Source: Methanoculleus sediminis
GTDB taxonomy: Archaea; Halobacteriota; Methanomicrobia; Methanomicrobiales; Methanoculleaceae
Assembly (NCBI RefSeq): GCF_001017125.1
Contig: NZ_JXOJ01000008.1
Span: 142,976-206,975, forward strand
Direction: 5' to 3'
DNA: 64,000 nt
In this document: positions 1 through 64,000 of the stretch, one piece after another
How the letters are laid out: every line of letters begins with the position of its first letter
Numbering within the stretch: the stretch's first letter is position 1
Program-made: the position numbers and the translations under genes
The notes under the pieces: generated by a model
What the model saw: only the letters and a program-made list of their open reading frames with translations
The model's database searches: none
Told to the model about the DNA's origin: nothing

Positions 1-34
1 AAGACTACACATCCACATACGGATGGAGAGACCT

Positions 35-1021
35 ATGAAATCACTGACCGCAATTCTTCTGGCCGTGGCCCTCGTCGCGGCGTTCACGTTCGTAAGCGGG
101 TGCACCGGCACCGGGACCGGCGATGTAACGCAGCTCCGGATCGGCTACCAGCCGAGCACCCACCAGGTTTCCCACACCACCGCGATGGAGAAAGGGTGGT
201 GGCAGGAAGACCTCGAACCGCTCGGCATCACGCAGGTGACCGACTACGAGTTCGGCACCGGCGCTCCCGAGATGCAGGCGATGCTTGCCGGCGACCTGGA
301 TATCGCCTTCGTCGGCGCCGCCCCGTTCGTCGCGGCCGTGAGCAGCGGGCTTGACGCCAAGATCGTTGCCGCGGTGCAGACTCAAGGATCCGACCTGGTG
401 CTCAGAACCGAGGTTCCGTACTCGACCCCCGCCGACCTCGTCGGCAAGAAGATCGCCACCTTCCCGCCGGGAACAATCCAGGACACCATCCTCAGAACCT
501 GGCTGCAGGAGAACGGCGTCGACCCCGCAAGCGTCGAGATCATCGCCATGGATCCCGGCGCCGCCACCACCGCCATCTCGGCGGGCCAGGTCGACGGCGT
601 CTTCCTGCCCCACCCGTCCCCGGCCATCATCGCGGCGGAGGGCACGGGAAGAACCGTGGTTAAATCGGGCGAGATGATGAAAGATCACGCGTGCTGCGTC
701 ATGGTTGCAAGCGGCTCCCTGATCCGCGACCACCCCGAGATCGTCGAACAGGTCGTGAAGACGCACGTCAGGGCGACGGAGTACAACCTCGAACACCCAG
801 ACGAGGCCGCATCCATCTATGCCGGGAAGACCGGACAGAACGTCGAGACCGTGAAGGCATCCTTCAGGGACTGGGACGGCACCTGGACCGCCGACCCGCA
901 CGTCATCACGACGTCGGTCGTCGAGTACACCGAGCTCCAGTACGAACTCGGCTACATCAGCAACCCCCTCACGGAAGACGATCTCTTCGACTTCTCGTTC
1001 TACGATAAGGCCCGGGCATAA
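35..1021 (+). CDS. ABC transporter substrate-binding lipoprotein (SsuA/TauA/NrtA-like)
   Basis: Solute-binding component of an ABC importer of the nitrate/sulfonate/taurine type. The first 25 residues form a lipoprotein signal: Met-Lys, a hydrophobic core, then a lipobox ending SGC, so the mature protein should be tethered outside the membrane. The rest (about 300 residues, the usual length) has the family's two-lobed pattern with GYQPSTH near the N-terminus and GAAPFV in the ligand region. ATG at 35 is preferred over the in-frame ATG at 23 because GGAG lies 6 nt before 35. The permease and ATPase genes follow. The substrate cannot be told from sequence; sulfonate, nitrate, thiamine-precursor and metal-related ligands all occur in this family. 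Confidence 0.88.
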   Translation: MKSLTAILLAVALVAAFTFVSGCTGTGTGDVTQLRIGYQPSTHQVSHTTAMEKGWWQEDLEPLGITQVTDYEFGTGAPEMQAMLAGDLDIAFVGAAPFVAAVSSGLDAKIVAAVQTQGSDLVLRTEVPYSTPADLVGKKIATFPPGTIQDTILRTWLQENGVDPASVEIIAMDPGAATTAISAGQVDGVFLPHPSPAIIAAEGTGRTVVKSGEMMKDHACCVMVASGSLIRDHPEIVEQVVKTHVRATEYNLEHPDEAASIYAGKTGQNVETVKASFRDWDGTWTADPHVITTSVVEYTELQYELGYISNPLTEDDLFDFSFYDKARA

Positions 1022-1151
1022 CCCGGGAACCTTACCCGTTTCCCTCCCCAAAAGTATCTTTTATGGGCGTGCCGATGAAATACTGGAGAATCGCCCGGGG
1101 TGAACCGGGCCTCATCCTGCTTCGGCAACAACCAGGCAACGGAATGAAGAC

Positions 1152-1928
1152 ATGAACAGACAGACACAGAAACGACTCCTCGGCATCGCAGCACTCGTCG
1201 TCGCTGCTGCGCTCTGGCAGATCGTCGCCGAATACGTGGTGGGACGATCCTTCATCCTCCCGAGCGTCACCGACGTCGCCGGCGCATTCGTAAACCTCCT
1301 CGAGTCCGGCACCCTCGTTGCCGACATCGTAGTAAGTTTGGAGCATTTCGGAATAGGACTCCTCGCAGCGCTCCTTCTCGGCGTCCCCATAGGGATCCTC
1401 ATGGGATGGTTCCGGGTCGCGGACTTCCTGCTCGACCCGATCATCGAGATCCTCCGCCCCATACCGCCGCTCGCCTGGATCCCGTTCGCCATCATCTGGT
1501 TCGGGCTCACCACCCAGGCGGCCGGCTTCGTCATCTTCGTAGGGGCGTTCTTCCCGATCCTGACCGCGACCTACGCCGCGTTCCGGTCCGTCCCGAAGGT
1601 CTTCGTCGAGGCGGGCAAGGTGCTCGGGTGCGACACGTCGCTCGAGTTGATCCGCCACGTCGCCCTTCCCGCCGCCGTCCCGGCGATAGCATCCGGCATC
1701 AGGATCGCCATGGGCGTCGGGTGGATGTGTCTCGTGGCCGCCGAGATGTTCGGCGTCTCCCGGTCGGGGCTCGGCTACCAGCTCTGGCATAACTACTACC
1801 TCCACCAGATGCCCAACGTCGTTGTCTACATGCTGATCCTCGGGTTTGCAGGTCTCATCATCGACCGCATCTTCCGGAACTACGTCGACCAGAGGCTCCT
1901 GCGGTGGCATGCAGGGGAGGTGGCCTAG
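1152..1928 (+). CDS. ABC transporter permease (SsuC/TauC-like)
   Basis: Membrane subunit of the SsuA/TauA-type importer. About six hydrophobic segments are visible. The conserved cytoplasmic EAA loop is present around residues 155-180 (EAGKVLGC followed by a VALPAAVP-like stretch), which contacts the ATPase. The 258-residue length is normal. It lies 130 bp after the binding-protein gene, and an AAAAGTATCTTTTA stretch near 1048-1062 could be its own TATA box, so it may be transcribed separately as well as with the upstream gene. The ATPase gene starts 2 nt after its stop. Confidence 0.9.
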   Translation: MNRQTQKRLLGIAALVVAAALWQIVAEYVVGRSFILPSVTDVAGAFVNLLESGTLVADIVVSLEHFGIGLLAALLLGVPIGILMGWFRVADFLLDPIIEILRPIPPLAWIPFAIIWFGLTTQAAGFVIFVGAFFPILTATYAAFRSVPKVFVEAGKVLGCDTSLELIRHVALPAAVPAIASGIRIAMGVGWMCLVAAEMFGVSRSGLGYQLWHNYYLHQMPNVVVYMLILGFAGLIIDRIFRNYVDQRLLRWHAGEVA

Positions 1929-1929
1929 A

Positions 1930-2691
1930 ATGAGCGGGGTTACGATACGCGATCTCGGCAAGGCCTTCCCGAAAGAGGACGGCACCGCGACACAGGCGCT
2001 CGAGGGCGTCGACCTGGAGATCGGCGATACGGAGTTCATCTGCCTGGTCGGGCCGTCGGGATGCGGGAAGACGACGCTTCTCCGGATCATCGCCGGGCTC
2101 GAGACCGCGACCACCGGGGCCGTGACCGTCGACGGCCGCGCGGTCACCGGCCCGGACCCGAAGCGGGGGATGGTATTCCAGGAGTACTCCCTCTTCCCCT
2201 GGCGGCGGGTGATCGACAACGTCGCCTTCGGCCTCGAGATGAAAGGCGTCGGCAAGGAGGAGCGCCGGCGGACGGCGGACCGCTACATCGAGATGGTCGG
2301 CCTCTCCCAGTTCCGGGACGCCTACCCCTACGAACTCTCCGGCGGGATGCGACAGCGCGTGGCGATCGCGAGAGCGCTCGCAAACGACCCCGACGTCCTC
2401 CTCATGGACGAACCGTTCGGGGCGCTGGACGCCCAGACCCGGAACAGGATGCAGAAAGAACTCCTCTCCCTCTGGGACCAGACGAAGAAGACGATCGTCT
2501 TCGTCACCCACAGCGTCGACGAAGCGGTCTACCTCGCCAGCAGGATCGTCGTCCTCTCGCCGCGGCCGGGATCCATCCGGGAGATCATCGAGATCCCCTG
2601 GCCGCACCCGCGGGACCGCACCAGTGCAGAGTTCGCAGAAGTCCGGCGACGGGTGCTCCGGATGATCGACGAGACCGAAAACGCCCAGTAA
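1930..2691 (+). CDS. ABC transporter ATP-binding protein (SsuB/NrtD-like)
   Basis: ATPase that powers the importer encoded with the two preceding genes. Walker A GPSGCGKTT is near residue 40, the ABC signature reads LSGGMRQR, Walker B is LLMDEPFGALD, and the switch His sits in VTHSVDEA. Length is 253 residues. A longer reading from 1846 exists but its N-terminal part is not ABC-like; the ATG at 1930, just after the permease stop, gives a standard start. Substrate unknown, as for the binding protein. Confidence 0.9.
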   Translation: MSGVTIRDLGKAFPKEDGTATQALEGVDLEIGDTEFICLVGPSGCGKTTLLRIIAGLETATTGAVTVDGRAVTGPDPKRGMVFQEYSLFPWRRVIDNVAFGLEMKGVGKEERRRTADRYIEMVGLSQFRDAYPYELSGGMRQRVAIARALANDPDVLLMDEPFGALDAQTRNRMQKELLSLWDQTKKTIVFVTHSVDEAVYLASRIVVLSPRPGSIREIIEIPWPHPRDRTSAEFAEVRRRVLRMIDETENAQ

Positions 2692-2752
2692 GGTTTATTA
2701 GAGGACATCTCCATTTTATAAAGCACTCAAAGATCGGCAGGAGTTTTTAACG

Positions 2753-3265
2753 ATGGTACGAAAACCAGCGAAGATGTACAGGAATCTCGCAAAGAAAGCA
2801 TATACACGCAGGGAATACATGGGCGGCGTGCCGGGCAGCAAGATCGTGCAGTTCGATATGGGCAACCTCACCGAGGAGTACCCGGTCGAACTCTCCATCG
2901 TCGTCGACGAGGCCTGCCAGATACGCCACACGGCTCTCGAGGCCGCCCGTATCGGTATCAACCGGCAGCTCCAGAAGGAGGTCGGGAGGGCAAACTTCCA
3001 CTTAAAGATCCGGACCTTCCCGCACCACGTTCTCCGTGAGAACAAGCAGGCAACCGGCGCAGGTGCGGACCGTGTCTCGGAAGGCATGCGCCTCGCCTTC
3101 GGGAAGGCCGTCGGCACCGCGGCGCGGGTTGAGAGAGGCCAGAAGGTCTTCTCCGTCTGGACGAGCCCGCAGTACGTCGAGAAGGCCAAGGCCTCGCTCA
3201 AGCGCGGCACATACAAACTTCCGTCTCCCGCAAGAATCGTCGAAGAGCGGGCGCCGGCAGCATAA
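2753..3265 (+). CDS. rpl10e: 50S ribosomal protein L10e (uL16)
   Basis: Large-subunit ribosomal protein of the archaeal/eukaryotic L10e family, equivalent to bacterial L16. It binds 23S rRNA near the A site and central protuberance. The protein begins [10 protein letters not shown] and is 170 residues, typical for archaeal L10e. A TTTTATAAAG box at about 2712-2721 and a GGCAGGAG ribosome-binding site precede the start. It is a single-gene unit between the ABC transporter and the fumarase operon. Confidence 0.95.
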
Positions 3266-3339
3266 ACCCGCATCACTTCCCATCTTTTTTCCGGGGAACT
3301 CCCCGCAGGCGGCGTATCCGCTACCGGGGGAAATATAGG

Positions 3340-3347
3340 TATTTATA
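3340..3347 (+). promoter_or_regulatory. TATA box of the fumarase-kor-suc-dacZ operon
   Basis: TATTTATA centred about 24 nt before the ATG at 3368. That spacing would put the transcription start on or next to the A of the start codon, so the operon mRNA is predicted to be leaderless. No Shine-Dalgarno sequence is visible before 3368. Confidence 0.55.
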
Positions 3348-3367
3348 GTCTCTTCCCACCAGTATAC

Positions 3368-4207
3368 ATGATGGTTAATCCGGCAGATCCGACGCTTTCG
3401 GACGCACTTGCAGACGCCACAGAGAGAGCACTCCTGGAGGCCGAGATCCGGCTGCCCCCCGATGTGCTCGCGGCGCTCCGGGGGGCGGCGGCGGCCGAGA
3501 GGGACGAGATCGCACGCCGGGAACTCGGCAATATCCTGGAGAACATCGCGCTCGCAGAAGAACGGCGGGTGCCGATCTGCCAGGATACCGGCGTGCCGGC
3601 GGTCTACCTCACCCTCCCGCCCGACGTCCCGTTCACCCCTGCCCTCTTTGAAGGAGTGCGGGAAGGGGTGCAGAGGGCGACGGCCGCGATCCCCCTCCGC
3701 CCGAACGTCGTCGACCCCCTTACCCGGGAGAACTCCGGCGACAACACCGGTGTGGGGATGCCTGCAGTCCACGTGACGCCCGGGGAGAGGCTCACGGTGA
3801 CGGTTCTCCCGAAAGGCGCGGGTTCGGAGAACGTCTCGAGGATCGGGATGCTCCTCCCCTCGCAGGCAGGGGAGATCCCCCGCTTCGTCGCCGAGACGAT
3901 GCTCCTTGCGGGAGGGAAGCCCTGCCCGCCCGTGATCCTCGGCGTCGGGATCGGCGGGACGTTCGATATGGCGGCCGCGCTTGCAAAGGAAGCGCTCCTC
4001 CTCCCGGTGGATACCATGGACGACTACGAACAGGAACTCTGCGACGCGGTCAACGCCCTCGGGATCGGGCCGATGGGACTTGGGGGCGACACGACGGCGC
4101 TCGCAGTGAAGGTGAAACGCGCCGGCTGCCACACCGCGTCCCTCCCGGTGGCGGTGAACGTGCAGTGCTGGGCATGCCGGCGGGCGACCGTGGAGGTGAA
4201 GCGGTGA
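3368..4207 (+). CDS. Fumarate hydratase (class I), alpha subunit
   Basis: Two-subunit class I fumarase catalysing fumarate + water <-> malate with an oxygen-sensitive [4Fe-4S] cluster. The alpha chain (279 residues) carries the likely cluster cysteines in CQDTGVP (about residue 68), in GCHTASLP and in the C-terminal CWAC. ENSGDNTG is a conserved active-site stretch. It overlaps the beta subunit by GTGA. In methanogens this enzyme works in the partial reductive TCA branch; the genes for the following steps are directly downstream. L-tartrate dehydratase is a related alternative, but the context favours fumarase. Confidence 0.9.
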   Translation: MMVNPADPTLSDALADATERALLEAEIRLPPDVLAALRGAAAAERDEIARRELGNILENIALAEERRVPICQDTGVPAVYLTLPPDVPFTPALFEGVREGVQRATAAIPLRPNVVDPLTRENSGDNTGVGMPAVHVTPGERLTVTVLPKGAGSENVSRIGMLLPSQAGEIPRFVAETMLLAGGKPCPPVILGVGIGGTFDMAAALAKEALLLPVDTMDDYEQELCDAVNALGIGPMGLGGDTTALAVKVKRAGCHTASLPVAVNVQCWACRRATVEVKR

Positions 4208-4761
4208 ACCTCACGACACCGCTCGGCGACGAGGTGCTCGACCTCCGGGCGGGCGATACGGTCACGCTCTCGGGGACGATCTACACCGCACGGGACGAAG
4301 CCCACCTGCGGATGATGGAAGAAGGCATCCCCTTCGATCCGGAGGGCGCCGCGGTCTACCACTGCGGCCCGGTGGTGCAGGACGGCCGGCTCGTCGTCGC
4401 CGGCCCCACGACGTCCGCCAGGATGAACAGGCTCTCGGGATTCCTCATCGACGCGGGCGTCCGCGCCCTCGTCGGCAAAGGCGGCATGGGGCCGGAGGTG
4501 GTCGAACAACTCCGGGGGCGCGGAGTCTACCTCGCGCTCACGGGCGGGTGCGCCGCGCTCGCCGCAGCCCGAATGACCCTTAAAGGGGTCTATTTCGAAG
4601 ACCTCGGCATGGCCGAGGCGGTATGGGTCATCGAAGCCGATCACCTGCCCCTCACGGTCGGGATCGACGCCCACGGCGGCGATCTCTTCCGCGCCGTACG
4701 CGAGAAAGCGAAAACACAATTTCACCAGCGATTCAATACTAAGCAGGATACCGTCTCATGA
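4204..4761 (+). CDS. Fumarate hydratase (class I), beta subunit
   Basis: C-terminal (beta) domain partner of the preceding subunit. It shows the family's GPTTSARM and GKGGMGP motifs that help bind the dicarboxylate. GTG at 4204 is chosen because it forms a 4-nt GTGA overlap with the alpha-subunit stop and starts at the conserved LTTPLGDEV region; the reading frame is open further upstream to 4165 but that stretch is inside the alpha gene. The 185-residue product has normal length. Its own stop overlaps the start of the ferredoxin subunit by ATGA. Confidence 0.88.
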   Translation: MNLTTPLGDEVLDLRAGDTVTLSGTIYTARDEAHLRMMEEGIPFDPEGAAVYHCGPVVQDGRLVVAGPTTSARMNRLSGFLIDAGVRALVGKGGMGPEVVEQLRGRGVYLALTGGCAALAAARMTLKGVYFEDLGMAEAVWVIEADHLPLTVGIDAHGGDLFRAVREKAKTQFHQRFNTKQDTVS

Positions 4762-5030
4762 AACTCGTCATCGATGAAAGCCGCTGCAAAGGATGCAACC
4801 TCTGCGTGCTGGTCTGCCCCTACGGTATATTTCGGGAGGGAACGGAGCTCAACAGCCGGGGAATCGTCGCCCCGGTCCTCGACCGCCCCGAACGGTGCAC
4901 GAACTGCAGGCTGCAGGCCCTCTACGGCAGGATGCTCTGCGGGGTCTGCCACATGATCTGCCCCGACCAGGCCATCTCCTGGGTCGAGGAGAAGCCGTTC
5001 GAACCGCACAAAGTGGAGGTGGAGTTTTGA
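4758..5030 (+). CDS. korD: 2-oxoglutarate:ferredoxin oxidoreductase, delta (ferredoxin) subunit
   Basis: Small 90-residue protein with two [4Fe-4S] sites: CKGCNLCVLVCP near the N-terminus and a second set CTNC / CGVCHMICP. It passes electrons between the thiamine-bound reaction intermediate in the alpha/beta subunits and external ferredoxin. It overlaps the fumarase beta stop (ATGA) and the next gene (TTGA). The gene order D-A-B-C and the following sucCD genes support 2-oxoglutarate rather than pyruvate or ketoisovalerate as substrate. Confidence 0.88.
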   Translation: MKLVIDESRCKGCNLCVLVCPYGIFREGTELNSRGIVAPVLDRPERCTNCRLQALYGRMLCGVCHMICPDQAISWVEEKPFEPHKVEVEF

Positions 5031-6127
5031 GCAGGACCGAGTTCATGCAGGGGAACGCCGCCTGCGCTGAAGGCGCGCTCGCCGCAGGGTGCAGGTTCTT
5101 CGGCGGCTACCCGATCACGCCGTCGACCGAGATAGCCGAGGCCATGGCCCGGAAACTCCCGAAGGCCGGCGGAGTCTTCATCTCCATGGAGGACGAACTC
5201 GCGAGCATCGCCGCGGTCATCGGCGCCGCCTGGACGGGGGCGAGAGCCATGACCGCGACGAGCGGGCCCGGGTTCTCGCTGATGATGGAGAACATCGGTT
5301 ACGCGGCCATGACCGAGACGCCGTGCGTCGTCGTCAACATCCAGCGCGGCGGCCCGAGCACCGGGCAGCCGACGCGGGCGGCGCAGGGCGACATGCTCCA
5401 GTGCCGGTTCGGGTCGCACGGCGACTACAGCACCATCGCGCTCACCCCGAACTCCGTCCAGGAGATGTTCGACCTGACCGCAAAAGCGTTCGATCTCGCC
5501 GACCGCTACCGGGTTCCCACCTTCCTGATGTCCGACGAGATCGTCGGCCATATGCGCGAGCGGGTGACCATACCCGGCGCGGTCGAGGTCGAACGCCCCC
5601 GCCCGCTCGCGGAGGGCGCTCTCCCGTTCGAGGCAGGGGACGACGGGACTCCCGGGTTCGCACCCTTCGGCTCGGGGCGGGCCGTCCACGTGACCGGCCT
5701 CACCCACGACGAGCGGGGCTACCCGGACACGACCGATCCCGAGGCGCACGATAAACTCGTGCGCCGTCTGGTCGCAAAGGTCGAGTCGGCACGCCGCGAT
5801 ATCGCCGACTACGAAGTCGTCAACCCCGACGCCGAGACGGTCTTCGTCACCTACGGCCCGCCGTCGCGGACGGTGGAGCAGGTGATGCGCGACCGTCCCG
5901 ACGACTCGATCGGTCATCTGCGTCTCCGGGTCGTCTGGCCGTTCCCGGAGTTCGCCCTCAAGGTCTTCCCGAACGCCAGGACCTTCCTGATGCCGGAACT
6001 GAACATGGGCCAGATGGTGCGGGAGGTCCAGCGTCACGTCGACCAGCCGGTCATCTCCATCCCGAAGATCGGCGGCGAACTGCATACCCCCGCCGAACTC
6101 GTCCGGGTGCTGGAGGCGTACCGATGA
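5027..6127 (+). CDS. korA: 2-oxoglutarate:ferredoxin oxidoreductase, alpha subunit
   Basis: Alpha chain of KGOR, which converts succinyl-CoA + CO2 + reduced ferredoxin to 2-oxoglutarate in the reductive direction. GGYPITPSTEIAE at about residues 25-37 is the family's pyrimidine-binding signature. The start is assigned to TTG at 5027: it overlaps the korD stop by 4 nt and follows GGAGGT at 5015-5020 with a 6-nt gap. ATG at 5045 is the alternative. The product from TTG is 366 residues, normal for the family. The stop overlaps korB by ATGA. Confidence 0.9.
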   Translation: MSRTEFMQGNAACAEGALAAGCRFFGGYPITPSTEIAEAMARKLPKAGGVFISMEDELASIAAVIGAAWTGARAMTATSGPGFSLMMENIGYAAMTETPCVVVNIQRGGPSTGQPTRAAQGDMLQCRFGSHGDYSTIALTPNSVQEMFDLTAKAFDLADRYRVPTFLMSDEIVGHMRERVTIPGAVEVERPRPLAEGALPFEAGDDGTPGFAPFGSGRAVHVTGLTHDERGYPDTTDPEAHDKLVRRLVAKVESARRDIADYEVVNPDAETVFVTYGPPSRTVEQVMRDRPDDSIGHLRLRVVWPFPEFALKVFPNARTFLMPELNMGQMVREVQRHVDQPVISIPKIGGELHTPAELVRVLEAYR

Positions 6128-6912
6128 TCGCGCCCGACTGGTTCCGGGACGACCGCCTGCCGCACATCTACTGCACCGGCTGCGGGAACGGGACGATCAT
6201 CAACTGCACCCTCGCAGGCGTGGAGGAGATGGGCTGGAAACGCAACGAGACGGTCTTCGTCTCCGGAATCGGGTGTTCCTCCCGGGCTCCCGGCTACATC
6301 CTCACCGACTCGCTCCACACCACCCACGGGCGGGCGCTTGCGTTCGCCACCGGCGTGAAGATGGCGCGGCCGGACCTGCACGTCGTCGTCTTCACGGGAG
6401 ACGGCGACCTCGCCGCCATCGGCGGGAACCACTTCATCCACGCCTGCCGCCGGAACGTGGACATGACCGTGGTCTGCATGAACAACCACATCTACGGCAT
6501 GACCGGCGGGCAGGGGAGCCCGACGACCCCGCCGGGGGCGATCTCGACGACGACGCCCTACGGGATGAGCGAACCGGCCTTCGATCTCGCGGAACTCGCC
6601 GTCGCCGCCGGCGCGAACTACGTCGCCCGCTGGACGTCCTACCACGTCAAGGAACTCACGAAGGCCGTCGTGGCCGGGATGCAGACCCCGGGGCTCGCCT
6701 TCATCGAGGCGAGAACCCAGTGCCCGACCAACTACGGCCGCCACAACAAGCTCCGGAGCGTCCCGGCGATGATCGAGCACCTCCGGAGCCACGCGATGCT
6801 TGTTCAGAAGCGTGATCGGCTGGTCGCGGAAGGAAAGCCGATCCCCGAAGGGACGTTCACCGTCGGGGAACTCGTCCGAAGGAGCCGGCCGGCGATGGGG
6901 GTGCAGAGATGA
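6124..6912 (+). CDS. korB: 2-oxoglutarate:ferredoxin oxidoreductase, beta subunit
   Basis: Thiamine-diphosphate-binding beta chain of KGOR, 262 residues. The TPP/Mg motif is visible as GDGDLAAIGGNH followed by MNNHIYGMTGGQ. CTGCGNG near residue 20 and GCSSRAPGY are further conserved segments. It overlaps korA and korC by 4-nt ATGA junctions, so the subunits are likely made in matched amounts. Confidence 0.93.
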   Translation: MIAPDWFRDDRLPHIYCTGCGNGTIINCTLAGVEEMGWKRNETVFVSGIGCSSRAPGYILTDSLHTTHGRALAFATGVKMARPDLHVVVFTGDGDLAAIGGNHFIHACRRNVDMTVVCMNNHIYGMTGGQGSPTTPPGAISTTTPYGMSEPAFDLAELAVAAGANYVARWTSYHVKELTKAVVAGMQTPGLAFIEARTQCPTNYGRHNKLRSVPAMIEHLRSHAMLVQKRDRLVAEGKPIPEGTFTVGELVRRSRPAMGVQR

Positions 6913-7439
6913 GGCACGAGATCAGGTTCTCGGGATACGGCGGGCAGGGGATCATCCTCTCCGCGGTCATCCTCGGACGGGCGGCGGCGCTCTACGACGA
7001 CAAATACGCCGTCCAGACGCAGGTCTACGGCCCGGAGGCGCGGGGCGGCGCCTCGATGGGGCAGGTGGTGATCGACGATGAGCCGATCCTCTACCCCGAG
7101 GTGACCGAGCCGGATATTTACGTCATCATGTCCCAGCAGGGGTTCGAGAAGTACGGGATTCGTGCCGGGATGGATGCGGTCATGCTCCTCGATGCCGACC
7201 TCGTCCGGTCGCGGCCGGACTGCCGCCACTACGAGATCCCGGCGACCGCCGAGGCAAAAGGCGCGCTCGGCCGGGAGATCGTCGCGAACATCGTGATGAT
7301 CGGCGCTCTCGTGACCGCAACCGGGGTCGTGAGCAGGGAGGCGATCGAGCGTGCGGTGCTCGACAGCGTCCCGAAAGGCACCGAAGAACTGAATCAGAAG
7401 GCGTTAAAGAGGGGATTCGAACTCGGAGAACGAGCGTGA
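6909..7439 (+). CDS. korC: 2-oxoglutarate:ferredoxin oxidoreductase, gamma subunit
   Basis: Gamma domain of KGOR, 176 residues, which contacts CoA. Starts MRHEIRFSGYGGQGI, the diagnostic N-terminal glycine motif of OFOR gamma subunits, followed by YGPEARGG. The GTG/ATG choice is clear: ATG at 6909 overlaps the korB stop. A 4-nt gap separates it from sucC. Confidence 0.92.
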   Translation: MRHEIRFSGYGGQGIILSAVILGRAAALYDDKYAVQTQVYGPEARGGASMGQVVIDDEPILYPEVTEPDIYVIMSQQGFEKYGIRAGMDAVMLLDADLVRSRPDCRHYEIPATAEAKGALGREIVANIVMIGALVTATGVVSREAIERAVLDSVPKGTEELNQKALKRGFELGERA

Positions 7440-7443
7440 ACCT

Positions 7444-8529
7444 ATGAAACTACTGGAATACGAGGCAAAACGGGTCTTTGCAGAGTACGGGATACCGGTC
7501 CCGAAAGGGGTCGTCATACGGGCGCCGGAGGAGGTCGCGGCGCACCTGCCGGACCTCGGCGACGGCGTGGTGCTGAAGGCGCAGGTGGACGTCGGCGGGC
7601 GCGGCAAGGCCGGCGGCGTCCTTTTTGCTGACGCAAAGACGGCGGTAGAGACCGCCCGGGAACTCTTCTCCCGGGAGATCAAGGGCGTCCCGGTCGGGGA
7701 GATCCTCGTCGAGGAGCGTCTCCCCATCGAGCACGAGTATTACGTCAGCATCGCCGTCGACCGGTCGAGCAGGCAGCCGGTGGTGCTCTTCGCCGACGCC
7801 GGCGGGGTGGAGATCGAGAAGATGGCAGAAGAGGACGAGTCCGCCGTACGGAGAGTCATCGTATCCCCTCTCCTCTCGGACATCCCGCCGTTTCTGATGC
7901 GGGAACTCCTCGGCGGCGCGCCGAAGGAACTCGCGCCGGTCATCAACAGCCTCTACCACGTATTCCAGGGGAAGGATGCCATGCTCGCGGAGATCAATCC
8001 CCTGGTGACGACGGCGCGGGGGGTCTACGCGGCGGACGCGAAACTGATCGTCGACGACAACGCCCTCGCCCGCCAGGGGATAACCGTCAACCGCGACCTC
8101 TCGGAACGCGAGCGCGAGGCCGAGAAGCATGGGTTCTCCTACGTGGAGCTGGACGGGAGCATCGGGGTCATCGGCAACGGCGCCGGGCTCACGATGTCGA
8201 CGCTCGATCTCATCGAGTTCTACAACGGGCGGGCGGCGAACTTCCTCGACGTCGGGGGCGGCGCCGACCAGGAGCGCGTGATGCACGCCGTCAAACTCGT
8301 CGCGAGCATGCCCGGGGTGAACGTGATCGTCGTCAACCTCCTCGGCGGCATCACCCGGTGCGACGAGGTGGCGAAGGGGATCATCGCCGCCGGCGTCGCG
8401 CCGACGGTCATCGTCCGGATGGCCGGGACGAACGAGGAGGAAGGCCGGCGTCTGCTCGCCGAATGCGGCTACCGGATGCTCGATAGCATGGACACGGCCG
8501 TGAAGGCGGCGATGGAGGTCTCACCATGA
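7444..8529 (+). CDS. sucC: Succinyl-CoA synthetase (ADP-forming), beta subunit
   Basis: ATP-grasp subunit of succinate-CoA ligase: succinate + CoA + ATP <-> succinyl-CoA + ADP + Pi. The N-terminal MKLLEYEAK and KAQVDVGGRGKAGGV (nucleotide loop, about residues 45-60) are typical, as are GNGAGL and LGGITRCDEVA near the C-terminus. Length 361 residues, slightly shorter than E. coli SucC. Supplies succinyl-CoA to the KGOR just upstream. Confidence 0.93.
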   Translation: MKLLEYEAKRVFAEYGIPVPKGVVIRAPEEVAAHLPDLGDGVVLKAQVDVGGRGKAGGVLFADAKTAVETARELFSREIKGVPVGEILVEERLPIEHEYYVSIAVDRSSRQPVVLFADAGGVEIEKMAEEDESAVRRVIVSPLLSDIPPFLMRELLGGAPKELAPVINSLYHVFQGKDAMLAEINPLVTTARGVYAADAKLIVDDNALARQGITVNRDLSEREREAEKHGFSYVELDGSIGVIGNGAGLTMSTLDLIEFYNGRAANFLDVGGGADQERVMHAVKLVASMPGVNVIVVNLLGGITRCDEVAKGIIAAGVAPTVIVRMAGTNEEEGRRLLAECGYRMLDSMDTAVKAAMEVSP

Positions 8530-9392
8530 TCTACGGAGATAAAAATCTCGGCGTGATCGTCCAGAACATCACCGGCAGGCAGGGCACGTTCCACACGGAA
8601 CTGATGAACGCCTACGCCCGCGAGGTCGGGGGACGGGGCGTCGTCGCCGGGGTCGCGCCAGGGAAGGCCGGCCGGGAGGTTCACGGTGTACCCGTCTACA
8701 ACACCGTCAGGGAAGCGCTCGCCGAGCACGAAGCGACCGCAAGCGTCGTCTTCGTCCCGGCAGGCGCCGCCGGCGACGCGGTCATGGAAGCGGCGCACGC
8801 GGGGATCGAGCTTGCGGTCGTCATCACCGAGCACATCCCGGTTCACGACGCTATGTCGGCCATCGCCTACGCGAAACTCCACGACTGCACGGTCATCGGC
8901 CCGAACTGCCCGGGGCTCCTCTCGCCCGGCGAGTGCAAACTCGGGATCATGCCGGCCCATCTCGCCCGCCGCGGCAACGTCGGCGTCGTCTCCCGGAGCG
9001 GCACCCTCACCTACGAGGTGGTCGACGAGCTCACCCGCGCCGGCATCGGCCAGAGCACGGTCGTCGGGATCGGCGGTGACCCGGTGATCGGCCAGACGTT
9101 CGTCGACGTCCTCGCCCGGTTCGAGGAGGATCCCCACACGAAGGCGGTCGTCGTCATCGGCGAGGTGGGCGGCAACCTGGAGGAGGAGGGCGTCCGGTCG
9201 ACCGATCTTCCGGTCGTCACCTACATCGCCGGCGTGAGCGCCCCGCCCGAGAAGAGGATGGGCCACGCGGGCGCGATCATCGAGGGCGGCGAGGGCGACG
9301 CCCGGTCCAAGGTCAGTCGGCTCCGCGCCCTCGAGATCCCCGTCGCGTCCCGTCCTTCGGAGATACCGAAACTGATCCGCGAGGTGTTATGA
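8526..9392 (+). CDS. sucD: Succinyl-CoA synthetase, alpha subunit
   Basis: CoA-binding and phosphohistidine subunit, 288 residues. The Rossmann region near the start holds [18 protein letters not shown] is the CoA/phosphate motif; the catalytic His is in MGHAGAI at about residue 243. ATGA overlaps join it to sucC upstream and to the diadenylate cyclase gene downstream. Confidence 0.94.
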
Positions 9393-10201
9393 ACGGCGAC
9401 CTGATGCTTGCAACCGCCTGCGAAGTGGCGGAGAAGATCGGGGCGCGGGCGGTCGTCTCGTTCGTCGAACCGGCCCCGGTTCTCGCGAAGGTGCCTGATA
9501 TCCCGATCATCCGGGTGCAGGAACTCCAGCTCGACGTCTTGAAAGACCTCACCATGCACGACATCCTGGAGGTGAGCGAGCGGCACATGCTCGACGCCGC
9601 CGTCCACCTCTACCTCCGGCGCAACCTTGAGACCGGCCTCGTCGTCGGCGTCTTCCCCTACGCCGTCATCCTCTACGACATCGAGGAGGGGAAGAACTTC
9701 ATCAACTTAAAGGACTTCTCCGACATCGTCCCCCGCGAGGTGCTCCATTCGGCCCTCACGCTCGCCCTCGAGATCGCGGTCGAGGGGAGGGAGGGGAGAG
9801 CCATCGGCACCGCGTTCATCATCGGCGACCCGGAGGAGATCTTCCGGCACTCCCACCAGGCGATCCTCAACCCCTACCAGGGGCAGCCCGGAACACTCCG
9901 GGACATCAAGAACCGGGACAACTGGGAGAGCGTCAAAGAGTTCGCCCAGCTCGACGGCGTCTTCGTCATCGATAAGACCGGCGAGGTGCGGGCGGCGGGC
10001 CGCTACCTGGACGTCACGGGGCGGGGGATCTCCCTTCCCGGCGGCCTTGGGGGGAGGCACCGCGCGACCGCGTCCATCACCCACGAGATCCCGGTCATTG
10101 GCATCACGGTCTCCGAGAGCGGGGGGATGGTGCGCATCTTCAGGGATGGAAACTGCAAGATCAGCATCCGTTCCGACATCCGCCTCCGTAGTGACGGTTA
10201 G
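9389..10201 (+). CDS. dacZ: DacZ-type archaeal diadenylate cyclase (DisA_N domain)
   Basis: Predicted to make cyclic di-AMP from two ATP. The C-terminal half carries the DAC-domain signatures: DGV at residues 189-191 (usually DGA) and RHR at 223-225 within GGRHRATASIT. The N-terminal 150 residues correspond to the archaeal-specific domain of DacZ. Length 270 residues fits. It is the last gene of the fumarase-kor-suc operon and overlaps sucD by ATGA. c-di-AMP is known to control osmotic balance and, in some bacteria, pyruvate carboxylase; a link to the 2-oxoglutarate branch here is inference from position. Possible downstream partners in the operon are absent. Confidence 0.85.
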   Translation: MNGDLMLATACEVAEKIGARAVVSFVEPAPVLAKVPDIPIIRVQELQLDVLKDLTMHDILEVSERHMLDAAVHLYLRRNLETGLVVGVFPYAVILYDIEEGKNFINLKDFSDIVPREVLHSALTLALEIAVEGREGRAIGTAFIIGDPEEIFRHSHQAILNPYQGQPGTLRDIKNRDNWESVKEFAQLDGVFVIDKTGEVRAAGRYLDVTGRGISLPGGLGGRHRATASITHEIPVIGITVSESGGMVRIFRDGNCKISIRSDIRLRSDG

Positions 10202-10261
10202 AAATGGTTATATGAATTGCAATCATTTCTCTTATCATACTTTAGAACTACGGTGGATTTG

Positions 10262-11464
10262 ATGACCAGGAACATCAGCGTAGAAGGGCTTGACCAGATC
10301 CCGATCGAGAAGCAGCGGATAGAACTGGTGGAGCGCAAGTGCCTCGGGCACCCGGACAGTCTCGCGGACGGCATCGCGGAGTCGATCAGCCGGGCGCTCA
10401 GCAGGTCGTATCTGGAAGAGTGCGGCAGCGTCCTGCACCACAACACCGACCAGGGCGAGGTCGTTGCGGGCGAATCGCTTCCGAAGTTCGGCGGCGGCAC
10501 GATCACAAAGCCGATCTACTTCCTCATATCGGGACGGGCCACGAAGACCTTCAACGGCATAAACATCCCTGCGGACGCAATCGCCGTCGAGGCCGCACGG
10601 GACTACATCAAGAGTATCCTCCCCACCATCAACATGGACCGCGACGTCATCGTCGACTGCCGGATGGGCAAGGGGTCGACCGACCTGCAGGACGTCTTCC
10701 GCTCCTGCGAGGGGAAGGTCCCGCGGGCGAACGATACTTCGTTCGGTGTCGGGCACGCGCCGTTCAGCGAGGCGGAGAGTATCGTCAGGGGCGTCGCCGC
10801 GTTCATCGACGATACGCTCCGCCCGAAGTATCCCGTCATCGGCCAGGACTGCAAGATCATGTGCCTGCGTGACGGCGACGCCATCACCCTCACGATCGCG
10901 ATGGCGTTCGTGGACCGCTACTGCTCGGGCATCGCCGAGTACATCGAGCAGAAGAACTTCCTGACGGAGCAGATCGCGGCGGTCGCAAAACAGTTCACCA
11001 GGAGATCGGTCAACGTCGCCATCAACACCGCCGACGACCTCGAGGTCGCCAGCGTCTTCCTGACGGTCTCGGGCACCTCCGCCGAGATGGGCGACGACGG
11101 CTCGGTCGGCCGCGGCAACCGCGCCAACGGGCTGATCACCCCGAACCGCCCGATGAGCATGGAAGCGACGAGCGGCAAGAACCCGATCAACCACATCGGC
11201 AAGATCTACAACCTCCTCGCGACCCAGATCGCGCAGGACTGCGTCGCGAAGGTCGACGGGATCGAGGAGATGTACGTCCGTATGCTCTCCCAGATCGGCT
11301 ACCCGATCGACCAGCCGCACGTGGCGAGCGCCCAGATCCTCACGAAACCGGGCGTCAACATCAACTCCGTCAAGCCCGATATCGAGGCGATCATCGACGA
11401 ATGGCTGGAGAAGACCCCCACCATCACCGAGAAGGTTATCAGGGGAGAACTCTCTACCTTCTAA
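10262..11464 (+). CDS. mat: Archaeal methionine adenosyltransferase (S-adenosylmethionine synthetase)
   Basis: Archaeal-type MAT, unrelated in close sequence to bacterial MetK; makes S-adenosylmethionine from methionine and ATP. Recognisable segments are [14 protein letters not shown] near residue 30 and [10 protein letters not shown] about residue 280. The start at ATG 10262 gives 400 residues, the family norm; the frame is open to 10217 but the extra 15 residues are not conserved. A TTATAT box at 10208-10213 would give a leader of about 26 nt. SAM supply is central in methanogens (tRNA, corrinoid and radical-SAM chemistry). Confidence 0.94.
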
Positions 11465-11497
11465 CCCTCTCTCAATATTCTGGAGTTGTTGCAACCC

Positions 11498-12400
11498 ATG
11501 AGTAAACCGTCACCCCGGCACCCCGTGCCCGGACCCGGGCTCGTTCGTCTCGCCATCCCGAACAAAGGGAGGATCTCCGGGCCCATCAACGAGTTGATCG
11601 AGAAGAGCGGCCTCCACCTGGCCGAAGGCGGCAGCGAGCGAAGGCTCATCACCCGGACCCGCGATCCGAACGTGGAGATCCTCTTCGCCCGCCCGATCGA
11701 CATACCGGAGTACGTGGCGAGCGGCGTCGCCGATCTCGGCATTACCGGGAAGGATATGGTCATGGAGCGGGGTTCAGTGGTCGAACAGGTTCTCGACCTC
11801 CAGACGGGGAGGGCCACGCTCGTCGTCGCCGTGCCGGAGGAGTCGGACGTCGAGACCGTCGCCGACCTTGCAGGCGCAAAGGTGGCGACCGAGTTCCCGG
11901 CGATCACCCGCGCGTTCTTCGCCGGGCACGGGGTCGCCGTGACGGTGGTGACCGTCGGCGGGGCATGCGAAGCGACGCCGCACCTCGGGATCGCCGACGC
12001 CATCGTCGACCTCTCCTCCTCGGGGACGACACTCCGCACGAACCACCTCCGCGTCGTCGACGAGGTGCTTGCTTCCACGACTATCCTGGTGGCGAACCCG
12101 GCCTCGCTCACGGCCAAGCGCGAGAAGATCGACGAGCTTGCCCTCGCCCTCGAGAGCGTCATCCGGGCGAAGGGGCAGTGCTACCTGATGATGAACGTCC
12201 ACAAAAGCGCGCTTGCGGACGTGCGGGAGGTGCTGCCCGGCCTCTCCGGCCCGACGGTGATGGACGTGGCTTCCGACGAGAATCTGGTCGCCGTTCACGC
12301 TGTCGTAAAAGAAGAGCGGGTCTATCAGTTAATCAACCAGTTAAAGCGGGCCGGCGCAAAAGACATATTAGTCATGCCCATCGAACGGATCATACGCTGA
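11498..12400 (+). CDS. hisG: ATP phosphoribosyltransferase (long form)
   Basis: First committed step of histidine synthesis: ATP + PRPP -> phosphoribosyl-ATP. [13 protein letters not shown] near residue 17 is the family start motif; about 300 residues means the long HisG with a C-terminal regulatory (histidine-binding, ACT-like) domain, so feedback inhibition is likely. ATG 11498 was chosen over TTG codons at 11486/11489, which sit too close to the GGAG at 11482. hisA follows after 4 nt. Confidence 0.93.
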
Positions 12401-12404
12401 GAGC

Positions 12405-13124
12405 ATGGAGATCTATCCTGCAGTTGATATCCTGGACGGGCGGTGCGTGCAGCTTGTGCAGGGGCGGCCGGAGGCGGCGACGGTCTACGGCGATCCGGCC
12501 GCCTGGGCGCACCGGTGGCTTGATGAGGGAGCGGACGGCCTGCACGTCGTCAACCTGGACGGGGCGTTCGGCCGCGCGCGCAAAAACGCCGACCTGATCC
12601 GGGCCTTCACCCGCGAGACGGAGACGTTCGTCGAACTCGGCGGCGGCATCAGGAGCGTGGAGGATGCCGCGGGGTGGCTCGACGCCGGCGTCGACCGGGT
12701 GATCGTCTCGACCCAGGCCGTCCGGGAGCCGGAGATGATCCGGACGCTTGCCGAAGAATTCGGCGGCGAGCGGGTGATGGCGGGCGTCGACGCCCGGGCC
12801 GGCGAGGTGATGATCGAGGGGTGGGAGCGCCCGGCGGGCAGTTACCTCTCCTGGGCGGAGCGGTTCGAGAGCCTCGGCGCGGGCTCGCTCCTCTACACGA
12901 ACGTGGACGTGGAGGGGCTCCAGCAGGGGATCGCCATCGAGCCCGTGACGGAACTCCTCCATCGGGTGAAGGTTCCGGTCGTCGTCTCGGGCGGGATATC
13001 GAGCCCCGAAGACGTCGCGACGCTCCGGGAAGCCGGAGCGGCAGGGGCGGTCCTCGGGTCCGCCCTCTACGCCGGGAAGGTGCGGCTCCCGGAGGCCATG
13101 GAGGCGGCGCATGCGAACGAGTGA
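12405..13124 (+). CDS. hisA: Phosphoribosylformimino-AICAR isomerase
   Basis: TIM-barrel isomerase of histidine synthesis (ProFAR to PRFAR), 239 residues. [20 protein letters not shown] holds the first catalytic Asp; [10 protein letters not shown] and the C-terminal [10 protein letters not shown] are phosphate-binding loops. The 3' end overlaps hisB by 14 nt. Only hisG, hisA and hisB are clustered here; other his genes must be elsewhere. Confidence 0.94.
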
Positions 13125-13692
13125 GATCCACCGCACGACACGGGAGACCGATATCACCCTCTCCCTCGATCTCGACGGGACCGGGGCAGGAACCGTCGAG
13201 ACAGGGATACCGTTCTTCGATCACATGCTGACATCGCTTGCCCGGCACGGGCGGCTCGATCTTTCCGTCCGCGCGGCCGGCGACCTCGCCGTGGACGCCC
13301 ACCACACCGTCGAGGATATCGGGATCGTCCTCGGGACGGCTCTCGCCGAAGCGGTCGGCGACGGGAGAGGGATCACCCGGTTCGCCGACGCCGCCGTCCC
13401 GATGGACGAGGCGCTCGCCAGGGTAGCGCTTGATCTGGGCGGCCGGGGCTACCTGGTCTTCGAGTGCGGTTTCTCGCCGGCGGGCCCGGGGGGCATCCCC
13501 GGCGATCTCATCGAACACTTCTTCTACAGCCTCTGCAACCACGCCGGGATCACCGCCCATATCACGGTCACGGGCAGGAACGACCACCACATCTGCGAGG
13601 CGGCGTTCAAGGCGTTTGCCCGGGCGCTCAGAGCGGCCGTGGCGATCGACCCCTCTATAGGCGACGTGCCGAGCACCAAAGGCACGCTGTGA
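13111..13692 (+). CDS. hisB: Imidazoleglycerol-phosphate dehydratase
   Basis: Mn-dependent dehydratase acting on imidazole glycerol phosphate. Monofunctional (193 residues, no phosphatase domain). Metal ligands are visible in [23 protein letters not shown] and [10 protein letters not shown]. Start ATG 13111 lies inside the end of hisA. An eight-T tract at 13711-13718 follows, probably ending this his unit. Confidence 0.95.
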
Positions 13693-13710
13693 CTCCGCCA
13701 GATATCAATC

Positions 13711-13718
13711 TTTTTTTT
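13711..13718 (+). terminator. Poly-T terminator after hisB
   Basis: Run of eight T on the + strand 19 nt after the hisB stop. Archaeal RNA polymerase typically terminates on such T tracts without a stable hairpin; none is evident here. Confidence 0.5.
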
Positions 13719-14010
13719 CTCGGGGAGACAACCGCCGTCCGGGGAGCGACATATCGGCCCGTAGGGGCTCTTGCGTTCAACAAACGTGAAAGTCCACGGC
13801 ATGAGGGCATAACCGGGCTGGAATCGCGGATATGAACGTCTGACGTGCATCGGCGATCCGTCTGCCGGTCTCACAGGAGCAAAACACAGTACATGCTCTC
13901 CTCATCCTCGCTATCACGGCAGCCGATCACGAGAGCATGTATGCTGCCCAAGCAAGATCTTAATTGGGGCCCAAACGGACCCCGGTAAAGAGAAGGAAAG
14001 AGAGGTCGAT
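13719..14010. other. Gene-free stretch between hisB and the histone gene
   Basis: No credible coding frame was found. It contains an 11-bp perfect inverted repeat, TACATGCTCTC at 13890-13900 and its complement at 13931-13941, with a 30-bp spacer. Next to it is a GC-rich GGGGCCC...GGACCCC stretch at about 13966-13985. It could be a small RNA gene or the 3' region of the convergent histone gene; nothing recognisable is present. Confidence 0.4.
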
Positions 14011-14217
14011 TTACGCGGACTTAACCGCGAGGTCGACGTCTTCCGCCTTGATCGTCTTGCGTCCCGCGTGCTGGGCAAGCCTGTTGGCTTCCTTGGTCAG
14101 CTCGGCGATGTACGCCTCAGCCTTGGTAACCAGTGCGGCAGCGGCGTCGCTGCCGACTCTCTCAGCACCATTCTTCTTTGCGATACGTACAACCGCAGCA
14201 ATAGGTAGATCTGCCAT
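14011..14217 (-). CDS. Archaeal histone
   Basis: 68-residue histone-fold protein with the minimal alpha1-loop-alpha2-loop-alpha3 layout: MADLPIAAVVRIAKK start, GAERV turn, a long central helix, then GRKTIKAEDVDLA. It wraps DNA as dimers and higher multimers in euryarchaeal chromatin. A GAGGTG ribosome-binding site precedes the ATG and lies inside an inverted repeat (14228-14245). A strong TATA/BRE promoter is upstream. Confidence 0.96.
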   Translation of the reverse strand: MADLPIAAVVRIAKKNGAERVGSDAAAALVTKAEAYIAELTKEANRLAQHAGRKTIKAEDVDLAVKSA

Positions 14218-14227
14218 AATCTCATTC

Positions 14228-14245
14228 CACCTCTAAAAAGAGGTG
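14228..14245 (-). promoter_or_regulatory. Inverted repeat over the histone ribosome-binding site / start region
   Basis: CACCTCT-AAAA-AGAGGTG, a 7-bp perfect inverted repeat with a 4-base spacer. One arm is the Shine-Dalgarno GAGGTG of the histone gene. If the mRNA begins upstream of 14245 it would fold to hide the SD; if it begins about 26 nt from the TATA centre (about 14231), the repeat is a DNA operator spanning the start site instead. Confidence 0.5.
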
Positions 14246-14251
14246 TATTAG

Positions 14252-14270
14252 TTAATATTTAAACGTTTCG
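14252..14270 (-). promoter_or_regulatory. BRE/TATA promoter of the histone gene
   Basis: Reading on the minus strand: CGAAACG followed by TTTAAATATTAA, a near-consensus archaeal BRE plus TATA box about 35-50 nt before the histone ATG. It is the strongest-looking promoter in the window, as expected for an abundant protein. Confidence 0.7.
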
Positions 14271-14403
14271 GGATAATCTCGGAAATTTGCGTTTCTCTTT
14301 ACCATTGAGGGTATGTCTGGACAGGGCACCCCGATAACCGGCAGGGAACAGTGCCGATTGAAAAAATCAAGATATGGGCCCCGACAGGGAATCCGAGGAA
14401 AAA

Positions 14404-15165
14404 TCACGGACTTTTTGATTGCACCAGAGATTTCGCAAGCATTATTGCATTGGTATAATCTGCAGAGGCGCGCGACGTATCCACGAAAATTCTATCGATA
14501 TTTACCACCGGAGCACCATGCCCCGCCCCGGCTCCGAGGAACGTGAGCGTGCGAAAGATCAGGTTCCCCGAGATCCCGTCGGGGGCCACGACCATCCCGT
14601 ACCTTCCCGCCGCCTCCTCGATCAGGATCTCGGTGTGCTCCGCACCGGTCAGGCGTGCGACGAGCTCGGCATCCGCCATCGTCCGGTCGACGGACGGATG
14701 CCGCCCGAGATCCCCGAGCCGCCCTCCCGAGAGGATCGCCACTCCTTCGGCGAGGCCGAAATTCCGGGCGATATCCCTGCCGATTTTGACGAACCGTACC
14801 TTTTCTTCGACCGTCCAGCCCTCGTCGACCCCGACCGGGGCGAGGAGGAAGAGGCGCCCGTCGGCGGTCTCGAGGAGAGCGATTCGCTCGAGGCAGTCGA
14901 CGCCTGCGGCCTGCTTGAGGGCTTTTAAGGTGGAGGACGCAGGCAGGGTGCCCCTGACGGCGGCATCGATCCTGCCGGCATAGAGAGCCTCGATGAGGGC
15001 GATCTCCGGCTCCACGGACTCGACAACCGTAACCGCATCACCAAGCGACCCGGCGGTTCCCGGAGGGGAAAAAAGGATGAGATCGACCTCCCGGCCGATC
15101 GCCCGGACGGTCGAGAGGATCTTCGCGTCGGGGGACGCCGCACCAAGCCCGACCGTTACCGGCAT
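14404..15165 (-). CDS. mtxX: Methanogenesis marker protein Mmp4 / MtxX
   Basis: Member of the MtxX family (annotated as methyltransferase-related subunit X), found in methanogens and distantly like the phosphate acetyltransferase/PlsX fold. 253 residues. Conserved segments include MPVTVGLGA, DAAVRGTLPAS and VAPDGISGNLIFRTL. Function has not been established. GGAGGGG precedes ATG 15165. It overlaps the upstream marker-2 gene by 10 nt, so the two are co-translated. Confidence 0.85.
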   Translation of the reverse strand: MPVTVGLGAASPDAKILSTVRAIGREVDLILFSPPGTAGSLGDAVTVVESVEPEIALIEALYAGRIDAAVRGTLPASSTLKALKQAAGVDCLERIALLETADGRLFLLAPVGVDEGWTVEEKVRFVKIGRDIARNFGLAEGVAILSGGRLGDLGRHPSVDRTMADAELVARLTGAEHTEILIEEAAGRYGMVVAPDGISGNLIFRTLTFLGAGAGHGAPVVNIDRIFVDTSRASADYTNAIMLAKSLVQSKSP

Positions 15166-16166
15166 GCCCCTCCTTCGGTGAAGAAGCGCATGATGCCTTC
15201 CTGGTCCAGGTCAAAGACCTGCGTCTCCCGGCCCAGGTACCTGACGGAGAGCCTCCGGCTCCCGTTAACCTCCCCGATAGCGGCGGCGGTGATCCCGACA
15301 TCGGCAAACCGGCGGCGGACCTCCTCCACGTTCTCGGGTTTGACGGTCAGGATGAACCCCATGCCGGGATACATGCGCACCCACTGCTCGAAGGGGAGGT
15401 CGATCGCCGAGAGATCCGGCCGGGGTATCGCCTCGAGGTCGATCACCGCGCCCTTCCCGCTCACCTCAAGGAGCATCCCGAGCGTCCCGATGACGCCCGG
15501 GTTGCTGATGTCCTTGCCGGCCGTCACCAGGTGCTCCTTCCCGAGATCCTCCATCACCCGGATCTGGGCCCGCACCGTTTCCGCCGGCTTCATCGTGACC
15601 GAGTCCCAGTTGAAGCAGCACGACGGGTGCACCCGGCCGTCGAGGTCTATCGCCGCGACGACCACATCGCCCTCCTCTGCCGTGTCCGAGAAGATGATCT
15701 GGTCCATCGTGGCCGTCCCGAGGATCGCCACATCCACGACGCTGTATGGCGTATTCGGGTGCAGGTGCCCGCCCACGATCGGGACGCCGAACTGTGCGGA
15801 CGCCGCGACCATGCCCCGGGTCACCTCGTCGCGGAGCCGATCGTTCGTGACGGAGAGGATATCGACCATCGCAACCGGCCTCCCGCCCATGGCGGCGATG
15901 TCGTGAACGTTCACGAGCACCGCGCAATACCCCGCCCAGAACGGGTCCGCCTCCATCAACTTGCTCCAGATACCGTCCGCCGCAAGAAGCAGCGCGTCCT
16001 CTGCGTTATGCCGGATGACCGCGGCATCCTCACCGAACGAAGCGACAACGTCGGGGCTCTCTATCCGGAGAGACCGGATCATATCTCCGATCTCCTTCTT
16101 CCGGGTGACGCCTTCGTATTCCCTGACGGCCTGTGCTACCGTATCGGTGGAGCAATCCTTCACCAC
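15156..16166 (-). CDS. Methanogenesis marker protein 2 (AIR synthase/SelD-like)
   Basis: 336-residue member of the PurM/SelD/ThiL-type ATP-binding fold restricted to methanogens. FGEDAAVI and LLLAADGIW correspond to the ATP/metal region, VNVHDIAAMGGRP is the family signature, and GKDISNPGVIGTLGML is the C-terminal domain loop. Role unknown; the fold suggests an ATP-dependent activation step, perhaps in cofactor modification. The start at 16166 is GTG. mtxX follows with a 10-nt overlap. Confidence 0.85.
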   Translation of the reverse strand: MVKDCSTDTVAQAVREYEGVTRKKEIGDMIRSLRIESPDVVASFGEDAAVIRHNAEDALLLAADGIWSKLMEADPFWAGYCAVLVNVHDIAAMGGRPVAMVDILSVTNDRLRDEVTRGMVAASAQFGVPIVGGHLHPNTPYSVVDVAILGTATMDQIIFSDTAEEGDVVVAAIDLDGRVHPSCCFNWDSVTMKPAETVRAQIRVMEDLGKEHLVTAGKDISNPGVIGTLGMLLEVSGKGAVIDLEAIPRPDLSAIDLPFEQWVRMYPGMGFILTVKPENVEEVRRRFADVGITAAAIGEVNGSRRLSVRYLGRETQVFDLDQEGIMRFFTEGGACR

Positions 16167-16389
16167 AAGAACACCAACACTCCAGGTTTCTTTATGGTAT
16201 TCTGCCTCATCAGAGATAATGTATTTGATTCACCGGTATTATGCACTCCGTTCCGGGAACCTATCGGGAAGGGAACTGCCGGCAGGCGTCCGGCCGGGAC
16301 AGGTGCGGCCCCGCTGCAACGCGTCCTTCGGATCGTTTTGCATCCGCACCGGGGTGGCATTTTTGATGCATCGCGTCGAATAGTCGGGT

Positions 16390-17754
16390 ATGGACTGGGT
16401 GGAGAAGTACAGGCCGCAACACCTTCAGGATGTCGTGGGGAACTCCGGCGCCGTCAGGCAGATATACGAGTGGGCGCAGGACTGGTCGCGGCGGAAGAAG
16501 CCGCTCATCCTGTACGGAAAACCCGGTACCGGCAAGACCTCGAGCGCTTACGCCCTTGCAAACGACATGAACTGGGAGGTGGTGGAACTGAACGCCTCCG
16601 ACCAGCGGACGAAAGCGGCCCTCGAGAAGGTGGCGGGCTCGGGCTCCACCACGGCGAGCCTCTCCGGCGCGAGCCGCAAACTCATCCTGCTGGACGAGGC
16701 CGACAACCTGCACGGGCAGGCCGACCGGGGCGGGGCGAAGGCGATCGTGGAGATCATTGCGGCGGCGCAGCAGCCGATCATCCTGATTGCAAACGACTAC
16801 TACTCCCTCACGAGAGAACTCAAGGCGGTCACGGAGCCGGTGCAGTTCCGGGCGCTCCAGGCCCGCTCGATCGTCCCCCGCCTCCGCCAGATCTGCGCCG
16901 CGGAAGGCGTGGCATGCGATCCCGCCGCGCTCGACGATATCGCGAACCGCGCCGGCGGGGATATGCGGGCCGCGGTGAACATGCTCTACGCCGCGGCGAT
17001 CGGGAAGGAGCACCTCGCGGCGGGCGACGTCCACACCTCCGCAAAGGACGAGCGCTCGACCATCTTCGAACTTGTCGGAGCGACCTTCAAAGGGAAGAGA
17101 GACGCCGACCTGCTCCGCATGGCGGTGGAGGTCGAAGATACCCCCGACGCCGTCGAGCAGTGGCTCGAGGGGAACCTCGACCACATGCCCGACCTCGCCT
17201 CCCGGGCGAAGGGCTACGCCTGCCTCGCGAGGGCGGACGAGTATATCGGCCGGACCTACCGGCGGCAGTACTACACCCTCTGGCGCTACGCGAGCGCGGT
17301 GATGCTCCTCGGCGTCGCCGACGCCGCCGGGGGGCACGGCGTCCACGGCCGCATCATGCCGCCGTCGCGCTGGCAGAAGATGGGGGCGTCGAAGAAGCAG
17401 AAGGCGGTCCGGGCGGGCCTCTCCCGGAAACTCAGCGAGATGACGCACATCCCACAGGATGCCCTCCGGGAAGACTTCTTCACCGCGATCACCATCCTCG
17501 TCGAGCAGGACCCTGCGAAATACGTCCGCGAGTTCGAGCTCGACGCCGACGAGCTGAACCTCTTCATCCACGACAAAGCCCGGGCCACGAAGGTCGTCAA
17601 AGAGGTGGCAAAAGAGGAGAAAGCGAAGGCGAAGAAGGCCCCCGCCAAAGGGAAGGATGCCGGCAAAGGCAAAAAGTCCCGGGACGACGACCCGCCCGCC
17701 GATACCGGTGAATCCCGGCGGGACCCGCCCCCGGGCCAGGCGACGCTGTTCTAA
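16390..17754 (+). CDS. rfcL: Replication factor C large subunit
   Basis: Clamp-loader large subunit that, with RfcS, places PCNA on primed DNA. AAA+ motifs: Walker A GKPGTGKT (about residues 43-50) and Walker B LILLDEAD. The last ~60 residues are a low-complexity Lys/Ala/Asp/Pro tail that ends QATLF, a PCNA-interacting (PIP) motif at the extreme C-terminus. 454 residues. Followed by a T8 tract at 17769-17776. Confidence 0.94.
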
Positions 17755-17768
17755 CTCACAAAGAACCC

Positions 17769-17776
17769 TTTTTTTT
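17769..17776 (+). terminator. Poly-T terminator after rfcL
   Basis: Eight T residues 15 nt after the rfcL stop, with convergent UPF0146 gene beyond. Typical archaeal T-tract terminator. Confidence 0.5.
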
Positions 17777-17850
17777 GAGAGGCCCGGTGGTCGAGGCCAC
17801 CATGCACATGCGAGGTCATGGCGCCATAACGTTGAGATGAAACGGCTCCG

Positions 17851-18258
17851 CTACGGGGCACGCCGGCGGTATCGATGAAGGAGAACCGGGCCGCAGTCCA
17901 CGACCTCGCCGCCGTCTTCGTAGATCTCGCATCCCAGGTGGTAGACCAGGAGATCGCTGTCGATCCGGCCGGCAAGCGCGATCAGCGGCGGAACCATCTC
18001 CACGCCGGGCCTCACGGCGTAGATCAGGTCCGCACCCTCATAAAGCCGGAGATCCGGCTCGAATATATCGTCGGTCACGACGTCGAGCCCGTCGTGCCGG
18101 ATGCCCGGCCGTATGTCGGTGCAGAGCATCAGGGCGCCGGCAGCCTTGATCAGCCTTGCAGCTTCAGGGTTGTTGCCGATACCCACCTCGACGGCCCGCC
18201 GGTAGCTGGCGGCGATATACTCCCCGATACTCCGTTCAATATGTTTATACCGACACAT
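17851..18258 (-). CDS. UPF0146 family protein
   Basis: 135-residue archaeal protein of unknown function. VEVGIGNNPEAARLI near residue 24 resembles the nucleotide/SAM-binding glycine loop of Rossmann methyltransferases, and DLIYAVRPGVEMVPPL is the family hallmark. Too short for a complete standard methyltransferase. Its ATG lies 17 bp from the ATG of the divergent archaemetzincin gene, so the two share a control region. Confidence 0.75.
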   Translation of the reverse strand: MCRYKHIERSIGEYIAASYRRAVEVGIGNNPEAARLIKAAGALMLCTDIRPGIRHDGLDVVTDDIFEPDLRLYEGADLIYAVRPGVEMVPPLIALAGRIDSDLLVYHLGCEIYEDGGEVVDCGPVLLHRYRRRAP

Positions 18259-18277
18259 TACCCAGAGATTAGGTAAT
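18257..18277. promoter_or_regulatory. Inverted repeat covering both start codons of a divergent gene pair
   Basis: ATTACC (18257-18262) and GGTAAT (18272-18277) with a 9-bp spacer. The minus-strand ATG (18258) and the plus-strand ATG (18276) lie in opposite arms. A GTTTATACC box at 18243-18251 would give the plus gene a leaderless mRNA. The symmetry suggests an operator or simply start-codon symmetry. Confidence 0.4.
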
Positions 18278-18815
18278 GGGCATCAATATTCTTTGGGACC
18301 CACAGGCACCGGAAGGTATCGAACTCCCGGTCGTCAGGATGATCGCGATGATCCTCGGGAAAGAGCCCGCACTCGTCGAATACCCGTTCCTCATCGACGG
18401 CTACGACCGGAACCGCGACCAGCACGATGCTCAAAAGATCCTGGATCGCCTGCAGGACACCCTCACGCGCAGGTACGATATCGACGGCCCCCTGCTGCTC
18501 GTCACCTCCCGCGACCTCTACGTCAACGGGTGCGACTTCGTCTTCGGCCTCGCACGACCGGCATGCGGCGTCGCCGTCGTCTCGACCGCCCGTCTCGGGA
18601 ACGACTACTACGGCAGGATGCCGGACGACAGCGACCTCATCGACCGGACGGCAAAAGAAGGCGCGCACGAACTCGGGCACCTCCTCGGGCTCGATCACTG
18701 CCCCGACCCCGAATGCGTCATGTTCCGGCCGAGAACCCTGGACGAACTGGACCGGAAGAGAAAGATGCTCTGCCCGGACTGCCGGGAGGCGCTCGCGTCG
18801 CTGGCAACGCGGTGA
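18276..18815 (+). CDS. amzA: Archaemetzincin-type zinc metalloprotease
   Basis: 179-residue member of the archaemetzincin family. The catalytic zinc site is HELGHLLGLDH (about residues 129-139), followed directly by the family-specific second zinc site: C-x4-C-x-M then C-x2-C (CPDPECVM, CPDC). Cytosolic: no signal peptide. Substrate unknown. It is divergent from a UPF0146 gene and probably translated from a leaderless mRNA. Confidence 0.93.
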   Translation: MGINILWDPQAPEGIELPVVRMIAMILGKEPALVEYPFLIDGYDRNRDQHDAQKILDRLQDTLTRRYDIDGPLLLVTSRDLYVNGCDFVFGLARPACGVAVVSTARLGNDYYGRMPDDSDLIDRTAKEGAHELGHLLGLDHCPDPECVMFRPRTLDELDRKRKMLCPDCREALASLATR

Positions 18816-18931
18816 CGGCAAGCCCGATCCCTGCTGCCGCTAACTCCCACCGGGCGAGTCTCTTCCGGCTTTTCGACAGGAAGCGGGCAGACAAAAGTAT
18901 TAAACGAGCGTGCCGGGAAACCTAGATCACG

Positions 18932-19474
18932 ATGGGATACTCTTCTTCCTTGATCCAGCGAAAGTTCAAAGATATCGTCGGGAGGCGGTACGACTCGGTC
19001 CTGAAGGACTACAGCGAGTTCCTGTTGACCGACGAAGAGATGCTCGTCCCGGAGGTCCGGTCGATCCTGGTGCCGCTCGACCTTTTCGTTCACGATATCA
19101 CCGACGAAGCAATCGACGTGCTCTCCGCCTACGACGCCACGATCTCGCTCGCCTACATCACGGATGCCGAGGTGATCGAACTCCTCGAGCAGGCGCTCGA
19201 CCGTGAATCGACGGAGGAGTTCCGGGCAAAGAAGGAAGAGTACGGCCAAAAACTCCTTGAACGGACCGCAGCCAAACTCGAGGGACACGGCTTTTCGACC
19301 CAGACACGGATGTTTGTCGGACATAAGGGCGACGACGTCGTCCGGATGGCGAAGAACCACGACATGGTCGCGCTCTGCCGCCGCTACGCCGACGGTGAGT
19401 CGACCGACGTCTCGGTAAGCCCGATCGTTCTGCGCATCTGCCAGCGGGTGGAGACCCCCGCGCTCATCTACTGA
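18932..19474 (+). CDS. Universal-stress-protein-like protein (N-terminally extended)
   Basis: 180 residues. From about residue 43 the pattern RSILVPLDLFVHD...LAYITD...LLERTAAKLEGHGF resembles a USP domain, but the C-terminal ATP-binding Gly motif is missing, so it is probably a non-nucleotide-binding USP. It lies 11 nt before an ion-permease gene, which is followed by a second USP. This order suggests that the USPs regulate the transporter; that is inference. A TATTAAA box near 18897 precedes it. Confidence 0.6.
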   Translation: MGYSSSLIQRKFKDIVGRRYDSVLKDYSEFLLTDEEMLVPEVRSILVPLDLFVHDITDEAIDVLSAYDATISLAYITDAEVIELLEQALDRESTEEFRAKKEEYGQKLLERTAAKLEGHGFSTQTRMFVGHKGDDVVRMAKNHDMVALCRRYADGESTDVSVSPIVLRICQRVETPALIY

Positions 19475-19485
19475 CGGGTGCATAG

Positions 19486-20808
19486 ATGGAAGCAGTGGCG
19501 CTGATCGCAGTAGCGGTCTTCCTCTTCACCTACGCGCTCATCATCGACGAGCGGATCCACCGGGCGGTCGCCGCCATGCTCGGTGCGGCGATCGTGGTCT
19601 TCGTCGGGATCGTCCCCTGGGAGGCGCTCCTCGAGCACGTCGACTTCGGGACGATCTTTCTGCTCCTCGGGATGATGATCATCGTCAATACCGCCCGCGG
19701 GAGCGGCCTCTTCGAATACATCGCGATACGGACGGCAAAGCTCGCGAAAGGCAGCCCGATCAGGGTTCTCGTCCTCTTTGCGCTCGTAACGGCGATCGTG
19801 AGCGCGTTCCTCGACAACGTCACCACGGTCCTTCTCCTCACCCCGATGCTCCTCTATGTCGCGAGGGTGATGAACCTCAACCCCATTCCCTTCCTGGTCA
19901 CGGAGATCTTCTCCTCGAACGTCGGCGGGGCGGCGACGCTCATCGGCGACCCGCCGAACATCATGATCGCGTCGTCTGCGGGGCTGACGTTCAACGAGTT
20001 CATCATCCATCTCGGGCCCATCATGGTCGTCGATATGGCGATCCTCCTCCTGATGATGTACGTCATCTACGGCAGATCGATGAGGGTGAGCGCCGAAGAG
20101 AGGGAGGAATTGGTCCGGACGCTCAACGGTCTCGACGAGCGGGCGGCGATCGTCGATCGGTCCCTCTTCAACAAATCGGTGACCGTCATCGCCTTCGTGG
20201 TCCTCCTCTTCTTTGTCCACGACCGGATCGGAGAGATCCTGCACGTCGTCCTGCCGTTCGTCGACCCGGCGATGGGGCTCGAACCCGCGGAGGTGGCTCT
20301 CATCGGAGCGGCGATCCTCCTCTTCTGGAGCAGGCAGTCGCCGGAGGAGATATTCGAGAAGATCGAGTGGCCGGCTCTCTTCTTCTTCGGCGGGCTCTTC
20401 ATCATCGTCGGCGCCCTGGTCGAGACCGGCATCATCTCGAGCATCGCCTCGATCATGATCGAGAACGTCGGATCGACCGGGGAGGCGATGTTCATCGTGG
20501 CATGGTTCGCCGCGATCGCCTCGGCGATCGTGGATAACATCCCCCTCACTGCGGCGATGATCCCGCTCATCCACGACCTGGGGGCGACGATGGACGTCTA
20601 CCCGCTCTGGTGGGCGCTCGCCCTCGGCGCATGCCTCGGGGGGAACGGAACCGCCATCGGGGCGTCGGCAAACGTGGTCGTCATCGGTATCGCCGAGCGC
20701 GAGGGGATCGGCATCACGTTCATCGACTTCCTGAAGGTAGGGATGCTGGTGCTCTTCGTGACGGTGGCGGTAGGATTTGTGATGCTCTGGCTGAAATTTG
20801 CGGTGTGA
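19486..20808 (+). CDS. ArsB/NhaD-superfamily ion permease
   Basis: 440-residue membrane protein with about 11-12 hydrophobic segments. LDNVTTVLLLTPM and GGAATLIGDPPNIMIA in the N-half, and VDNIPLTAAM and GGNGTAIGASANVV in the C-half, are the duplicated signature motifs of the ArsB/NhaD (ion transporter) superfamily. These families move arsenite, sodium/proton or dicarboxylate; the exact ion cannot be told. It is sandwiched between two USP-like genes. Confidence 0.85.
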   Translation: MEAVALIAVAVFLFTYALIIDERIHRAVAAMLGAAIVVFVGIVPWEALLEHVDFGTIFLLLGMMIIVNTARGSGLFEYIAIRTAKLAKGSPIRVLVLFALVTAIVSAFLDNVTTVLLLTPMLLYVARVMNLNPIPFLVTEIFSSNVGGAATLIGDPPNIMIASSAGLTFNEFIIHLGPIMVVDMAILLLMMYVIYGRSMRVSAEEREELVRTLNGLDERAAIVDRSLFNKSVTVIAFVVLLFFVHDRIGEILHVVLPFVDPAMGLEPAEVALIGAAILLFWSRQSPEEIFEKIEWPALFFFGGLFIIVGALVETGIISSIASIMIENVGSTGEAMFIVAWFAAIASAIVDNIPLTAAMIPLIHDLGATMDVYPLWWALALGACLGGNGTAIGASANVVVIGIAEREGIGITFIDFLKVGMLVLFVTVAVGFVMLWLKFAV

Positions 20809-20813
20809 ACGAC

Positions 20814-21263
20814 ATGAAGATTCTCGTGCTTATCGATGGTTCGAAGTGGAGCCAGAAAGCGGCTCTGCATGCGATTGGACTGGCAAAGCGGAAGAATGCC
20901 GAGGTAGTCCTCTTCTCGGTGCTGGATATCGCGGAGGCCAAGGCGATGGCGTTCAACTTCTGCGCCCAGAGCGGGATCTGCGAGCAGTTGAAGGGCTACG
21001 AGGGGCGGATATGGAAAGATATGCGAAAGAGCATCGAGGACGACCAGAACAGCATCCTCGCCCGCTACCAGGGGGAGAAGGTTCAGTGCTCGTCAAAGAT
21101 CGTCGAGGGGTCAATCAGGGAGGAGATCCTTAAGGAGGCGAACTCCGGCGAATACGGGCTGATCGTCATGGGCGCTTTCGGCAGGAGCGGAAAGTCCCGG
21201 ATCAGCGCCCTGCTCGAGCAGATCGGCGGCGCGGTCAGACCGCCGCTGCTCGTCGTCCGCTAA
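20814..21263 (+). CDS. Universal stress protein (UspA family)
   Basis: 149 residues, complete USP domain: MKILVLIDGSKWSQKA start and GAFGRSGKSRISALLEQIGG near the C-terminus, which matches the G-x2-G-x9-G ATP-binding pattern. It begins 5 nt after the permease stop and so is in the same operon as the permease and the upstream USP-like gene. A ten-T tract follows. Regulation of the transporter by an ATP-binding USP is plausible by analogy. Confidence 0.85.
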   Translation: MKILVLIDGSKWSQKAALHAIGLAKRKNAEVVLFSVLDIAEAKAMAFNFCAQSGICEQLKGYEGRIWKDMRKSIEDDQNSILARYQGEKVQCSSKIVEGSIREEILKEANSGEYGLIVMGAFGRSGKSRISALLEQIGGAVRPPLLVVR

Positions 21264-21265
21264 CA

Positions 21266-21275
21266 TTTTTTTTTT
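21266..21275 (+). terminator. Poly-T terminator after the USP-permease operon
   Basis: Ten consecutive T immediately after the USP stop codon. Confidence 0.55.
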
Positions 21276-21297
21276 GGCCGCGGTGATGCGGAGTTCC

Positions 21298-21433
21298 CTT
21301 CGCGGCTTCGCGTCCTTCGCGTGAGACCGTATCGTTGCTCAGCCCCACCATCTCACGCGAAGCCGTGAAGAACGCGAAGACCAAGTTGATTGTGAGTTAC
21401 GCTCCGGATGAGACATCCGTCGCTCTTCGCGTG
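21298..21433. repeat. CGCGAAG-rich foldback repeat
   Basis: A left arm at 21298-21326 and a right arm at 21351-21379 are made of short modules (CTTCGCG, GCGTGAG) in opposite orientation; a third partial copy lies at 21423-21435. The arms are not perfect complements: the order of modules is swapped. A similar foldback is found at 42252-42350. Non-coding, between a USP operon and a convergent gene. Confidence 0.6.
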
Positions 21434-21517
21434 AGGCCTGTAGCCTTATCCGGAAACAGGTCGTGAAAACCAGAACTCAAGCACCATCAGGTGCGAGAAA
21501 AAAGTGGTCCCTCGGGC

Positions 21518-22333
21518 TCATTCCACCTGCTCAAGGTCTCCCGAGAGGTCTCCCGAGAGGTCGACCGTCCAGAAGTCACCGCTCGCCGGGAGCGCCATGG
21601 TGAAGTTTGTCGTGGTGTCGACCTGCACGGTGCCCTCCGCCAGGACCATATCGAGCACGTGGCCGCCGGCGGTGCGGTCGCCGGTGATGAAGTGAAGGTG
21701 GTAGCCGGGGACGTTGACCCCTTTCGCCAGTGCCGGCGTCCAGAACCCGACGGCGGTTCCGGTGACGTTCTCGAACGTAAAGACCGTCTGGTTCGCCGTC
21801 ACATCGGCGAGCCGCGGGTACGGCTTCTCCTGGGCGGGCACGCTCCGGGTCACCAGATGCGGGAAGGTGCCGTCCACCCTGATCGCGTAGAAGAGATTCT
21901 TCGAGGGGAGCTCCGCCTGCACCCGGCTCTCGAGAGCGGTCAGGTTCATCGGCGCGTCGATCGGGACCGTCATGTCCGAATCGAAGAAAGTCGCGACCGC
22001 GAACGGCGTCGTCGCATTCCCGGCAACCGGATAGGCCCGCCCGTCGACCCGGATCAGGTACCACTCGCCGTCGACGCCGATCAGTTCCCCGTCGAGCCGA
22101 TCGCCGCACCCGATCCCGAAGTCTCCGTGCCTCGCGAGCTCGTCGAACGTCATGCTGCCGTCGTAGGTTCCCTGGAGGAGCGCGTCGATGGTCGAGACCT
22201 GAAAGAGCGTATCCCTGTCGGCTCCTCCCTCCGGCACGGGCGGGAGGGGAGCGGCGGCGAGGCCGATGCAGGCCCCGACGATGAGGGCGGCGGCGGCAAC
22301 GACGATGTAACGGAACAACCTGTCCCCGGCCAT
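21518..22333 (-). CDS. Acetolactate decarboxylase, membrane-anchored/exported form
   Basis: Decarboxylates 2-acetolactate to acetoin. 271 residues. The zinc ligands of the family are present: His212 and His214 in YHLHFITGD and His225 in GGH. LFQVSTIDALLQGTYDG and HGDFGIG are the conserved N-terminal segments. Unlike standard cytoplasmic enzymes it starts with a hydrophobic segment (about residues 9-27), and it carries five N-X-S/T sequons, so it is likely outside the membrane. ATG 22333 lies 8 bp after the cytosine deaminase stop, so both are one operon. Confidence 0.88.
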   Translation of the reverse strand: MAGDRLFRYIVVAAAALIVGACIGLAAAPLPPVPEGGADRDTLFQVSTIDALLQGTYDGSMTFDELARHGDFGIGCGDRLDGELIGVDGEWYLIRVDGRAYPVAGNATTPFAVATFFDSDMTVPIDAPMNLTALESRVQAELPSKNLFYAIRVDGTFPHLVTRSVPAQEKPYPRLADVTANQTVFTFENVTGTAVGFWTPALAKGVNVPGYHLHFITGDRTAGGHVLDMVLAEGTVQVDTTTNFTMALPASGDFWTVDLSGDLSGDLEQVE

Positions 22334-22341
22334 GATCCGCC

Positions 22342-22776
22342 TCACAACTCCCCGATATCCTCGTACCAGAGGTCGGGATGCTGCTCGATGAACGTGCCCA
22401 TCATCTCCTTGCAGACGTCGAGATCCAGGTCGAGCACCTCGACCCCGTGCGACTCGAGGAACTCCCGCGCTCCCGCGAAATTCGCCGATTCGCCGGCCAC
22501 GACCTTCCCGATCCCGAACTGGACGGCCGCTCCCGCGCAGAGGTAGCAGGGCATCAGCGTGGAGTAGAGCGTGCACTCCGCGTAGTTGCGGACCCTGCCG
22601 GCGTTTCTCAGACAGTCGATCTCTGCGTGGAGCACGGGGTCGTCGTTCTGGACGCGCCGGTTCCGGCCCCGCCCGATGATCCGGCCGTCGCGCACCAGCA
22701 CCGAGCCGATGGGTATTCCGCCTTCCCGCAGGCCCGTTTCCGCCTCGTTTACGGCGCACTTCATGAATATATCCAT
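22342..22776 (-). CDS. Cytosine deaminase, yeast Fcy1-like
   Basis: Zinc hydrolase of the cytidine/deoxycytidylate deaminase fold, 144 residues. Active-site His50-Ala-Glu52 and Cys77/Cys80 (PCYLC) are intact. Beyond the core it resembles yeast cytosine deaminase strikingly, including the GGIPIG N-terminal loop and the C-terminal ending WYEDIGEL. Predicted: cytosine to uracil, pyrimidine salvage. ATG 22776 has GGAGGAG 6 nt before it; ATG 22812 has none. Bacterial CodA is unrelated. Guanine deaminase or other nucleobase substrates are less likely. Confidence 0.85.
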   Translation of the reverse strand: MDIFMKCAVNEAETGLREGGIPIGSVLVRDGRIIGRGRNRRVQNDDPVLHAEIDCLRNAGRVRNYAECTLYSTLMPCYLCAGAAVQFGIGKVVAGESANFAGAREFLESHGVEVLDLDLDVCKEMMGTFIEQHPDLWYEDIGEL

Positions 22777-22934
22777 GTGAATCTCCTCCCGGGCGCTCAA
22801 TTCCGTGGACAAACCGGCTGCAACACCCTATCAAGTATAAGAAGACGTTCCTGGATGATAAACGCATACGGGACGGGAACGGCAGTTCGGGACACCGGCG
22901 GGCGAAGGATCCGGTCAGGGGAGCCGCCGCCCCT

Positions 22935-23477
22935 TCAAACGCTCGGGATCTCCCGCTCGGTTCCGATCTCGTCGAGCGCCTGCCTGCCGGCAATCCTGAC
23001 GTCGCGGTCGGCATCCCCGAGGAGGCGTAAAAGGGGTTCACGGGCCTGCGGGTTGCCTATCCGGCCGAGCGCCCAGGCCGCCATCCTCCTGACCCGGGGT
23101 TTTCTATCGTCGAGCAGCCGGATCAACGGCTCGACCGCCCGGGGATCACCGATCTTCCCGAGCGCCCAGGCCGCCCCCACCCGAACCCAGGGACTGTCGT
23201 CTTCCAGGCTCCCTATCAGCGGGAGAACAGGTTCGCGCCCATCCAGGAGCCCGAGCGCTTTCGCCGCTTTCCACCGTACTTCGACGTATTCGTCCTCCAG
23301 CGCCTCGATGAGCGGCCGTACCGCGCGGCTGTCGCCGAGTTCCCCGAGCGCCTCCGCAGCCCGCCACCGTTCATTGAGATTCCCGGACGCAAGCATCGAA
23401 AGGTGCCTGTGGAGTACCTTCTCCCTATCGAGACTCTCGGTCTCTCCCCCCGGCACCGGCGGATCCCTCCCTGCCAT
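22935..23477 (-). CDS. HEAT-repeat protein (PBS-lyase type)
   Basis: 180 residues made of about five 31-residue helical repeats with the pattern RWRAAEALGELGDSRAVRPLI. Such proteins form a curved solenoid for protein contacts; many archaeal members have no known role. ATG 23477 is preceded by GAGGTGG; the frame extends upstream to 23549 but without a ribosome-binding site. Divergent from the next gene (about 100 bp between). Confidence 0.8.
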   Translation of the reverse strand: MAGRDPPVPGGETESLDREKVLHRHLSMLASGNLNERWRAAEALGELGDSRAVRPLIEALEDEYVEVRWKAAKALGLLDGREPVLPLIGSLEDDSPWVRVGAAWALGKIGDPRAVEPLIRLLDDRKPRVRRMAAWALGRIGNPQAREPLLRLLGDADRDVRIAGRQALDEIGTEREIPSV

Positions 23478-23578
23478 AGGCCACCTCACGCCCAACTGGG
23501 GGCGGCCGGGCATAAGGTTTTGCCACGGGAGATGCTCACAGGGGTGCATTTTTCTACTCTCCCTGCCTTCACCATAGT

Positions 23579-24004
23579 ATGGAGAGTCCGACGGTTACAC
23601 CGGAGGGGACGACGTTTCCCCCGGAACTGGAACGTCTCGGTGTCGTTGCCGGAGCGAAGATCGATATCAGAGACCTCGATGCAATGGGTCGCCGCCACAA
23701 CTTCCACGTCTTCCTCTACTTCGAGGAGGACCTGGCCAGGGACTCCACGCTCCGGGAAGACCTGCAGGAATACGACGACGTTCCCGACCTGGAGCGCCCG
23801 TTCGTCAACCTGAACGCGTTCCTCCGGTACGCCGCGGAGCAGGACCCCCTCTTCACCCGGCGCCTGGACGAGCTCCCGCTGGTCATCGAAGTCGTGGCCT
23901 ACGGGGAGCTCGGGACAGAGGAGGGCAAACTCATACCCTACGTCAAAGGGCTGATGCCGTTTCTGGACGAACTCACGCTGGAAGATGTCCAGACCGCGTC
24001 CTGA
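23579..24004 (+). CDS. Conserved-looking hypothetical protein
   Basis: 141 residues, acidic, soluble, no signal or membrane segment, no motif that I recognise. Typical codon use for the window (high G+C at third positions) supports a real gene. A T7 tract at 24011-24017 follows and overlaps the end of the convergent nadC. Function unknown. Confidence 0.65.
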   Translation: MESPTVTPEGTTFPPELERLGVVAGAKIDIRDLDAMGRRHNFHVFLYFEEDLARDSTLREDLQEYDDVPDLERPFVNLNAFLRYAAEQDPLFTRRLDELPLVIEVVAYGELGTEEGKLIPYVKGLMPFLDELTLEDVQTAS

Positions 24005-24015
24005 ACTCTCTTTTT

Positions 24016-24876
24016 TTATGGAAGCCTGACGGTACCCGCGCCTTTCAGGATATCCAGGCTCACGTCGAAGTTCCTGACCGTATGGGTGAGCGCACCCATG
24101 CTGATGATATCGATCCCGGTCACGGCATATCCGGCAAGATCGTCGCCGGCGACGCCTCCCGAGACCTCGAGGGTGACCCGCTCCCGGAGCCCCTGCTCTT
24201 TAAGCGCCCCGACCGCCTCCCGGACCGCGTCCGGCGCCATGTTGTCGAGAAGGATAATGTCGGCACCGGCTACCGCAGCCTCGACGGCGTCCCGTGCCGA
24301 CTCGACCTCAACCTCGACCGCCCGGTAGCGACTCCGCCCCTTCGCCTTCCGGATCGCTTCCGGGAGCGGCACCAGCGCAAGGTGGTTGTCCTTGATCAGG
24401 ACCATATCCGAGAGGCAGTAGCGGTGCGGGTCACCCCCGCCGAGGACCACCGCCTTCTTATCGAGCACCCGCAAGCCCGGAGCGGTCTTCCGGGTCGCGG
24501 CAACCCGCACGTCGGGGGAGACCGCCCGGACGGCGTCGACCGCCTCCCGGGTCCGGGTCGCAATCCCGCTCATGCGCCCGATGATGTTGAGCGCCGTCCG
24601 TTCGAGAAGAAGGATCGCCCTCGCGGAGCCTTCGAGTTCGAGGAGAACCGCCCCGGGAGCAACCGGTCTGCCGTCGGCAGAACGCTGACGCACTGCGACC
24701 CCGAAATGCTCGAAGAGCGCCCGTGCCTCCTCGAGGCCGGCGACGATCCCCGTATCCTTCGCCCGGATCACCGCCCGGCAGGCGACGTCGGGGACGACCG
24801 CTTCGGAGGTGACGTCGCCCCACGGCGCATCCTCCCGGACGAAACGGAGCAGGTCCTCGATCGGGATCATCCGCAT
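24016..24876 (-). CDS. nadC: Nicotinate-nucleotide pyrophosphorylase (quinolinate phosphoribosyltransferase)
   Basis: Last step of de novo nicotinate mononucleotide synthesis: quinolinate + PRPP -> NaMN + CO2 + PPi. About 286 residues. APWGDVTSE near the N-terminus, RTALNIIGRMSGIAT, and RKTAPGLRVLDKKAV are family hallmarks; VEVEVES and ILLDNM line the barrel active site. ATG at 24876 touches the nadA stop (TGATG); GTG 24879 and ATG 24870 are alternatives. Confidence 0.95.
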   Translation of the reverse strand: MRMIPIEDLLRFVREDAPWGDVTSEAVVPDVACRAVIRAKDTGIVAGLEEARALFEHFGVAVRQRSADGRPVAPGAVLLELEGSARAILLLERTALNIIGRMSGIATRTREAVDAVRAVSPDVRVAATRKTAPGLRVLDKKAVVLGGGDPHRYCLSDMVLIKDNHLALVPLPEAIRKAKGRSRYRAVEVEVESARDAVEAAVAGADIILLDNMAPDAVREAVGALKEQGLRERVTLEVSGGVAGDDLAGYAVTGIDIISMGALTHTVRNFDVSLDILKGAGTVRLP

Positions 24877-25772
24877 CACGCTCCGACGGCGATCATCCGC
24901 TCGATCGCCCGCCGCGCCCGGTCCATGACCTCTCCGGGGAGGACGACCTCGTGCTCCTCGGACTCGAGCGCCCGGCGGAGGTCTTCAAGAGAGATCTTCT
25001 TCATATCCGCGCAGACGGCCTCCGGCTTCTCGTAAAAGACCCTTCCGGGGTAGAGCACCCGCAGGCGGGAGGCCATCTCCCGCTCGGTGAAGACCCACCA
25101 GGGCTCGTTCCCGCCGGCCGCGGCGTCCCGGACCATGCCCCCCGTGGAGGCTATCCGGTCGGCCTGCTCCTGGATCTCCGGCGGGCATTCGGGGTGGCAG
25201 ACGATCCGACCGCCTTTCTTCCGGGCAGCCTCGACGTCGGCAAGGGTGAACCCCGTATGGACGTAGCAGTGGCCGCCGGGAGGCAGGGGAACGATCGTCT
25301 TCTCGGGGAGTTCCCGCTGGACGTATGCCGCGAGGTTTGCGTCCGGCCCGAAGAGGATGGTGTCGTTTGGGAGCGAACGGACAACCCGGACCGCGTTTGC
25401 CGAGGTGCAGGTGATGTCCGCGAGCGCCTTGCTCTCCGCCGTGCTGTTGACGTAGACCACCACAGCCGCTTCGGGGTGCTGCCGGCGTGCCTCCCGGATC
25501 ATCTCCGGGGTCAGGAAATCGGCAAGCGGGCATCCTGCGTCCTCTACGGGGATGACCACCTTACGGTCGGGGTTGAGGATCTTTGCCGTCTCGGCCATGA
25601 ACCGGACGCCGCAGACGACGATCAGGTCCGCCGCGGTCTCCTTCGCCTTCACCGCGAGCTCGAGGCTGTCGCCCACCACGTCGGCGAGTCCCTGAATCTC
25701 CATGGGCTGGTAGTTATGCGCCATGACGACTGCGTTCTTCCCGGCCTTGAGCGCACGAATCTCCTTTTCCAT
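24876..25772 (-). CDS. nadA: Quinolinate synthase
   Basis: [4Fe-4S] enzyme condensing iminoaspartate with dihydroxyacetone phosphate to quinolinate. 298 residues. MAHNYQ near residue 17, the cysteine in CGVRFMAE (about 85), CTSANAV (about 140) and CHPECPPE (about 228) supply the cluster ligands. AspDH ends 2 nt before its start. Confidence 0.96.
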   Translation of the reverse strand: MEKEIRALKAGKNAVVMAHNYQPMEIQGLADVVGDSLELAVKAKETAADLIVVCGVRFMAETAKILNPDRKVVIPVEDAGCPLADFLTPEMIREARRQHPEAAVVVYVNSTAESKALADITCTSANAVRVVRSLPNDTILFGPDANLAAYVQRELPEKTIVPLPPGGHCYVHTGFTLADVEAARKKGGRIVCHPECPPEIQEQADRIASTGGMVRDAAAGGNEPWWVFTEREMASRLRVLYPGRVFYEKPEAVCADMKKISLEDLRRALESEEHEVVLPGEVMDRARRAIERMIAVGA

Positions 25773-25774
25773 TG

Positions 25775-26533
25775 TTACGTACCCACCACCAGAGGGTTCT
25801 CGAGGTTCTTTAAGAGCGTCAGGATGGAGAGGGCCGCCATATAGCTCGTCGCCGGGTTATCGGGGCTCGGGACGTTCCTGACCCGGATGTAGATGTCCCC
25901 GAAGTCCCCCTCGACGAATATCTCGTGGATGTTCCTCTCCGCAGCAGGGTCGACCCAGAGTTCCACGTCGGCATCCCTGCCGGCGGCGAGTCCCAGCGCT
26001 ACCGCGACGTTGATGTTTTTGGGGTATTGCTTTATACAGTCGTGCGCCAGCCCCTTAAATATCTCTGTCCGGGCTTCGGCGGTCATCCCGAGCGACGCGG
26101 GAGGTTTCGTCGTCCGCAGGAGGAGGTGCTTCGGCGGTGAGATCTGGCCGATCTTGAGGTTGTCGAGTCCGGTGATGGCGCCGCTCGGGATGCGGATCTT
26201 CTTCCCCGCCTCCCGTGCGACCCCGATGAGGTGCTCGCGGAACGCGTCGTCAGCAAGAGCTCCCCCGGAGAGGACGACGATGTCCCGCCCCGACCGGAGG
26301 ACAGCCTCGCCGTATGTTCTGACGGCGTCGACCGAAGCGGCTTCCACGACGATCGAGAAGTCCTCCCGCATGAAGGCGTCGAAGTCCGCGTATGACCGGG
26401 CATGGCAGAGTAATGCCAGTTCCTCCGCCCGCCCGGGGATGATATCGAAGACGGCGACGACCCGGATGCCCTCGGCGTGTGTGGCGATGATATGCCCGAC
26501 GTTGCCGCATCCCAGCAACCCTATTTTAATCAT
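25775..26533 (-). CDS. nadX: L-aspartate dehydrogenase
   Basis: NAD(P)-dependent enzyme giving iminoaspartate, the substrate of quinolinate synthase, replacing the oxygen-requiring aspartate oxidase NadB; fits an anaerobe. 252 residues. Rossmann motif GLLGCGNVG at residues 5-13; PSGAITGLDNLK contains a conserved loop. First gene of the nadX-nadA-nadC operon. AATACTTAA on the minus strand (26561-26569) is a TATA candidate giving a very short leader. Confidence 0.93.
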   Translation of the reverse strand: MIKIGLLGCGNVGHIIATHAEGIRVVAVFDIIPGRAEELALLCHARSYADFDAFMREDFSIVVEAASVDAVRTYGEAVLRSGRDIVVLSGGALADDAFREHLIGVAREAGKKIRIPSGAITGLDNLKIGQISPPKHLLLRTTKPPASLGMTAEARTEIFKGLAHDCIKQYPKNINVAVALGLAAGRDADVELWVDPAAERNIHEIFVEGDFGDIYIRVRNVPSPDNPATSYMAALSILTLLKNLENPLVVGT

Positions 26534-26679
26534 CGAATAAAGAAGTTGTAATGTCAGCGGTTAAGTATTGTGCTCGGCACGAAACCGGCCAGAAGAGGAG
26601 CAAACTATCCTCCGACCGATAGGGGTGACCGGACCGCCGGGAGCCCGGGCCGGCCGCCGACCGCGCGCAGGGAGAGTCG

Positions 26680-27924
26680 ATCACCATCATATTTGACGAA
26701 CTGCAGGGAAGACGGGTCTACATCGAGACCTACGGGTGCACCTACAACCACGCCGACACGCGGAGGCTCGCGGCGATACTGGAAGGTCTCGGCTGCACGA
26801 TGGCCGAACGGCCGGAGGAGGCGGACGCCGTCATCGTCAACACCTGCACGGTGATCGGTGCGACCGAACGAAAGATGCTCCGGCGCCTCGCTCTATTCGC
26901 CGACCGCGACCTCTACGTGACCGGGTGCATGCCGGTCGTCCAGATGGACAGGATCCGTTCGGTCTGCACGCCGCACGTCATCTATCCGGACGAGATCCAC
27001 GAGCGCTCCGCCGGGGTCGGCACCCGGGGTGCGGGGGCGACCGGCGTGGTGCAGGTGGCGAGCGGGTGCGTCGGCCGGTGCAGTTACTGCATCACCCGGT
27101 TCGCCCGTGGACAGTTGAAAAGTGCGCCTGCACGGGAGATACTCGACGCCGTCCGGGTTCTTGTCGCGTCGGGCGCCTGCGAGATCCAGCTGACCGGGCA
27201 GGACGTGGCCGCGTGGGGACTCGACCGGGGTGAGTCGCTCCCCGACCTCTTGCAGGAGATAGCGGAGATCCCCGGGAAGTTCACCGTCAGGCCGGGGATG
27301 ATGAACCCGGCTACGGTGCTCGGGATCCTCGATCCGCTCGTCGGGGCTTACGAGAGCGACACAGTCTTCCGGTTCCTCCACCTCCCCGTCCAGTCGGGCT
27401 CCGATACCGTCCTTGAACGGATGCAGCGCGGCTACACTGCGGCCGACGTCGTCCGGATCGTCGATACGTTCCGGGAACGCTTCCCGGATATGATGATCTC
27501 CTCCGACTTCATCACCGGGTTTCCCGGAGAGACGGACGAAGAGTTCTCGCAGACGCTCGAACTCCTCCGGAGGGCGGCGTTCGTGAAGGTGAACATCACC
27601 CGCTACTCCCGGCGGCCCGGAACGCCCGCGGCGGCCCTAAAAGACCTCCCCGAGCGGATACGCAAAGACCGCTCCCGCACGCTGCTTGCCGAAGCAAACC
27701 GGATCTACGACGCCTACAACGAGCGCTGGATCGGGCGGGAGACACCGATCGTCGCGACCGAGAAGAACGCGCCGGGATCGACCGTCTGCCGCAACCCCTG
27801 CTACCTCAATGTCGTCGTAAAAGAGGATCTCCCGTTCGGATTCACCGGGAAGGCGGTGATAACCGGGAACCGCCGGCACTACGTCACCGCCGAACGGATC
27901 CCATCCGATGACGAGAGGGTTTAG
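26680..27924 (+). CDS. MiaB-like tRNA methylthiotransferase (archaeal CDKAL1/MtaB type)
   Basis: Radical-SAM enzyme predicted to add a 2-methylthio group to t6A37 of tRNA. N-terminal cluster cysteines are in TYGCTYNHAD, VNTCTVIG and VTGCMP; the radical-SAM triplet is CVGRCSYC. A C-terminal TRAM-like domain follows. No ATG, GTG or TTG lies in frame between the stop at 26626 and the first conserved residues (RRVYIETYGC at 26713). The first ATG (26800) would remove the first cluster cysteine. The best placed triplet is ATC at 26680, 5 nt after GGAG (26671-26674). Start is therefore provisional. Confidence 0.85.
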   Translation: MTIIFDELQGRRVYIETYGCTYNHADTRRLAAILEGLGCTMAERPEEADAVIVNTCTVIGATERKMLRRLALFADRDLYVTGCMPVVQMDRIRSVCTPHVIYPDEIHERSAGVGTRGAGATGVVQVASGCVGRCSYCITRFARGQLKSAPAREILDAVRVLVASGACEIQLTGQDVAAWGLDRGESLPDLLQEIAEIPGKFTVRPGMMNPATVLGILDPLVGAYESDTVFRFLHLPVQSGSDTVLERMQRGYTAADVVRIVDTFRERFPDMMISSDFITGFPGETDEEFSQTLELLRRAAFVKVNITRYSRRPGTPAAALKDLPERIRKDRSRTLLAEANRIYDAYNERWIGRETPIVATEKNAPGSTVCRNPCYLNVVVKEDLPFGFTGKAVITGNRRHYVTAERIPSDDERV

Positions 27925-27967
27925 CCCCACCGAAACTTTTTCTTTGGATACGGCGTATCATCATTCC

Positions 27968-28411
27968 ATGCAGGGGATCACCGGGCAAGAACTCTCCTCA
28001 AAGAAGGCGGAATACCTCAAGTACATCCACATGCAGGGCGACGTCGTGAAGACGACCGAGATCGCCGCCCACTTCTCCGTCGCGCCCTCGACGGTGACAA
28101 AAGCGCTCACGGAGATTGCAAGAGCAGGCTACATCGAGCATACGCCCTACCACGGGGTGCGGCTCACCTCTCGCGGCACCGAATACGCCCGGTTCCTGGT
28201 CCGCCGCCACCGGATCGTCGCCCTGGTGCTCAGCCGCCACGGGCTCGAGCCCGAAGAGGCGTGCAGGGAGGCAAAGAAGATCGAGCAGTGCTTCTCGAAA
28301 GACCTCACCGACAGGATGTGCACGTCGCTCGGGCACCCGATGATGAGCGTCTGCGGGGAGATCGAGCATGATCACCGCTGCTGCGGGTCTCCCGGTGGGT
28401 ACCGCGGGTGA
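27968..28411 (+). CDS. DtxR/MntR-family metal-dependent regulator
   Basis: 147-residue regulator: N-terminal winged helix (EYLKYIHMQGDVVKTTEIAAHF...VTKALTEIARAGYI) and the dimer/metal-binding domain with LVRRHRIVALVLSRHGLEPEEACREA. There is no SH3-like C-terminal domain; instead the tail holds EHDHRCCG, a possible extra metal site. It directly precedes a Znu-type metal ABC operon, which is its likely target. ATG 27968 matches the family start; the frame opens at 27908 but overlaps the upstream gene. Confidence 0.85.
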   Translation: MQGITGQELSSKKAEYLKYIHMQGDVVKTTEIAAHFSVAPSTVTKALTEIARAGYIEHTPYHGVRLTSRGTEYARFLVRRHRIVALVLSRHGLEPEEACREAKKIEQCFSKDLTDRMCTSLGHPMMSVCGEIEHDHRCCGSPGGYRG

Positions 28412-28473
28412 CGGCGAAACGTCGTCCGGTGCGGGAAGAATTTAGATAGACACCAAATCCGGAGTGGAGAACG

Positions 28474-29376
28474 ATGGGGTCGCAGGATAACAACAATATC
28501 GTCCGTTTATCCCTCGCCGCAACCATATTCACGGTCTTTCTGCTGGCAGCAGCCACGGCGGGGTGCACCGGCACCGACCGGCAGGACGGTGGGGAGGTCG
28601 TCGTCGCGGTCACCATACCACCCGAACAGGAGTTCGTAGAACGGGTGGGCGGCGATCACGTCCGGGTGATCCTGCTGGTGCCGCCGGGAGCCGACCCGCA
28701 CACCTACGAACCCCCGCCGGGAACCCTCGCCGACGTCGCAGAGGCGGATATGTATGCCGTGGTCGGTTCGGGGATCGAGTTCGAACTCGCCTGGCGGGAG
28801 AAGATCGCCGCCCTGAACCCCGGGATGCTGGTCGTCGACTGTTCGCGCGGCGTCGACCTGATCGCGGCCGGTGACGCAGAACACGCGGGAGCCGACCCGC
28901 ACATCTGGACGTCCCCGAAGAACGCGAAGGTCATGGTCGAGAACATCCGCGAGGGGCTCATAGCGGTCGACCCGGAAAACGCCGAAGACTACCGCCGGAA
29001 CACCGATGCCTACCTCGGGGAACTCGACGCCCTTGATACGGAGATCACCGGTGCGCTCGCCGCATCGGGGGTGAAGAAGGTCATGGTCTACCACTCGTCG
29101 TGGGCCTACCTTGCCCGGGACTACGGCTTTGCTGAAGTGCCGATCGAGAGCGAGGGAAAGGAACCCTCGCCGCAGAGGCTGGAGCACCTCATCAAGCAGG
29201 CAAAGGTGGAGAAGATCCGGGTGATATTCGCATCGCCCGAGCACTCCACCCGGAGCGCCGAGGTGATCGCGGACGCGATCGGGGGCACCGTGGTGACGGT
29301 GAGCCCGCTCGCGAAGGACTACCTCGCGAACATGCGGTACGTGGCCCGGGCATTTGCGGAGAGCGGCAGGCCATGA
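28474..29376 (+). CDS. Metal ABC transporter substrate-binding lipoprotein (ZnuA/TroA-like)
   Basis: Cluster A-1 (zinc/manganese) binding protein, 300 residues, with a lipoprotein signal ending ATAGC (about residue 30). Metal ligand positions are visible: His in ADPHTYEP, His in GADPHIWTSP, His in VYHSSWAY, and Glu/His in the C-lobe ASPEHSTRS. No His-rich loop, which weakly favours Mn/Fe or high-affinity Zn without a chaperone loop. ATGA overlap with the ATPase gene. Confidence 0.9.
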   Translation: MGSQDNNNIVRLSLAATIFTVFLLAAATAGCTGTDRQDGGEVVVAVTIPPEQEFVERVGGDHVRVILLVPPGADPHTYEPPPGTLADVAEADMYAVVGSGIEFELAWREKIAALNPGMLVVDCSRGVDLIAAGDAEHAGADPHIWTSPKNAKVMVENIREGLIAVDPENAEDYRRNTDAYLGELDALDTEITGALAASGVKKVMVYHSSWAYLARDYGFAEVPIESEGKEPSPQRLEHLIKQAKVEKIRVIFASPEHSTRSAEVIADAIGGTVVTVSPLAKDYLANMRYVARAFAESGRP

Positions 29377-30140
29377 CCGCGCCCGTGATCGAGGTCGAGG
29401 ACGTCCGGGTCAGGCTGCGCGGCCATACCGTCCTCGAAGACGTGAGCCTTGCCGTCTACCCGGACGACTTCTACGCGATCATCGGGCCGAACGGCGGCGG
29501 GAAGACGACGCTTCTCCGGGTGATCCTCGGCCTCCTCCAACCCTCCCGCGGCACGGTCAGGATCCTCGGCGGGACGGGGGCGGCGGCGAGGAGGGATCTC
29601 GGCTACGTCCCCCAGTTCCGGACGTTCGACTTCGAGTATCCCATCACCGTGCGGGAGATGGTTCTCTCCGGCCGCCTCGGCCACATCACCCGGCTCCCGC
29701 GGCGTTACGGGGCCGAAGACCACGCCCGGACGGAGGAGGCGCTCGAGACGATGGGCATCGCCGGTCTCGCCGACCGGCAGATCCGCGATCTCTCCGGCGG
29801 TGAGCAGCAGCGGGCGATCATCGCCCGGGCGCTCGTCGGCGACCCGAAGGTGCTGCTCCTCGACGAACCGACGGTCTACGTGGACGCTCCGACTGCGGCG
29901 CAGTTCTACGGGATCCTCGACCGACTCCGCGAACGGATGGCGATCGTCCTCGTCACCCACGACATCGGGGTGATCCCGGAGCACGTGACCCGGGTCGCCT
30001 GCCTGAACAGGCGCCTCTACACGCACGACACGAACGAGATAACGCCGGATATGCTCGAAGCCGCATACCACTGCCCGGTCGATCTCATCGCCCACGGGGT
30101 TCCGCACCGGGTCTTCTCGGAACATACGGAGGAGGAGTGA
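29373..30140 (+). CDS. Metal ABC transporter ATP-binding protein (ZnuC-like)
   Basis: 255-residue ATPase with Walker A GPNGGGKTT, signature LSGGEQQR, Walker B LLLDEPTVYVD and switch VTHDIG. Belongs with the binding protein and permease on either side. The C-terminal tail includes a His/Cys-containing stretch (AAYHCPVDLIAHGVPH) sometimes seen in zinc importers. Confidence 0.92.
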   Translation: MTAPVIEVEDVRVRLRGHTVLEDVSLAVYPDDFYAIIGPNGGGKTTLLRVILGLLQPSRGTVRILGGTGAAARRDLGYVPQFRTFDFEYPITVREMVLSGRLGHITRLPRRYGAEDHARTEEALETMGIAGLADRQIRDLSGGEQQRAIIARALVGDPKVLLLDEPTVYVDAPTAAQFYGILDRLRERMAIVLVTHDIGVIPEHVTRVACLNRRLYTHDTNEITPDMLEAAYHCPVDLIAHGVPHRVFSEHTEEE

Positions 30141-30142
30141 GC

Positions 30143-30952
30143 ATGCTCGAGATTCTCGGGTTCGAGTTCTTCAGGAACGCCCTCATCGCCGGAGTGCTCG
30201 CGAGCATCGCCTGCGGCATCATCGGCACCTACGTCGTGGTGCGGCGGATGGTCTCGGTCAGCGGCGGCATATCCCACGCGGCCTTCGGCGGGATCGGCCT
30301 CGGCTACTTCTTCGGGATAGACCCGCTCCTCGGCGCAACCGGATTCACCGTGGCGACGGCGCTCGGGATGGGCGCGCTCCAGCTCCGGGCGCGGCAGCAG
30401 ATGGACACCATCATCGGCGCGGTCTGGGCGGCGGGGATGGCCGTAGGCATCCTTTTCGTCTACCTGACACCGGGATTCGCCCCCGACCTCTTCTCCTACC
30501 TCTTCGGGAACATCCTCCTCGTCCCGAGGGGGGACATCCTCCTGATGGGGGTGCTCGTCGCCATCATCGTCGCGGTCGTGGCCCTCCTCTACCGGGAACT
30601 CCAGGCGGTCACGTTCGACCCGGACTACGCGACGGTCATGAACCTCCCGGTCGAGCGGCTCTCGCTCCTCCTCCTCGTGCTGATTGCGCTCACCGTGGTG
30701 ATGCTGATCCGGGTGGTGGGGATCATCCTGGTGATCGCGCTCCTGACGCTCCCGGCGGCGATCAGCCGCCTCTACACCACCCGGATCCGGAGCATGATGG
30801 TCCTCGCCGTCGTCCTCGGCATCGCCTTCACCCTGACGGGGATAGGGCTCTCCTACCTCCTCGACGTCCCCTCGGGGGCGACGATCATCCTCGTGAGCAC
30901 GCTCGCGTATGCGGGCGCCCTCGGGGCCGAACGCCTCCGGCAGGGCGACTAG
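30143..30952 (+). CDS. Metal ABC transporter permease (ZnuB-like)
   Basis: 269-residue integral membrane protein of the ABC-3 family with about eight membrane segments; VRRMVSVSGGISHAAFGGIGLGYFFG is broken here to note its key parts: MVSVSGGISHAAFG and GIGLGYFFG. ATG 30143 lies 6 nt after GGAGGAG; GTG 30137 overlaps the ATPase stop and is less likely. Completes the regulator-znuACB-like unit. Confidence 0.9.
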   Translation: MLEILGFEFFRNALIAGVLASIACGIIGTYVVVRRMVSVSGGISHAAFGGIGLGYFFGIDPLLGATGFTVATALGMGALQLRARQQMDTIIGAVWAAGMAVGILFVYLTPGFAPDLFSYLFGNILLVPRGDILLMGVLVAIIVAVVALLYRELQAVTFDPDYATVMNLPVERLSLLLLVLIALTVVMLIRVVGIILVIALLTLPAAISRLYTTRIRSMMVLAVVLGIAFTLTGIGLSYLLDVPSGATIILVSTLAYAGALGAERLRQGD

Positions 30953-31002
30953 CGGGACAAACCGGTGCGCTTATGCCGGCGTACGCAAGAGGTGAGTGAG
31001 CA

Positions 31003-31527
31003 ATGGATCCGATCATCGAAGAGGGATACGCCCGCCTCCTCGAGACCCTTGAGGAACTGCAGGCGAAGAAGGAAGAATCGGCCTCGGAACTCCGGGGCAG
31101 CATGGGAGCCCTCCTTGCGCGGATGGCTGCCGATACGGCGCCGGTCGTGAAGCGGATCGGGCTCGAGATGCTCCGGCGCGCAAAGAGGGAGGCGTCAGGG
31201 GATCTCTACGACCAGGAGTTCTACGAGAAGAAGATGATCGTTCTCGGGAAAGGCGACCCGCTCCCCTACCGCCCCGACGACCCGACGAAGCCCGTCGATG
31301 CGCAGATCTGCGTCCTCGACGAGGACGGGGCCTTCCACGAACTGATGTACACCAACACCGATATCCGGACGGACTCCTATCTCGCGCCGCTCGCGCCGGA
31401 GGAGGCGTTCGAGATCTACGGCTACGAACTCGTCTTCATGCTCTACCGGGCGCTCTACGAGTATGCAGAGAAGGACGAGGAACTGACGGCCGCGCTCGCG
31501 CGGACGCTCGAGTATCTGGGGTCCTGA
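31003..31527 (+). CDS. Hypothetical protein, coiled N-terminus
   Basis: 174 residues. The first ~65 residues are strongly helical and charged (likely coiled coil); the rest reads as a mixed alpha/beta domain with no recognised motif. GTGAG upstream of ATG 31003 supports the start. Codon use matches neighbours. It follows the metal transporter operon by 50 bp; no functional link can be shown. Confidence 0.65.
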   Translation: MDPIIEEGYARLLETLEELQAKKEESASELRGSMGALLARMAADTAPVVKRIGLEMLRRAKREASGDLYDQEFYEKKMIVLGKGDPLPYRPDDPTKPVDAQICVLDEDGAFHELMYTNTDIRTDSYLAPLAPEEAFEIYGYELVFMLYRALYEYAEKDEELTAALARTLEYLGS

Positions 31528-31944
31528 AAACATTTTTTCCGAAGGCGGCCCCGGGATATCGAAGGGGTGCCGGGTTTAGCGGGCCTCCCGGGGTTTTGAT
31601 CACTGCTTGCGTGCTGCCATAGACGGACAGGCAGGACTCGATTAAAAGCCCGGTGCAGTGGACCGTGGGAGAATCGCCATTGGGGGAACGACACTCCGCT
31701 AGGAGTGGAGTTCGAGCACCGAAGGTGCGAGGGGGGGTTGCAGGGGAGTGCGATGGTTCGTAGAACCGGAGCTGGAGCACCGGAGGTGCGATATCCAACG
31801 GAAATCCGTGCACGGGTTCGTGGTGTCCCTATGAGCAATCGGCGGGGCACCCCGAGGCTTTGGCACCCGCAGGACATAGTGGGCGACCGGCAGAGGCAGT
31901 CCACCGTTATCAACACGCCGGCCTTCTCCCCCACCCAACCCCCT
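31528..31944. other. Gene-free stretch holding a hairpin-mosaic repeat
   Basis: No gene. Most of it is a dispersed repeat (31656-31812, described separately). The flanks are GC-rich and have no recognisable RNA gene. The end runs into the 3' end of the convergent gene at 31945. Confidence 0.6.
31656..31812 (+). repeat. Hairpin-mosaic repeat, copy A
   Basis: Begins with CAGTGGACCGTGGGAG (31656-31671) running into AATCGCCAT, and ends with GGTGCGATATCC...AAATCCGTGCA. Between are four mini-hairpins: CACTCC/GGAGTG (31692-31707), GCACC-GAA-GGTGC (31716-31728), GGTTC-GTA-GAACC (31755-31767) and GCACC-GGA-GGTGC (31777-31789). Both ends recur, in reverse orientation, at 43863-43971; one end recurs twice at 37.5-37.6 kb. 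Confidence 0.75.
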
Positions 31945-32397
31945 TCACCGGCGCCCGAAGATGGGGATGATCGGCTCGGTGAGGTCGCGCCCGGCCCCGA
32001 GCGCCGTGAGGGGATACGAGCGCTGGAACCGCTGTCCCTCGGCGTTTTCGTAGATGACGACCGCTTTTGCCTCCGAGACCATCGACGGCAGGCTGAACCC
32101 GGACTCCTCGTCCGGGTCGAGCGAGACGACCTCGAACTCGATGTCGAGCGGAACGAGGGCGACACGGATGTTTTGCGCCCTCGCGGTCCCCGTATTGGTG
32201 ACGATGATCTCCCGCGCATCCTCCGCGAGCTCAGCGGTGACGAGCGGATAGTCCTCCGTATCTCCCATGATACGGAGAGTCATCAGGATAGCGATCATGA
32301 ATACCAGCGCGATGAGGCCGAAGAAAGGCTCGATGACGAACAGCCCGAGCGCAATGAGGCCGCCCATTACCAGAACGATCTTCTGGTTCTTATCCAT
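31945..32397 (-). CDS. Small membrane protein of unknown function
   Basis: 150 residues. Two adjacent hydrophobic segments occupy about residues 7-45, then a soluble domain of ~100 residues (beta-rich; includes IIVTNTGTARAQNIRVALVP, like CARDB-type adhesive domains). Probably anchored with the domain on one face of the membrane. Divergent from seryl-tRNA synthetase. No assigned function. Confidence 0.65.
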   Translation of the reverse strand: MDKNQKIVLVMGGLIALGLFVIEPFFGLIALVFMIAILMTLRIMGDTEDYPLVTAELAEDAREIIVTNTGTARAQNIRVALVPLDIEFEVVSLDPDEESGFSLPSMVSEAKAVVIYENAEGQRFQRSYPLTALGAGRDLTEPIIPIFGRR

Positions 32398-32554
32398 GCT
32401 AATGGGTTGGTCTGCCGGGAATTATAAGAGTAGGTTTCGTGTGCGGGAGCGGCGGGGCGCAGTCCGGGCGCCGTGCCCGGGAGCCCCCCGCGTTCATCAT
32501 CGAGGACGGGCAACACGACCATATACCGTCATAGCGAAGTACGTACGAGACAGT

Positions 32555-33832
32555 ATGCTTGAGTTGAAGTTCGTTCGTGCACACCCCGAGATCGTCCGGG
32601 CAGACCTCGCGAAGAGAGGAGACACCGAGAAGCTGGCCTGGGTCGATGAGGTGCTGGAGATGGACAGGAGGGCACGGGAACTCACCGTTGCGATCGGGGA
32701 TCTGCGCAACCGCAGAAACGTCATATCCCGCGAGATCAGCCAGGCGAGGAAGGCGGGGAACGATATCGCGGATCTCCTCGCCGAAGCCGCAGGACTCCCG
32801 GAACGGATCAAGGAGGCAGAGGCGGAGCGCGAGACGCTCACCGAGGCGGTGACGTACCGCCTGATGCGGCTCCCGAACATCCTCCACGAGAGCGTGCCCG
32901 TCGGCAAGGACGACTCCGAGAACGTCGAGATCCGGCGCTGGGGCGAGCCGGTGATCCCCGCGTTCGATTTGGAGAACCACGGCGCGCTCGCCGTCAAGCA
33001 CGACTGGGCGGACTTCGAACGCGCGGCGAAGATTGCCGGGGCCGGATTTTACTTCCTGAAGGGCAGGCTCGCCCTGCTCGATATGGCGCTCCAGCGGTTC
33101 GCGATGGATATCCTCGTCCAGCGCGGGTATACCCCGATCATCCCGCCTTACATGATGAACCGGGCCGCATACGAGGGCGTGACCGACCTTGCCGACTTCG
33201 AGAACGTCATGTACAGGATCGACGGCGAGGACGAGTACCTGATCGCGACGAGCGAGCATCCGATGGCCGCGATGTACTGCGACGAGATCTTCGAGGAGAA
33301 GGACCTGCCGCTCCGGCTTGCGGGGCTGAGCCCGTGCTTCCGGCGCGAGATCGGGGCACACGGACTCGATACGAAAGGGCTCTTCCGCGTCCACCAGTTC
33401 CACAAGGTGGAGCAGTTCGTCTACGCCACCCCCGAGCAGTCCTGGGATCTCCACGAGGAACTGATGGCGAATGCAGAGGAGGTCTTCCAGCGGCTCGGCC
33501 TTCCCTACCGGGTCGTCTCGATCTGCACGGGGGATATCGGGACGGTCGCCGCGAAGAAGTACGACCTCGAGGTCTGGATGCCGCGCGAGGAGCGCTACCG
33601 CGAAGCGGTCTCCTGCTCGAACTGCACGGCCTACCAGGCGGTCAGGCTGAACATCAAGGTGCGCGATCCGACCGAGTTCACCGAGAAGCGCTATGTGCAT
33701 ACCTTAAACAGCACCGCGATCGCGACGTCCCGCGCGATCCGGGCGATCCTCGAGAACAACCAGAACGAGGACGGCTCGGTCACGATTCCGAAGGCTCTCA
33801 GGCCCTATCTCTACGGCAGCGAGACGCTGTAG
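32555..33832 (+). CDS. serS: Seryl-tRNA synthetase (canonical, bacterial-like class)
   Basis: Charges tRNA-Ser. 425 residues. N-terminal coiled-coil arm (residues ~30-100) that grips tRNA-Ser, then the class II core: motif 2 CFRREIGAHGLDTKGLFR and motif 3 near the C-terminus (LNSTAIATSRAIRAILENNQ). It is the common SerRS, not the rare zinc-dependent form of some methanogens. ATG 32555 is the family start; the upstream open frame to 32267 is not conserved. Confidence 0.96.
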   Translation: MLELKFVRAHPEIVRADLAKRGDTEKLAWVDEVLEMDRRARELTVAIGDLRNRRNVISREISQARKAGNDIADLLAEAAGLPERIKEAEAERETLTEAVTYRLMRLPNILHESVPVGKDDSENVEIRRWGEPVIPAFDLENHGALAVKHDWADFERAAKIAGAGFYFLKGRLALLDMALQRFAMDILVQRGYTPIIPPYMMNRAAYEGVTDLADFENVMYRIDGEDEYLIATSEHPMAAMYCDEIFEEKDLPLRLAGLSPCFRREIGAHGLDTKGLFRVHQFHKVEQFVYATPEQSWDLHEELMANAEEVFQRLGLPYRVVSICTGDIGTVAAKKYDLEVWMPREERYREAVSCSNCTAYQAVRLNIKVRDPTEFTEKRYVHTLNSTAIATSRAIRAILENNQNEDGSVTIPKALRPYLYGSETL

Positions 33833-33993
33833 AACTTCGAGGGTCTGCGAGAGCCCGACAATACTTTTTTGACGGATCCGGACATCCGCCGGCCTCTTCC
33901 CCGCTCACCCGAACGGGCCGGTAAAGAGATGCGTCGGGCGCTCTTTCGGAAGAAAGAGATGGCATATAAGCAGAAAGCTTCATAGGAAAGATT

Positions 33994-35217
33994 ATGCCCC
34001 TCTCTCCGCATACGAAGATTCACATACTCCTTCTCATCGGTATCGCCGTAGCCGCGGCAGTCCTCTCCTCCGGATGTTTACAGAGCGCCGGACCCGTGCA
34101 GGAAGCAGGCGATCCCAACCGGAGCACTCCGCCCCCGGCGGTAGCCTCCGAGCTCGCGTCGATCGTCTCGGCCGGTGTCCGGAACGCCGGCGTCCCCGGT
34201 ACCCTGATCGAGATCTCGACGCCGGAATGGACCTGGAACTACGCGGCCGGCAACGCCTCGCTCTCCCCCGCAGTGGCGGCGACACCGGAGATGCGGTTCA
34301 TCATCGCGAGCGTGACAAAGACCTTCACGAGCGTCGCAATCCAGCAGCTCGCCGAGGACGGAAAACTCTCGCTCGACGATCCCATCGACCTCTGGCTCCC
34401 GGCGGACGTGGCGGAGGAGATCCCGAACTCCTCCGCGATCACGATACGCCAGCTCCTCGATCACACGAGCGGGATCCCGGATTACGATGAGGACGCGATC
34501 GTCCTCGAAGAGTACATGAGCCCCGACACCCCGATACCATACCAGGAAGGGATGCGGCAGGGCCTCGATGCAGGCCCCCTGTATCCGCCGGGAACGGGTT
34601 ACACTTACTCGAACGTGAACTACATCCTTCTCACGTTGATCATCGACGAGGCGGCCGGCGTCCCCTACGAGGACTACGTCACCCGCAACATCCTCGTCCC
34701 GGCGGGGATGAACGATACGTTCGTTCACCGGACCAACCACATCCCCGGGCCGCATATGCGGGCCCAGGAGAGCGAAGAGGACGGCACCATCATGGACTTC
34801 AGCGACCTCTATATTCAGTTCGACCGGGGCGCCGGAGATATCGTGAGCACGACGGCCGATCTCAACAGGTTCCACCATACCCTCCGCTCGGGTGCGCTGC
34901 TCAGCCCGGCGTCGCTCGCGGCGATGGAGAATACCTCCCCACAGTCTCGGAAGATCGGAATGGTGCCCGGACTTGGAGAGATGAACGTCGGATGCGGTTA
35001 CGGATACTTCACGCAGCAGAACGCATCGGAGGGCCTGACCCTCTACGGCCATACCGGCGGGTACTACGGCTCGTATACGGCATGGTACTACTGGGCCGAG
35101 AAGGACACCTACATCGCCATGAACAGCAACTCTGCGGCAAAAGCGGGCGCGGTAAACGAGGAGATCCTCGCCCCGGTCATCCGGTATCTCAAAGAAGGGA
35201 AAGCGGCCGGGCAGTAG
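33994..35217 (+). CDS. Beta-lactamase-family serine hydrolase, lipoprotein
   Basis: 407 residues. Signal peptide with lipobox SSGC at about residue 28, so membrane-tethered outside. Serine-active-site motifs of the class C/PBP4*-type fold: SVTK (nucleophile Ser about residue 104), YSN (about 208) and HTGG (about 351). Methanogens without murein use such enzymes as esterases or D-aminopeptidases; the substrate is unknown. Monocistronic, convergent with the ABC-2 genes. Confidence 0.85.
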   Translation: MPLSPHTKIHILLLIGIAVAAAVLSSGCLQSAGPVQEAGDPNRSTPPPAVASELASIVSAGVRNAGVPGTLIEISTPEWTWNYAAGNASLSPAVAATPEMRFIIASVTKTFTSVAIQQLAEDGKLSLDDPIDLWLPADVAEEIPNSSAITIRQLLDHTSGIPDYDEDAIVLEEYMSPDTPIPYQEGMRQGLDAGPLYPPGTGYTYSNVNYILLTLIIDEAAGVPYEDYVTRNILVPAGMNDTFVHRTNHIPGPHMRAQESEEDGTIMDFSDLYIQFDRGAGDIVSTTADLNRFHHTLRSGALLSPASLAAMENTSPQSRKIGMVPGLGEMNVGCGYGYFTQQNASEGLTLYGHTGGYYGSYTAWYYWAEKDTYIAMNSNSAAKAGAVNEEILAPVIRYLKEGKAAGQ

Positions 35218-35236
35218 GCCGGCCCGTTTCATATTT

Positions 35237-35938
35237 TTACGGAATTGTTCTGACGATCCGCTCCTTCGTCACCTTCCCGGCGATGAAGCGGGCAAGGGCA
35301 AGGAGCGCGAATCCCACCGCCGCGAGGATTGCTTCCGCCGTCACCGAGATGGCCGAGCCGCCCGGTGCGACCTGCTGGAGCCCGACGATCAGGAAGATGA
35401 ACCCGAATATCAGCACGAACCCGAGGATCTGGTTCTCCCGCATCCCGAGCGCGAGCTGGGCCGCGCCGATCAGCCCGGTCGCAGCGGCGATCCAGATCGG
35501 GACGACGGCCGCGAGGTGAAGGAGGAGCAGGGGTTCGCCGGCTACGGGAGCGCTCGCAAGGGTGTAAACCGCCGCAATGGTCACTGCGGCCGAGACAAGG
35601 GTCATCAGATACGCCGGCACGGCGACCCCTACGGCCTTCCCCTCCCAGAGGCGGCGGAGGGAGACCGGGGTGCAGAGGAGCGTCTCGACGGAGCCGTCCC
35701 GCTTCTCGCGGAGGAAGGCGTCGGCACAGAAGAGGTAGCCCATAAAGACCCCGACCGGGAGGGTAACCGTGGCGATGCCGCCGGAAATGGCCGCTGCGTC
35801 GCCTTCCGAGCCCGCAGCGATCCCGAGGATCGTCACGACGGGAAACCATACGGCGAAGATGAGCGCTGCGATGAGGGCGCTCCGGTTCCGGAGGGCGAGC
35901 CGGATCTCGCGCCGGGCGATGACGGCAAACGTGCTCAT
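35237..35938 (-). CDS. ABC-2 type transporter permease
   Basis: 233 residues with about six membrane helices; begins MSTFAVIARREIRLALRNRSAL, with the amphipathic N-terminal helix of ABC-2 exporters (given here in two parts: MSTFAVIARRE, IRLALRNRS). Overlaps the ATPase gene by 4 nt (35935-35938), so a two-gene export system. Cargo unknown (drug, lipid or peptide). Confidence 0.82.
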   Translation of the reverse strand: MSTFAVIARREIRLALRNRSALIAALIFAVWFPVVTILGIAAGSEGDAAAISGGIATVTLPVGVFMGYLFCADAFLREKRDGSVETLLCTPVSLRRLWEGKAVGVAVPAYLMTLVSAAVTIAAVYTLASAPVAGEPLLLLHLAAVVPIWIAAATGLIGAAQLALGMRENQILGFVLIFGFIFLIVGLQQVAPGGSAISVTAEAILAAVGFALLALARFIAGKVTKERIVRTIP

Positions 35939-36861
35939 GCCCCACCCTCCGCCCTGCCGACGTGTTCGAGATAGATCTCCTCAAGCGACCGGGACGACCG
36001 GCGGACCTCCTCGATCCGGAACCCCGCCCCGACGAGGGCCGCGACGAGGTCGGGTGTCGCGCCCGGGTCGGCGAGGGTGCAACGGAGGCGGTCGCCGTCC
36101 GCGTCGCACTCCGTAACGTACGGGAGGGGTCCCACGACCTCGCACGCGCGGTCGCCGGCACCGGCAAGCGCGACCGTCACGGCAGGGCGGCCGGATGCCG
36201 TGGTGAGGTTCTCTACCGAGTCGAAGGCACGGATCCTGCCCTCGGCGAGGATCGCGACCGTGGAGCAGATCCGCTGAACCTCGTCGAGGTGGTGGGAGTT
36301 CAGGAACACGGTCATCTCCTCACGCCGGGAGAGTTCGACGATGAGGTCGCGGACCATCCGCTGCGCCCCGGGGTCGAGGCCGGAGGAGGGTTCGTCGAGG
36401 AAGACGACCTCGGGCCGGTGGAGAATGGCCCGGGCGATCCCGAGCTTCCGCTTCATGCCGGTCGAGAACGTCCCGACCGGGTCGTCCCGTCGGTCGGTGA
36501 GACCGACGAGCGCGAGGAGTTCGTCGATCCTCTCCACAGGCTCTTCGATGCCGTAGAGCCCGGCGTAGTAGGCCAGGTTGTCCGCGGCGCTCATCCGGTC
36601 GGAGAGACCGTTGTTCTCGAAGAGCACCCCGACCCGCGCCCGCGCATCGTCATCCGCGGCAAGGTCCCGGCCGAGAACCCGGACCTCGCCCGCGCCGGGG
36701 GCGAGCAGGCCGAGCAGGATCCGGATGGTCGTGGTCTTCCCGGCGCCGTTCGGGCCGAGGTAGCCGAAGATCTCGCCGTGCCCGACGGCGAACGAGACGT
36801 CGCGAAGGATCTCGCGGCCGTCGAACGACCGCGAAAGCCCCCTGACCTCGACGGCGTTCAC
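35935..36861 (-). CDS. ABC-2 type transporter ATP-binding protein
   Basis: 308 residues. Walker A GPNGAGKTT, signature TFSTGMKRKLG (the STGM variant typical of CcmA/NatA-type exporters), Walker B VVFLDEPSSGLDP, His switch NSHHLDE. After the ATPase is a ~75-residue C-terminal domain. The start is GTG at 36861 with GGAGG a few nt before it; the open frame to 37026 upstream is not ABC-like. Confidence 0.87.
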   Translation of the reverse strand: MNAVEVRGLSRSFDGREILRDVSFAVGHGEIFGYLGPNGAGKTTTIRILLGLLAPGAGEVRVLGRDLAADDDARARVGVLFENNGLSDRMSAADNLAYYAGLYGIEEPVERIDELLALVGLTDRRDDPVGTFSTGMKRKLGIARAILHRPEVVFLDEPSSGLDPGAQRMVRDLIVELSRREEMTVFLNSHHLDEVQRICSTVAILAEGRIRAFDSVENLTTASGRPAVTVALAGAGDRACEVVGPLPYVTECDADGDRLRCTLADPGATPDLVAALVGAGFRIEEVRRSSRSLEEIYLEHVGRAEGGA

Positions 36862-37908
36862 GCCCGCCCCCTCCTCCCGCACCGCACGGCACAGGGCCGG
36901 GAGAGGGCGGGACGGATACAGGATCCAGCCGCATGACTGGGTGAAAGCATACCGATCAATTCCCGGCCACGGGGCATCAATCCATCGGTTTGTGCGGAAA
37001 CGACCATGAGATTGCGCCGGAACCATATCCTGTAGGGTAGGGGAGGTCGGAGAAGGAGCGCATCTGAAGTTTCACCCGGCTCTTCTCCCTCGCATTGCCG
37101 CGAAGAACCCGAGATGAACCGGACACGCCTTCCCACCGGCTATCCCCACACACTGCCCCCGCCCCGCAGGAAGGGGGAGGAGCGTGAAGCGCGGGTGGGG
37201 TGGGGGCTACAGTTATCCGCGGCAGGTGGAGACAGGGGAGGGGGGATGCTCCCCTTCGCACCTATCGGTGCTCAAGCTCGCTTCGCTCGCACTTCCCACC
37301 TGACGGTGGTCGAGCTCCGGTTCTACGAACCATCGCACTCGCACCTCCGGTGCTCAAGCTCGCTACGCTCGCACTCCGCACCCTTCGGGTGCTCATGCTC
37401 CTGCCGTTCCGGCAGTCGCACCCTCCGGCCAGTCGCACTCCCCGTCAGCCCCTCAAAGAACTTCGTTCTTCTCATGCTCCTGCCCTTCGGCCAGTCGCAC
37501 TCCCCCAATGGTGATACCCCCACGAAAGCCGTATCCGGGAGGGGAGCCATACATCCCCCTATCTAGAGCCTATCCCCAGGCAGTGTACCGTGGGGGTATC
37601 GCCATGACTGCCCCCGCCCCAAGGGGCGGGGAACGACTGCTGGAACAGCAGGAGTTTGAGCACCGAAGGTGCGGAGGAGGAGGCCGAAGGCCGGGTGGGG
37701 TTACAACAGATATACCGGATTGGTAGGAGGCTGCAAAGAGGTATCGCCAAACATCCGGACGCACCGCGCCCCATATCCTCCATCCGGCCCAGACCTTCTC
37801 CCGCTGAAATGGGAACAATTATGGAGGCAGAGAGGATATTATCATCATTATAGGCAGGAACACCCCGTGCTCCACCTCGGGCCGGTCGTTTCGCCAGGAG
37901 CCACTACG
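36862..37908. other. Gene-free kilobase built largely of repeats
   Basis: About 1 kb without a credible gene. 37138-37720 is a composite hairpin-mosaic repeat (separate entry). 36862-37130 shows nothing recognisable. The last ~150 bp hold the promoter region of the NCS2 permease gene (ATTATAGG near 37847). Small open frames here read through the hairpin modules and have repetitive Cys/Ser/Arg/His composition, so they are not likely proteins. Confidence 0.6.
37138..37712. repeat. Hairpin-mosaic repeat, composite copy B
   Basis: At least eight mini-hairpins with three- or four-base loops, each with a different stem: GCACC/GGTGC (37258), CCACC/GGTGG (about 37287), GGTTC/GAACC (37319), GCACC/GGTGC (37341), GCACCC/GGGTGC (37378), CTGCCG/CGGCAG (37401), AAGAAC/GTTCTT (37457), then further on CCCCGCCCC pairs, CTGCTG/CAGCAG, GCACC/GGTGC and GGCC/GGCC (37610-37692). 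A 17-bp inverted pair (37508-37524 and 37589-37605, one mismatch) is the shared boundary motif CGTGGGGGTATCGCCAT, so two units meet head to head. Confidence 0.75.
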
Positions 37909-39195
37909 ATGGAGTTCTCTTACGGCATCGACGACCGGCCGCAACCGGCATCGCTCCTCATCTTCGGCCTGCAATGGCTCGCGGTGAGCGTTCCCCTCGT
38001 CCTCATCATCGGCAGGGTGGTTGCCGGGCTCGAGGCCGACGGATCGGCCGTCCCGTACCTCCAGAGACTCTTCCTCCTCGTCGGGCTGGTGCTGCTCGCG
38101 CAGGTATATCTCGGGCACAGGCTCCCCCTGGTGCTCGGCCCGGCGACGGTGCTCCTTGTCGGCATCCTTGCAAGCCTCGATGCAGGGTTTCCGGCCATCA
38201 ATGCGTCGCTGGTGATCGGCGGGCTCCTCCTCGCCGGTCTTGCGGCGACCGGCCTCATCGGGCACCTCCAGAGGCTCTTCACCCCCCGGGTGGTCGCGGT
38301 CGTCCTCATGCTCATCGCGTTCACCCTCGCACCCACCATCCTCGATCTCATCACGGACGGCAGTGCAACGGTCCCGGCGACGCAGACCTTCCTCTTTGCC
38401 GCCGGGTTCACCCTCGCTCTCTTCGCCGCACACGGATTTCTTAAAGGCATCTGGCGATCGACCCTGGCGCTCTGGGCGATCCTCCTCGGCACCCCGGTTT
38501 ATATCGTCCTCTTCGGTGCGGTCTCCCTGCCGCCCGCGGATACCGCCCTCGTCGCGCTGCCTGAAATCCTTCTCGCGCCGCTCGCCGTGCCCGACGCCGG
38601 GGTGCTCGCAGCGTTCCTGATCTGCTACCTCGCGCTCGCCACGAACGACCTCGGGTCAATCCAGTCGGTGGGAAGTCTGCTCAAAGCCGACGGAATGGGG
38701 GAACGGGTGAACCGCGGGCTGGCCGTCACCGGTCTCGGGAACGCCCTCGCGGGCATTACCGGAGTGATCGGCCCGGTGAACTTCTCGCTCTCCCCGGGCA
38801 TCATCGCCGCCACCGGGTGCGCGTCCCGGTTCGCCCTCGTCCCGGCCGCGGTCGCACTCGGGCTCATGGCCGCATCGCCCCTTGCCATCGGCTACCTGGA
38901 GAGTATCCCCGCGCCGGTCATCGGCGTCGTCCTCGCCTACGTCATGGCCGCCCAGATTGCAGCGGGGCTCATGCTCGGGCAGGAGAGCGGGGCGGTCGGG
39001 ACGTTCGACGGAGGGCTGATCGTCGGTATTCCCCTCCTTCTCGGAACGCTGGTGGCCTTCCTGCCTCCGGAGGTCGCCGCAGGTCTCCCGGCAATGATCC
39101 GCCCCCTGCTCACGAACGGCTTTGTCGTGGGCATCGTCACCGTCCTCGGGCTAGAGCACATCGTTTACCGGCGGCGACCGCAGGAACGAAGCTGA
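37909..39195 (+). CDS. NCS2-family (uracil/xanthine-type) permease
   Basis: 428-residue membrane protein with 12-14 hydrophobic segments. The family motif region with NDLGSIQSVG (about residues 250-260) and the later ATGCASR and GYLESIPAPVIG stretches indicate nucleobase/cation symporters of the UraA/PbuX type. Substrate probably uracil or a purine base. ATG 37909 has GGAG 8 nt before; the open frame starts earlier in the repeat region but that part is not conserved. A salvage link with the cytosine deaminase at 22 kb is possible only by function. Confidence 0.83.
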   Translation: MEFSYGIDDRPQPASLLIFGLQWLAVSVPLVLIIGRVVAGLEADGSAVPYLQRLFLLVGLVLLAQVYLGHRLPLVLGPATVLLVGILASLDAGFPAINASLVIGGLLLAGLAATGLIGHLQRLFTPRVVAVVLMLIAFTLAPTILDLITDGSATVPATQTFLFAAGFTLALFAAHGFLKGIWRSTLALWAILLGTPVYIVLFGAVSLPPADTALVALPEILLAPLAVPDAGVLAAFLICYLALATNDLGSIQSVGSLLKADGMGERVNRGLAVTGLGNALAGITGVIGPVNFSLSPGIIAATGCASRFALVPAAVALGLMAASPLAIGYLESIPAPVIGVVLAYVMAAQIAAGLMLGQESGAVGTFDGGLIVGIPLLLGTLVAFLPPEVAAGLPAMIRPLLTNGFVVGIVTVLGLEHIVYRRRPQERS

Positions 39196-39324
39196 ACGGA
39201 TGCGCTCTTGTATCGCCTCCCGTTTCCCGCGACTCGAAGTGAGAGAGAATATCACCGGATAACCGCAAATGCGGCATGAATTTTGGACAGGCGACCTGGA
39301 GAAAGACATAACATAAAGAGAACG

Positions 39325-39397
39325 GTAGGAAACCGAGATTCGAACGAACGATCACCCGGTAATCTGCCGGGTGCACCACCTGTTCAAACAACTCCTG
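39325..39397 (-). pseudogene. Degenerate tRNA-Ile-like copy next to tRNA-Ile(GAT)
   Basis: Exactly 73 nt, the same length as the neighbouring tRNA-Ile, 24 bp away in the same orientation. The D-loop/anticodon region (GGTGGTGCACCCGGC...CCGGG) and T-loop TTCGAAT match the intact gene. But U33 is replaced by A (loop CAGATTA), the T stem (GTTCG/CTCGG) mispairs and the acceptor stem has only about five of seven pairs. Best read as a decayed tandem duplicate. Confidence 0.7.
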
Positions 39398-39421
39398 GAA
39401 GTTACGTAAAATGAGGAACGA

Positions 39422-39494
39422 TGGGCCCGATGCGATTCGAACGCACGACCTCCCGGTTATCAGCCGGGTGCACCACCAGCTATGCTACGGGCCC
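39422..39494 (-). tRNA. tRNA-Ile(GAT)
   Basis: Cloverleaf on the minus strand. Acceptor GGGCCCG pairs perfectly with CGGGCCC plus discriminator A; anticodon stem CCCGG/CCGGG with loop CTGATAA, anticodon GAT; T arm GTGCG-TTCGAAT-CGCAT. No encoded CCA and no intron. 73 nt. A+T-rich promoter-like sequence lies upstream (39505-39545). Confidence 0.93.
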
Positions 39495-39837
39495 GAAACA
39501 CCTGTATTAGTGCCTACAAATATTGTACAATCTTCAATTTAAAGGTTGTGCAAGGACTCTGCTCCTGAATCGTCGGAGAACGGCGCCGGCAAAGAACGGG
39601 CAGGGGCAACGGCACGGGGCGAACTCCAGAGATCGGTACCCACCCGGAAAAGGAGCCGGTTTGCATGGCCGCATCGGGGACGCGATCGCCAATCCTCCCC
39701 GGTGAACGATGGTGCGCAAAGATACGGGCCGTCGCGGCTACCCTGCAATACCCGGCGTTTCGGCACCGGAATGTTCCGGACAGGCATCCAAAGGGCTATG
39801 TTGAAAACCGATGATAGAAGTATAGTTGAGTGGAACA

Positions 39838-41607
39838 ATGGCAATACGATACCTACTCGGAAACGAGGGCATCGCTCACGCATGCCTGGAGGCAAACATC
39901 GACTTTGCCAGCGGCTATCCCGGCACGCCGTCCTCCGAAGTGATCGACGTCCTCCGGGTGCAGAAGGAGCGGCCCTTCACCGTGGAGTGGTCCACGAACG
40001 AGAAGGTCGCCTTCGAGAACGCGCTCGCCGCCGCCTGGTGCGGGGTTCGCGCGCTCTGCACCATGAAGCACGTCGGGCTGAACGTGGCGGCCGATCCCCT
40101 GATGACGAGCGCATACACCGGGGTGACCGGCGGGTTCGTCATCCTCTCCGCCGACGACCCCTTCGCGCACAGCTCCCAGAACGAGCAGGATACCCGGCGC
40201 TACGCGCACTTCGCCCGGCTCCCCTGCCTCGACCCGGCATCGGTTCAGGAGGCGCACGACATGATACGGGACGCCTTCTCCCTCTCCGAGGAGTTCGGCC
40301 TGCCGGTGATCTTCCGCCCCACCACCCGGATCTGCCACTCGAAGGGCGACGTCGACCTCGGTGAGATCGGCACCGAGCACCGGGCTGCCGAGTTCCGGCG
40401 CGACCCGAAACAGTACGTGGTCATCCCCGCGCACACCCGGGTGCTGCATAAGGTCCTGAACGAGAAACAACCGGCGCTCAAGAAGCGGCTGGTCGAGCTC
40501 GGCTACAACCGCCACACCGTCCGGGGCAGGACCGCCGTCGTCGCGAGCGGTGTCGCCGCCGCCTACGTCCAGGAGGTGCTCGGCGACGACGTCTCGCTCG
40601 CGGTCGTCGGCGCCTACCCGATCGACGAGGAGTGGCTGGCGGACTTCGTCGACCGGCATGATAAGGTTCTCGTCGTCGAGGAACTCGACCCGGTCGTCGA
40701 GGAGGCGGTGCGCCAGGCGGCGACGAAGACCGAAGTATTCGGTAAGATAGACGGCACGGTCCCGTACGAAGGGGAGTTCACCCCGGCGACCGTCGCCGCC
40801 GCCCTCGAGAAGGCAGGCATGACACCCACGGTGGTCTTCCCGGCGGCCGCCCCGGTTCCGGGTGTGCCGCCCCGTCCGCCGATCCTCTGCGCAGGGTGCA
40901 TGCACCGGCCGACGTTCTATGCCATGCGGAAGGTCTTCCGCGACGGCATCTTCCCGAGCGACATCGGGTGCTACACCCTCGGGCTCCAGCTCGGCGCGGT
41001 GGACACCACCATCTGCATGGGCGCCTCGATCACCGTCGGGAGCGGGATCGCCCGGTCTGGAGAGGAGCGCCCCGTGATCTCGACCATCGGCGACTCGACG
41101 TTCCTGCACACGGGCATACCGGGGCTCTTAAACGCCGTCTACAACGGCGCGGACATGGTCGTCGTCATCCTGGACAACCGGATCACCGCCATGACCGGCC
41201 ACCAGCCGAACCCCAACACCGGAATGACCGCCACGGGCGAGGAAAGCACCCCGATATCGCTCGACGCGATCTGCCGGTCGTGCGGGGTCTCCTGGGTCGA
41301 GACGGTCGACCCCTACGACCTTCCCGTGCTCCTCGACACCTTCCGAAAGGCAAAGGAGCGCAGGGGCGTCCGCGTGATCATCGCGAAGCAGCCCTGCGTC
41401 ATCACCGCACGGAAAAGCGGGATCAGGCGCAAGGCCTACACGGTCGACCTTGAGCGGTGCACGGGCTGCGGCGCCTGCCGGTCGTTCGGCTGCCCGGCGA
41501 TCGCGTTCGTCGACAAGAACGCGACGATCACCGAACTCTGCGCCGGCTGCGGCGTCTGCGCGGACATCTGTCCGTCGGGCGCGATCGTCATGGAGGGACG
41601 GCGATGA
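39838..41607 (+). CDS. iorA: Indolepyruvate:ferredoxin oxidoreductase, alpha subunit
   Basis: 589-residue subunit that oxidatively decarboxylates aryl pyruvates (from Trp, Phe, Tyr transamination) to aryl-acetyl-CoA, or runs in reverse for aromatic amino-acid synthesis from aryl acids. N-terminal GYPGTPSSEV is the alpha-domain motif; the middle holds the TPP domain with GDSTFLHTG and ILDNRITAMTGHQPNP; the C-terminal ferredoxin domain has CTGCGACRSFGCP and CAGCGVCADICP (two clusters). ATG 39838 preferred to TTG 39826. ATGA overlap with iorB. Confidence 0.94.
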   Translation: MAIRYLLGNEGIAHACLEANIDFASGYPGTPSSEVIDVLRVQKERPFTVEWSTNEKVAFENALAAAWCGVRALCTMKHVGLNVAADPLMTSAYTGVTGGFVILSADDPFAHSSQNEQDTRRYAHFARLPCLDPASVQEAHDMIRDAFSLSEEFGLPVIFRPTTRICHSKGDVDLGEIGTEHRAAEFRRDPKQYVVIPAHTRVLHKVLNEKQPALKKRLVELGYNRHTVRGRTAVVASGVAAAYVQEVLGDDVSLAVVGAYPIDEEWLADFVDRHDKVLVVEELDPVVEEAVRQAATKTEVFGKIDGTVPYEGEFTPATVAAALEKAGMTPTVVFPAAAPVPGVPPRPPILCAGCMHRPTFYAMRKVFRDGIFPSDIGCYTLGLQLGAVDTTICMGASITVGSGIARSGEERPVISTIGDSTFLHTGIPGLLNAVYNGADMVVVILDNRITAMTGHQPNPNTGMTATGEESTPISLDAICRSCGVSWVETVDPYDLPVLLDTFRKAKERRGVRVIIAKQPCVITARKSGIRRKAYTVDLERCTGCGACRSFGCPAIAFVDKNATITELCAGCGVCADICPSGAIVMEGRR

Positions 41608-42191
41608 AACCCTCGTTCGATATCCTGATCGTCGGTATCGGCGGCCAGGGAACCGTTCTCGCCTCGAACGTCCTCGGCGAGGCCTGCATCCTCGAGAACC
41701 GGACCGTCAGGAGCGCCGAGACCCACGGGATGGCGCAGCGCGGCGGGTCGGTGGAGAGCCACATCCGCATCGACGGGAAGCACGGTTCCCTGATCGTGCC
41801 GGGGACGGCCGATCTTCTCGTCGCCTTCGACCTCCTCGAGGCCCTCCGCTACCGGCATTACCTCCCGGCAGGAGGGAAACTGGTCGTGAACCGGAACCTG
41901 GTCGTCCCGACGTCGGTCTACCAGCAGGGCATCGACGTCCCCGACGAGGAGAGCATCCTCGCCGCGCTCGCCGACCTCGACGTCACCTGCATCGACGCCG
42001 CGGCCCTCGCAGAGGAGGCGGGGAGCATCCTCTCGCAGAACATCGTGATGCTCGGCGCAGCGTCGGGCGATATCCCCCTCCGGCCCGAGACCCTCGAAGA
42101 GGCGGTGCGGCGGTGCGTGCCGCCAAAGACCGTCGAGGTCAATACCGCGGCCTTCCGGCTCGGACGGGAGAAGGGCGCCGGCGCGCCCTGA
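41604..42191 (+). CDS. iorB: Indolepyruvate:ferredoxin oxidoreductase, beta subunit
   Basis: 195-residue gamma-type OFOR subunit of the IorAB pair. FDILIVGIGGQGTVLASNVLG is the nucleotide-fold start (parts: ILIVGIGGQG, SNVLG), AETHGMAQRGGSV is the family signature. Starts in the iorA stop. The frame is open further upstream inside iorA, but ATG 41604 gives the conserved start. Confidence 0.93.
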   Translation: MKPSFDILIVGIGGQGTVLASNVLGEACILENRTVRSAETHGMAQRGGSVESHIRIDGKHGSLIVPGTADLLVAFDLLEALRYRHYLPAGGKLVVNRNLVVPTSVYQQGIDVPDEESILAALADLDVTCIDAAALAEEAGSILSQNIVMLGAASGDIPLRPETLEEAVRRCVPPKTVEVNTAAFRLGREKGAGAP

Positions 42192-42251
42192 TCGGGAGGC
42201 TCCCGGGGTTTCCCCGCTCTCCCCATCACTACCGTCAACCGCATCCAGGCG

Positions 42252-42350
42252 TTTCATATGCCCCTTCGCGCCCTTCGCGGCTTCGCGTGAGACCCAATCC
42301 GGGTCTCAAAACCTTTGGCTCACGCGAAGATCGCGAAATAGCGGTATGAA
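42252..42350. repeat. CGCGAAG-rich foldback repeat, second copy
   Basis: Nested inverted arms: TTTCATA (42252-42258) with TATGAAA (42344-42350); TTCGCGGCTTCGCGTGAG (42274-42291) with CTCACGCGAAGATCGCGAA (42319-42337); GAGACCC (42290-42296) with GGGTCTC (42301-42307). The whole ~100 bp can fold on itself. Shares CTTCGCG and GCGTGAG modules with 21298-21433. Lies between iorB and the next gene. Confidence 0.65.
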
Positions 42351-42430
42351 ATGTGTAAAAGTCCTGGAAGACATGAAGCACCTTTTGGCGCCCGCAACCT
42401 GTATTACCCATCCTGCCGAGCTGGTATGCC

Positions 42431-43771
42431 ATGAGTGAGCGGGGTAGCGTTGAAGGGCCTTTAACGGTCGACGATGCCGGACGCGAGCGGCAGCTCGCGT
42501 TCTTCAAGAAGCCGGAGGTTCCGGACTACATCCAGAGTCTGGTCGAGTCCTACATCGGGAAGAAGACCGCCAAGTCCCGGGACGACCCGGTCGTGCTCGA
42601 CCGGATGCGTAACGCTATCCTTGCCCAGAAGAGCCGGTACTGGAAGGAGAAACGGGTGAGTTACCGGAAGGCCTACCAGGTTCTCGGCTACCTGGCTTAC
42701 CACGCGCCTGTCTACCTGGTGCAGTTCGAGCACATCCTCTGGCAGGTCATCAATCAGGGGCTCGCGAAACCCCGCATGCGCATCCTCGATCTCGGCACCG
42801 GCCCTGGAATCGTGCCGCTCGCCGTCATCGACCTTCTCGGACGGATAGGGAGCGGCTCCGCAGAGGTCTACGCCGTCGAGCAATCGGAGGAGCACCTCGA
42901 GGCCTACAACGCCCTCGTCCCGGCCGCCGCCGCGGCGCAGGGGAGCAGGGTGCAGGTGCATAAGCCCATCCGCGCCGACATCGGGGCGCTCGAAGCCGGG
43001 GACCTGCCCGACCGGATAGACCTCATGGTCTTCTCGAACGTCTTGAACGAACTCCGCCACCTCGATACCGACCGGCGCGCCGACCTCGTCGCGGGTCTTG
43101 CCGAACGGCTCGCCCCCGACGGGACGATCGTCGTCGTGGAGCCCGCCGATCTCGCGAACTCCACCGCCATGCGGCAGACCGTGCGGGCGATCGCGGATCG
43201 CGGCCTTACCGTCTACAGCCCCTGCTCGTTCATCCGGGGAACCGCCTGCAACCCCGCCCGGTGCTGGGCGTTCGAGCAGAAGGGCGACATCCGGCCGACC
43301 CGGCTGATGGAGCGTCTTGCAGCGGGGAAAGACGGCTACCGGTTCATGAACGTCGATATCAAATATTCGTCGGCGCTCCTGCGCAAAGACACGAAGACAC
43401 AGCACGCCTACCGCGTCCCGCCGGGGGCGAAGTTCGCTCCCCTCTCCCACCTCCGCCGGCACCTTGATCGGAAGATCAACGTCGTCGCCGCGCTGATGTC
43501 GGGGAATCTCGGTGATAACCGGACAAAGGTCTACAAGATCTGTGACGGGACGCCGGCAGGCCCCACCTACGCCGTCGTCCCGGCGACCCTTCGCGGCACG
43601 AACCGCGACGCGCTCGAAGGCCTCCCCTACGGCGAGATCGTCCGGCTCTATGAGGTTCTCGTCCGGTTCAACCGCGACCACGGCGCATACAACCTGGTCG
43701 TCCTGCCGGGGACGCGGATCGAGCCGATCGGGTGTCCGGGGGGAGAGGAGAGCGAAACAAGGAGCACCTAG
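42431..43771 (+). CDS. Rsm22-like rRNA/ribosome-associated methyltransferase
   Basis: 446 residues. A Rossmann SAM-binding motif ILDLGTGPGIVPLA is at about residues 118-131 and FSNVLNEL is motif IV-like. Downstream a cysteine group (PCSF-x5-C-x4-CW, about residues 265-280) and EQKGDIRPTRLM match the Rsm22/mitochondrial mS35-type family, whose members bind Fe-S and act in ribosome small-subunit assembly. The product length and C-terminal domain fit. The exact modified base is unknown. Confidence 0.75.
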   Translation: MSERGSVEGPLTVDDAGRERQLAFFKKPEVPDYIQSLVESYIGKKTAKSRDDPVVLDRMRNAILAQKSRYWKEKRVSYRKAYQVLGYLAYHAPVYLVQFEHILWQVINQGLAKPRMRILDLGTGPGIVPLAVIDLLGRIGSGSAEVYAVEQSEEHLEAYNALVPAAAAAQGSRVQVHKPIRADIGALEAGDLPDRIDLMVFSNVLNELRHLDTDRRADLVAGLAERLAPDGTIVVVEPADLANSTAMRQTVRAIADRGLTVYSPCSFIRGTACNPARCWAFEQKGDIRPTRLMERLAAGKDGYRFMNVDIKYSSALLRKDTKTQHAYRVPPGAKFAPLSHLRRHLDRKINVVAALMSGNLGDNRTKVYKICDGTPAGPTYAVVPATLRGTNRDALEGLPYGEIVRLYEVLVRFNRDHGAYNLVVLPGTRIEPIGCPGGEESETRST

Positions 43772-44108
43772 GCTCCCGGAGAGGCTCCTACCCCGCCAGA
43801 TTACAGGGTTTTGTAGGTCAATCCAGTAAGAGGGAGAACTGCGTGCCCTGCTACAACTCCCATGCACGGATTTCGAGGGGATATCGCAACCGGGGGAAGG
43901 GGCTGACGGGGAGGGGGGAGACCCCCCTCCCCTGTCCCCACCCCCCGTGGCGATACTCCCACGGTCCACTGTATGGGGCTTTGCTCACGCCCCGCAGGCA
44001 GTGCTCCCACAGCAAGCACCCCGATCCCCACAGATCAATACAATTACCGACAACGTCCCCTGCCGGGGTGCAGAAGAAAGCGCGCCCCACAAACCCCAAA
44101 AAAAGATA
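43772..44108. other. Gene-free stretch with hairpin-mosaic copy C
   Basis: Contains repeat copy C (43863-43971). The rest is GC-rich spacer up to the 3' end of the bactofilin-like gene. No coding frame or known RNA recognised. Confidence 0.6.
43863..43971 (-). repeat. Hairpin-mosaic repeat, copy C
   Basis: In minus orientation it starts CAGTGGACCGTGGGAG (43971 downward) and ends GGATATC...AAATCCGTGCA at 43863, matching both ends of copy A (31656-31812). The centre is shorter (about 109 bp in total) and dominated by G/C runs with one long pairing GGGGAGGGGGG / CCCCCCTCCCC. Confidence 0.7.
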
Positions 44109-45089
44109 CTACGCCCCGCCACCACCGGCACCGAACGGACAGGCGCCCCTGAGCGCGTAGAGCAGCCCCCCGTAGCCGAGACTGACTGCGATCACCTGGA
44201 CGATCGCCCCGAGCAGCGGGATGAAGATGAGGATCTGCAGGATCACGAACCCCAGAACGAAGATCCACGAACGCCCCGGACTCCATCCCGCCCGGGAAGC
44301 AATGGCGTCCCCGAGGGCGTATGCGACGAAGAGCGACGAGAGCATCAGGGCGACGATGAAGAGCATTCCTGCGACGAGCGCGATGGGGAGGCCGACGATC
44401 GTGATCGCGATGATGACGAGGATGATCGCCGATACGATGATTGCGACGAACCCGAGGACCGTCAGGAGAACCGGACTCTTCTCGACCTGTCCGACCACCG
44501 CCGCAAACAGGTCGGGGAACGCCCGGATGAGGAGGAGCCCGAGGATAAGGAATCCGATGGCGAAGAGCACCGAGACCAGGTCGGGCAGCAGTCCGGGCTC
44601 CGACGGCTCCTCGAACGTCACGTTCCCGGCCGTGCCGGGATTGTTGAAGGTCTCGCCCGATACCGTCAGGTTGCGGAGAACCGATCCCGCGTTGGTGACC
44701 TCCCCCGCCGAGATGAATGCGTCGCGCTCTATGACGGCATTTTCCCCGATTCTGACCGTGCCTCCGGTGATGAGGGCGTTCGTCGCGTTCCCGTTCAGTT
44801 CGATCTCGCCCCCGGCGGCAAGCACCTTTCCGCCGACATCGCCGTTGACGATCAGGGTGCCTCCCGCGGCGATGACGTCGCCGGCGACCGGCGCATCCAC
44901 CGTCACCATGCCCCCGGCGACCGTCAGGCTGTCTACGGGGGCGTTGACGGTCACGGACCCGCCCGAGGCGACCACGTCGTCGGGGATGGGGGTGTCGATC
45001 ACCTGCTGATCCCCGCCGAGGAAGGTGAGTGCCTGAACTCCGGACGGGATGAGCAGCAGACCGAGAATCAGCACTGCCAGATGCTTCAT
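44109..45089 (-). CDS. Bactofilin-like beta-solenoid protein with C-terminal membrane domain
   Basis: 326 residues. Signal peptide at 1-20. Residues ~25-150 are ~10-residue parallel beta-helix turns rich in V/I-G-G (GDVIAAGGTLIVNGDVGG and relatives), as in polymer-forming/bactofilin proteins. The last ~150 residues form four or five membrane helices. Probably a membrane-anchored surface or scaffold protein. ATG 45089 begins the signal peptide; the open frame continues upstream without conserved sequence. Confidence 0.75.
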   Translation of the reverse strand: MKHLAVLILGLLLIPSGVQALTFLGGDQQVIDTPIPDDVVASGGSVTVNAPVDSLTVAGGMVTVDAPVAGDVIAAGGTLIVNGDVGGKVLAAGGEIELNGNATNALITGGTVRIGENAVIERDAFISAGEVTNAGSVLRNLTVSGETFNNPGTAGNVTFEEPSEPGLLPDLVSVLFAIGFLILGLLLIRAFPDLFAAVVGQVEKSPVLLTVLGFVAIIVSAIILVIIAITIVGLPIALVAGMLFIVALMLSSLFVAYALGDAIASRAGWSPGRSWIFVLGFVILQILIFIPLLGAIVQVIAVSLGYGGLLYALRGACPFGAGGGGA

Positions 45090-45224
45090 ATACCAGAGAT
45101 AGATCGCTCCCCTCAAAAACCTTCGTGCGAAAGGGACGGTGATACCGGAGCGGCGGTGCTCACGGCCGGCATGCACGCCGATCCGTCCGCCATCCGGAAG
45201 AATTACGCCCCGGAACCGTTCCGG

Positions 45225-45857
45225 CTACACCAGATCGCCGAGGCGGCGCTTGAGTTCGGCGATCGCCTCGTCCTTTCCGGGGACTTCCGATTCCTGGACG
45301 GAACGGATGTTCTCCTCGATCGACGTGGCCACCCACTCCTTCGGGACGCCGGACGCCGCGAAGAGTTCCTGCCACTCCCCGGAGCCGAACGGGATGACCC
45401 TGACCAGTTTGCCGAGGATGTTCCAGTCAACGACTTTGTACTCCTCTCCGGTACTGGTATCCGCCACCTGCACTGACCGGTCGTCGTTGCACCTGACGAC
45501 CCGGGCGTGGATGACGTAGACGCTCACCTCGTCTTTGTCGGTGAAGGTGACCTGGACGACGTCGTCCGGCTGCGGGCTCTCGGGCACCATGTAGAGGGCG
45601 ATGTCGCCGGGATACATCAGCTCCGGCTCGTACCGGTCTGCAATGCCGATGTAGCCGGTATCGGAGACGTAGAGCCGGAGGTACTCCTGGTAGAACTTCC
45701 GGACGATCCAGTAGACCGCTCCCGGATGCGTCTCCGCCAGTTTCAGAAGGAGGTTGTGGATGGCGCTCGGAATGCTCTCCGGCCGATCCAGCACCTGGCG
45801 AGCCAGATTCTCGTACGCTTCCACAACCCCGGCCTCTTTCTGCGTTGCCTCTGCCAT
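45225..45857 (-). CDS. Unknown protein with S24/S26-like beta domain
   Basis: 210 residues. Residues 1-60 are helical. The middle (GDIALYMVPESPQPDDVVQVTFTD and VYVIHARVV) resembles the beta-barrel of LexA/signal-peptidase proteins, but the Ser/Lys catalytic pair is not apparent. The C-terminal ~40 residues are charged helical. Could be a binding domain only. ATG 45857; the frame extends upstream with no support. Confidence 0.5.
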   Translation of the reverse strand: MAEATQKEAGVVEAYENLARQVLDRPESIPSAIHNLLLKLAETHPGAVYWIVRKFYQEYLRLYVSDTGYIGIADRYEPELMYPGDIALYMVPESPQPDDVVQVTFTDKDEVSVYVIHARVVRCNDDRSVQVADTSTGEEYKVVDWNILGKLVRVIPFGSGEWQELFAASGVPKEWVATSIEENIRSVQESEVPGKDEAIAELKRRLGDLV

Positions 45858-46070
45858 ACTAACAAACCCCGGTGCATAATACCGGTAGTAGGATAAAAGT
45901 GTTCCTCCGTGTTTTTCCGGCACGCCGCCCGGATCGACGCAGGTTCCCGGCATCGTACCGGTTCCCGGAGAAGCGAAACCGCCGGCACCGCCATCGAATA
46001 CGCGAGAAGAGAAAAGAACTATAACGCTTATATTCGACCGTGACCATACAGTAAAGCAGAGGATATTGAT

Positions 46071-46484
46071 ATGGGTGGCATAAAGGATTCTACGTATCTT
46101 GATGTCCAGAAAGCACTCGCCCGGCGGTTCTCTCCCCAGGACGGGTGGCGGTTCGCATGGTCTCCCGCCGGCAGTGCGCAGCCGGAGGGCCTGGTCTCCC
46201 GCCGGGTCGCCGGCAGGACGGAGCGGGTGCTCGTGAACGTGAAGATGACTCCCAGTGTCCCGGTGAATGCCGTTGAGGCGCTCAGGGCAGCCGCAAGCGT
46301 CGGCAAAGCCGACAGGGCTGTTCTCGTCGTTCCCGGAGGGGCGGCCGTCCCGGAGGTTCCCGAGGGAGTCGACGTCCTGGAGATGGGCAACTGGCAGATC
46401 GTCGGCGGCCGCATCGCCTGGGCGAAGAACATCGAGCGGAGCGCGTTCCTCGAGGAGGAGCGTGCGAGAAGGGGTCTCGCGTAA
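46071..46484 (+). CDS. Hypothetical protein, possible restriction-endonuclease-like fold
   Basis: 137 residues. The pattern ERVLVNVKM followed by AVEALRAAASVGKADRAVLVVP and a closing beta strand resembles the core of PD-(D/E)XK nuclease-like proteins, but the acidic catalytic residues are not clear. GCTTATATT near 46027 could be the promoter. Function unknown. Confidence 0.5.
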   Translation: MGGIKDSTYLDVQKALARRFSPQDGWRFAWSPAGSAQPEGLVSRRVAGRTERVLVNVKMTPSVPVNAVEALRAAASVGKADRAVLVVPGGAAVPEVPEGVDVLEMGNWQIVGGRIAWAKNIERSAFLEEERARRGLA

Positions 46485-46983
46485 GGCGGCCCTTCACAAC
46501 ACTTTTACAACGACGTTTGGGAGATCTTCCACCGAAAGGTGGGAACATTGCACTTTGGGATTTGAACCCCCATCTGCTCGTCCTGCCTCTGGCGATCCCG
46601 ACATGTCGGGCAGAGCAAACGGCGCTCATATGATAGACGAGAGTTTACCCGCGATCCGCCGCCGGGAGCCGGACCCTCTTCCGCCATGCAGATCCTCCAT
46701 CATTCGCGCGGCTCCCATTTCCGGCCGATAGCGGCTTTTTTCGGTGGAAACTCAATCCAACGGCCCCAAAGAGTCGATGCTTGTCACAGAAAAGGTATAT
46801 ACCGGAGCGTTGAGCTCTCCAGCGTGGATGTCGGAACAGGCATCTCACAGTGCGCGGGGGCCGCCCATCCCTGGTTGACGCCCCGGATGACGCACCCCGC
46901 GTGCCCGGAGGCATGACGATCTGAGCTTTCGAACTGTAAAAGCGTTGCGTCGTGCCTCTGTCTATCTACACGGAGGTGAAACG
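46485..46983. other. Gene-free stretch with structured, tRNA-like sequence
   Basis: About 500 bp without a credible gene. Features: hairpin CCACC-GAAA-GGTGG (46530-46543, GNRA loop); GGGGTTCAAATCCC on the minus strand (46555-46568), like a tRNA T arm; a perfect 14-bp palindrome CCCGACATGTCGGG (46597-46610); a symmetrical TATA-like GGTATATACC at 46791-46800. The expected acceptor partner of the T arm is absent, so no tRNA is called. Confidence 0.5.
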
Positions 46984-48915
46984 ATGCAACCAAAAAAGAT
47001 CGGGGGATTGCCCGTCGTTCTGGCAATCATCCTCGCAGGAATGATAACCGTGCCGGTGGCGAGCGCACAGAGTATCGAACAACCGTTCGATCTGCAGACC
47101 TACCGAGCGGAAGCACTCGAACATGTCTCCACGCGGGAGGGCATTCCCGTAGGAGAATTAACCATCATAAACGAAGCCTTTGCCACGTTCCCCCTTACAG
47201 GCCGGTCCCTTTGGGGGGCAAAGATACTGGACGAAAAGTCGTCCGCTATCTACGGGATTTATCTGGACGAAGAGGGCAAGGTTGCCGATATCGATGCCGT
47301 CAAGGAGGCTGAAGCGGCTGAGAAGAGCAAACGATACGGTAAACTGGACCCGGAACTTGCGGAGCGTGTCGCAACCATGCGATCCGATGAGAAGGTCGTC
47401 GTCTGGATCTGGCTAACGGAGCCCTCCACGGACCGGTCGCGGTTCCAGGGCAACCTGAGCGAGGAACAGCACCAGGAACTGCTGAGCCTACAGAGGGCCA
47501 CGTATGCCGCCCACGAAGCGCCGGTGATCGACTTCCTGAAGACACAGGACTCGACCGTAGTCTATGCCTGTCAGTACGCCCCGGTGGTCTTCGCGGAGGT
47601 CTCCAGGGAGACGATCCAGGACCTGAGCAAGCGATCGGACGTCGTATCGCTGGACATCACCCGGAGTTACGAACCTGCGCTCAATAGTGCAGCGCCGACC
47701 GTGAAGGCAAATGTTGTCTGGGGGAGGGGGAAGACCGGCACCGGCATCAAGGTCGCGATTGTGGAAGTGCCTCTCGGTTCAGGTTCGGGGATACAGTTCT
47801 CAAACCCCTACCTGCTTGACGGGTCGTCGTACCGCCCCGATCTGCCCGTGAGTGGCCACGCAACACAGGTGGCCGGTATCGTTGCAAGTACCCACTCAAC
47901 GTACAAGGGCATCTCCTACGGAGTACCGGCACTGCTCTCTGCAAATGCCCCCAGCGAGGACGATACCGATATTGTCGCTGCAACAGAGTGGGCGATAACG
48001 CAGGGCGCAAAGGTCATCAGTTGCAGTTTTGGGGGAGAGACTGGAAGCAGCCTCGGCGATATGGATCAGTACCTCGATCATGTCGTCTGGAGCAACCACC
48101 TGACCGTCGTTGTTGCTGCAGGTAACCCACCCAACAGTGGCAATGTATGGTGTCCGGGCCTTGCCTATAACGTCATTACTGTTGGTGCTTTTGATGATCG
48201 GGATTCATCAGCTTGGACAGGTGATACCATGTGGCAATACTCTGGCTATAACGATCCTGAATCGCCGCACGGTGATCGGGAGAAGCCGGAGGTGGTCGCC
48301 GTCGGGTGCGGGATAACATCCACCTCGACGGCCAGCCCCTGGCTCGTCAGTTGCGCCTCAGGAACAAGTCTCGCCGCACCGGCGGTATCCGGCGAGGCCG
48401 CCCTGTTGATGCACCGGCAGAGCCAGCTCACGTCCTGGCCGGAAGCCGTCAAGGCGGCCATCATGGCGGGAGCGGTCCACAACATCGAGGGTGCCAGCAG
48501 GTTGAGCGACCGCGACGGTGCAGGCGGGATCGACTGTTCGATCGCCGACGACACCATCGCGAACAACCGCTGGTGGGCGAACACCGTGACCTACGGCGAC
48601 TTCCCGAAGACTTATGTCCTGAGCGGCATCCCCGCCGGGAAGAAGGTCCGGGTCGTTGCCGCGTGGGACTCGCATCCCCCGGATCTACATCCCCCTTACG
48701 GCACGATCAACGACCCGCTGCAATCCGATTTTGACCTGATCATCTACGATCCGAACGGCGAGCAGGTCGAAGTCTCGTCGTCCTACGACAACAACTACGA
48801 GATCGGCCAGTTCGAGACGGAAATGAGCGGGAACTATCAGGCGAGGGTTGTTAAATACCGGTTCGAAGGCGCATCCGAGCGTCTCGCGCTGGCTTACAGC
48901 ATCAGCGACCCCTGA
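46984..48915 (+). CDS. Subtilisin-family (S8) peptidase homologue with Glu at the Asp position
   Basis: 643 residues. Cleavable-type signal at about 1-28, a propeptide-like region to about 240, then the S8 core: VAIVEV with Glu261 in place of the usual catalytic Asp, His292 in SGHATQVAG, oxyanion Asn381 in AAGN, nucleophile Ser462 in GTSLAAP. A C-terminal pre-peptidase/jelly-roll-like domain follows (about 540-643). ATG 46984 follows a strong GGAGGTGA; earlier in-frame codons lack one. Three Cys-rich lipoprotein genes come next. Activity with Glu is uncertain: reduced or altered is possible. Confidence 0.85.
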   Translation: MQPKKIGGLPVVLAIILAGMITVPVASAQSIEQPFDLQTYRAEALEHVSTREGIPVGELTIINEAFATFPLTGRSLWGAKILDEKSSAIYGIYLDEEGKVADIDAVKEAEAAEKSKRYGKLDPELAERVATMRSDEKVVVWIWLTEPSTDRSRFQGNLSEEQHQELLSLQRATYAAHEAPVIDFLKTQDSTVVYACQYAPVVFAEVSRETIQDLSKRSDVVSLDITRSYEPALNSAAPTVKANVVWGRGKTGTGIKVAIVEVPLGSGSGIQFSNPYLLDGSSYRPDLPVSGHATQVAGIVASTHSTYKGISYGVPALLSANAPSEDDTDIVAATEWAITQGAKVISCSFGGETGSSLGDMDQYLDHVVWSNHLTVVVAAGNPPNSGNVWCPGLAYNVITVGAFDDRDSSAWTGDTMWQYSGYNDPESPHGDREKPEVVAVGCGITSTSTASPWLVSCASGTSLAAPAVSGEAALLMHRQSQLTSWPEAVKAAIMAGAVHNIEGASRLSDRDGAGGIDCSIADDTIANNRWWANTVTYGDFPKTYVLSGIPAGKKVRVVAAWDSHPPDLHPPYGTINDPLQSDFDLIIYDPNGEQVEVSSSYDNNYEIGQFETEMSGNYQARVVKYRFEGASERLALAYSISDP

Positions 48916-48952
48916 ACCCACTTATTTTTGTATCATCAACAGAGGGACTGCA

Positions 48953-49513
48953 ATGAAATTACGTATTTACTCATACATCGCAACGATAATCCTCGTCGTC
49001 CTTGCCAGCGCCGGGTGCCTGGGACCGGCTGATACTGCCGTAAATACCACCCCGGAACCGACACCGGAGCCCTGCGAGACATGCACCGTCCCCGAGGGCT
49101 TCTGCGGCCCGCCCGGGGTCTGCCCGGGGGAGCCAGTGAACGGCGTCTATGTCTTCACGGACAGGAACGTCTACCGGATCGGGGAGGTGGTGGAGTTCGG
49201 TATCGTCAACTGTGGCGATGAGCCGGTGGAATTCGGCAACCCGCGCCCATGGTGGATTGACAGATGGGTCACGAACGAATCAGGATGCATGCCGGGCAAT
49301 TGCACCGGCGGCACGTGGGAGCCCGTCGGCAATGCGGGATGTGCTCCGACCGTGGTGTGCTTCCTCGACCCCGGAGAAAACTGGACGGTGCGTTGGGATA
49401 CTTCAGGGGCGAACCGAAGTGAGACCCTATACATGGTGGCGGACAACCTCACTCCCGGGACACACTGCATCTGGTACGAAGGCGGCTACGCCAAGGAGTT
49501 CGAGTTCGTATGA
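48953..49513 (+). CDS. Cys-rich lipoprotein, paralogue 1 of a tandem trio
   Basis: 186 residues. Lipobox ASAGC at about residue 21, then a Pro/Thr/Glu-rich linker with CETCTVPEGFCGPPGVCPGEPV; after it a single beta-sandwich-like domain with the repeated phrase YVFTDRNVYRIGEVVEFGIVNCGDE and ending EFEFV. The domain resembles immunoglobulin-like chaperone or inhibitor folds (BsuPI-type), which would fit a peptidase partner, but this is inference. It starts 37 bp after the S8 gene. Confidence 0.7.
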   Translation: MKLRIYSYIATIILVVLASAGCLGPADTAVNTTPEPTPEPCETCTVPEGFCGPPGVCPGEPVNGVYVFTDRNVYRIGEVVEFGIVNCGDEPVEFGNPRPWWIDRWVTNESGCMPGNCTGGTWEPVGNAGCAPTVVCFLDPGENWTVRWDTSGANRSETLYMVADNLTPGTHCIWYEGGYAKEFEFV

Positions 49514-49631
49514 AGCAGGAAAAGCAGGCAACGCCGGCCCCCGGCGTCCCCTTGAGTTCCGAGCCTGCACACGGTTTACATGCCTAATCCCCATGAGGTG
49601 TAAGGATGTGCATGCAACCGGAGAAACCACA

Positions 49632-50261
49632 ATGAAACCACAAATTCACCCCTGCATCGCAACGATAGCTCTCATCGCTATCCTCGCGACCGCCGGGTGC
49701 CTGGGACCGGCCGATACCGCCGTAAACGCCACCCCGGAACCCACACAGGAGCCCTGCGAGACCTGCACCGTCCCCGAAGGATTCTGCGGCCCGCCCGCGG
49801 TCTGCCCGGGGGAGCCGGTGAACGGCGTCTACGCCTTCACAGACAGAAACGTCTACCATATCGGGGAGGTGGTGGAGTTCGGTATCGTCAACTGCGGCGA
49901 TGAACGCATAATGTTTGCTCACCCATCTCCGTGGCAGGTTGAAAGATGGATCACAAACGCACCCAGAGGCACACCGGACAACGATACCGACGGTACGTGG
50001 GAGATGGTCGGCCATGTTGCAGGATTTGTTCAAACAATGGCATGGCCTCTTCATCCCGGAGAGACGGAGACGACGCGGTGGAATACTACAGACTGGAATA
50101 CTCCAGAGTGGGGGAGAGAGGTACGGCCGATGAACGACAACGTCACCCTCACCCCCGGGACATACCGGATACGGTACCCCTGGATCGGGATATCCCGGGG
50201 GGACCGGATACATTACGTAGAGGGCAACCTCAACTTCACCAAGGAGTTCGCATTCGTATGA
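49632..50261 (+). CDS. Cys-rich lipoprotein, paralogue 2 of a tandem trio
   Basis: 209 residues, about 60-70 percent like paralogue 1 over the first 100 residues by eye: lipobox ATAGC, CETCTVPEGFCG and VFTDRNVYHIGEVVEFGIVNCGDE-like sequence. The C-terminal part differs (Trp/Arg-rich insert, ends EFAFV). GGAG lies 8 nt before ATG 49632. The upstream 30 bp (GGATGTGCATGCAACCGGAG region) is repeated before paralogue 3, 724 bp further on. Confidence 0.7.
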   Translation: MKPQIHPCIATIALIAILATAGCLGPADTAVNATPEPTQEPCETCTVPEGFCGPPAVCPGEPVNGVYAFTDRNVYHIGEVVEFGIVNCGDERIMFAHPSPWQVERWITNAPRGTPDNDTDGTWEMVGHVAGFVQTMAWPLHPGETETTRWNTTDWNTPEWGREVRPMNDNVTLTPGTYRIRYPWIGISRGDRIHYVEGNLNFTKEFAFV

Positions 50262-50355
50262 TGGCGTTGAGCAGGCGGCCCCGTGCCAGCGCGCAGCCCG
50301 GTGGGTCCCGTTCACCAGGAGGGGTAAGGATGTGCACGCAACCGGAGAAACCACA

Positions 50356-51012
50356 ATGAAGTCACGTATTCCCCCATGCATCGCGGCGATAGCCCTCATC
50401 GCCCTCCTCGCAACCGGCCGGGTGCCTGGGACTGACCGATACCGCCGTAAACGTCACGCCAGAACCGACACCGGAACCCTGCGAGACCTGCACCGTACCC
50501 GAGGGATTTGCGGCCCGTCCGGGGTCTGCCCGGGGGAGCCGGTGAACGATGTCTACGTCTTCACGGACAGGAACGTCTATCATATCGGGGATGTGGTGGA
50601 GTTCGGCATCGTCAACTGCGGCGATGAACAGGTGGAATTCAGCAACCCGTCCCCGTGGCGGATCGATAAGTGGGTCACGAACGCATCCGGGGGCACGCCG
50701 GGGAACAATATAGGCACATGGGAGATCATCGGCGATGCCGGGTGTACTCCATGTGCAAGGTGCTACCTCAATCCGGGACAAAACTGGACGCTCTATCGAA
50801 CCTCAGCTCAGGAAAGGGCAGCCGGAGATCTCAAATACAGCTGGACGGAGGAACGGGTGCGATGGAACACTACAGACTGGTGGGATACTGCGGAGGCGAG
50901 CGGAAGTCCTGTACACCCATATGAGATTCGGATTCACGACGACCCCCTTACCCCCGGAAAGTACCGGATATGGTACGGGCGCAACCTCGCCAAGGAGTTC
51001 GAACTTGTATAA
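50356..51012 (+). CDS. Cys-rich lipoprotein paralogue 3 with a compensated frameshift
   Basis: 218 residues if read straight through. Compared with paralogue 2 it has one extra G at about 50415-50418 and one missing base at about 50505-50508. Between them the frame is shifted, so the lipobox Cys, linker and CETC motif are replaced by Arg-rich sequence. After the second change the CGPSGVCPGEPV and VFTDRNVYHIGDVVEFG domain is back in frame. The product would lack lipid attachment and a normal signal peptide end. Sequencing error, pseudogene or phase-variable switch are all possible. Confidence 0.6.
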   Translation: MKSRIPPCIAAIALIALLATGRVPGTDRYRRKRHARTDTGTLRDLHRTRGICGPSGVCPGEPVNDVYVFTDRNVYHIGDVVEFGIVNCGDEQVEFSNPSPWRIDKWVTNASGGTPGNNIGTWEIIGDAGCTPCARCYLNPGQNWTLYRTSAQERAAGDLKYSWTEERVRWNTTDWWDTAEASGSPVHPYEIRIHDDPLTPGKYRIWYGRNLAKEFELV

Positions 51013-51148
51013 GGGGGAAGAAGCAGAGTAACTCCGGGCCACGGGACCAGGGTTTTCACGCCGTTTTCCGTGCGTAGAGAGAGCCGGCACGAACCGGCGG
51101 TGCAGAACCCCGGTCGACCGGGCCGTGCTATCGCCGGTTCGGGGAAGG

Positions 51149-53584
51149 TCACATCCCGAAATCAAAGAGCGTCGTCCGCGAGGGGTCGACGTCGTGCCAG
51201 TCCCACCCGAGCGGCTCGATGATCCGTGAGATAGGGCCTTTGAGCGTCTTCTCGAGCATCGTCTCCCAGTCGACGACGAACTCCGGCGGCACCTGATCGG
51301 CGTACTCGAAGCAGACCACGTCCGTCCGTGGGAACCTCGCCGTGACGTTCTTGATGTAGACCCGTTTGGGCTTGCTGCCACGCTTGAAGTCGGTCCCGAG
51401 ATGCTCGTTCGAGTACTTGGCGCCCCGGATGTGGGCGTCGTCGTTCTCGTAACTATCGAGGCTCTTCCCGATACCGCCCGGAATGCCGGCCTCGTCGAGC
51501 GAGTACTCCCCCCGGCGGTACTTTCGGATGACGTCGCGGAGATACGCCTGCACGTCGCTGAACGCGTCCCCGCGAAGGATCATCTCGATGACGGCGCGCT
51601 GCACCTCCCGCGTGATCTGCGGGGAGTCGCTCCGCCGGATCTCGAAGCCGACGACGTCCACCTCGTCGACGTCCTTGCCCTCCTTCCAGACCAGGTGCCC
51701 CGCGTAGCGCTTCTTCTTGCCTGCCTGGAAGAAGCGGCGGTAGACCTTCTCGAACTTGATGGAGAAGTAATGCGTATCGGCGTTCAGTTCGGTCTTCGCG
51801 AAGTCGCCGTAGCTCGCGTTCAGTTTCGCCTCGATATCCCTCGCACGTGCGATCGTCGCCTCGAGGTCGCCCGGGGGAACCTGCACCATACAGGAGTCGG
51901 TGTCGCCGTAGAGGACGGTGTAGCCGAGGTTGGTGATGATATCGCGGGTGTGCCTGATGATCGCCCGGCCGACCGACGTGACGGCAGACCCGATCTCGCG
52001 GTCGTAGAGCCTGAACCGGGTGTAGCCCGAGACCCCGTAGTAGGAGTTCATGATCACCTTCAGGACGTTCTGCTGGAGGTCGTAGAGGACGTACTCCGGC
52101 GACCCGAAGGGGTAAAGGTTTCGGAGGCGCTTGCGCTCGTCCCGCTCCTCGAGGAGTTCCGCGATGATGCTCCTCGTCAACCCGTCCGGCTCCCGGGAGA
52201 ACCGGATGCCGTTCGGCGCCCGCAGTTCGCCGTCCGGGTTCTTCGTCTCGGGCGAGGCGTTGATCGTCATCATCGCCATCGGGTAGAGCGATTTCAGGTC
52301 GAGAACCACCACGTTCTCCCGGAGGCCGGTCGCGGGCTCAAAGACGGTCGCTCCCTCGAACTCGTCGCCGGCGGCGAGCCCTTTTGATGGGAGGACGAAC
52401 GTGCCCGACGCCTTCCGCAGGACGTAGATGTCGATGACGTTCGAGGAGTTCAGCGTCCGGTCGAGCGGGCATCCGACGTACCGGGCAATCTCCCGGTAGA
52501 ACTCGATGATGTTGTTCTTTTGATCGATCCCGACGCAGAGCTCGACGTCGCGGTAGTTGTACTCCACGAGCCGCTTCGGATCCGACCGCCAGAGTCCGGT
52601 GATCGTCCCGGTGTAGCGGACCTTCGTCACCCCGAGTTCCTCTTCGGCGATTGCATCGAGCCGGTAGGACTCCTTCTGCGCCTGGTGCATCTTCCGGTAG
52701 GCGCCGAGGAGATCGAAGATCGAGCGACCCCGGACGGCGTTCCGCTCGGTCTGTCCGGGGATACGGGCGAGGTCTTCGGCCCTGAGGCCGAGCGCCGCCA
52801 TCCGCTTCACGATGTAGGGGATATCGAAATCCACGAAGTTCCAGCCCGAGAGGATATCCGGGTCGCGCTCCCCGATGTAGGCGGCGAGCCCCTTGAGCAT
52901 CGAGACCTCGTCGGGGTACCGGACGACCCGGTGCCGCTCGCCGACAGAGAGGCCGGGCACGTCGCCCGCCGCCCCGCCGGGCTGCCAGAGGAGCGTCGTG
53001 TAGTCGTCGTCGAACGAGTCCCAGCAGGTGACGCAGATGATCGGGTCGCGTTCGGGCTCGGGAAACCCCTGCTCGTCCACGCACTCGATGTCCATGATGC
53101 AGGTGCGGGCCGGAGCCTTGATCTCGGCCGGCGCGAGTTCGCGGTAGTCCACCGTGGATACACCGGCAGGAAGGTCCATCCCGGCGGAGAGGCCGCAGTC
53201 GATCATGAACCGGGTGGCGAACGGGATATCGGCTTCGAAGTGCAGGAATCGGTCACGGACCTCGCGGACGTCGCCGGGACGCCGGGTGTAGAGCCGCCGG
53301 AGCGGCTCTCCGCGGATGGAGCGGTAGGTCGTGTCCGGCTCAAGTTCGACCCCCTGCGGGAGGGGCGCCGTCTCCACCTGCCCGGCGGGCGCGTAGAAGT
53401 AGGGGCGAAAGCCGGTCACGTCGATCCGGACCGCCTTCCCCGAGGCGTCCCGGCCGAAGACGTGGATGACCGGGATCTCGAACCCGACCCCGGTGCTGTA
53501 CTCCACCTGGTGGATGCCGATCCGGGCTTTCCCGAACTCCTCCAGCGTTGCCGGAACGCTCATCCCGGGTACCCGGTCAGCCAT
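51149..53584 (-). CDS. polB: DNA polymerase, family B
   Basis: 811-residue archaeal replicative/repair polymerase. 3'-5' exonuclease motifs: Exo I MDIECVD (Asp174/Glu176), Exo II WNFVDFDIPY, Exo III YNYRDVEL. Polymerase motifs: A SLYPMAM, B NSYYGVSGY, C YGDTDS (residues 559-564). The A motif matches the euryarchaeal PMAM variant. ATG 53584 has GGAGG before it and lies 8 bp inside the end of the malate dehydrogenase gene; the longer open frame runs over that gene. Confidence 0.96.
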   Translation of the reverse strand: MADRVPGMSVPATLEEFGKARIGIHQVEYSTGVGFEIPVIHVFGRDASGKAVRIDVTGFRPYFYAPAGQVETAPLPQGVELEPDTTYRSIRGEPLRRLYTRRPGDVREVRDRFLHFEADIPFATRFMIDCGLSAGMDLPAGVSTVDYRELAPAEIKAPARTCIMDIECVDEQGFPEPERDPIICVTCWDSFDDDYTTLLWQPGGAAGDVPGLSVGERHRVVRYPDEVSMLKGLAAYIGERDPDILSGWNFVDFDIPYIVKRMAALGLRAEDLARIPGQTERNAVRGRSIFDLLGAYRKMHQAQKESYRLDAIAEEELGVTKVRYTGTITGLWRSDPKRLVEYNYRDVELCVGIDQKNNIIEFYREIARYVGCPLDRTLNSSNVIDIYVLRKASGTFVLPSKGLAAGDEFEGATVFEPATGLRENVVVLDLKSLYPMAMMTINASPETKNPDGELRAPNGIRFSREPDGLTRSIIAELLEERDERKRLRNLYPFGSPEYVLYDLQQNVLKVIMNSYYGVSGYTRFRLYDREIGSAVTSVGRAIIRHTRDIITNLGYTVLYGDTDSCMVQVPPGDLEATIARARDIEAKLNASYGDFAKTELNADTHYFSIKFEKVYRRFFQAGKKKRYAGHLVWKEGKDVDEVDVVGFEIRRSDSPQITREVQRAVIEMILRGDAFSDVQAYLRDVIRKYRRGEYSLDEAGIPGGIGKSLDSYENDDAHIRGAKYSNEHLGTDFKRGSKPKRVYIKNVTARFPRTDVVCFEYADQVPPEFVVDWETMLEKTLKGPISRIIEPLGWDWHDVDPSRTTLFDFGM

Positions 53585-54443
53585 CGAACCTCCTCGAGAG
53601 GTCTCTGACGAACGCTCCCGCCTCCGCCATCTTCGCGGACTCCCAGGGATCGAGTTCCCACTCCTCGATACCGATGACGCCCTCGCGGCCGATCCGGGCG
53701 GGGACGCCGAGGGAGCAGCCGGAGAGACCGTATTCGCCGTCGAGAACGCACGAGCAGGGGAGCACCTCGCGCCGGTCTTCGAGGATCGCACGGATCAGCA
53801 TGGCGATGTGGTATGCGGGTCCGAAGACCGTCCCTCCTTTGCCGCGGATCACCTCCATGCTCGCCCCCCGCATCCGGGAGAGGATTGCTTCCCGCTCTCT
53901 GGTATCGACGTCGCTGCCGGTCTTTGAGAAGACCGGCACCTGGCGGTCGCCGTGCTCCCCGAGCACCCAGGCCGGCCCGCCGATCCCCGCCTCGCGAAGG
54001 AAACCGGCAAACCGTGCGCTGTCGAGCTGGCCGCCGAAACCGATGCACCGCTGCCGGTCGACGCCCATCATCTTCCAGAGGCCGTAGTTGTTCGCGTCCA
54101 TCGGGTTCGTGACGGAGACGACGACACCGGGGAACCCCTGCAGGAGCTCGCTGCACCGCTTCGCCACCGGGATATTGGCCTCGAGGAGGTCGGCCCGGGT
54201 CCTGATATCCGGTGTCCTCGGGGTGCCCGCCGCAAAGACGAATATATCGGCATCCCGCATCGCCGCCGTTTCGGTGGAGACCGCGACGTCGATACCCGTG
54301 TGCTGCAGGTCGAGCACCTGCGCCCGGAGGAGGGGCTCGTATACGTCGTAGACGACGATCTCGTCTACGAGACCGAGCGCGGCGGAGAGGAACGCCGTCT
54401 CGCCCCCCACCTTTCCGACGCCCAAGATTGCAAGCGAGGTCAT
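53577..54443 (-). CDS. mdh: Malate dehydrogenase (LDH-like type)
   Basis: Interconverts oxaloacetate and malate with NAD(P)H; with the fumarase at 3.4-4.8 kb it feeds the reductive TCA branch. 288 residues. Rossmann start LGVGKVGGE, Asp at the end of the second strand (VYDVYEP, so NAD likely), AGTPRTPDIRTRADLL with the substrate Arg, VTNPMD, and catalytic His164 in GEHGD. PolB overlaps its 3' end. Confidence 0.9.
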   Translation of the reverse strand: MTSLAILGVGKVGGETAFLSAALGLVDEIVVYDVYEPLLRAQVLDLQHTGIDVAVSTETAAMRDADIFVFAAGTPRTPDIRTRADLLEANIPVAKRCSELLQGFPGVVVSVTNPMDANNYGLWKMMGVDRQRCIGFGGQLDSARFAGFLREAGIGGPAWVLGEHGDRQVPVFSKTGSDVDTREREAILSRMRGASMEVIRGKGGTVFGPAYHIAMLIRAILEDRREVLPCSCVLDGEYGLSGCSLGVPARIGREGVIGIEEWELDPWESAKMAEAGAFVRDLSRRFDG

Positions 54444-54617
54444 AGTATCGGTCCTGATCAGAGTAATGATATAGGTTTATGCGCGCAAAGAGGCTCCCGA
54501 CTGCACGGAGAATAACGATCCGGCGGGGAAAAGAGCCTTCTTACCGCCTCCCGTGCCGGTACCCGGGCTCCGGAGAGCGGAGTACATACCTTCCTGTCAG
54601 TACACTTGGCGCGAGAG

Positions 54618-54627
54618 TATAATAATA
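54618..54627 (+). promoter_or_regulatory. TATA box of pyrDK
   Basis: TATAATAATA about 27 nt (centre) before ATG 54649; no Shine-Dalgarno, so the mRNA is probably leaderless. Confidence 0.55.
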
Positions 54628-54648
54628 CCCTGCTCCCACCTTTTTTCA

Positions 54649-55536
54649 ATGGTTGCGCTTTATCCAGGCCCCGTCGAGGTCGGCGGCATCCGGTTGAGGA
54701 ACCACCTCCTGCTCGCGGCCGGCATCCTCGGTACCACCGGGGCGTCGCTCGCCCGTATCCTCGCGAACGGTGCAGGCGGCGTGGTCACGAAATCCATCGG
54801 CCCGAGCCCGAAAGAAGGGCACCCCGGCCCCTGCCTGGTCGTGGTCGACGGCGGCATCATCAATGCGATGGGCCTCCCGAACCCCTCGGCCGCGTTTGTG
54901 GACGAACTGGCCTCTCTCGCGGGCGAGCCGGTGATCGTGAGCATCTTCGGGGGGACGCCGGAAGAGTTCCGGACGGTCGCCGGGTGGTTCGCCGGGAAGG
55001 CCTCCGGGCTCGAACTGAACCTCTCCTGCCCCCATGCAGAAGGCTACGGGGCGGCCATCGGGAGCGACCCGGCCCTCGTGCAGGAGTGCACCCGGGCGGT
55101 GGCCTCCCTCGGGGTTCCGACCTGGGTGAAACTCACCCCGAATGTCGCCGATATCGCCGAGATCGGGGCGGCAGCGGAGCGCGGCGGGGCGGACGCGATC
55201 GTCGCGGTCAACACCGTGAAAGCGATGCGAATCTCGACGGCGCTCCGGCGGCCGGTGCTCGGGAACCGGTTCGGCGGGCTCTCGGGGAAGGCCATCTTCC
55301 CCGTCGCCGTCCGGTGCGTCTACGACCTCTACGAGGCATGCTCCATCCCCATTGTCGGGTGCGGCGGGGTCTCCACCGCCGACAACGTCGTCGAGATGAT
55401 GATGGCCGGAGCAAGCGCCGTCGAGATCGGGAGCGCGGTCATCGACGATATCGGCATCTTTGCAGCGATTGCAGACGACCTCTATAGCCTCGACGGCATC
55501 GACGCGGGCGAGATCGTGGGGTGCGCCCATGCATGA
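54649..55536 (+). CDS. pyrD: Dihydroorotate dehydrogenase, catalytic subunit (class 1B)
   Basis: FMN enzyme oxidising dihydroorotate to orotate in UMP synthesis; the class 1B form passes electrons through PyrK to NAD or ferredoxin. 295 residues. NPLGLP-like substrate loop appears as MGLPNPS; ELNLSCPH has the catalytic Cys; KLTPNVAD and GCGGVSTADNV bind FMN phosphate. ATG 54649 follows the TATA box at leaderless distance. 8-nt overlap with pyrK. Confidence 0.94.
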   Translation: MVALYPGPVEVGGIRLRNHLLLAAGILGTTGASLARILANGAGGVVTKSIGPSPKEGHPGPCLVVVDGGIINAMGLPNPSAAFVDELASLAGEPVIVSIFGGTPEEFRTVAGWFAGKASGLELNLSCPHAEGYGAAIGSDPALVQECTRAVASLGVPTWVKLTPNVADIAEIGAAAERGGADAIVAVNTVKAMRISTALRRPVLGNRFGGLSGKAIFPVAVRCVYDLYEACSIPIVGCGGVSTADNVVEMMMAGASAVEIGSAVIDDIGIFAAIADDLYSLDGIDAGEIVGCAHA

Positions 55537-56293
55537 GCAGATGCCTGCAGGGGTTACGATAACGGAGATCGTCGAGGAGACGCCGTCGATCAGGACGTTC
55601 GTCTTCGACCGCGAGATTGAAGCGCGGCCGGGCCAGTTCGTGATGGTCTGGGTGCCGGGCGTGGACGAGGTCCCGATGGCCCTCTCTTCTCCGTTCTCGA
55701 TCACCGTCCAGAAGGTCGGGGACGCGACCGCCGCGCTCTTTGCGATGCACGAGGGCGACCGGATCGGTGTCAGGGGCCCTTACGGGAACGGGTTTGCCGT
55801 CTCCGGCAGAACGCTTGCCGTCGGCGGCGGTGTCGGTGCCTCCCCGCTCCTGCCGCTCGTCACGGCCGGGCTGGTGGACACCTTCCTCCTCGGCGCCAGG
55901 ACGGCCTCCGAACTCCTCTTCGAGAACAGGATACGCGGCGCGGCGACGCTGATGGTCGCGACCGACGACGGCACCGCCGGCCACCACGGGTTCGTGACGG
56001 AGCTCGTCTCGAGAGTCGATCTCGCCGACTTCGACCACATCTGCGTCTGCGGCCCCGAGATCATGATGACGGCGGTGCTCGCCGTTCTCGACCGTGAAGG
56101 ATGTGCCGAGCGGGGACTCTTCTCCCTCCACCGCTACATGAAGTGCGGTGTAGGCCTCTGCGGCTCGTGCTGCACCGACCCGCACGGCTTGCGGGTCTGC
56201 AGGGACGGCCCCGTCTTCTCCGGTGACGTCCTGCTCGATAGCGAGTTCGGGCATTACGCGCGCGACGCGAGCGGGAGCAGGCGCCGCATCTAG
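55529..56293 (+). CDS. pyrK: Dihydroorotate dehydrogenase electron-transfer subunit
   Basis: Flavin/[2Fe-2S] subunit partnered with PyrD. About 254 residues. FAD-binding ferredoxin-reductase domain (RPGQFVMVWVPG, SSPFSIT), the NAD-type CGPEIMM segment, and the C-terminal cluster cysteines in KCGVGLCGSCC...VCRDGP. ATG 55529 lies in the end of pyrD; ATG 55541 also possible. Confidence 0.94.
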   Translation: MHEQMPAGVTITEIVEETPSIRTFVFDREIEARPGQFVMVWVPGVDEVPMALSSPFSITVQKVGDATAALFAMHEGDRIGVRGPYGNGFAVSGRTLAVGGGVGASPLLPLVTAGLVDTFLLGARTASELLFENRIRGAATLMVATDDGTAGHHGFVTELVSRVDLADFDHICVCGPEIMMTAVLAVLDREGCAERGLFSLHRYMKCGVGLCGSCCTDPHGLRVCRDGPVFSGDVLLDSEFGHYARDASGSRRRI

Positions 56294-56320
56294 TGCGCCC
56301 ATCCTGCAGAAAAGAGTGGA

Positions 56321-57541
56321 TCAGGCCAGGAAGTTTTCCTGGGGTTCAAAGAGAAGGGAGATGATGTTCTCCACCCACCCGTACACCCTTGAGGTTATCG
56401 GGACTTCTTCCCGGGCATCGGCGCTTACTCCCGCCATACCCGTACTGGTGTTCCCGGGTTCCGGAGGAACGGTCACGCCGACCGTCACGTTGGCCGACGG
56501 TTCGGTCTCGTTGATCGCAGCCTCCGGCGGATTCCAGGTCTCGATCAGGTCAGGATCGTTTGTGAAGAGACGGATCGACCGATCGCCCTCGCCGCCCCCG
56601 ACGACGAGGAACGAACCTTCGGGGGTCACGGCAACGGATTCCGCACGGCCCTTGAGGGCGATCTTCTGGACCTCGGCTCCCGTGCGGTCGAGAACGTGGA
56701 TCGTCTTGCCGGATGCAGCGAAGATCCTGTCAGCCTCGTTCGTCAGAGCCGTCGAGACGACGGCATCCCCCACGGGATATTTCCAGAGGTGCTCGCCCTC
56801 CCCCGTGGAGAGATAGAGGCACCGGTCGACCGAACCGGCCGCCACGAACCGTCCGTCGGGGGTGAGGTCAATCCCCCTCACCAGTTTGCCGGTTCCGTAA
56901 CTCCAGGACTCTCCTTCCCTGCTGTTGAGGAGGTAGACCCCCTGGTTATCGCAGCCGATCGCGATCCTGCGGCCGTTCTCCGATATCGCGAGATCGTAGC
57001 TGTCGGTCCCCATATCGTAGTCCCAGAGCTGCTTCTTGTTCCGGTCGAAGATGTAGACCGCACCGTTGTCACAGCCGGCGGCGACATACATCCCGTTCGA
57101 GGAGAGATCCACGGAACGGTAGACGAACGTCGTCTTCTCGGTCCAGAGCAGGCCCCCTTCCCCGTCATAGAGATAGAGTTTGTCCGCAGCAACCCCTATT
57201 CGCGACCCTTCCGGCGATATTCCGACGCTGTTCACACGTCCGCCGACAGAGGCCTTCCAGAGGACGTTTCCCTGCTGGTCGAGAACGTACACCACGGAGT
57301 CTGCAGAGGCGACGATCGTAGAACCGTCGTGCGTGACCGCCACGGAACTGACAGGACCGTTGGCCCCCAATCCCCAGACCGGAACATACTCCCCCTCGTC
57401 CGCGGAAACAACCCCGCACAGGGCAGCGATAAGGCAGCAGCACAGCAGGAGCACCGTCCTGACACGCCCGGAATTTGCTATCCGGGAATACGCCCGGGCC
57501 CTGAAGGTAGAACTGGATGAAGTCACTTCCCCCGATGACAT
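56321..57541 (-). CDS. Exported beta-propeller (WD40/PQQ-like) protein
   Basis: 406 residues. Hydrophobic signal/anchor at about 29-47 (VLLLCCCLIAALCG). Then about eight ~40-residue blades of the form SVAVTHDGSTIVASADSVVYVLDQQG, each with a Ser/Asp-G turn and final hydrophobic strand. The C-terminal tail has a Pro/Thr-rich stretch and a short hydrophobic end. A binding scaffold outside the cell is likely; ligand unknown. The start ATG 57541 sits exactly at the predicted start site of a strong TATA box. Confidence 0.8.
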   Translation of the reverse strand: MSSGEVTSSSSTFRARAYSRIANSGRVRTVLLLCCCLIAALCGVVSADEGEYVPVWGLGANGPVSSVAVTHDGSTIVASADSVVYVLDQQGNVLWKASVGGRVNSVGISPEGSRIGVAADKLYLYDGEGGLLWTEKTTFVYRSVDLSSNGMYVAAGCDNGAVYIFDRNKKQLWDYDMGTDSYDLAISENGRRIAIGCDNQGVYLLNSREGESWSYGTGKLVRGIDLTPDGRFVAAGSVDRCLYLSTGEGEHLWKYPVGDAVVSTALTNEADRIFAASGKTIHVLDRTGAEVQKIALKGRAESVAVTPEGSFLVVGGGEGDRSIRLFTNDPDLIETWNPPEAAINETEPSANVTVGVTVPPEPGNTSTGMAGVSADAREEVPITSRVYGWVENIISLLFEPQENFLA

Positions 57542-57558
57542 CAGGCCCTGATCCACAG

Positions 57559-57574
57559 ATATAATATATATATC
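57559..57574 (-). promoter_or_regulatory. TATA box of the exported propeller gene
   Basis: Minus-strand ATATATATATTATAT after CGAAAG. Its centre is about 26 nt from the ATG at 57541, giving a predicted leaderless mRNA. Confidence 0.6.
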
Positions 57575-57716
57575 TTTCGGGCAACGTTCCGCACCCGGGT
57601 TCCGGGACGGTTCTCCGGCTCCTGCCCGACCCCAATCAGAGGCGGCCGGAGGCTGCCGCGGTTTCGGGAATACCGGTAGAACATTCTGAGGATTCGGAAG
57701 GGGCGGAGCCGGAGAA

Positions 57717-57782
57717 CCCGCCTGCCGGGTCGCGAGGAAAGGATGGTTCACGACCGGAATGCTCGCAGGGACGGCAGGCGGG
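57717..57782. terminator. GC-rich inverted repeat downstream of mobA
   Basis: CCCGCCTGCCG (57717-57727) and its exact complement (57772-57782), 44-nt loop, 17 bp past the mobA stop on the minus strand. May mark the 3' end of the XPD-ogt-panE-mobA run. Confidence 0.4.
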
Positions 57783-57798
57783 GTGGTCCCCCGTCCGC

Positions 57799-58410
57799 TT
57801 ACGGGTCGTCGGTATCGCGTTCTGCCGCGGGATCGATCGACTCCAGGTCTTCGAGATTGTTGATATTCGTGAACGTCAGGAGACCCGGATCGATCTCGCG
57901 GATCTTCTCCATGCGGACGTACCGGGTATCGAGGCTCCAGATCATCGCCCGGAGCGAGAGCGACTCGTGCTCCTCCAGGTAGCCGAGCAGCGCGCTCCTC
58001 CGGTAGACTGCATGGAGCGGCTCGAGCATCTCGGCGTTCCAGCATGGTATGGCGGCATCGTAGCCGACGGCGGCATCGAAGAGCAGCCGGACCACCCCCG
58101 GGTGGATGCAGGGCATGTCGCAGGCGGCAACGAAGACGTACTCGCCGTGCACCGCGAGCGCCCCCGCGTGCAGGCCGCCGATGGGACCGAGACCTTTCCG
58201 GACGTCCGATATGCACCTGATATCCCCGAGATGGCCGAACCGCTCGCACTGCCCGGGATCCCGCGCGACGACCACGATCTCATCGACCGACTCCTTGAGG
58301 GTGTCGATGAGGCGGTCGATGAAGGTCTTGCCCCGGAACGTAAAGAAGTACTTCTCCCGCCCGCCGGCACGCCGTGCCGCTCCTCCGACAAGGACTATCG
58401 CAGATCGCAT
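57799..58410 (-). CDS. mobA: Molybdenum cofactor guanylyltransferase
   Basis: Adds GMP to molybdopterin to form the dinucleotide cofactor used by formate and formylmethanofuran dehydrogenases. 203 residues. N-terminal LVGGAARRAGGREK (GTP-binding loop, variant of LAGG-x-S-x-RMG), GLGPIGGLHAGAL and CDMPCIHP with the metal-binding Asp. Last gene of a likely four-gene run; panE is 18 bp upstream. Confidence 0.88.
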   Translation of the reverse strand: MRSAIVLVGGAARRAGGREKYFFTFRGKTFIDRLIDTLKESVDEIVVVARDPGQCERFGHLGDIRCISDVRKGLGPIGGLHAGALAVHGEYVFVAACDMPCIHPGVVRLLFDAAVGYDAAIPCWNAEMLEPLHAVYRRSALLGYLEEHESLSLRAMIWSLDTRYVRMEKIREIDPGLLTFTNINNLEDLESIDPAAERDTDDP

Positions 58411-58428
58411 GCTCCTCTCTCCCGGCCG

Positions 58429-59340
58429 TCAGAGCCGCTCCCGGAAGCGGATCAGTTCGGCGATGCAGGTGTTGTAAGGCGCACCGACGCCGTGTTTTTC
58501 GGCGAGCGCCGCTACCGCACCGTTCATGAAGTCGATCTCGGTCTTCCTCCCGCCGGCGATGTCCTGGAGCATCGACGAGTGGTGGGCGGCCGTCGCGGGG
58601 AGCTGGGTCGTCCGGAGATACTCGAGGTACGCCTCCGCCGTCTCCCAGGGGAGAGGGACGCCTTCGACTTTTGCCACCCGGTAAGCCTCCTCCACAATCG
58701 CGGCGACGACCGCCCATGCATGCGGATCGACGAGCGCGCCGTAGGGAACGTTCATGAGGGCGCCGAGCGGGTTTAACGCGCAGTTGTAGAGGGTCTTGCC
58801 CCAGATATCCGTCCGGATACTATCGGTCGCCTCCGCCCGGATACCGGCATCCCGGATGAGGGCGGCGAGGTCTTCTACCGCGTCGTCCGTGCCGGACGGG
58901 AACCGCCCGATCTTCATGGGCGCCGCCTCCACGGAGACGTGGACCGACGCATCGCCCCGCCACTCGAACCCGGTGATGATCATGGCGCCGACGACCCGGT
59001 CGGTGAACCGCGCGATGATCTCCTCGTTCCCGATGCCGTTCTGGAGGCTTATCACCTCGCGTCCCCCGATGGCGTCGGCGAACTGGCGGCAGATCGCCTC
59101 CGTATCGGTGGACTTTGCGGCGACGATGTAGTAGTCGGCGTCCCGCCACGCACCGGGGAGGTCCTCGGAGCAACTGAACCGGTATGTGCCCTCTCCCCAT
59201 ATGCCGGTCATCAGAAAGCCCCGTTCCCGTACCGCATCTGCGTGCCGCGTCCTCGCTACGGCGTGAACGTCCGCAATGCGGGACAACTTTGCGGCAACGG
59301 TCAGCCCGACCGCCCCGGCACCCAGGACCACGATCTTCAT
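58429..59340 (-). CDS. panE: 2-dehydropantoate 2-reductase
   Basis: NADPH-dependent ketopantoate reductase of CoA synthesis, 303 residues. GAGAVG at residues 7-12 is the nucleotide loop; SLQNGIGNEE is the family hallmark; KTLYNCALNPLGAL contains the catalytic Lys region. Archaea make CoA with this step; some use KARI-like enzymes instead. Lies between ogt and mobA. Confidence 0.9.
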   Translation of the reverse strand: MKIVVLGAGAVGLTVAAKLSRIADVHAVARTRHADAVRERGFLMTGIWGEGTYRFSCSEDLPGAWRDADYYIVAAKSTDTEAICRQFADAIGGREVISLQNGIGNEEIIARFTDRVVGAMIITGFEWRGDASVHVSVEAAPMKIGRFPSGTDDAVEDLAALIRDAGIRAEATDSIRTDIWGKTLYNCALNPLGALMNVPYGALVDPHAWAVVAAIVEEAYRVAKVEGVPLPWETAEAYLEYLRTTQLPATAAHHSSMLQDIAGGRKTEIDFMNGAVAALAEKHGVGAPYNTCIAELIRFRERL

Positions 59341-59361
59341 TTCGGTACTAGTATGGCGGAG

Positions 59362-59829
59362 TTACCTGTTAACTCCTCGCTTTTCCGGCGTGCAGACATC
59401 TCCCCGGCGTTCCATGCCAAGCAGGATCTCTTTGATCGCAAGATCGGGGGAGAACCCGCCCATGCCGGTCTTCGCGACGACCCGGTGGCAGGGCACCACG
59501 ATCGGGGTCGGGTTTCGGGCCATCGCCGCCCCGACCGCCCGGGGCGCGGTTCCGACCATCCGGGCAACCTCCCCGTAGGTGAGGGTCTCCCCGCAGGGGA
59601 TTGACCGGACGACACGATAGATCCTGGCAAAGGTCGAGTCGCCCTCGGTCGCGACGCTTCGGAGGGAGGAGAGGTCCGCCGGCCGCCCGGCACAGTAGCG
59701 CAGGATCTCTTCCGGAACCGATCCGGCGATGCCCTCACGTGCGAAACGCACCCGGTAGACGAGGTCGTCCTGCCATGCGACGTGGACGTGCCACAGCCCG
59801 AACCGGCACGACCCGGTCAGGATCGCCAT
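59362..59829 (-). CDS. ogt: Methylated-DNA--protein-cysteine methyltransferase
   Basis: Suicide repair protein that removes O6-alkyl groups from guanine. 155 residues. The acceptor Cys114 lies in VVPCHRVV; the helix-turn-helix region with the Arg finger (RAVGAAMARNP) precedes it. 13-nt overlap with the upstream XPD-like helicase; 21 bp to panE. Confidence 0.93.
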   Translation of the reverse strand: MAILTGSCRFGLWHVHVAWQDDLVYRVRFAREGIAGSVPEEILRYCAGRPADLSSLRSVATEGDSTFARIYRVVRSIPCGETLTYGEVARMVGTAPRAVGAAMARNPTPIVVPCHRVVAKTGMGGFSPDLAIKEILLGMERRGDVCTPEKRGVNR

Positions 59830-61826
59830 TTTTCAGCCTCCTTTTTGAAAACATCTACGGTGCATGCCGTCATCTCCTCCTGCATCCACGGCGGCAGCCC
59901 CGCATGAACCCGCCGTTCCAGGAACCTCTTCTCCCCGAGGACGAGCATGCCCCTGTCTTCGGGCGTCCGGAGCACCCGGCCGAGCGCCTGCAGGGCGCGG
60001 TTGACCGCCGGGAGGGTGTAGCTGATGAACTCCCCCTCCTCGCCGAACTTCATCCGGAAGTAGTCGATCACCATCCTCCTGACGCGGTTGAACGGCGCGA
60101 GCGGGAGGCCGATGACGAGCGCTCCTGCAAGCATCTCGCCGCGGTAATCCAGACCCTCGCTCCACTTGCCGCCGCAGACCGCAAAGAGGATGCCCGAACG
60201 GCCGGTTCCCGGGAGGGCCATGAACTCCCGGAGCATCGTGGCCGAGGCTGCGGTGTCCTTGGACTCGATGTAGATCTGCTTCTTTCTGATGCGGGGTGCG
60301 CAACGCTCCGCGAATGTGTTCAGGAGGTCATAGGAGGGGAAGTAGACCGCGAGGTTCCCCGGAAGGCGGGCGAACGTGGTGATGTAGTCCTCGGTCCGTG
60401 CGAGGTTCTCTCTGTCCCGGCGCATCGAGTAGGCGGTGGTGATGTCGGTTGCGCAGAAGATGCGGCGGTTCTGTGGGGGGAAGGAGTTCGGGAGCGACAT
60501 CGTCGTGACGGGAAGGTCGCCGAAGTAGTAGCGGCGGTAACTCTCGATGGGGGAGAGCGTCCCGGATATCAGGACGCAACAGGCGTGCGCCCGGGCGATC
60601 TCCTGGAGCTTGGTGCTCGGGTCGATGTTTCGGACCTCGAGCGCCACGGCCCCGTCGTCCTCTTTGCGGTAGACCGTGAGGTACGCCGGGTCGGCGGCGG
60701 AGCGGAAGATCCGGTAGAAGAACTCGGTCAGCCGCTCGATCGCGCTCTCCCGGAACTCGCCCGCCTGCATGTTCTTCTCGCGGATCCCCTCGCTGATCTT
60801 GAGGAGGTCGTCCACGATCTCCTCCATGCTCCGGTAGAGCGTGCCGGAGAGGATCATCTTCTGAAAGACCGGGGGCTCGAAGAAGTCCTCCGTCTCGTAA
60901 GAGCCCTTGAGCGCCTCCATGAACCGGGTGATCTGCGGCAGGATCTGGACCACGGCGTCCGCCTGCGGCGATCGCCGGCGCCCGGAGAGTTCGTGCCCGG
61001 CCTGCACGATATCGCGCTCCTCGATCGTCACGCTCTCGATGCTCTGGACGACGTCCCCGCAGTTGTGCGCCTCGTCTATGAGCAGCAGGGCGTCGTGCCC
61101 CTCGATCCCGAGCGACTGGTAGAGTTGATCCCGGATCATATCGTCGAAGAGGTGGTAGAAGTTCACGAGCACCACGTCGGCGTCCCGGGCGGCATGCATC
61201 ATCGTATCGTAGGGGCAGATGTCGCCGCAGAACCCGGCAAGCTGGTCGGGCCAGATGAGCTCGGTGCTCACCCGCTCGGCCCGGACGCGCAGGGCCGCCG
61301 ACGGGATCATCTTCAATCCCCCGTCCTCGGGCTCCACGAACGATTTACCGTGGATGAAGTAGGGGCAGATGAGCGGGTGCTCCGGGTCCATCTTGCGGAT
61401 CTGCTGCTTTATCTGGCGGTCGTTTGCCGGGACGAGCGAGCCCTTCTGCGCCCGTTCCCGCATCAGCGCCGTCGAGAAGGATTTGACGCCCTCGCACCGC
61501 CGGTAGATATCGCCTTCGCCGCCGAGCGGACACATGCTGGACTTGCCGATGAGGTAGGCGAACTTGAGGTCGCCGCGCTTCTTCCGGATGAGCTGGAGCT
61601 CGCGCATGAACGTCGCAAGCTGGCTGATGGTCCGGACGGCGACGAGCACTTTCCGTCCCCGGCTCTCCGCGAGGAGCGCGGAGACCACACTCGACTTGCC
61701 GCTCCCGGTCGGTGCATCGATCATGGCGATACCGCCGTCGCGTGCGATGGAGGCGGCCGCTTCGAGCATCTCCCGCTGATGTGGCCGGTACTCCAAGTAC
61801 GGGAACCAGTCGTCGAGGCTATCCAT
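59817..61826 (-). CDS. XPD/Rad3-like Fe-S DNA helicase
   Basis: 669-residue superfamily 2 helicase. Walker A APTGSGKSS (about residues 38-46), DEAH box IDEAHN (250-255). Cluster Cys candidates are 99 (SSMCPLG), 111 (RRCEG), 154 (LICPYF), 200 and 204 (FCGDICPYD). The C-terminal helicase half has ILFAVCGGKWSEGLDYRGE-type motif V and QALGRVLRTPEDRG motif VI. Probably nucleotide excision or transcription-coupled repair in archaea. ATG 61826 begins the conserved domain; longer open frame is unsupported. Confidence 0.9.
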   Translation of the reverse strand: MDSLDDWFPYLEYRPHQREMLEAAASIARDGGIAMIDAPTGSGKSSVVSALLAESRGRKVLVAVRTISQLATFMRELQLIRKKRGDLKFAYLIGKSSMCPLGGEGDIYRRCEGVKSFSTALMRERAQKGSLVPANDRQIKQQIRKMDPEHPLICPYFIHGKSFVEPEDGGLKMIPSAALRVRAERVSTELIWPDQLAGFCGDICPYDTMMHAARDADVVLVNFYHLFDDMIRDQLYQSLGIEGHDALLLIDEAHNCGDVVQSIESVTIEERDIVQAGHELSGRRRSPQADAVVQILPQITRFMEALKGSYETEDFFEPPVFQKMILSGTLYRSMEEIVDDLLKISEGIREKNMQAGEFRESAIERLTEFFYRIFRSAADPAYLTVYRKEDDGAVALEVRNIDPSTKLQEIARAHACCVLISGTLSPIESYRRYYFGDLPVTTMSLPNSFPPQNRRIFCATDITTAYSMRRDRENLARTEDYITTFARLPGNLAVYFPSYDLLNTFAERCAPRIRKKQIYIESKDTAASATMLREFMALPGTGRSGILFAVCGGKWSEGLDYRGEMLAGALVIGLPLAPFNRVRRMVIDYFRMKFGEEGEFISYTLPAVNRALQALGRVLRTPEDRGMLVLGEKRFLERRVHAGLPPWMQEEMTACTVDVFKKEAEKWRS

Positions 61827-61989
61827 TGCATACAGTTCGACGTCGTACGTCAATGTAGTTTGGGTGCCCGGGGCGAAAGTGAACGGTGGCGGTGCTGCCC
61901 GAACGGCGGAATGGAGGGAGAGCGCAGACCGGGAAGACTGTACGAAAGTATTATATATCAACCCGCTTACCGCTCACCGGTGAGACTGT

Positions 61990-62244
61990 ATGTCACTCAA
62001 GGCTGAGGTCATCGATAAGATATCGGCTCTTCTCGCAGCTGCATTCGGCCTGATCGCCGCTCTTGCATGGAACGGAGCCATTCAGGAGCTTTTCGCAGTC
62101 ATATTTGGAGATCAGAGCTCGCTCGTTGCAATGTTTGTGTATGCCATCGTCGTGACGATCATCGCGGTGATCGCGGTCATCCTGATCGGCCGCGCCGCAG
62201 CGAAGGCGAAGAGAGAGGACGAAATAGCGGCAACAAGAAGGTAA
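61990..62244 (+). CDS. DUF5654 family membrane protein
   Basis: 84 residues, two membrane helices (about 12-37 and 44-66), N-terminal VIDKISALLAAAFGLIAALAWNGAIQ signature (key parts: VIDKISALL, GLIAALAWN). Common in methanogens; no known role. A TATATATC-like box (about 61953) precedes it. Confidence 0.75.
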   Translation: MSLKAEVIDKISALLAAAFGLIAALAWNGAIQELFAVIFGDQSSLVAMFVYAIVVTIIAVIAVILIGRAAAKAKREDEIAATRR

Positions 62245-62304
62245 GACCCCGAAATCCCTTCATTTTCGGCAAATCCTCCCGACCCTGAACCTGCCGGATA
62301 TCCT

Positions 62305-63327
62305 ATGAGCCTGCATGACGACCGGGTGACGGGTGGAGCGACTCCCCGCTCACGGCCGGTCACCGTCACGGTCATCGACTACGATGAGTCCCGCCTCGAT
62401 GAGCGGACGTACACGCTGCCGGAGATCCGGCTCCCGGCTCGCCGTCCGGCGGTCACCTGGGTCGACGTCGACGGCGTCCATGATACCGGGGTGATCCAGG
62501 CGGTCGGGGATGCCGTCGGGATTCACCCCCTGACCCTGGAGGACATCGCGAATACCCGCCAGCGGCCGAAGATCGAGGATTACGGCGATTACCTCTACGT
62601 TGCGGTCCGGATGATTGCTCCCGGCGACGGTGAGTTCCATAGCGAGCAGGTCAGCCTGGTGCTCGGGAGAGACTACGTCGTATCCTTCCAGGAACACCCG
62701 GGCGACGTCTTCGAGCGTATCCGGGAGCGGCTGCGTACGGGATCCGGACGGCTCCGACGCGTCGGGCCGGACCACCTCTTCCACGCCCTGCTGGACGCGA
62801 TCGTCGACGGCTACTTCGCCGTGATCGAGGAACTCGGGGAGCGTATCGAGATCGTCGAGGAGGAGGTGGTGGCGGACCCCGACCGCGGGACGCTGCAGGC
62901 AATATATACCTTAAAACGATCCCTGATAGTGCTCCGGCGCTCTGTCTGGCCGCTCCGCGAAGCGGTTGCACAACTCGAGCGGGGCGAATCGCCCCTGATC
63001 GATGAAGCGACGCTCGTCTACTTCCGGGACGTCTACGACCACACCATAGAGGTCGCCGAGACGGTGGAGACCTACCGGGATATGATGTCCGGAACCCTCG
63101 ACGTCTATCTCTCGAGCCAGAGCAGCCGGATGAACGAGATCATGAAGGTTCTCACCGTCATCGCCACCATCTTCATCCCGCTCACCTTCATCGCCGGGGT
63201 CTACGGCATGAACTTCGCGCATATGCCGGAGATCAGCCATCCCTGGGGTTATCCGGTCGCCCTCGCCTCGATGGCGGCCGTCGCGGCCGCGATGCTCCTC
63301 TACTTCAGGAAGCGAGGGTGGATCTGA
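62305..63327 (+). CDS. corA: CorA-family magnesium/cobalt channel
   Basis: 340 residues. Large N-terminal cytosolic domain, long stalk helix (about 235-280) and two C-terminal membrane helices. The selectivity motif YGMNF is present (about residues 304-308), just after the first membrane helix. Mg2+ uptake is likely; Co2+ and Ni2+ are also carried by some relatives. Confidence 0.93.
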   Translation: MSLHDDRVTGGATPRSRPVTVTVIDYDESRLDERTYTLPEIRLPARRPAVTWVDVDGVHDTGVIQAVGDAVGIHPLTLEDIANTRQRPKIEDYGDYLYVAVRMIAPGDGEFHSEQVSLVLGRDYVVSFQEHPGDVFERIRERLRTGSGRLRRVGPDHLFHALLDAIVDGYFAVIEELGERIEIVEEEVVADPDRGTLQAIYTLKRSLIVLRRSVWPLREAVAQLERGESPLIDEATLVYFRDVYDHTIEVAETVETYRDMMSGTLDVYLSSQSSRMNEIMKVLTVIATIFIPLTFIAGVYGMNFAHMPEISHPWGYPVALASMAAVAAAMLLYFRKRGWI

Positions 63328-63438
63328 ACCGCGGCCGGCACCCCTACCCCATAAGCCCGGATACCATTATATCCCGTTGCGTCGAAGCCCGCGCCACTGA
63401 GCAGGCCGCGTGCGCCGGCGGCAGCAGGGCGAAGGGGT

Positions 63439-64000
63439 ATGCAGGCGAGCCAACGGCACCCGGAGAGACGGAGACAGGCGACGCTGAGGACCGTCGCCGT
63501 CATCGTGATCTCCGGCACCGCCACGGCCCTGTTCCTGCTTGCAGCACTCCTCTACCCGGACATCTTCCTCGAACGCGTCTTCTACACGGCCCTCACGATC
63601 AGCCTTGTCTACCTCTTCTTCTTCATCGTCGAATCGCTCACCCTCCGGCGCATCAGGGACGAGCGGGAACGCTACTCGTTTCGCAAAACGGTATCCATCT
63701 TAAAGTTCGTCGTCGCCGGCGTCATCCTCCTCCGTGTCTGGATCGACACCAACTACATCTTCGTCGCCTACGGGATCGTCGGTGCCGGGATCGCCGTCGC
63801 GCTCCAGGATCTCTTCAAGAATTTCGTCGCCGGGATCCTGATCATCGTCTCCCGCACCTACCAGATCGGCGACCGGATCGAGATCAGCGAGACGATGGGC
63901 GACGTGATCGATATCGGAATCCTCACGACGAAGATCCTGGAGATCCACGCCCGCGACGTGAAGGGGGATCAGGCAACGGGCAGGATCGCCGTCGTTCCGA
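63439..64000 (+). CDS. MscS-family mechanosensitive channel (cut by window end)
   Basis: 187 residues visible; no stop before the window edge. N-terminal basic segment, then four hydrophobic helices; the pore-helix signature with repeated Gly/Ala appears as VGAGIAVALQDLFKNFVAGI (given in parts: GAGIAVALQ, DLFKNFVAGI) at about residues 111-130, followed by the start of the beta domain (QIGDRIEI). ATG 63439 follows GAAGGGG. Osmotic safety valve. The full family length is usually 250-500 residues. Confidence 0.85.
   Translation, partial: MQASQRHPERRRQATLRTVAVIVISGTATALFLLAALLYPDIFLERVFYTALTISLVYLFFFIVESLTLRRIRDERERYSFRKTVSILKFVVAGVILLRVWIDTNYIFVAYGIVGAGIAVALQDLFKNFVAGILIIVSRTYQIGDRIEISETMGDVIDIGILTTKILEIHARDVKGDQATGRIAVVP

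What the first reader, a model, noticed from the sequence alone, without database searches (positions are those of the whole stretch)
37138..37712. Composite array of about eleven short hairpins (copy B)
In ~570 bp there are at least eleven short inverted repeats, each with a 4-9 bp stem, a 3- or 4-base loop (mostly TTC/TCC/TAC on this strand, GAA on the other) and a unique stem sequence. They are separated by GTCGCACTC or CTCAAGCTCGC-type spacers. Two units meet at an inverted 17-bp boundary. The stem module GGTTC-GTA-GAACC also occurs in copy A within a shared 26-bp stretch. Modules seem to be exchanged between elements.
Basis: seen in the sequence. Interest (0 to 1): 0.65.

Follow-up and report, generated by a model that had tools for sequence, protein, structure and literature searches.

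The report
Nested mobile double-hairpin DNA elements
The hairpin cluster is a pile-up of tiny (about 36-47 letter) two-hairpin DNA elements that occur in well over a hundred copies in this methane-producing archaeon (genus Methanoculleus) and have inserted into each other's hairpin loops, with no copying or pasting enzyme of the expected kinds encoded in the genome.

Summary
In detail: 11 perfect hairpins (stem 5 or more) in 575 bp, against a mean of 2.2 in matched random sequence. The unit is a two-hairpin element of 36-47 nt. The supposed spacers are part of it: they pair with each other and covary. In 115 distinct 3-4 nt loops, 70% read GNA or GNNA on one strand, against about 7% for background hairpins; such loops are known to be unusually stable in single-stranded DNA. 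The window's own genome holds at least 184 covariance-model matches; most Methanoculleus genomes are rich and some have almost none. Exact filled/empty site pairs show fixed ends and a 2-bp target duplication, mostly CT (40 of 44 events; 16 expected). Targets are pyrimidine-rich sites and hairpin loops, so arrays grow by nesting. At this locus another species lacks all five forward-strand modules, and a third keeps a nested module partly deleted here. IS200/IS605 (Y1), IS110 and reverse-transcriptase genes were not found in the genome. Best reading: a non-autonomous mobile element acting as folded single-stranded DNA, mover unknown. It works like yeast-mitochondrial GC clusters and Allomyces double-hairpin elements, but no kinship to them is shown.

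The parts
37119..37539 (+). Core element 1 (MITE-like host element; outer ends CCGGACACGCCTTCCCACCGG / CCCGGATACGGCTTTCGTGG inverted, then (C)TATC..CCA / TGGTGATA), host of modules 1-5
   Evidence: sequence; related core copies elsewhere in the genome; present without modules in G008
37256..37291 (+). Double-hairpin module 1 (36 nt; hairpin B is the minimal GC-TTC-GC = GCGAAGC on the other strand)
37294..37337 (+). Double-hairpin module 2 (CCACC-TGAC-GGTGG / C GGTTC-TAC-GAACC A), the module shared with copy A
37340..37373 (+). Double-hairpin module 3 (GCACC-TCC-GGTGC / GC-TAC-GC)
37376..37437 (+). Double-hairpin module 4 with the remnant of a second module nested in its second hairpin; G006 has 34 nt more here, the intact nested form; the window has lost the stretch between two CTCATGCTCCTGCC copies
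37454..37499 (+). Double-hairpin module 5 (AAGAAC-TTC-GTTCTT / CTGCC-CTTC-GGCCAG), 46 nt followed by the duplicated CT at 37500-37501; absent in G008
37577..37760 (-). Second, inverted core copy abutting core 1 (right boundary uncertain)
   Evidence: present in G008 and G006
37632..37674 (-). Double-hairpin module 6 inside the second core, read on the minus strand; shared by G008 and G006, so probably older than modules 1-5
31640..31800 (-). Copy A of the finding: another core fragment with two double-hairpin modules (parsed at + positions about 31692-31729 and 31754-31790)
   Evidence: G000:C14:174724-174765

Best explanation
The region is a MITE-like core element invaded by several copies of a 36-47 nt non-autonomous mobile DNA element. 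Its anatomy, read on the pyrimidine strand, is (T/C)C-[stem A]-TC-N-(NNC)-TC-[stem B]-TC-(GNN), where NNC and GNN pair below stem B. SHOWN: unit boundaries are fixed; insertion is accompanied by a 2-bp duplication (mostly CT); insertion is oriented on pyrimidine-rich sites and is enriched in hairpin loops, so units nest; stem B varies widely while staying paired; unit number differs between species at the same site. INFERRED: the G/A strand folds as single-stranded DNA (GNA/GNNA loops, GA.GA mismatches under both stems) and is recognised in that form, then joined to an unpaired or locally melted target, probably during replication or repair. Nested insertion followed by deletion between repeats and unequal exchange in tandem arrays then reshapes the clusters. 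The enzyme is unknown. Any benefit to the host is unproven; by default it is selfish. About 0.85 that the unit is mobile; about 0.45 that it moves as folded single-stranded DNA.
For: Orthologous empty site: window vs G008 98% identical over the intergenic region except for two clean insertions carrying modules 1-4 and module 5. G006 shows an additional nested stretch at module 4. Other cross-species single-site differences: L091 vs L032 (GCGGCT|module|TCGCG, duplicated CT), L179 (G007) vs L039. Of 288 modules, 186 have an exact 9+9 nt empty site; 637 of the 700 matching offsets correspond to one removed length, module +4/5 nt. With boundaries fixed in advance, 40 of 44 non-array events share the 2-nt duplication; permutation mean 16, maximum 26 of 5000. 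17 of 87 insertion points lie in loops of stems >=5, against 6% of nearby points. Covariation: 97% of cells paired, 0/500 shuffles; lower-stem pairs AA/TT, CG/CG, TG/CA in 262 modules chosen without a stem B requirement, 115 matches vs 49 expected, maximum 67. Loops GNA/GNNA 81 of 115 vs 18 of 257 in background hairpins. Copy number varies from 0 to at least 184 per genome within the genus.
Against: No transposase or recombinase has been linked to the unit. A 36-47 nt element without terminal inverted repeats is small for a classical transposon. Many tandem copies (25 of 112 junctions; arrays of 6-13 copies in G007) can arise by unequal exchange without transposition. Precise loss instead of gain in G008 cannot be formally excluded. 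The 2-bp duplication lies in C/T-rich sequence where chance matches are common (16 of 44). The module set for the first covariation test was picked by perfect stems. No expression or in vitro data were available.
Confidence: 0.72

Rival explanations
1. No transposition: modules spread by template switching, slippage and gene conversion between arrays through the shared short motifs (TCGCACTC, CTCAAGCTC), and quasi-palindrome correction keeps the stems paired.
For: 25 of 112 junctions are tandem, array-type events with 7-8 nt repeats; homogeneous arrays at about 46-nt spacing in G007; the 34-nt deletion in the window lies between two copies of CTCATGCTCCTGCC.
Against: Non-array events at hairpin loops and in unrelated cores have fixed ends and only a 2-nt repeat, 40 of 44 vs 16 expected; single-module differences between orthologous sites.
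Confidence: 0.2
2. RNA-mediated spread: the unit is transcribed, folds as RNA, is reverse transcribed and integrated, as has been suggested for Allomyces double-hairpin elements and yeast GC42.
For: Compensatory stem changes; RNA folding energy is strong.
Against: No PF00078 reverse transcriptase in the own genome and in only 3 of 35 Methanoculleus genomes; loop bias is GNA/GNNA, not only the GNRA or UUCG expected for RNA.
Confidence: 0.08
3. REP/REPIN-type elements moved by a RAYT (Y1 transposase of the IS200/IS605 superfamily).
For: Short palindromic, intergenic, high copy, clustered; subterminal hairpins as in IS200/IS605 ends (PMC6006769).
Against: No PF01797 in the own genome; in the genus the family occurs in 7 of 35 genomes, mostly module-poor ones such as G011, G019, G022, G030, G033; no GTAG tag; a target duplication is present, whereas IS200/IS605 elements make none (own knowledge).
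Confidence: 0.05
4. Host-functional structured DNA or RNA (regulator, terminator, nucleoid-protein site) kept by selection, with mobility incidental.
For: The intergenic segment is 98% identical to G008 while the flanking genes are 84-90%; structure is conserved by covariation.
Against: Module number differs between species at this locus; several related species have almost none.
Confidence: 0.1

Closest known systems
Yeast mitochondrial GC clusters (GC42; PMC4478555)
   Same: [quoted passage not shown] AG is CT on the other strand), merger and shuffling of units, exchange between species through conserved flanks, mover unknown
   Different: Chromosomal and archaeal; stem B varies with compensation while the closing TC motifs are fixed, whereas in GC42 the loops vary; many units inserted in hairpin loops; no sequence kinship tested or shown
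Mitochondrial double-hairpin elements of Allomyces and Schizosaccharomyces (Paquin et al. 2000, as cited in PMC10085805 and PMC2800124)
   Same: Two adjacent hairpins as one presumed mobile unit, copy number varying between close relatives
   Different: Allomyces elements are reported to lack flanking duplications (PMC2800124); here a 2-bp duplication is measured; host and sequence differ
REP/REPIN elements with RAYT; CGTC-tagged REPs (PMC3733652)
   Same: Short palindromic intergenic repeats in high copy; CGTC REPs likewise lack a known transposase
   Different: No GTAG or CGTC tag as an invariant, two-hairpin unit with pairing spacers, no Y1 transposase; no methanogen is named in that paper's main text
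IS110-family elements (bridge-RNA recombinases, PMC11208160)
   Same: Dinucleotide core (often CT, own knowledge), attraction to palindromic repeats (own knowledge)
   Different: No IS110 gene in the own genome and in only 7 of 35 relatives; the unit is far too small to encode a bridge RNA
MITEs
   Same: The larger core element has inverted outer ends and dispersed copies
   Different: The double-hairpin unit itself has no terminal inverted repeats; no autonomous partner of the core was found

Membership tests
Mitochondrial-type double-hairpin element / GC cluster | Single short unit made of two hairpins, dispersed in many copies | tested here: met
Mitochondrial-type double-hairpin element / GC cluster | Presence/absence differences between close relatives at the same site | tested here: met
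Mitochondrial-type double-hairpin element / GC cluster | Short target duplication (yeast GC clusters) | tested here: met
   40 of 44 events, 2 bp
Mitochondrial-type double-hairpin element / GC cluster | Location in mitochondrial DNA | tested here: not met
   archaeal chromosome; it works like one but is not filed as a member
Mitochondrial-type double-hairpin element / GC cluster | Sequence kinship with the mitochondrial elements | not tested
   no comparison of sequences was made
REP/REPIN with RAYT | Y1 (RAYT/TnpA) transposase in the genome | tested here: not met
REP/REPIN with RAYT | Invariant GTAG tetranucleotide at the hairpin foot | tested here: not met
   alignment A1 shows TC feet and no GTAG
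CGTC-tagged REP | CGTC at one end, 8-9 bp stem, single hairpin | tested here: not met
   the foot is [stem]TCG with variable preceding base
IS110-type element | DEDD IS110 recombinase available | tested here: not met
Retroelement-dependent hairpin element | Reverse transcriptase available | tested here: not met
   PF00078 not found in the own genome
MITE (double-hairpin unit) | Terminal inverted repeats | tested here: not met
   unit starts (T/C)CGCACC and ends TCG(CA/CG/TT) with no inverted match
MITE (core element) | Terminal inverted repeats plus target duplication and an autonomous relative | tested here: inconclusive
   outer inverted ends seen; no clean empty site or autonomous copy found
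Known Rfam RNA family | Match above gathering score | tested here: not met
   only a tRNA in the window

The most novel reading that the evidence does not exclude
A minimal transposable unit (36-47 nt) that is defined by DNA shape more than by sequence: stem B can be almost any sequence if it carries a GNA or GNNA loop and GA.GA feet. It moves as folded single-stranded DNA into hairpin loops by an enzyme of an unknown kind, so that arrays grow by nesting.
Probability: 0.35. Interest if true: 0.9.

Novelty: new variant of a known kind. Interest (0 to 1): 0.74.

Why it matters
Two-hairpin mobile units such as yeast GC clusters and Allomyces double-hairpin elements have lacked a known mechanism for decades, and the papers found here describe them only from mitochondria. 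This is a system with well over a hundred copies per genome in a free-living archaeon, with clean empty sites across sister species, a measured 2-bp duplication, loop-directed nesting and a strand-specific loop rule. It makes the mechanism testable: module-rich and module-poor species of one genus can be compared for the responsible gene, and three obvious candidates are already missing from the genome.

Tried and rejected
A naive filled/empty scan with free target duplications was confounded by shared modules and was replaced by scans with anchored boundaries. Y1, IS110 and reverse-transcriptase movers: searched across 35 genomes and rejected for the own genome. An autonomous partner of the core was sought at contig ends that carry core termini; only core sequence was found. 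Viral contigs hold no exact copy of one module pattern. No paper describing this repeat was found in the held library; a word search of the Methanoculleus marisnigri genome paper shows no mention of such a repeat; RepRanger's archaeal set has no Methanoculleus. Rfam: no match. A precise empty site for the core element was looked for (L035 vs L189) but the gap includes unrelated flank, so core mobility stays unproven.

Full report
WHERE. The window is part of contig C14 of a 2.49-Mb, 15-contig genome. All loci that share an exact 27-nt module pattern carry the names Methanoculleus, Methanomicrobiales or unclassified Euryarchaeota, and 35 genomes of the same genus, the own one included, are held. 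The element lies in the intergenic region between a minus-strand ABC-transporter ATPase (35935-37026) and a plus-strand permease that aligns with its relatives from about 37909, so it is upstream of two divergent genes. Functions are read from the translations, not from a family search.

OBSERVATION. The region has 11 perfect hairpins of stem >=5 against a mean of 2.2 (maximum 7) in Markov sequences. The inverted 17-bp junction is the meeting point of two inverted core copies. Folded as single-stranded DNA, 37240-37510 has z = -3.4.

THE UNIT. Reading of 16 loci, a parse of 172 modules and an alignment of 43 give (T/C)C-[A: 5-8 bp]-TC-N-NNC-TC-[B]-TC-GNN. The second hairpin takes 83 sequence forms in that parse. 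All six stem-B pairs show two-sided changes, with 0 of 500 shuffles reaching the observed covariation score; those modules had been selected for perfect stems, so an independent test was made. Of 93 segments found by the flanking motifs alone, 52% form stems >=4 against 2.4% after shuffling, and much of the rest is the minimal GC-NNC-GC type or carries a mismatch or bulge. The 'spacers' pair with each other: AAC with GTT, CGC with GCG, TGC with GCA; 115 of 262 modules, found without a stem-B requirement, match both variable pairs, against 49 expected and at most 67 in 2000 permutations. On the complementary strand the loops are GNA or GNNA in 81 of 115 distinct 3-4 nt loops; hairpins elsewhere in the window show this in 18 of 257. 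GNA triloops, as in the mini-hairpin GCGAAGC, are known as unusually stable in DNA (own knowledge; a mini-hairpin DNA is used to stabilise aptamers in PMC4686876). The smallest hairpin B is exactly GCGAAGC. TC/TC feet are GA/GA on that strand, which can form tandem sheared G.A pairs (own knowledge). This points to folding of one DNA strand.

COPY NUMBER AND RANGE. A covariance model built from the alignment gives at least 184 hits in this genome and 0-180 in its congeners, with ten genomes at 13 or fewer (lower bounds because a limited number of candidates is scored). Outside the genus hits are few, except two small genomes with 27 and 11; in 393 genomes spread over the phylum, strong hits stay within the order.

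MOBILITY. (a) This locus: G008, whose contig length of 199,096 equals that of Methanoculleus sp. FWC-SCC3 contig 4, has the same two cores at 98% identity but lacks modules 1-4 (about 182 nt) and module 5 (48 nt). G006 has all of them plus 34 nt inside module 4, which indicates that module 4 once held a complete second module nested in its second hairpin; the window has lost the part between two CTCATGCTCCTGCC copies. G005 lacks the whole middle of the region. (b) Elsewhere: 186 of 288 modules have an exact empty site in the loci at hand, and 637 of 700 matching offsets give the same removed length. With the ends fixed, 40 of 44 non-array events repeat the last two target bases, against 16 by permutation. 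The commonest dinucleotide is CT. Insertion points are pyrimidine-rich and lie in hairpin loops 17 times in 87, against 6% for nearby points. The loop insertions listed there mostly have T/C-rich loops on the strand that carries the unit, so insertion is oriented. (c) Differences between species at single sites are seen at L091/L032 and L179/L039.

HOW IT PROBABLY WORKS. Shown: a defined unit with fixed ends, 2-bp duplication, oriented insertion, nesting and shape conservation. Inferred: the unit is handled as folded single-stranded DNA and joined into exposed loops or melted pyrimidine tracts. Tandem growth and loss by unequal exchange is an added process. The mover is unknown: the own genome has no Y1 transposase, no IS110 recombinase and no reverse transcriptase at the thresholds used. 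In the genus, Y1 genes occur mostly in module-poor species.

COMPARISON. Function-wise it resembles yeast mitochondrial GC clusters (about 42 nt, AG/ACT repeats, merger and shuffling) and the double-hairpin elements of Allomyces and fission yeasts. It fails the defining tests of REP/RAYT, CGTC REPs, IS110 and (for the unit) MITEs. No description of it was found in the held library, which lacks most subscription journals, so prior description elsewhere is possible.

CAVEATS. All evidence is comparative. Gain rather than precise loss in G008 is inferred from the fact that its empty sequence agrees with module-free cores elsewhere. The 2-bp duplication sits in biased composition. E-values of the model are rough because calibration was short.

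Noticed in passing
36870-37908: The intergenic segment is more similar between species (98.0% to G008, 98.6% to G006) than the genes on either side (84-94%), suggesting recent exchange by recombination or unusual constraint.
   Followed up: partly
G007 C1:1429838-1430435, 307428-307700, 1923558-1923959, 1229425-1229774: Homogeneous tandem arrays of 6-13 nearly identical modules at 44-47 nt spacing in a single-contig relative.
   Followed up: no
about 37636-37675 on the minus strand (parsed as 26327-26366 there), 31640-31800 and 43859-43942: Further module or core copies in the window: module 6 as parsed on the minus strand, copy A with two modules, and a core fragment at 43859 that aligns to the core in G008.
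   Followed up: partly
L156, L158, L159 (contig ends of the own genome): Contigs C9, C11 and C12 break inside core elements, so the draft assembly is interrupted by this repeat.
   Followed up: partly
L032 about 2470-2690, L091 about 1355-1607: A second host repeat with CTTCGCG motifs, also carrying modules, is absent at the orthologous sites in G007 and in L059.
   Followed up: partly
L165 (own C10:70600-72800): A core reduced to its two ends with almost nothing between them, possibly an internal deletion derivative.
   Followed up: no
L128 (G009): A TnpB-like reading frame lies beside the orthologous permease gene (read by eye).
   Followed up: no
37114-37566: A 150-codon open frame runs through the whole hairpin array; such frames may be annotated as spurious proteins.
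   Followed up: no
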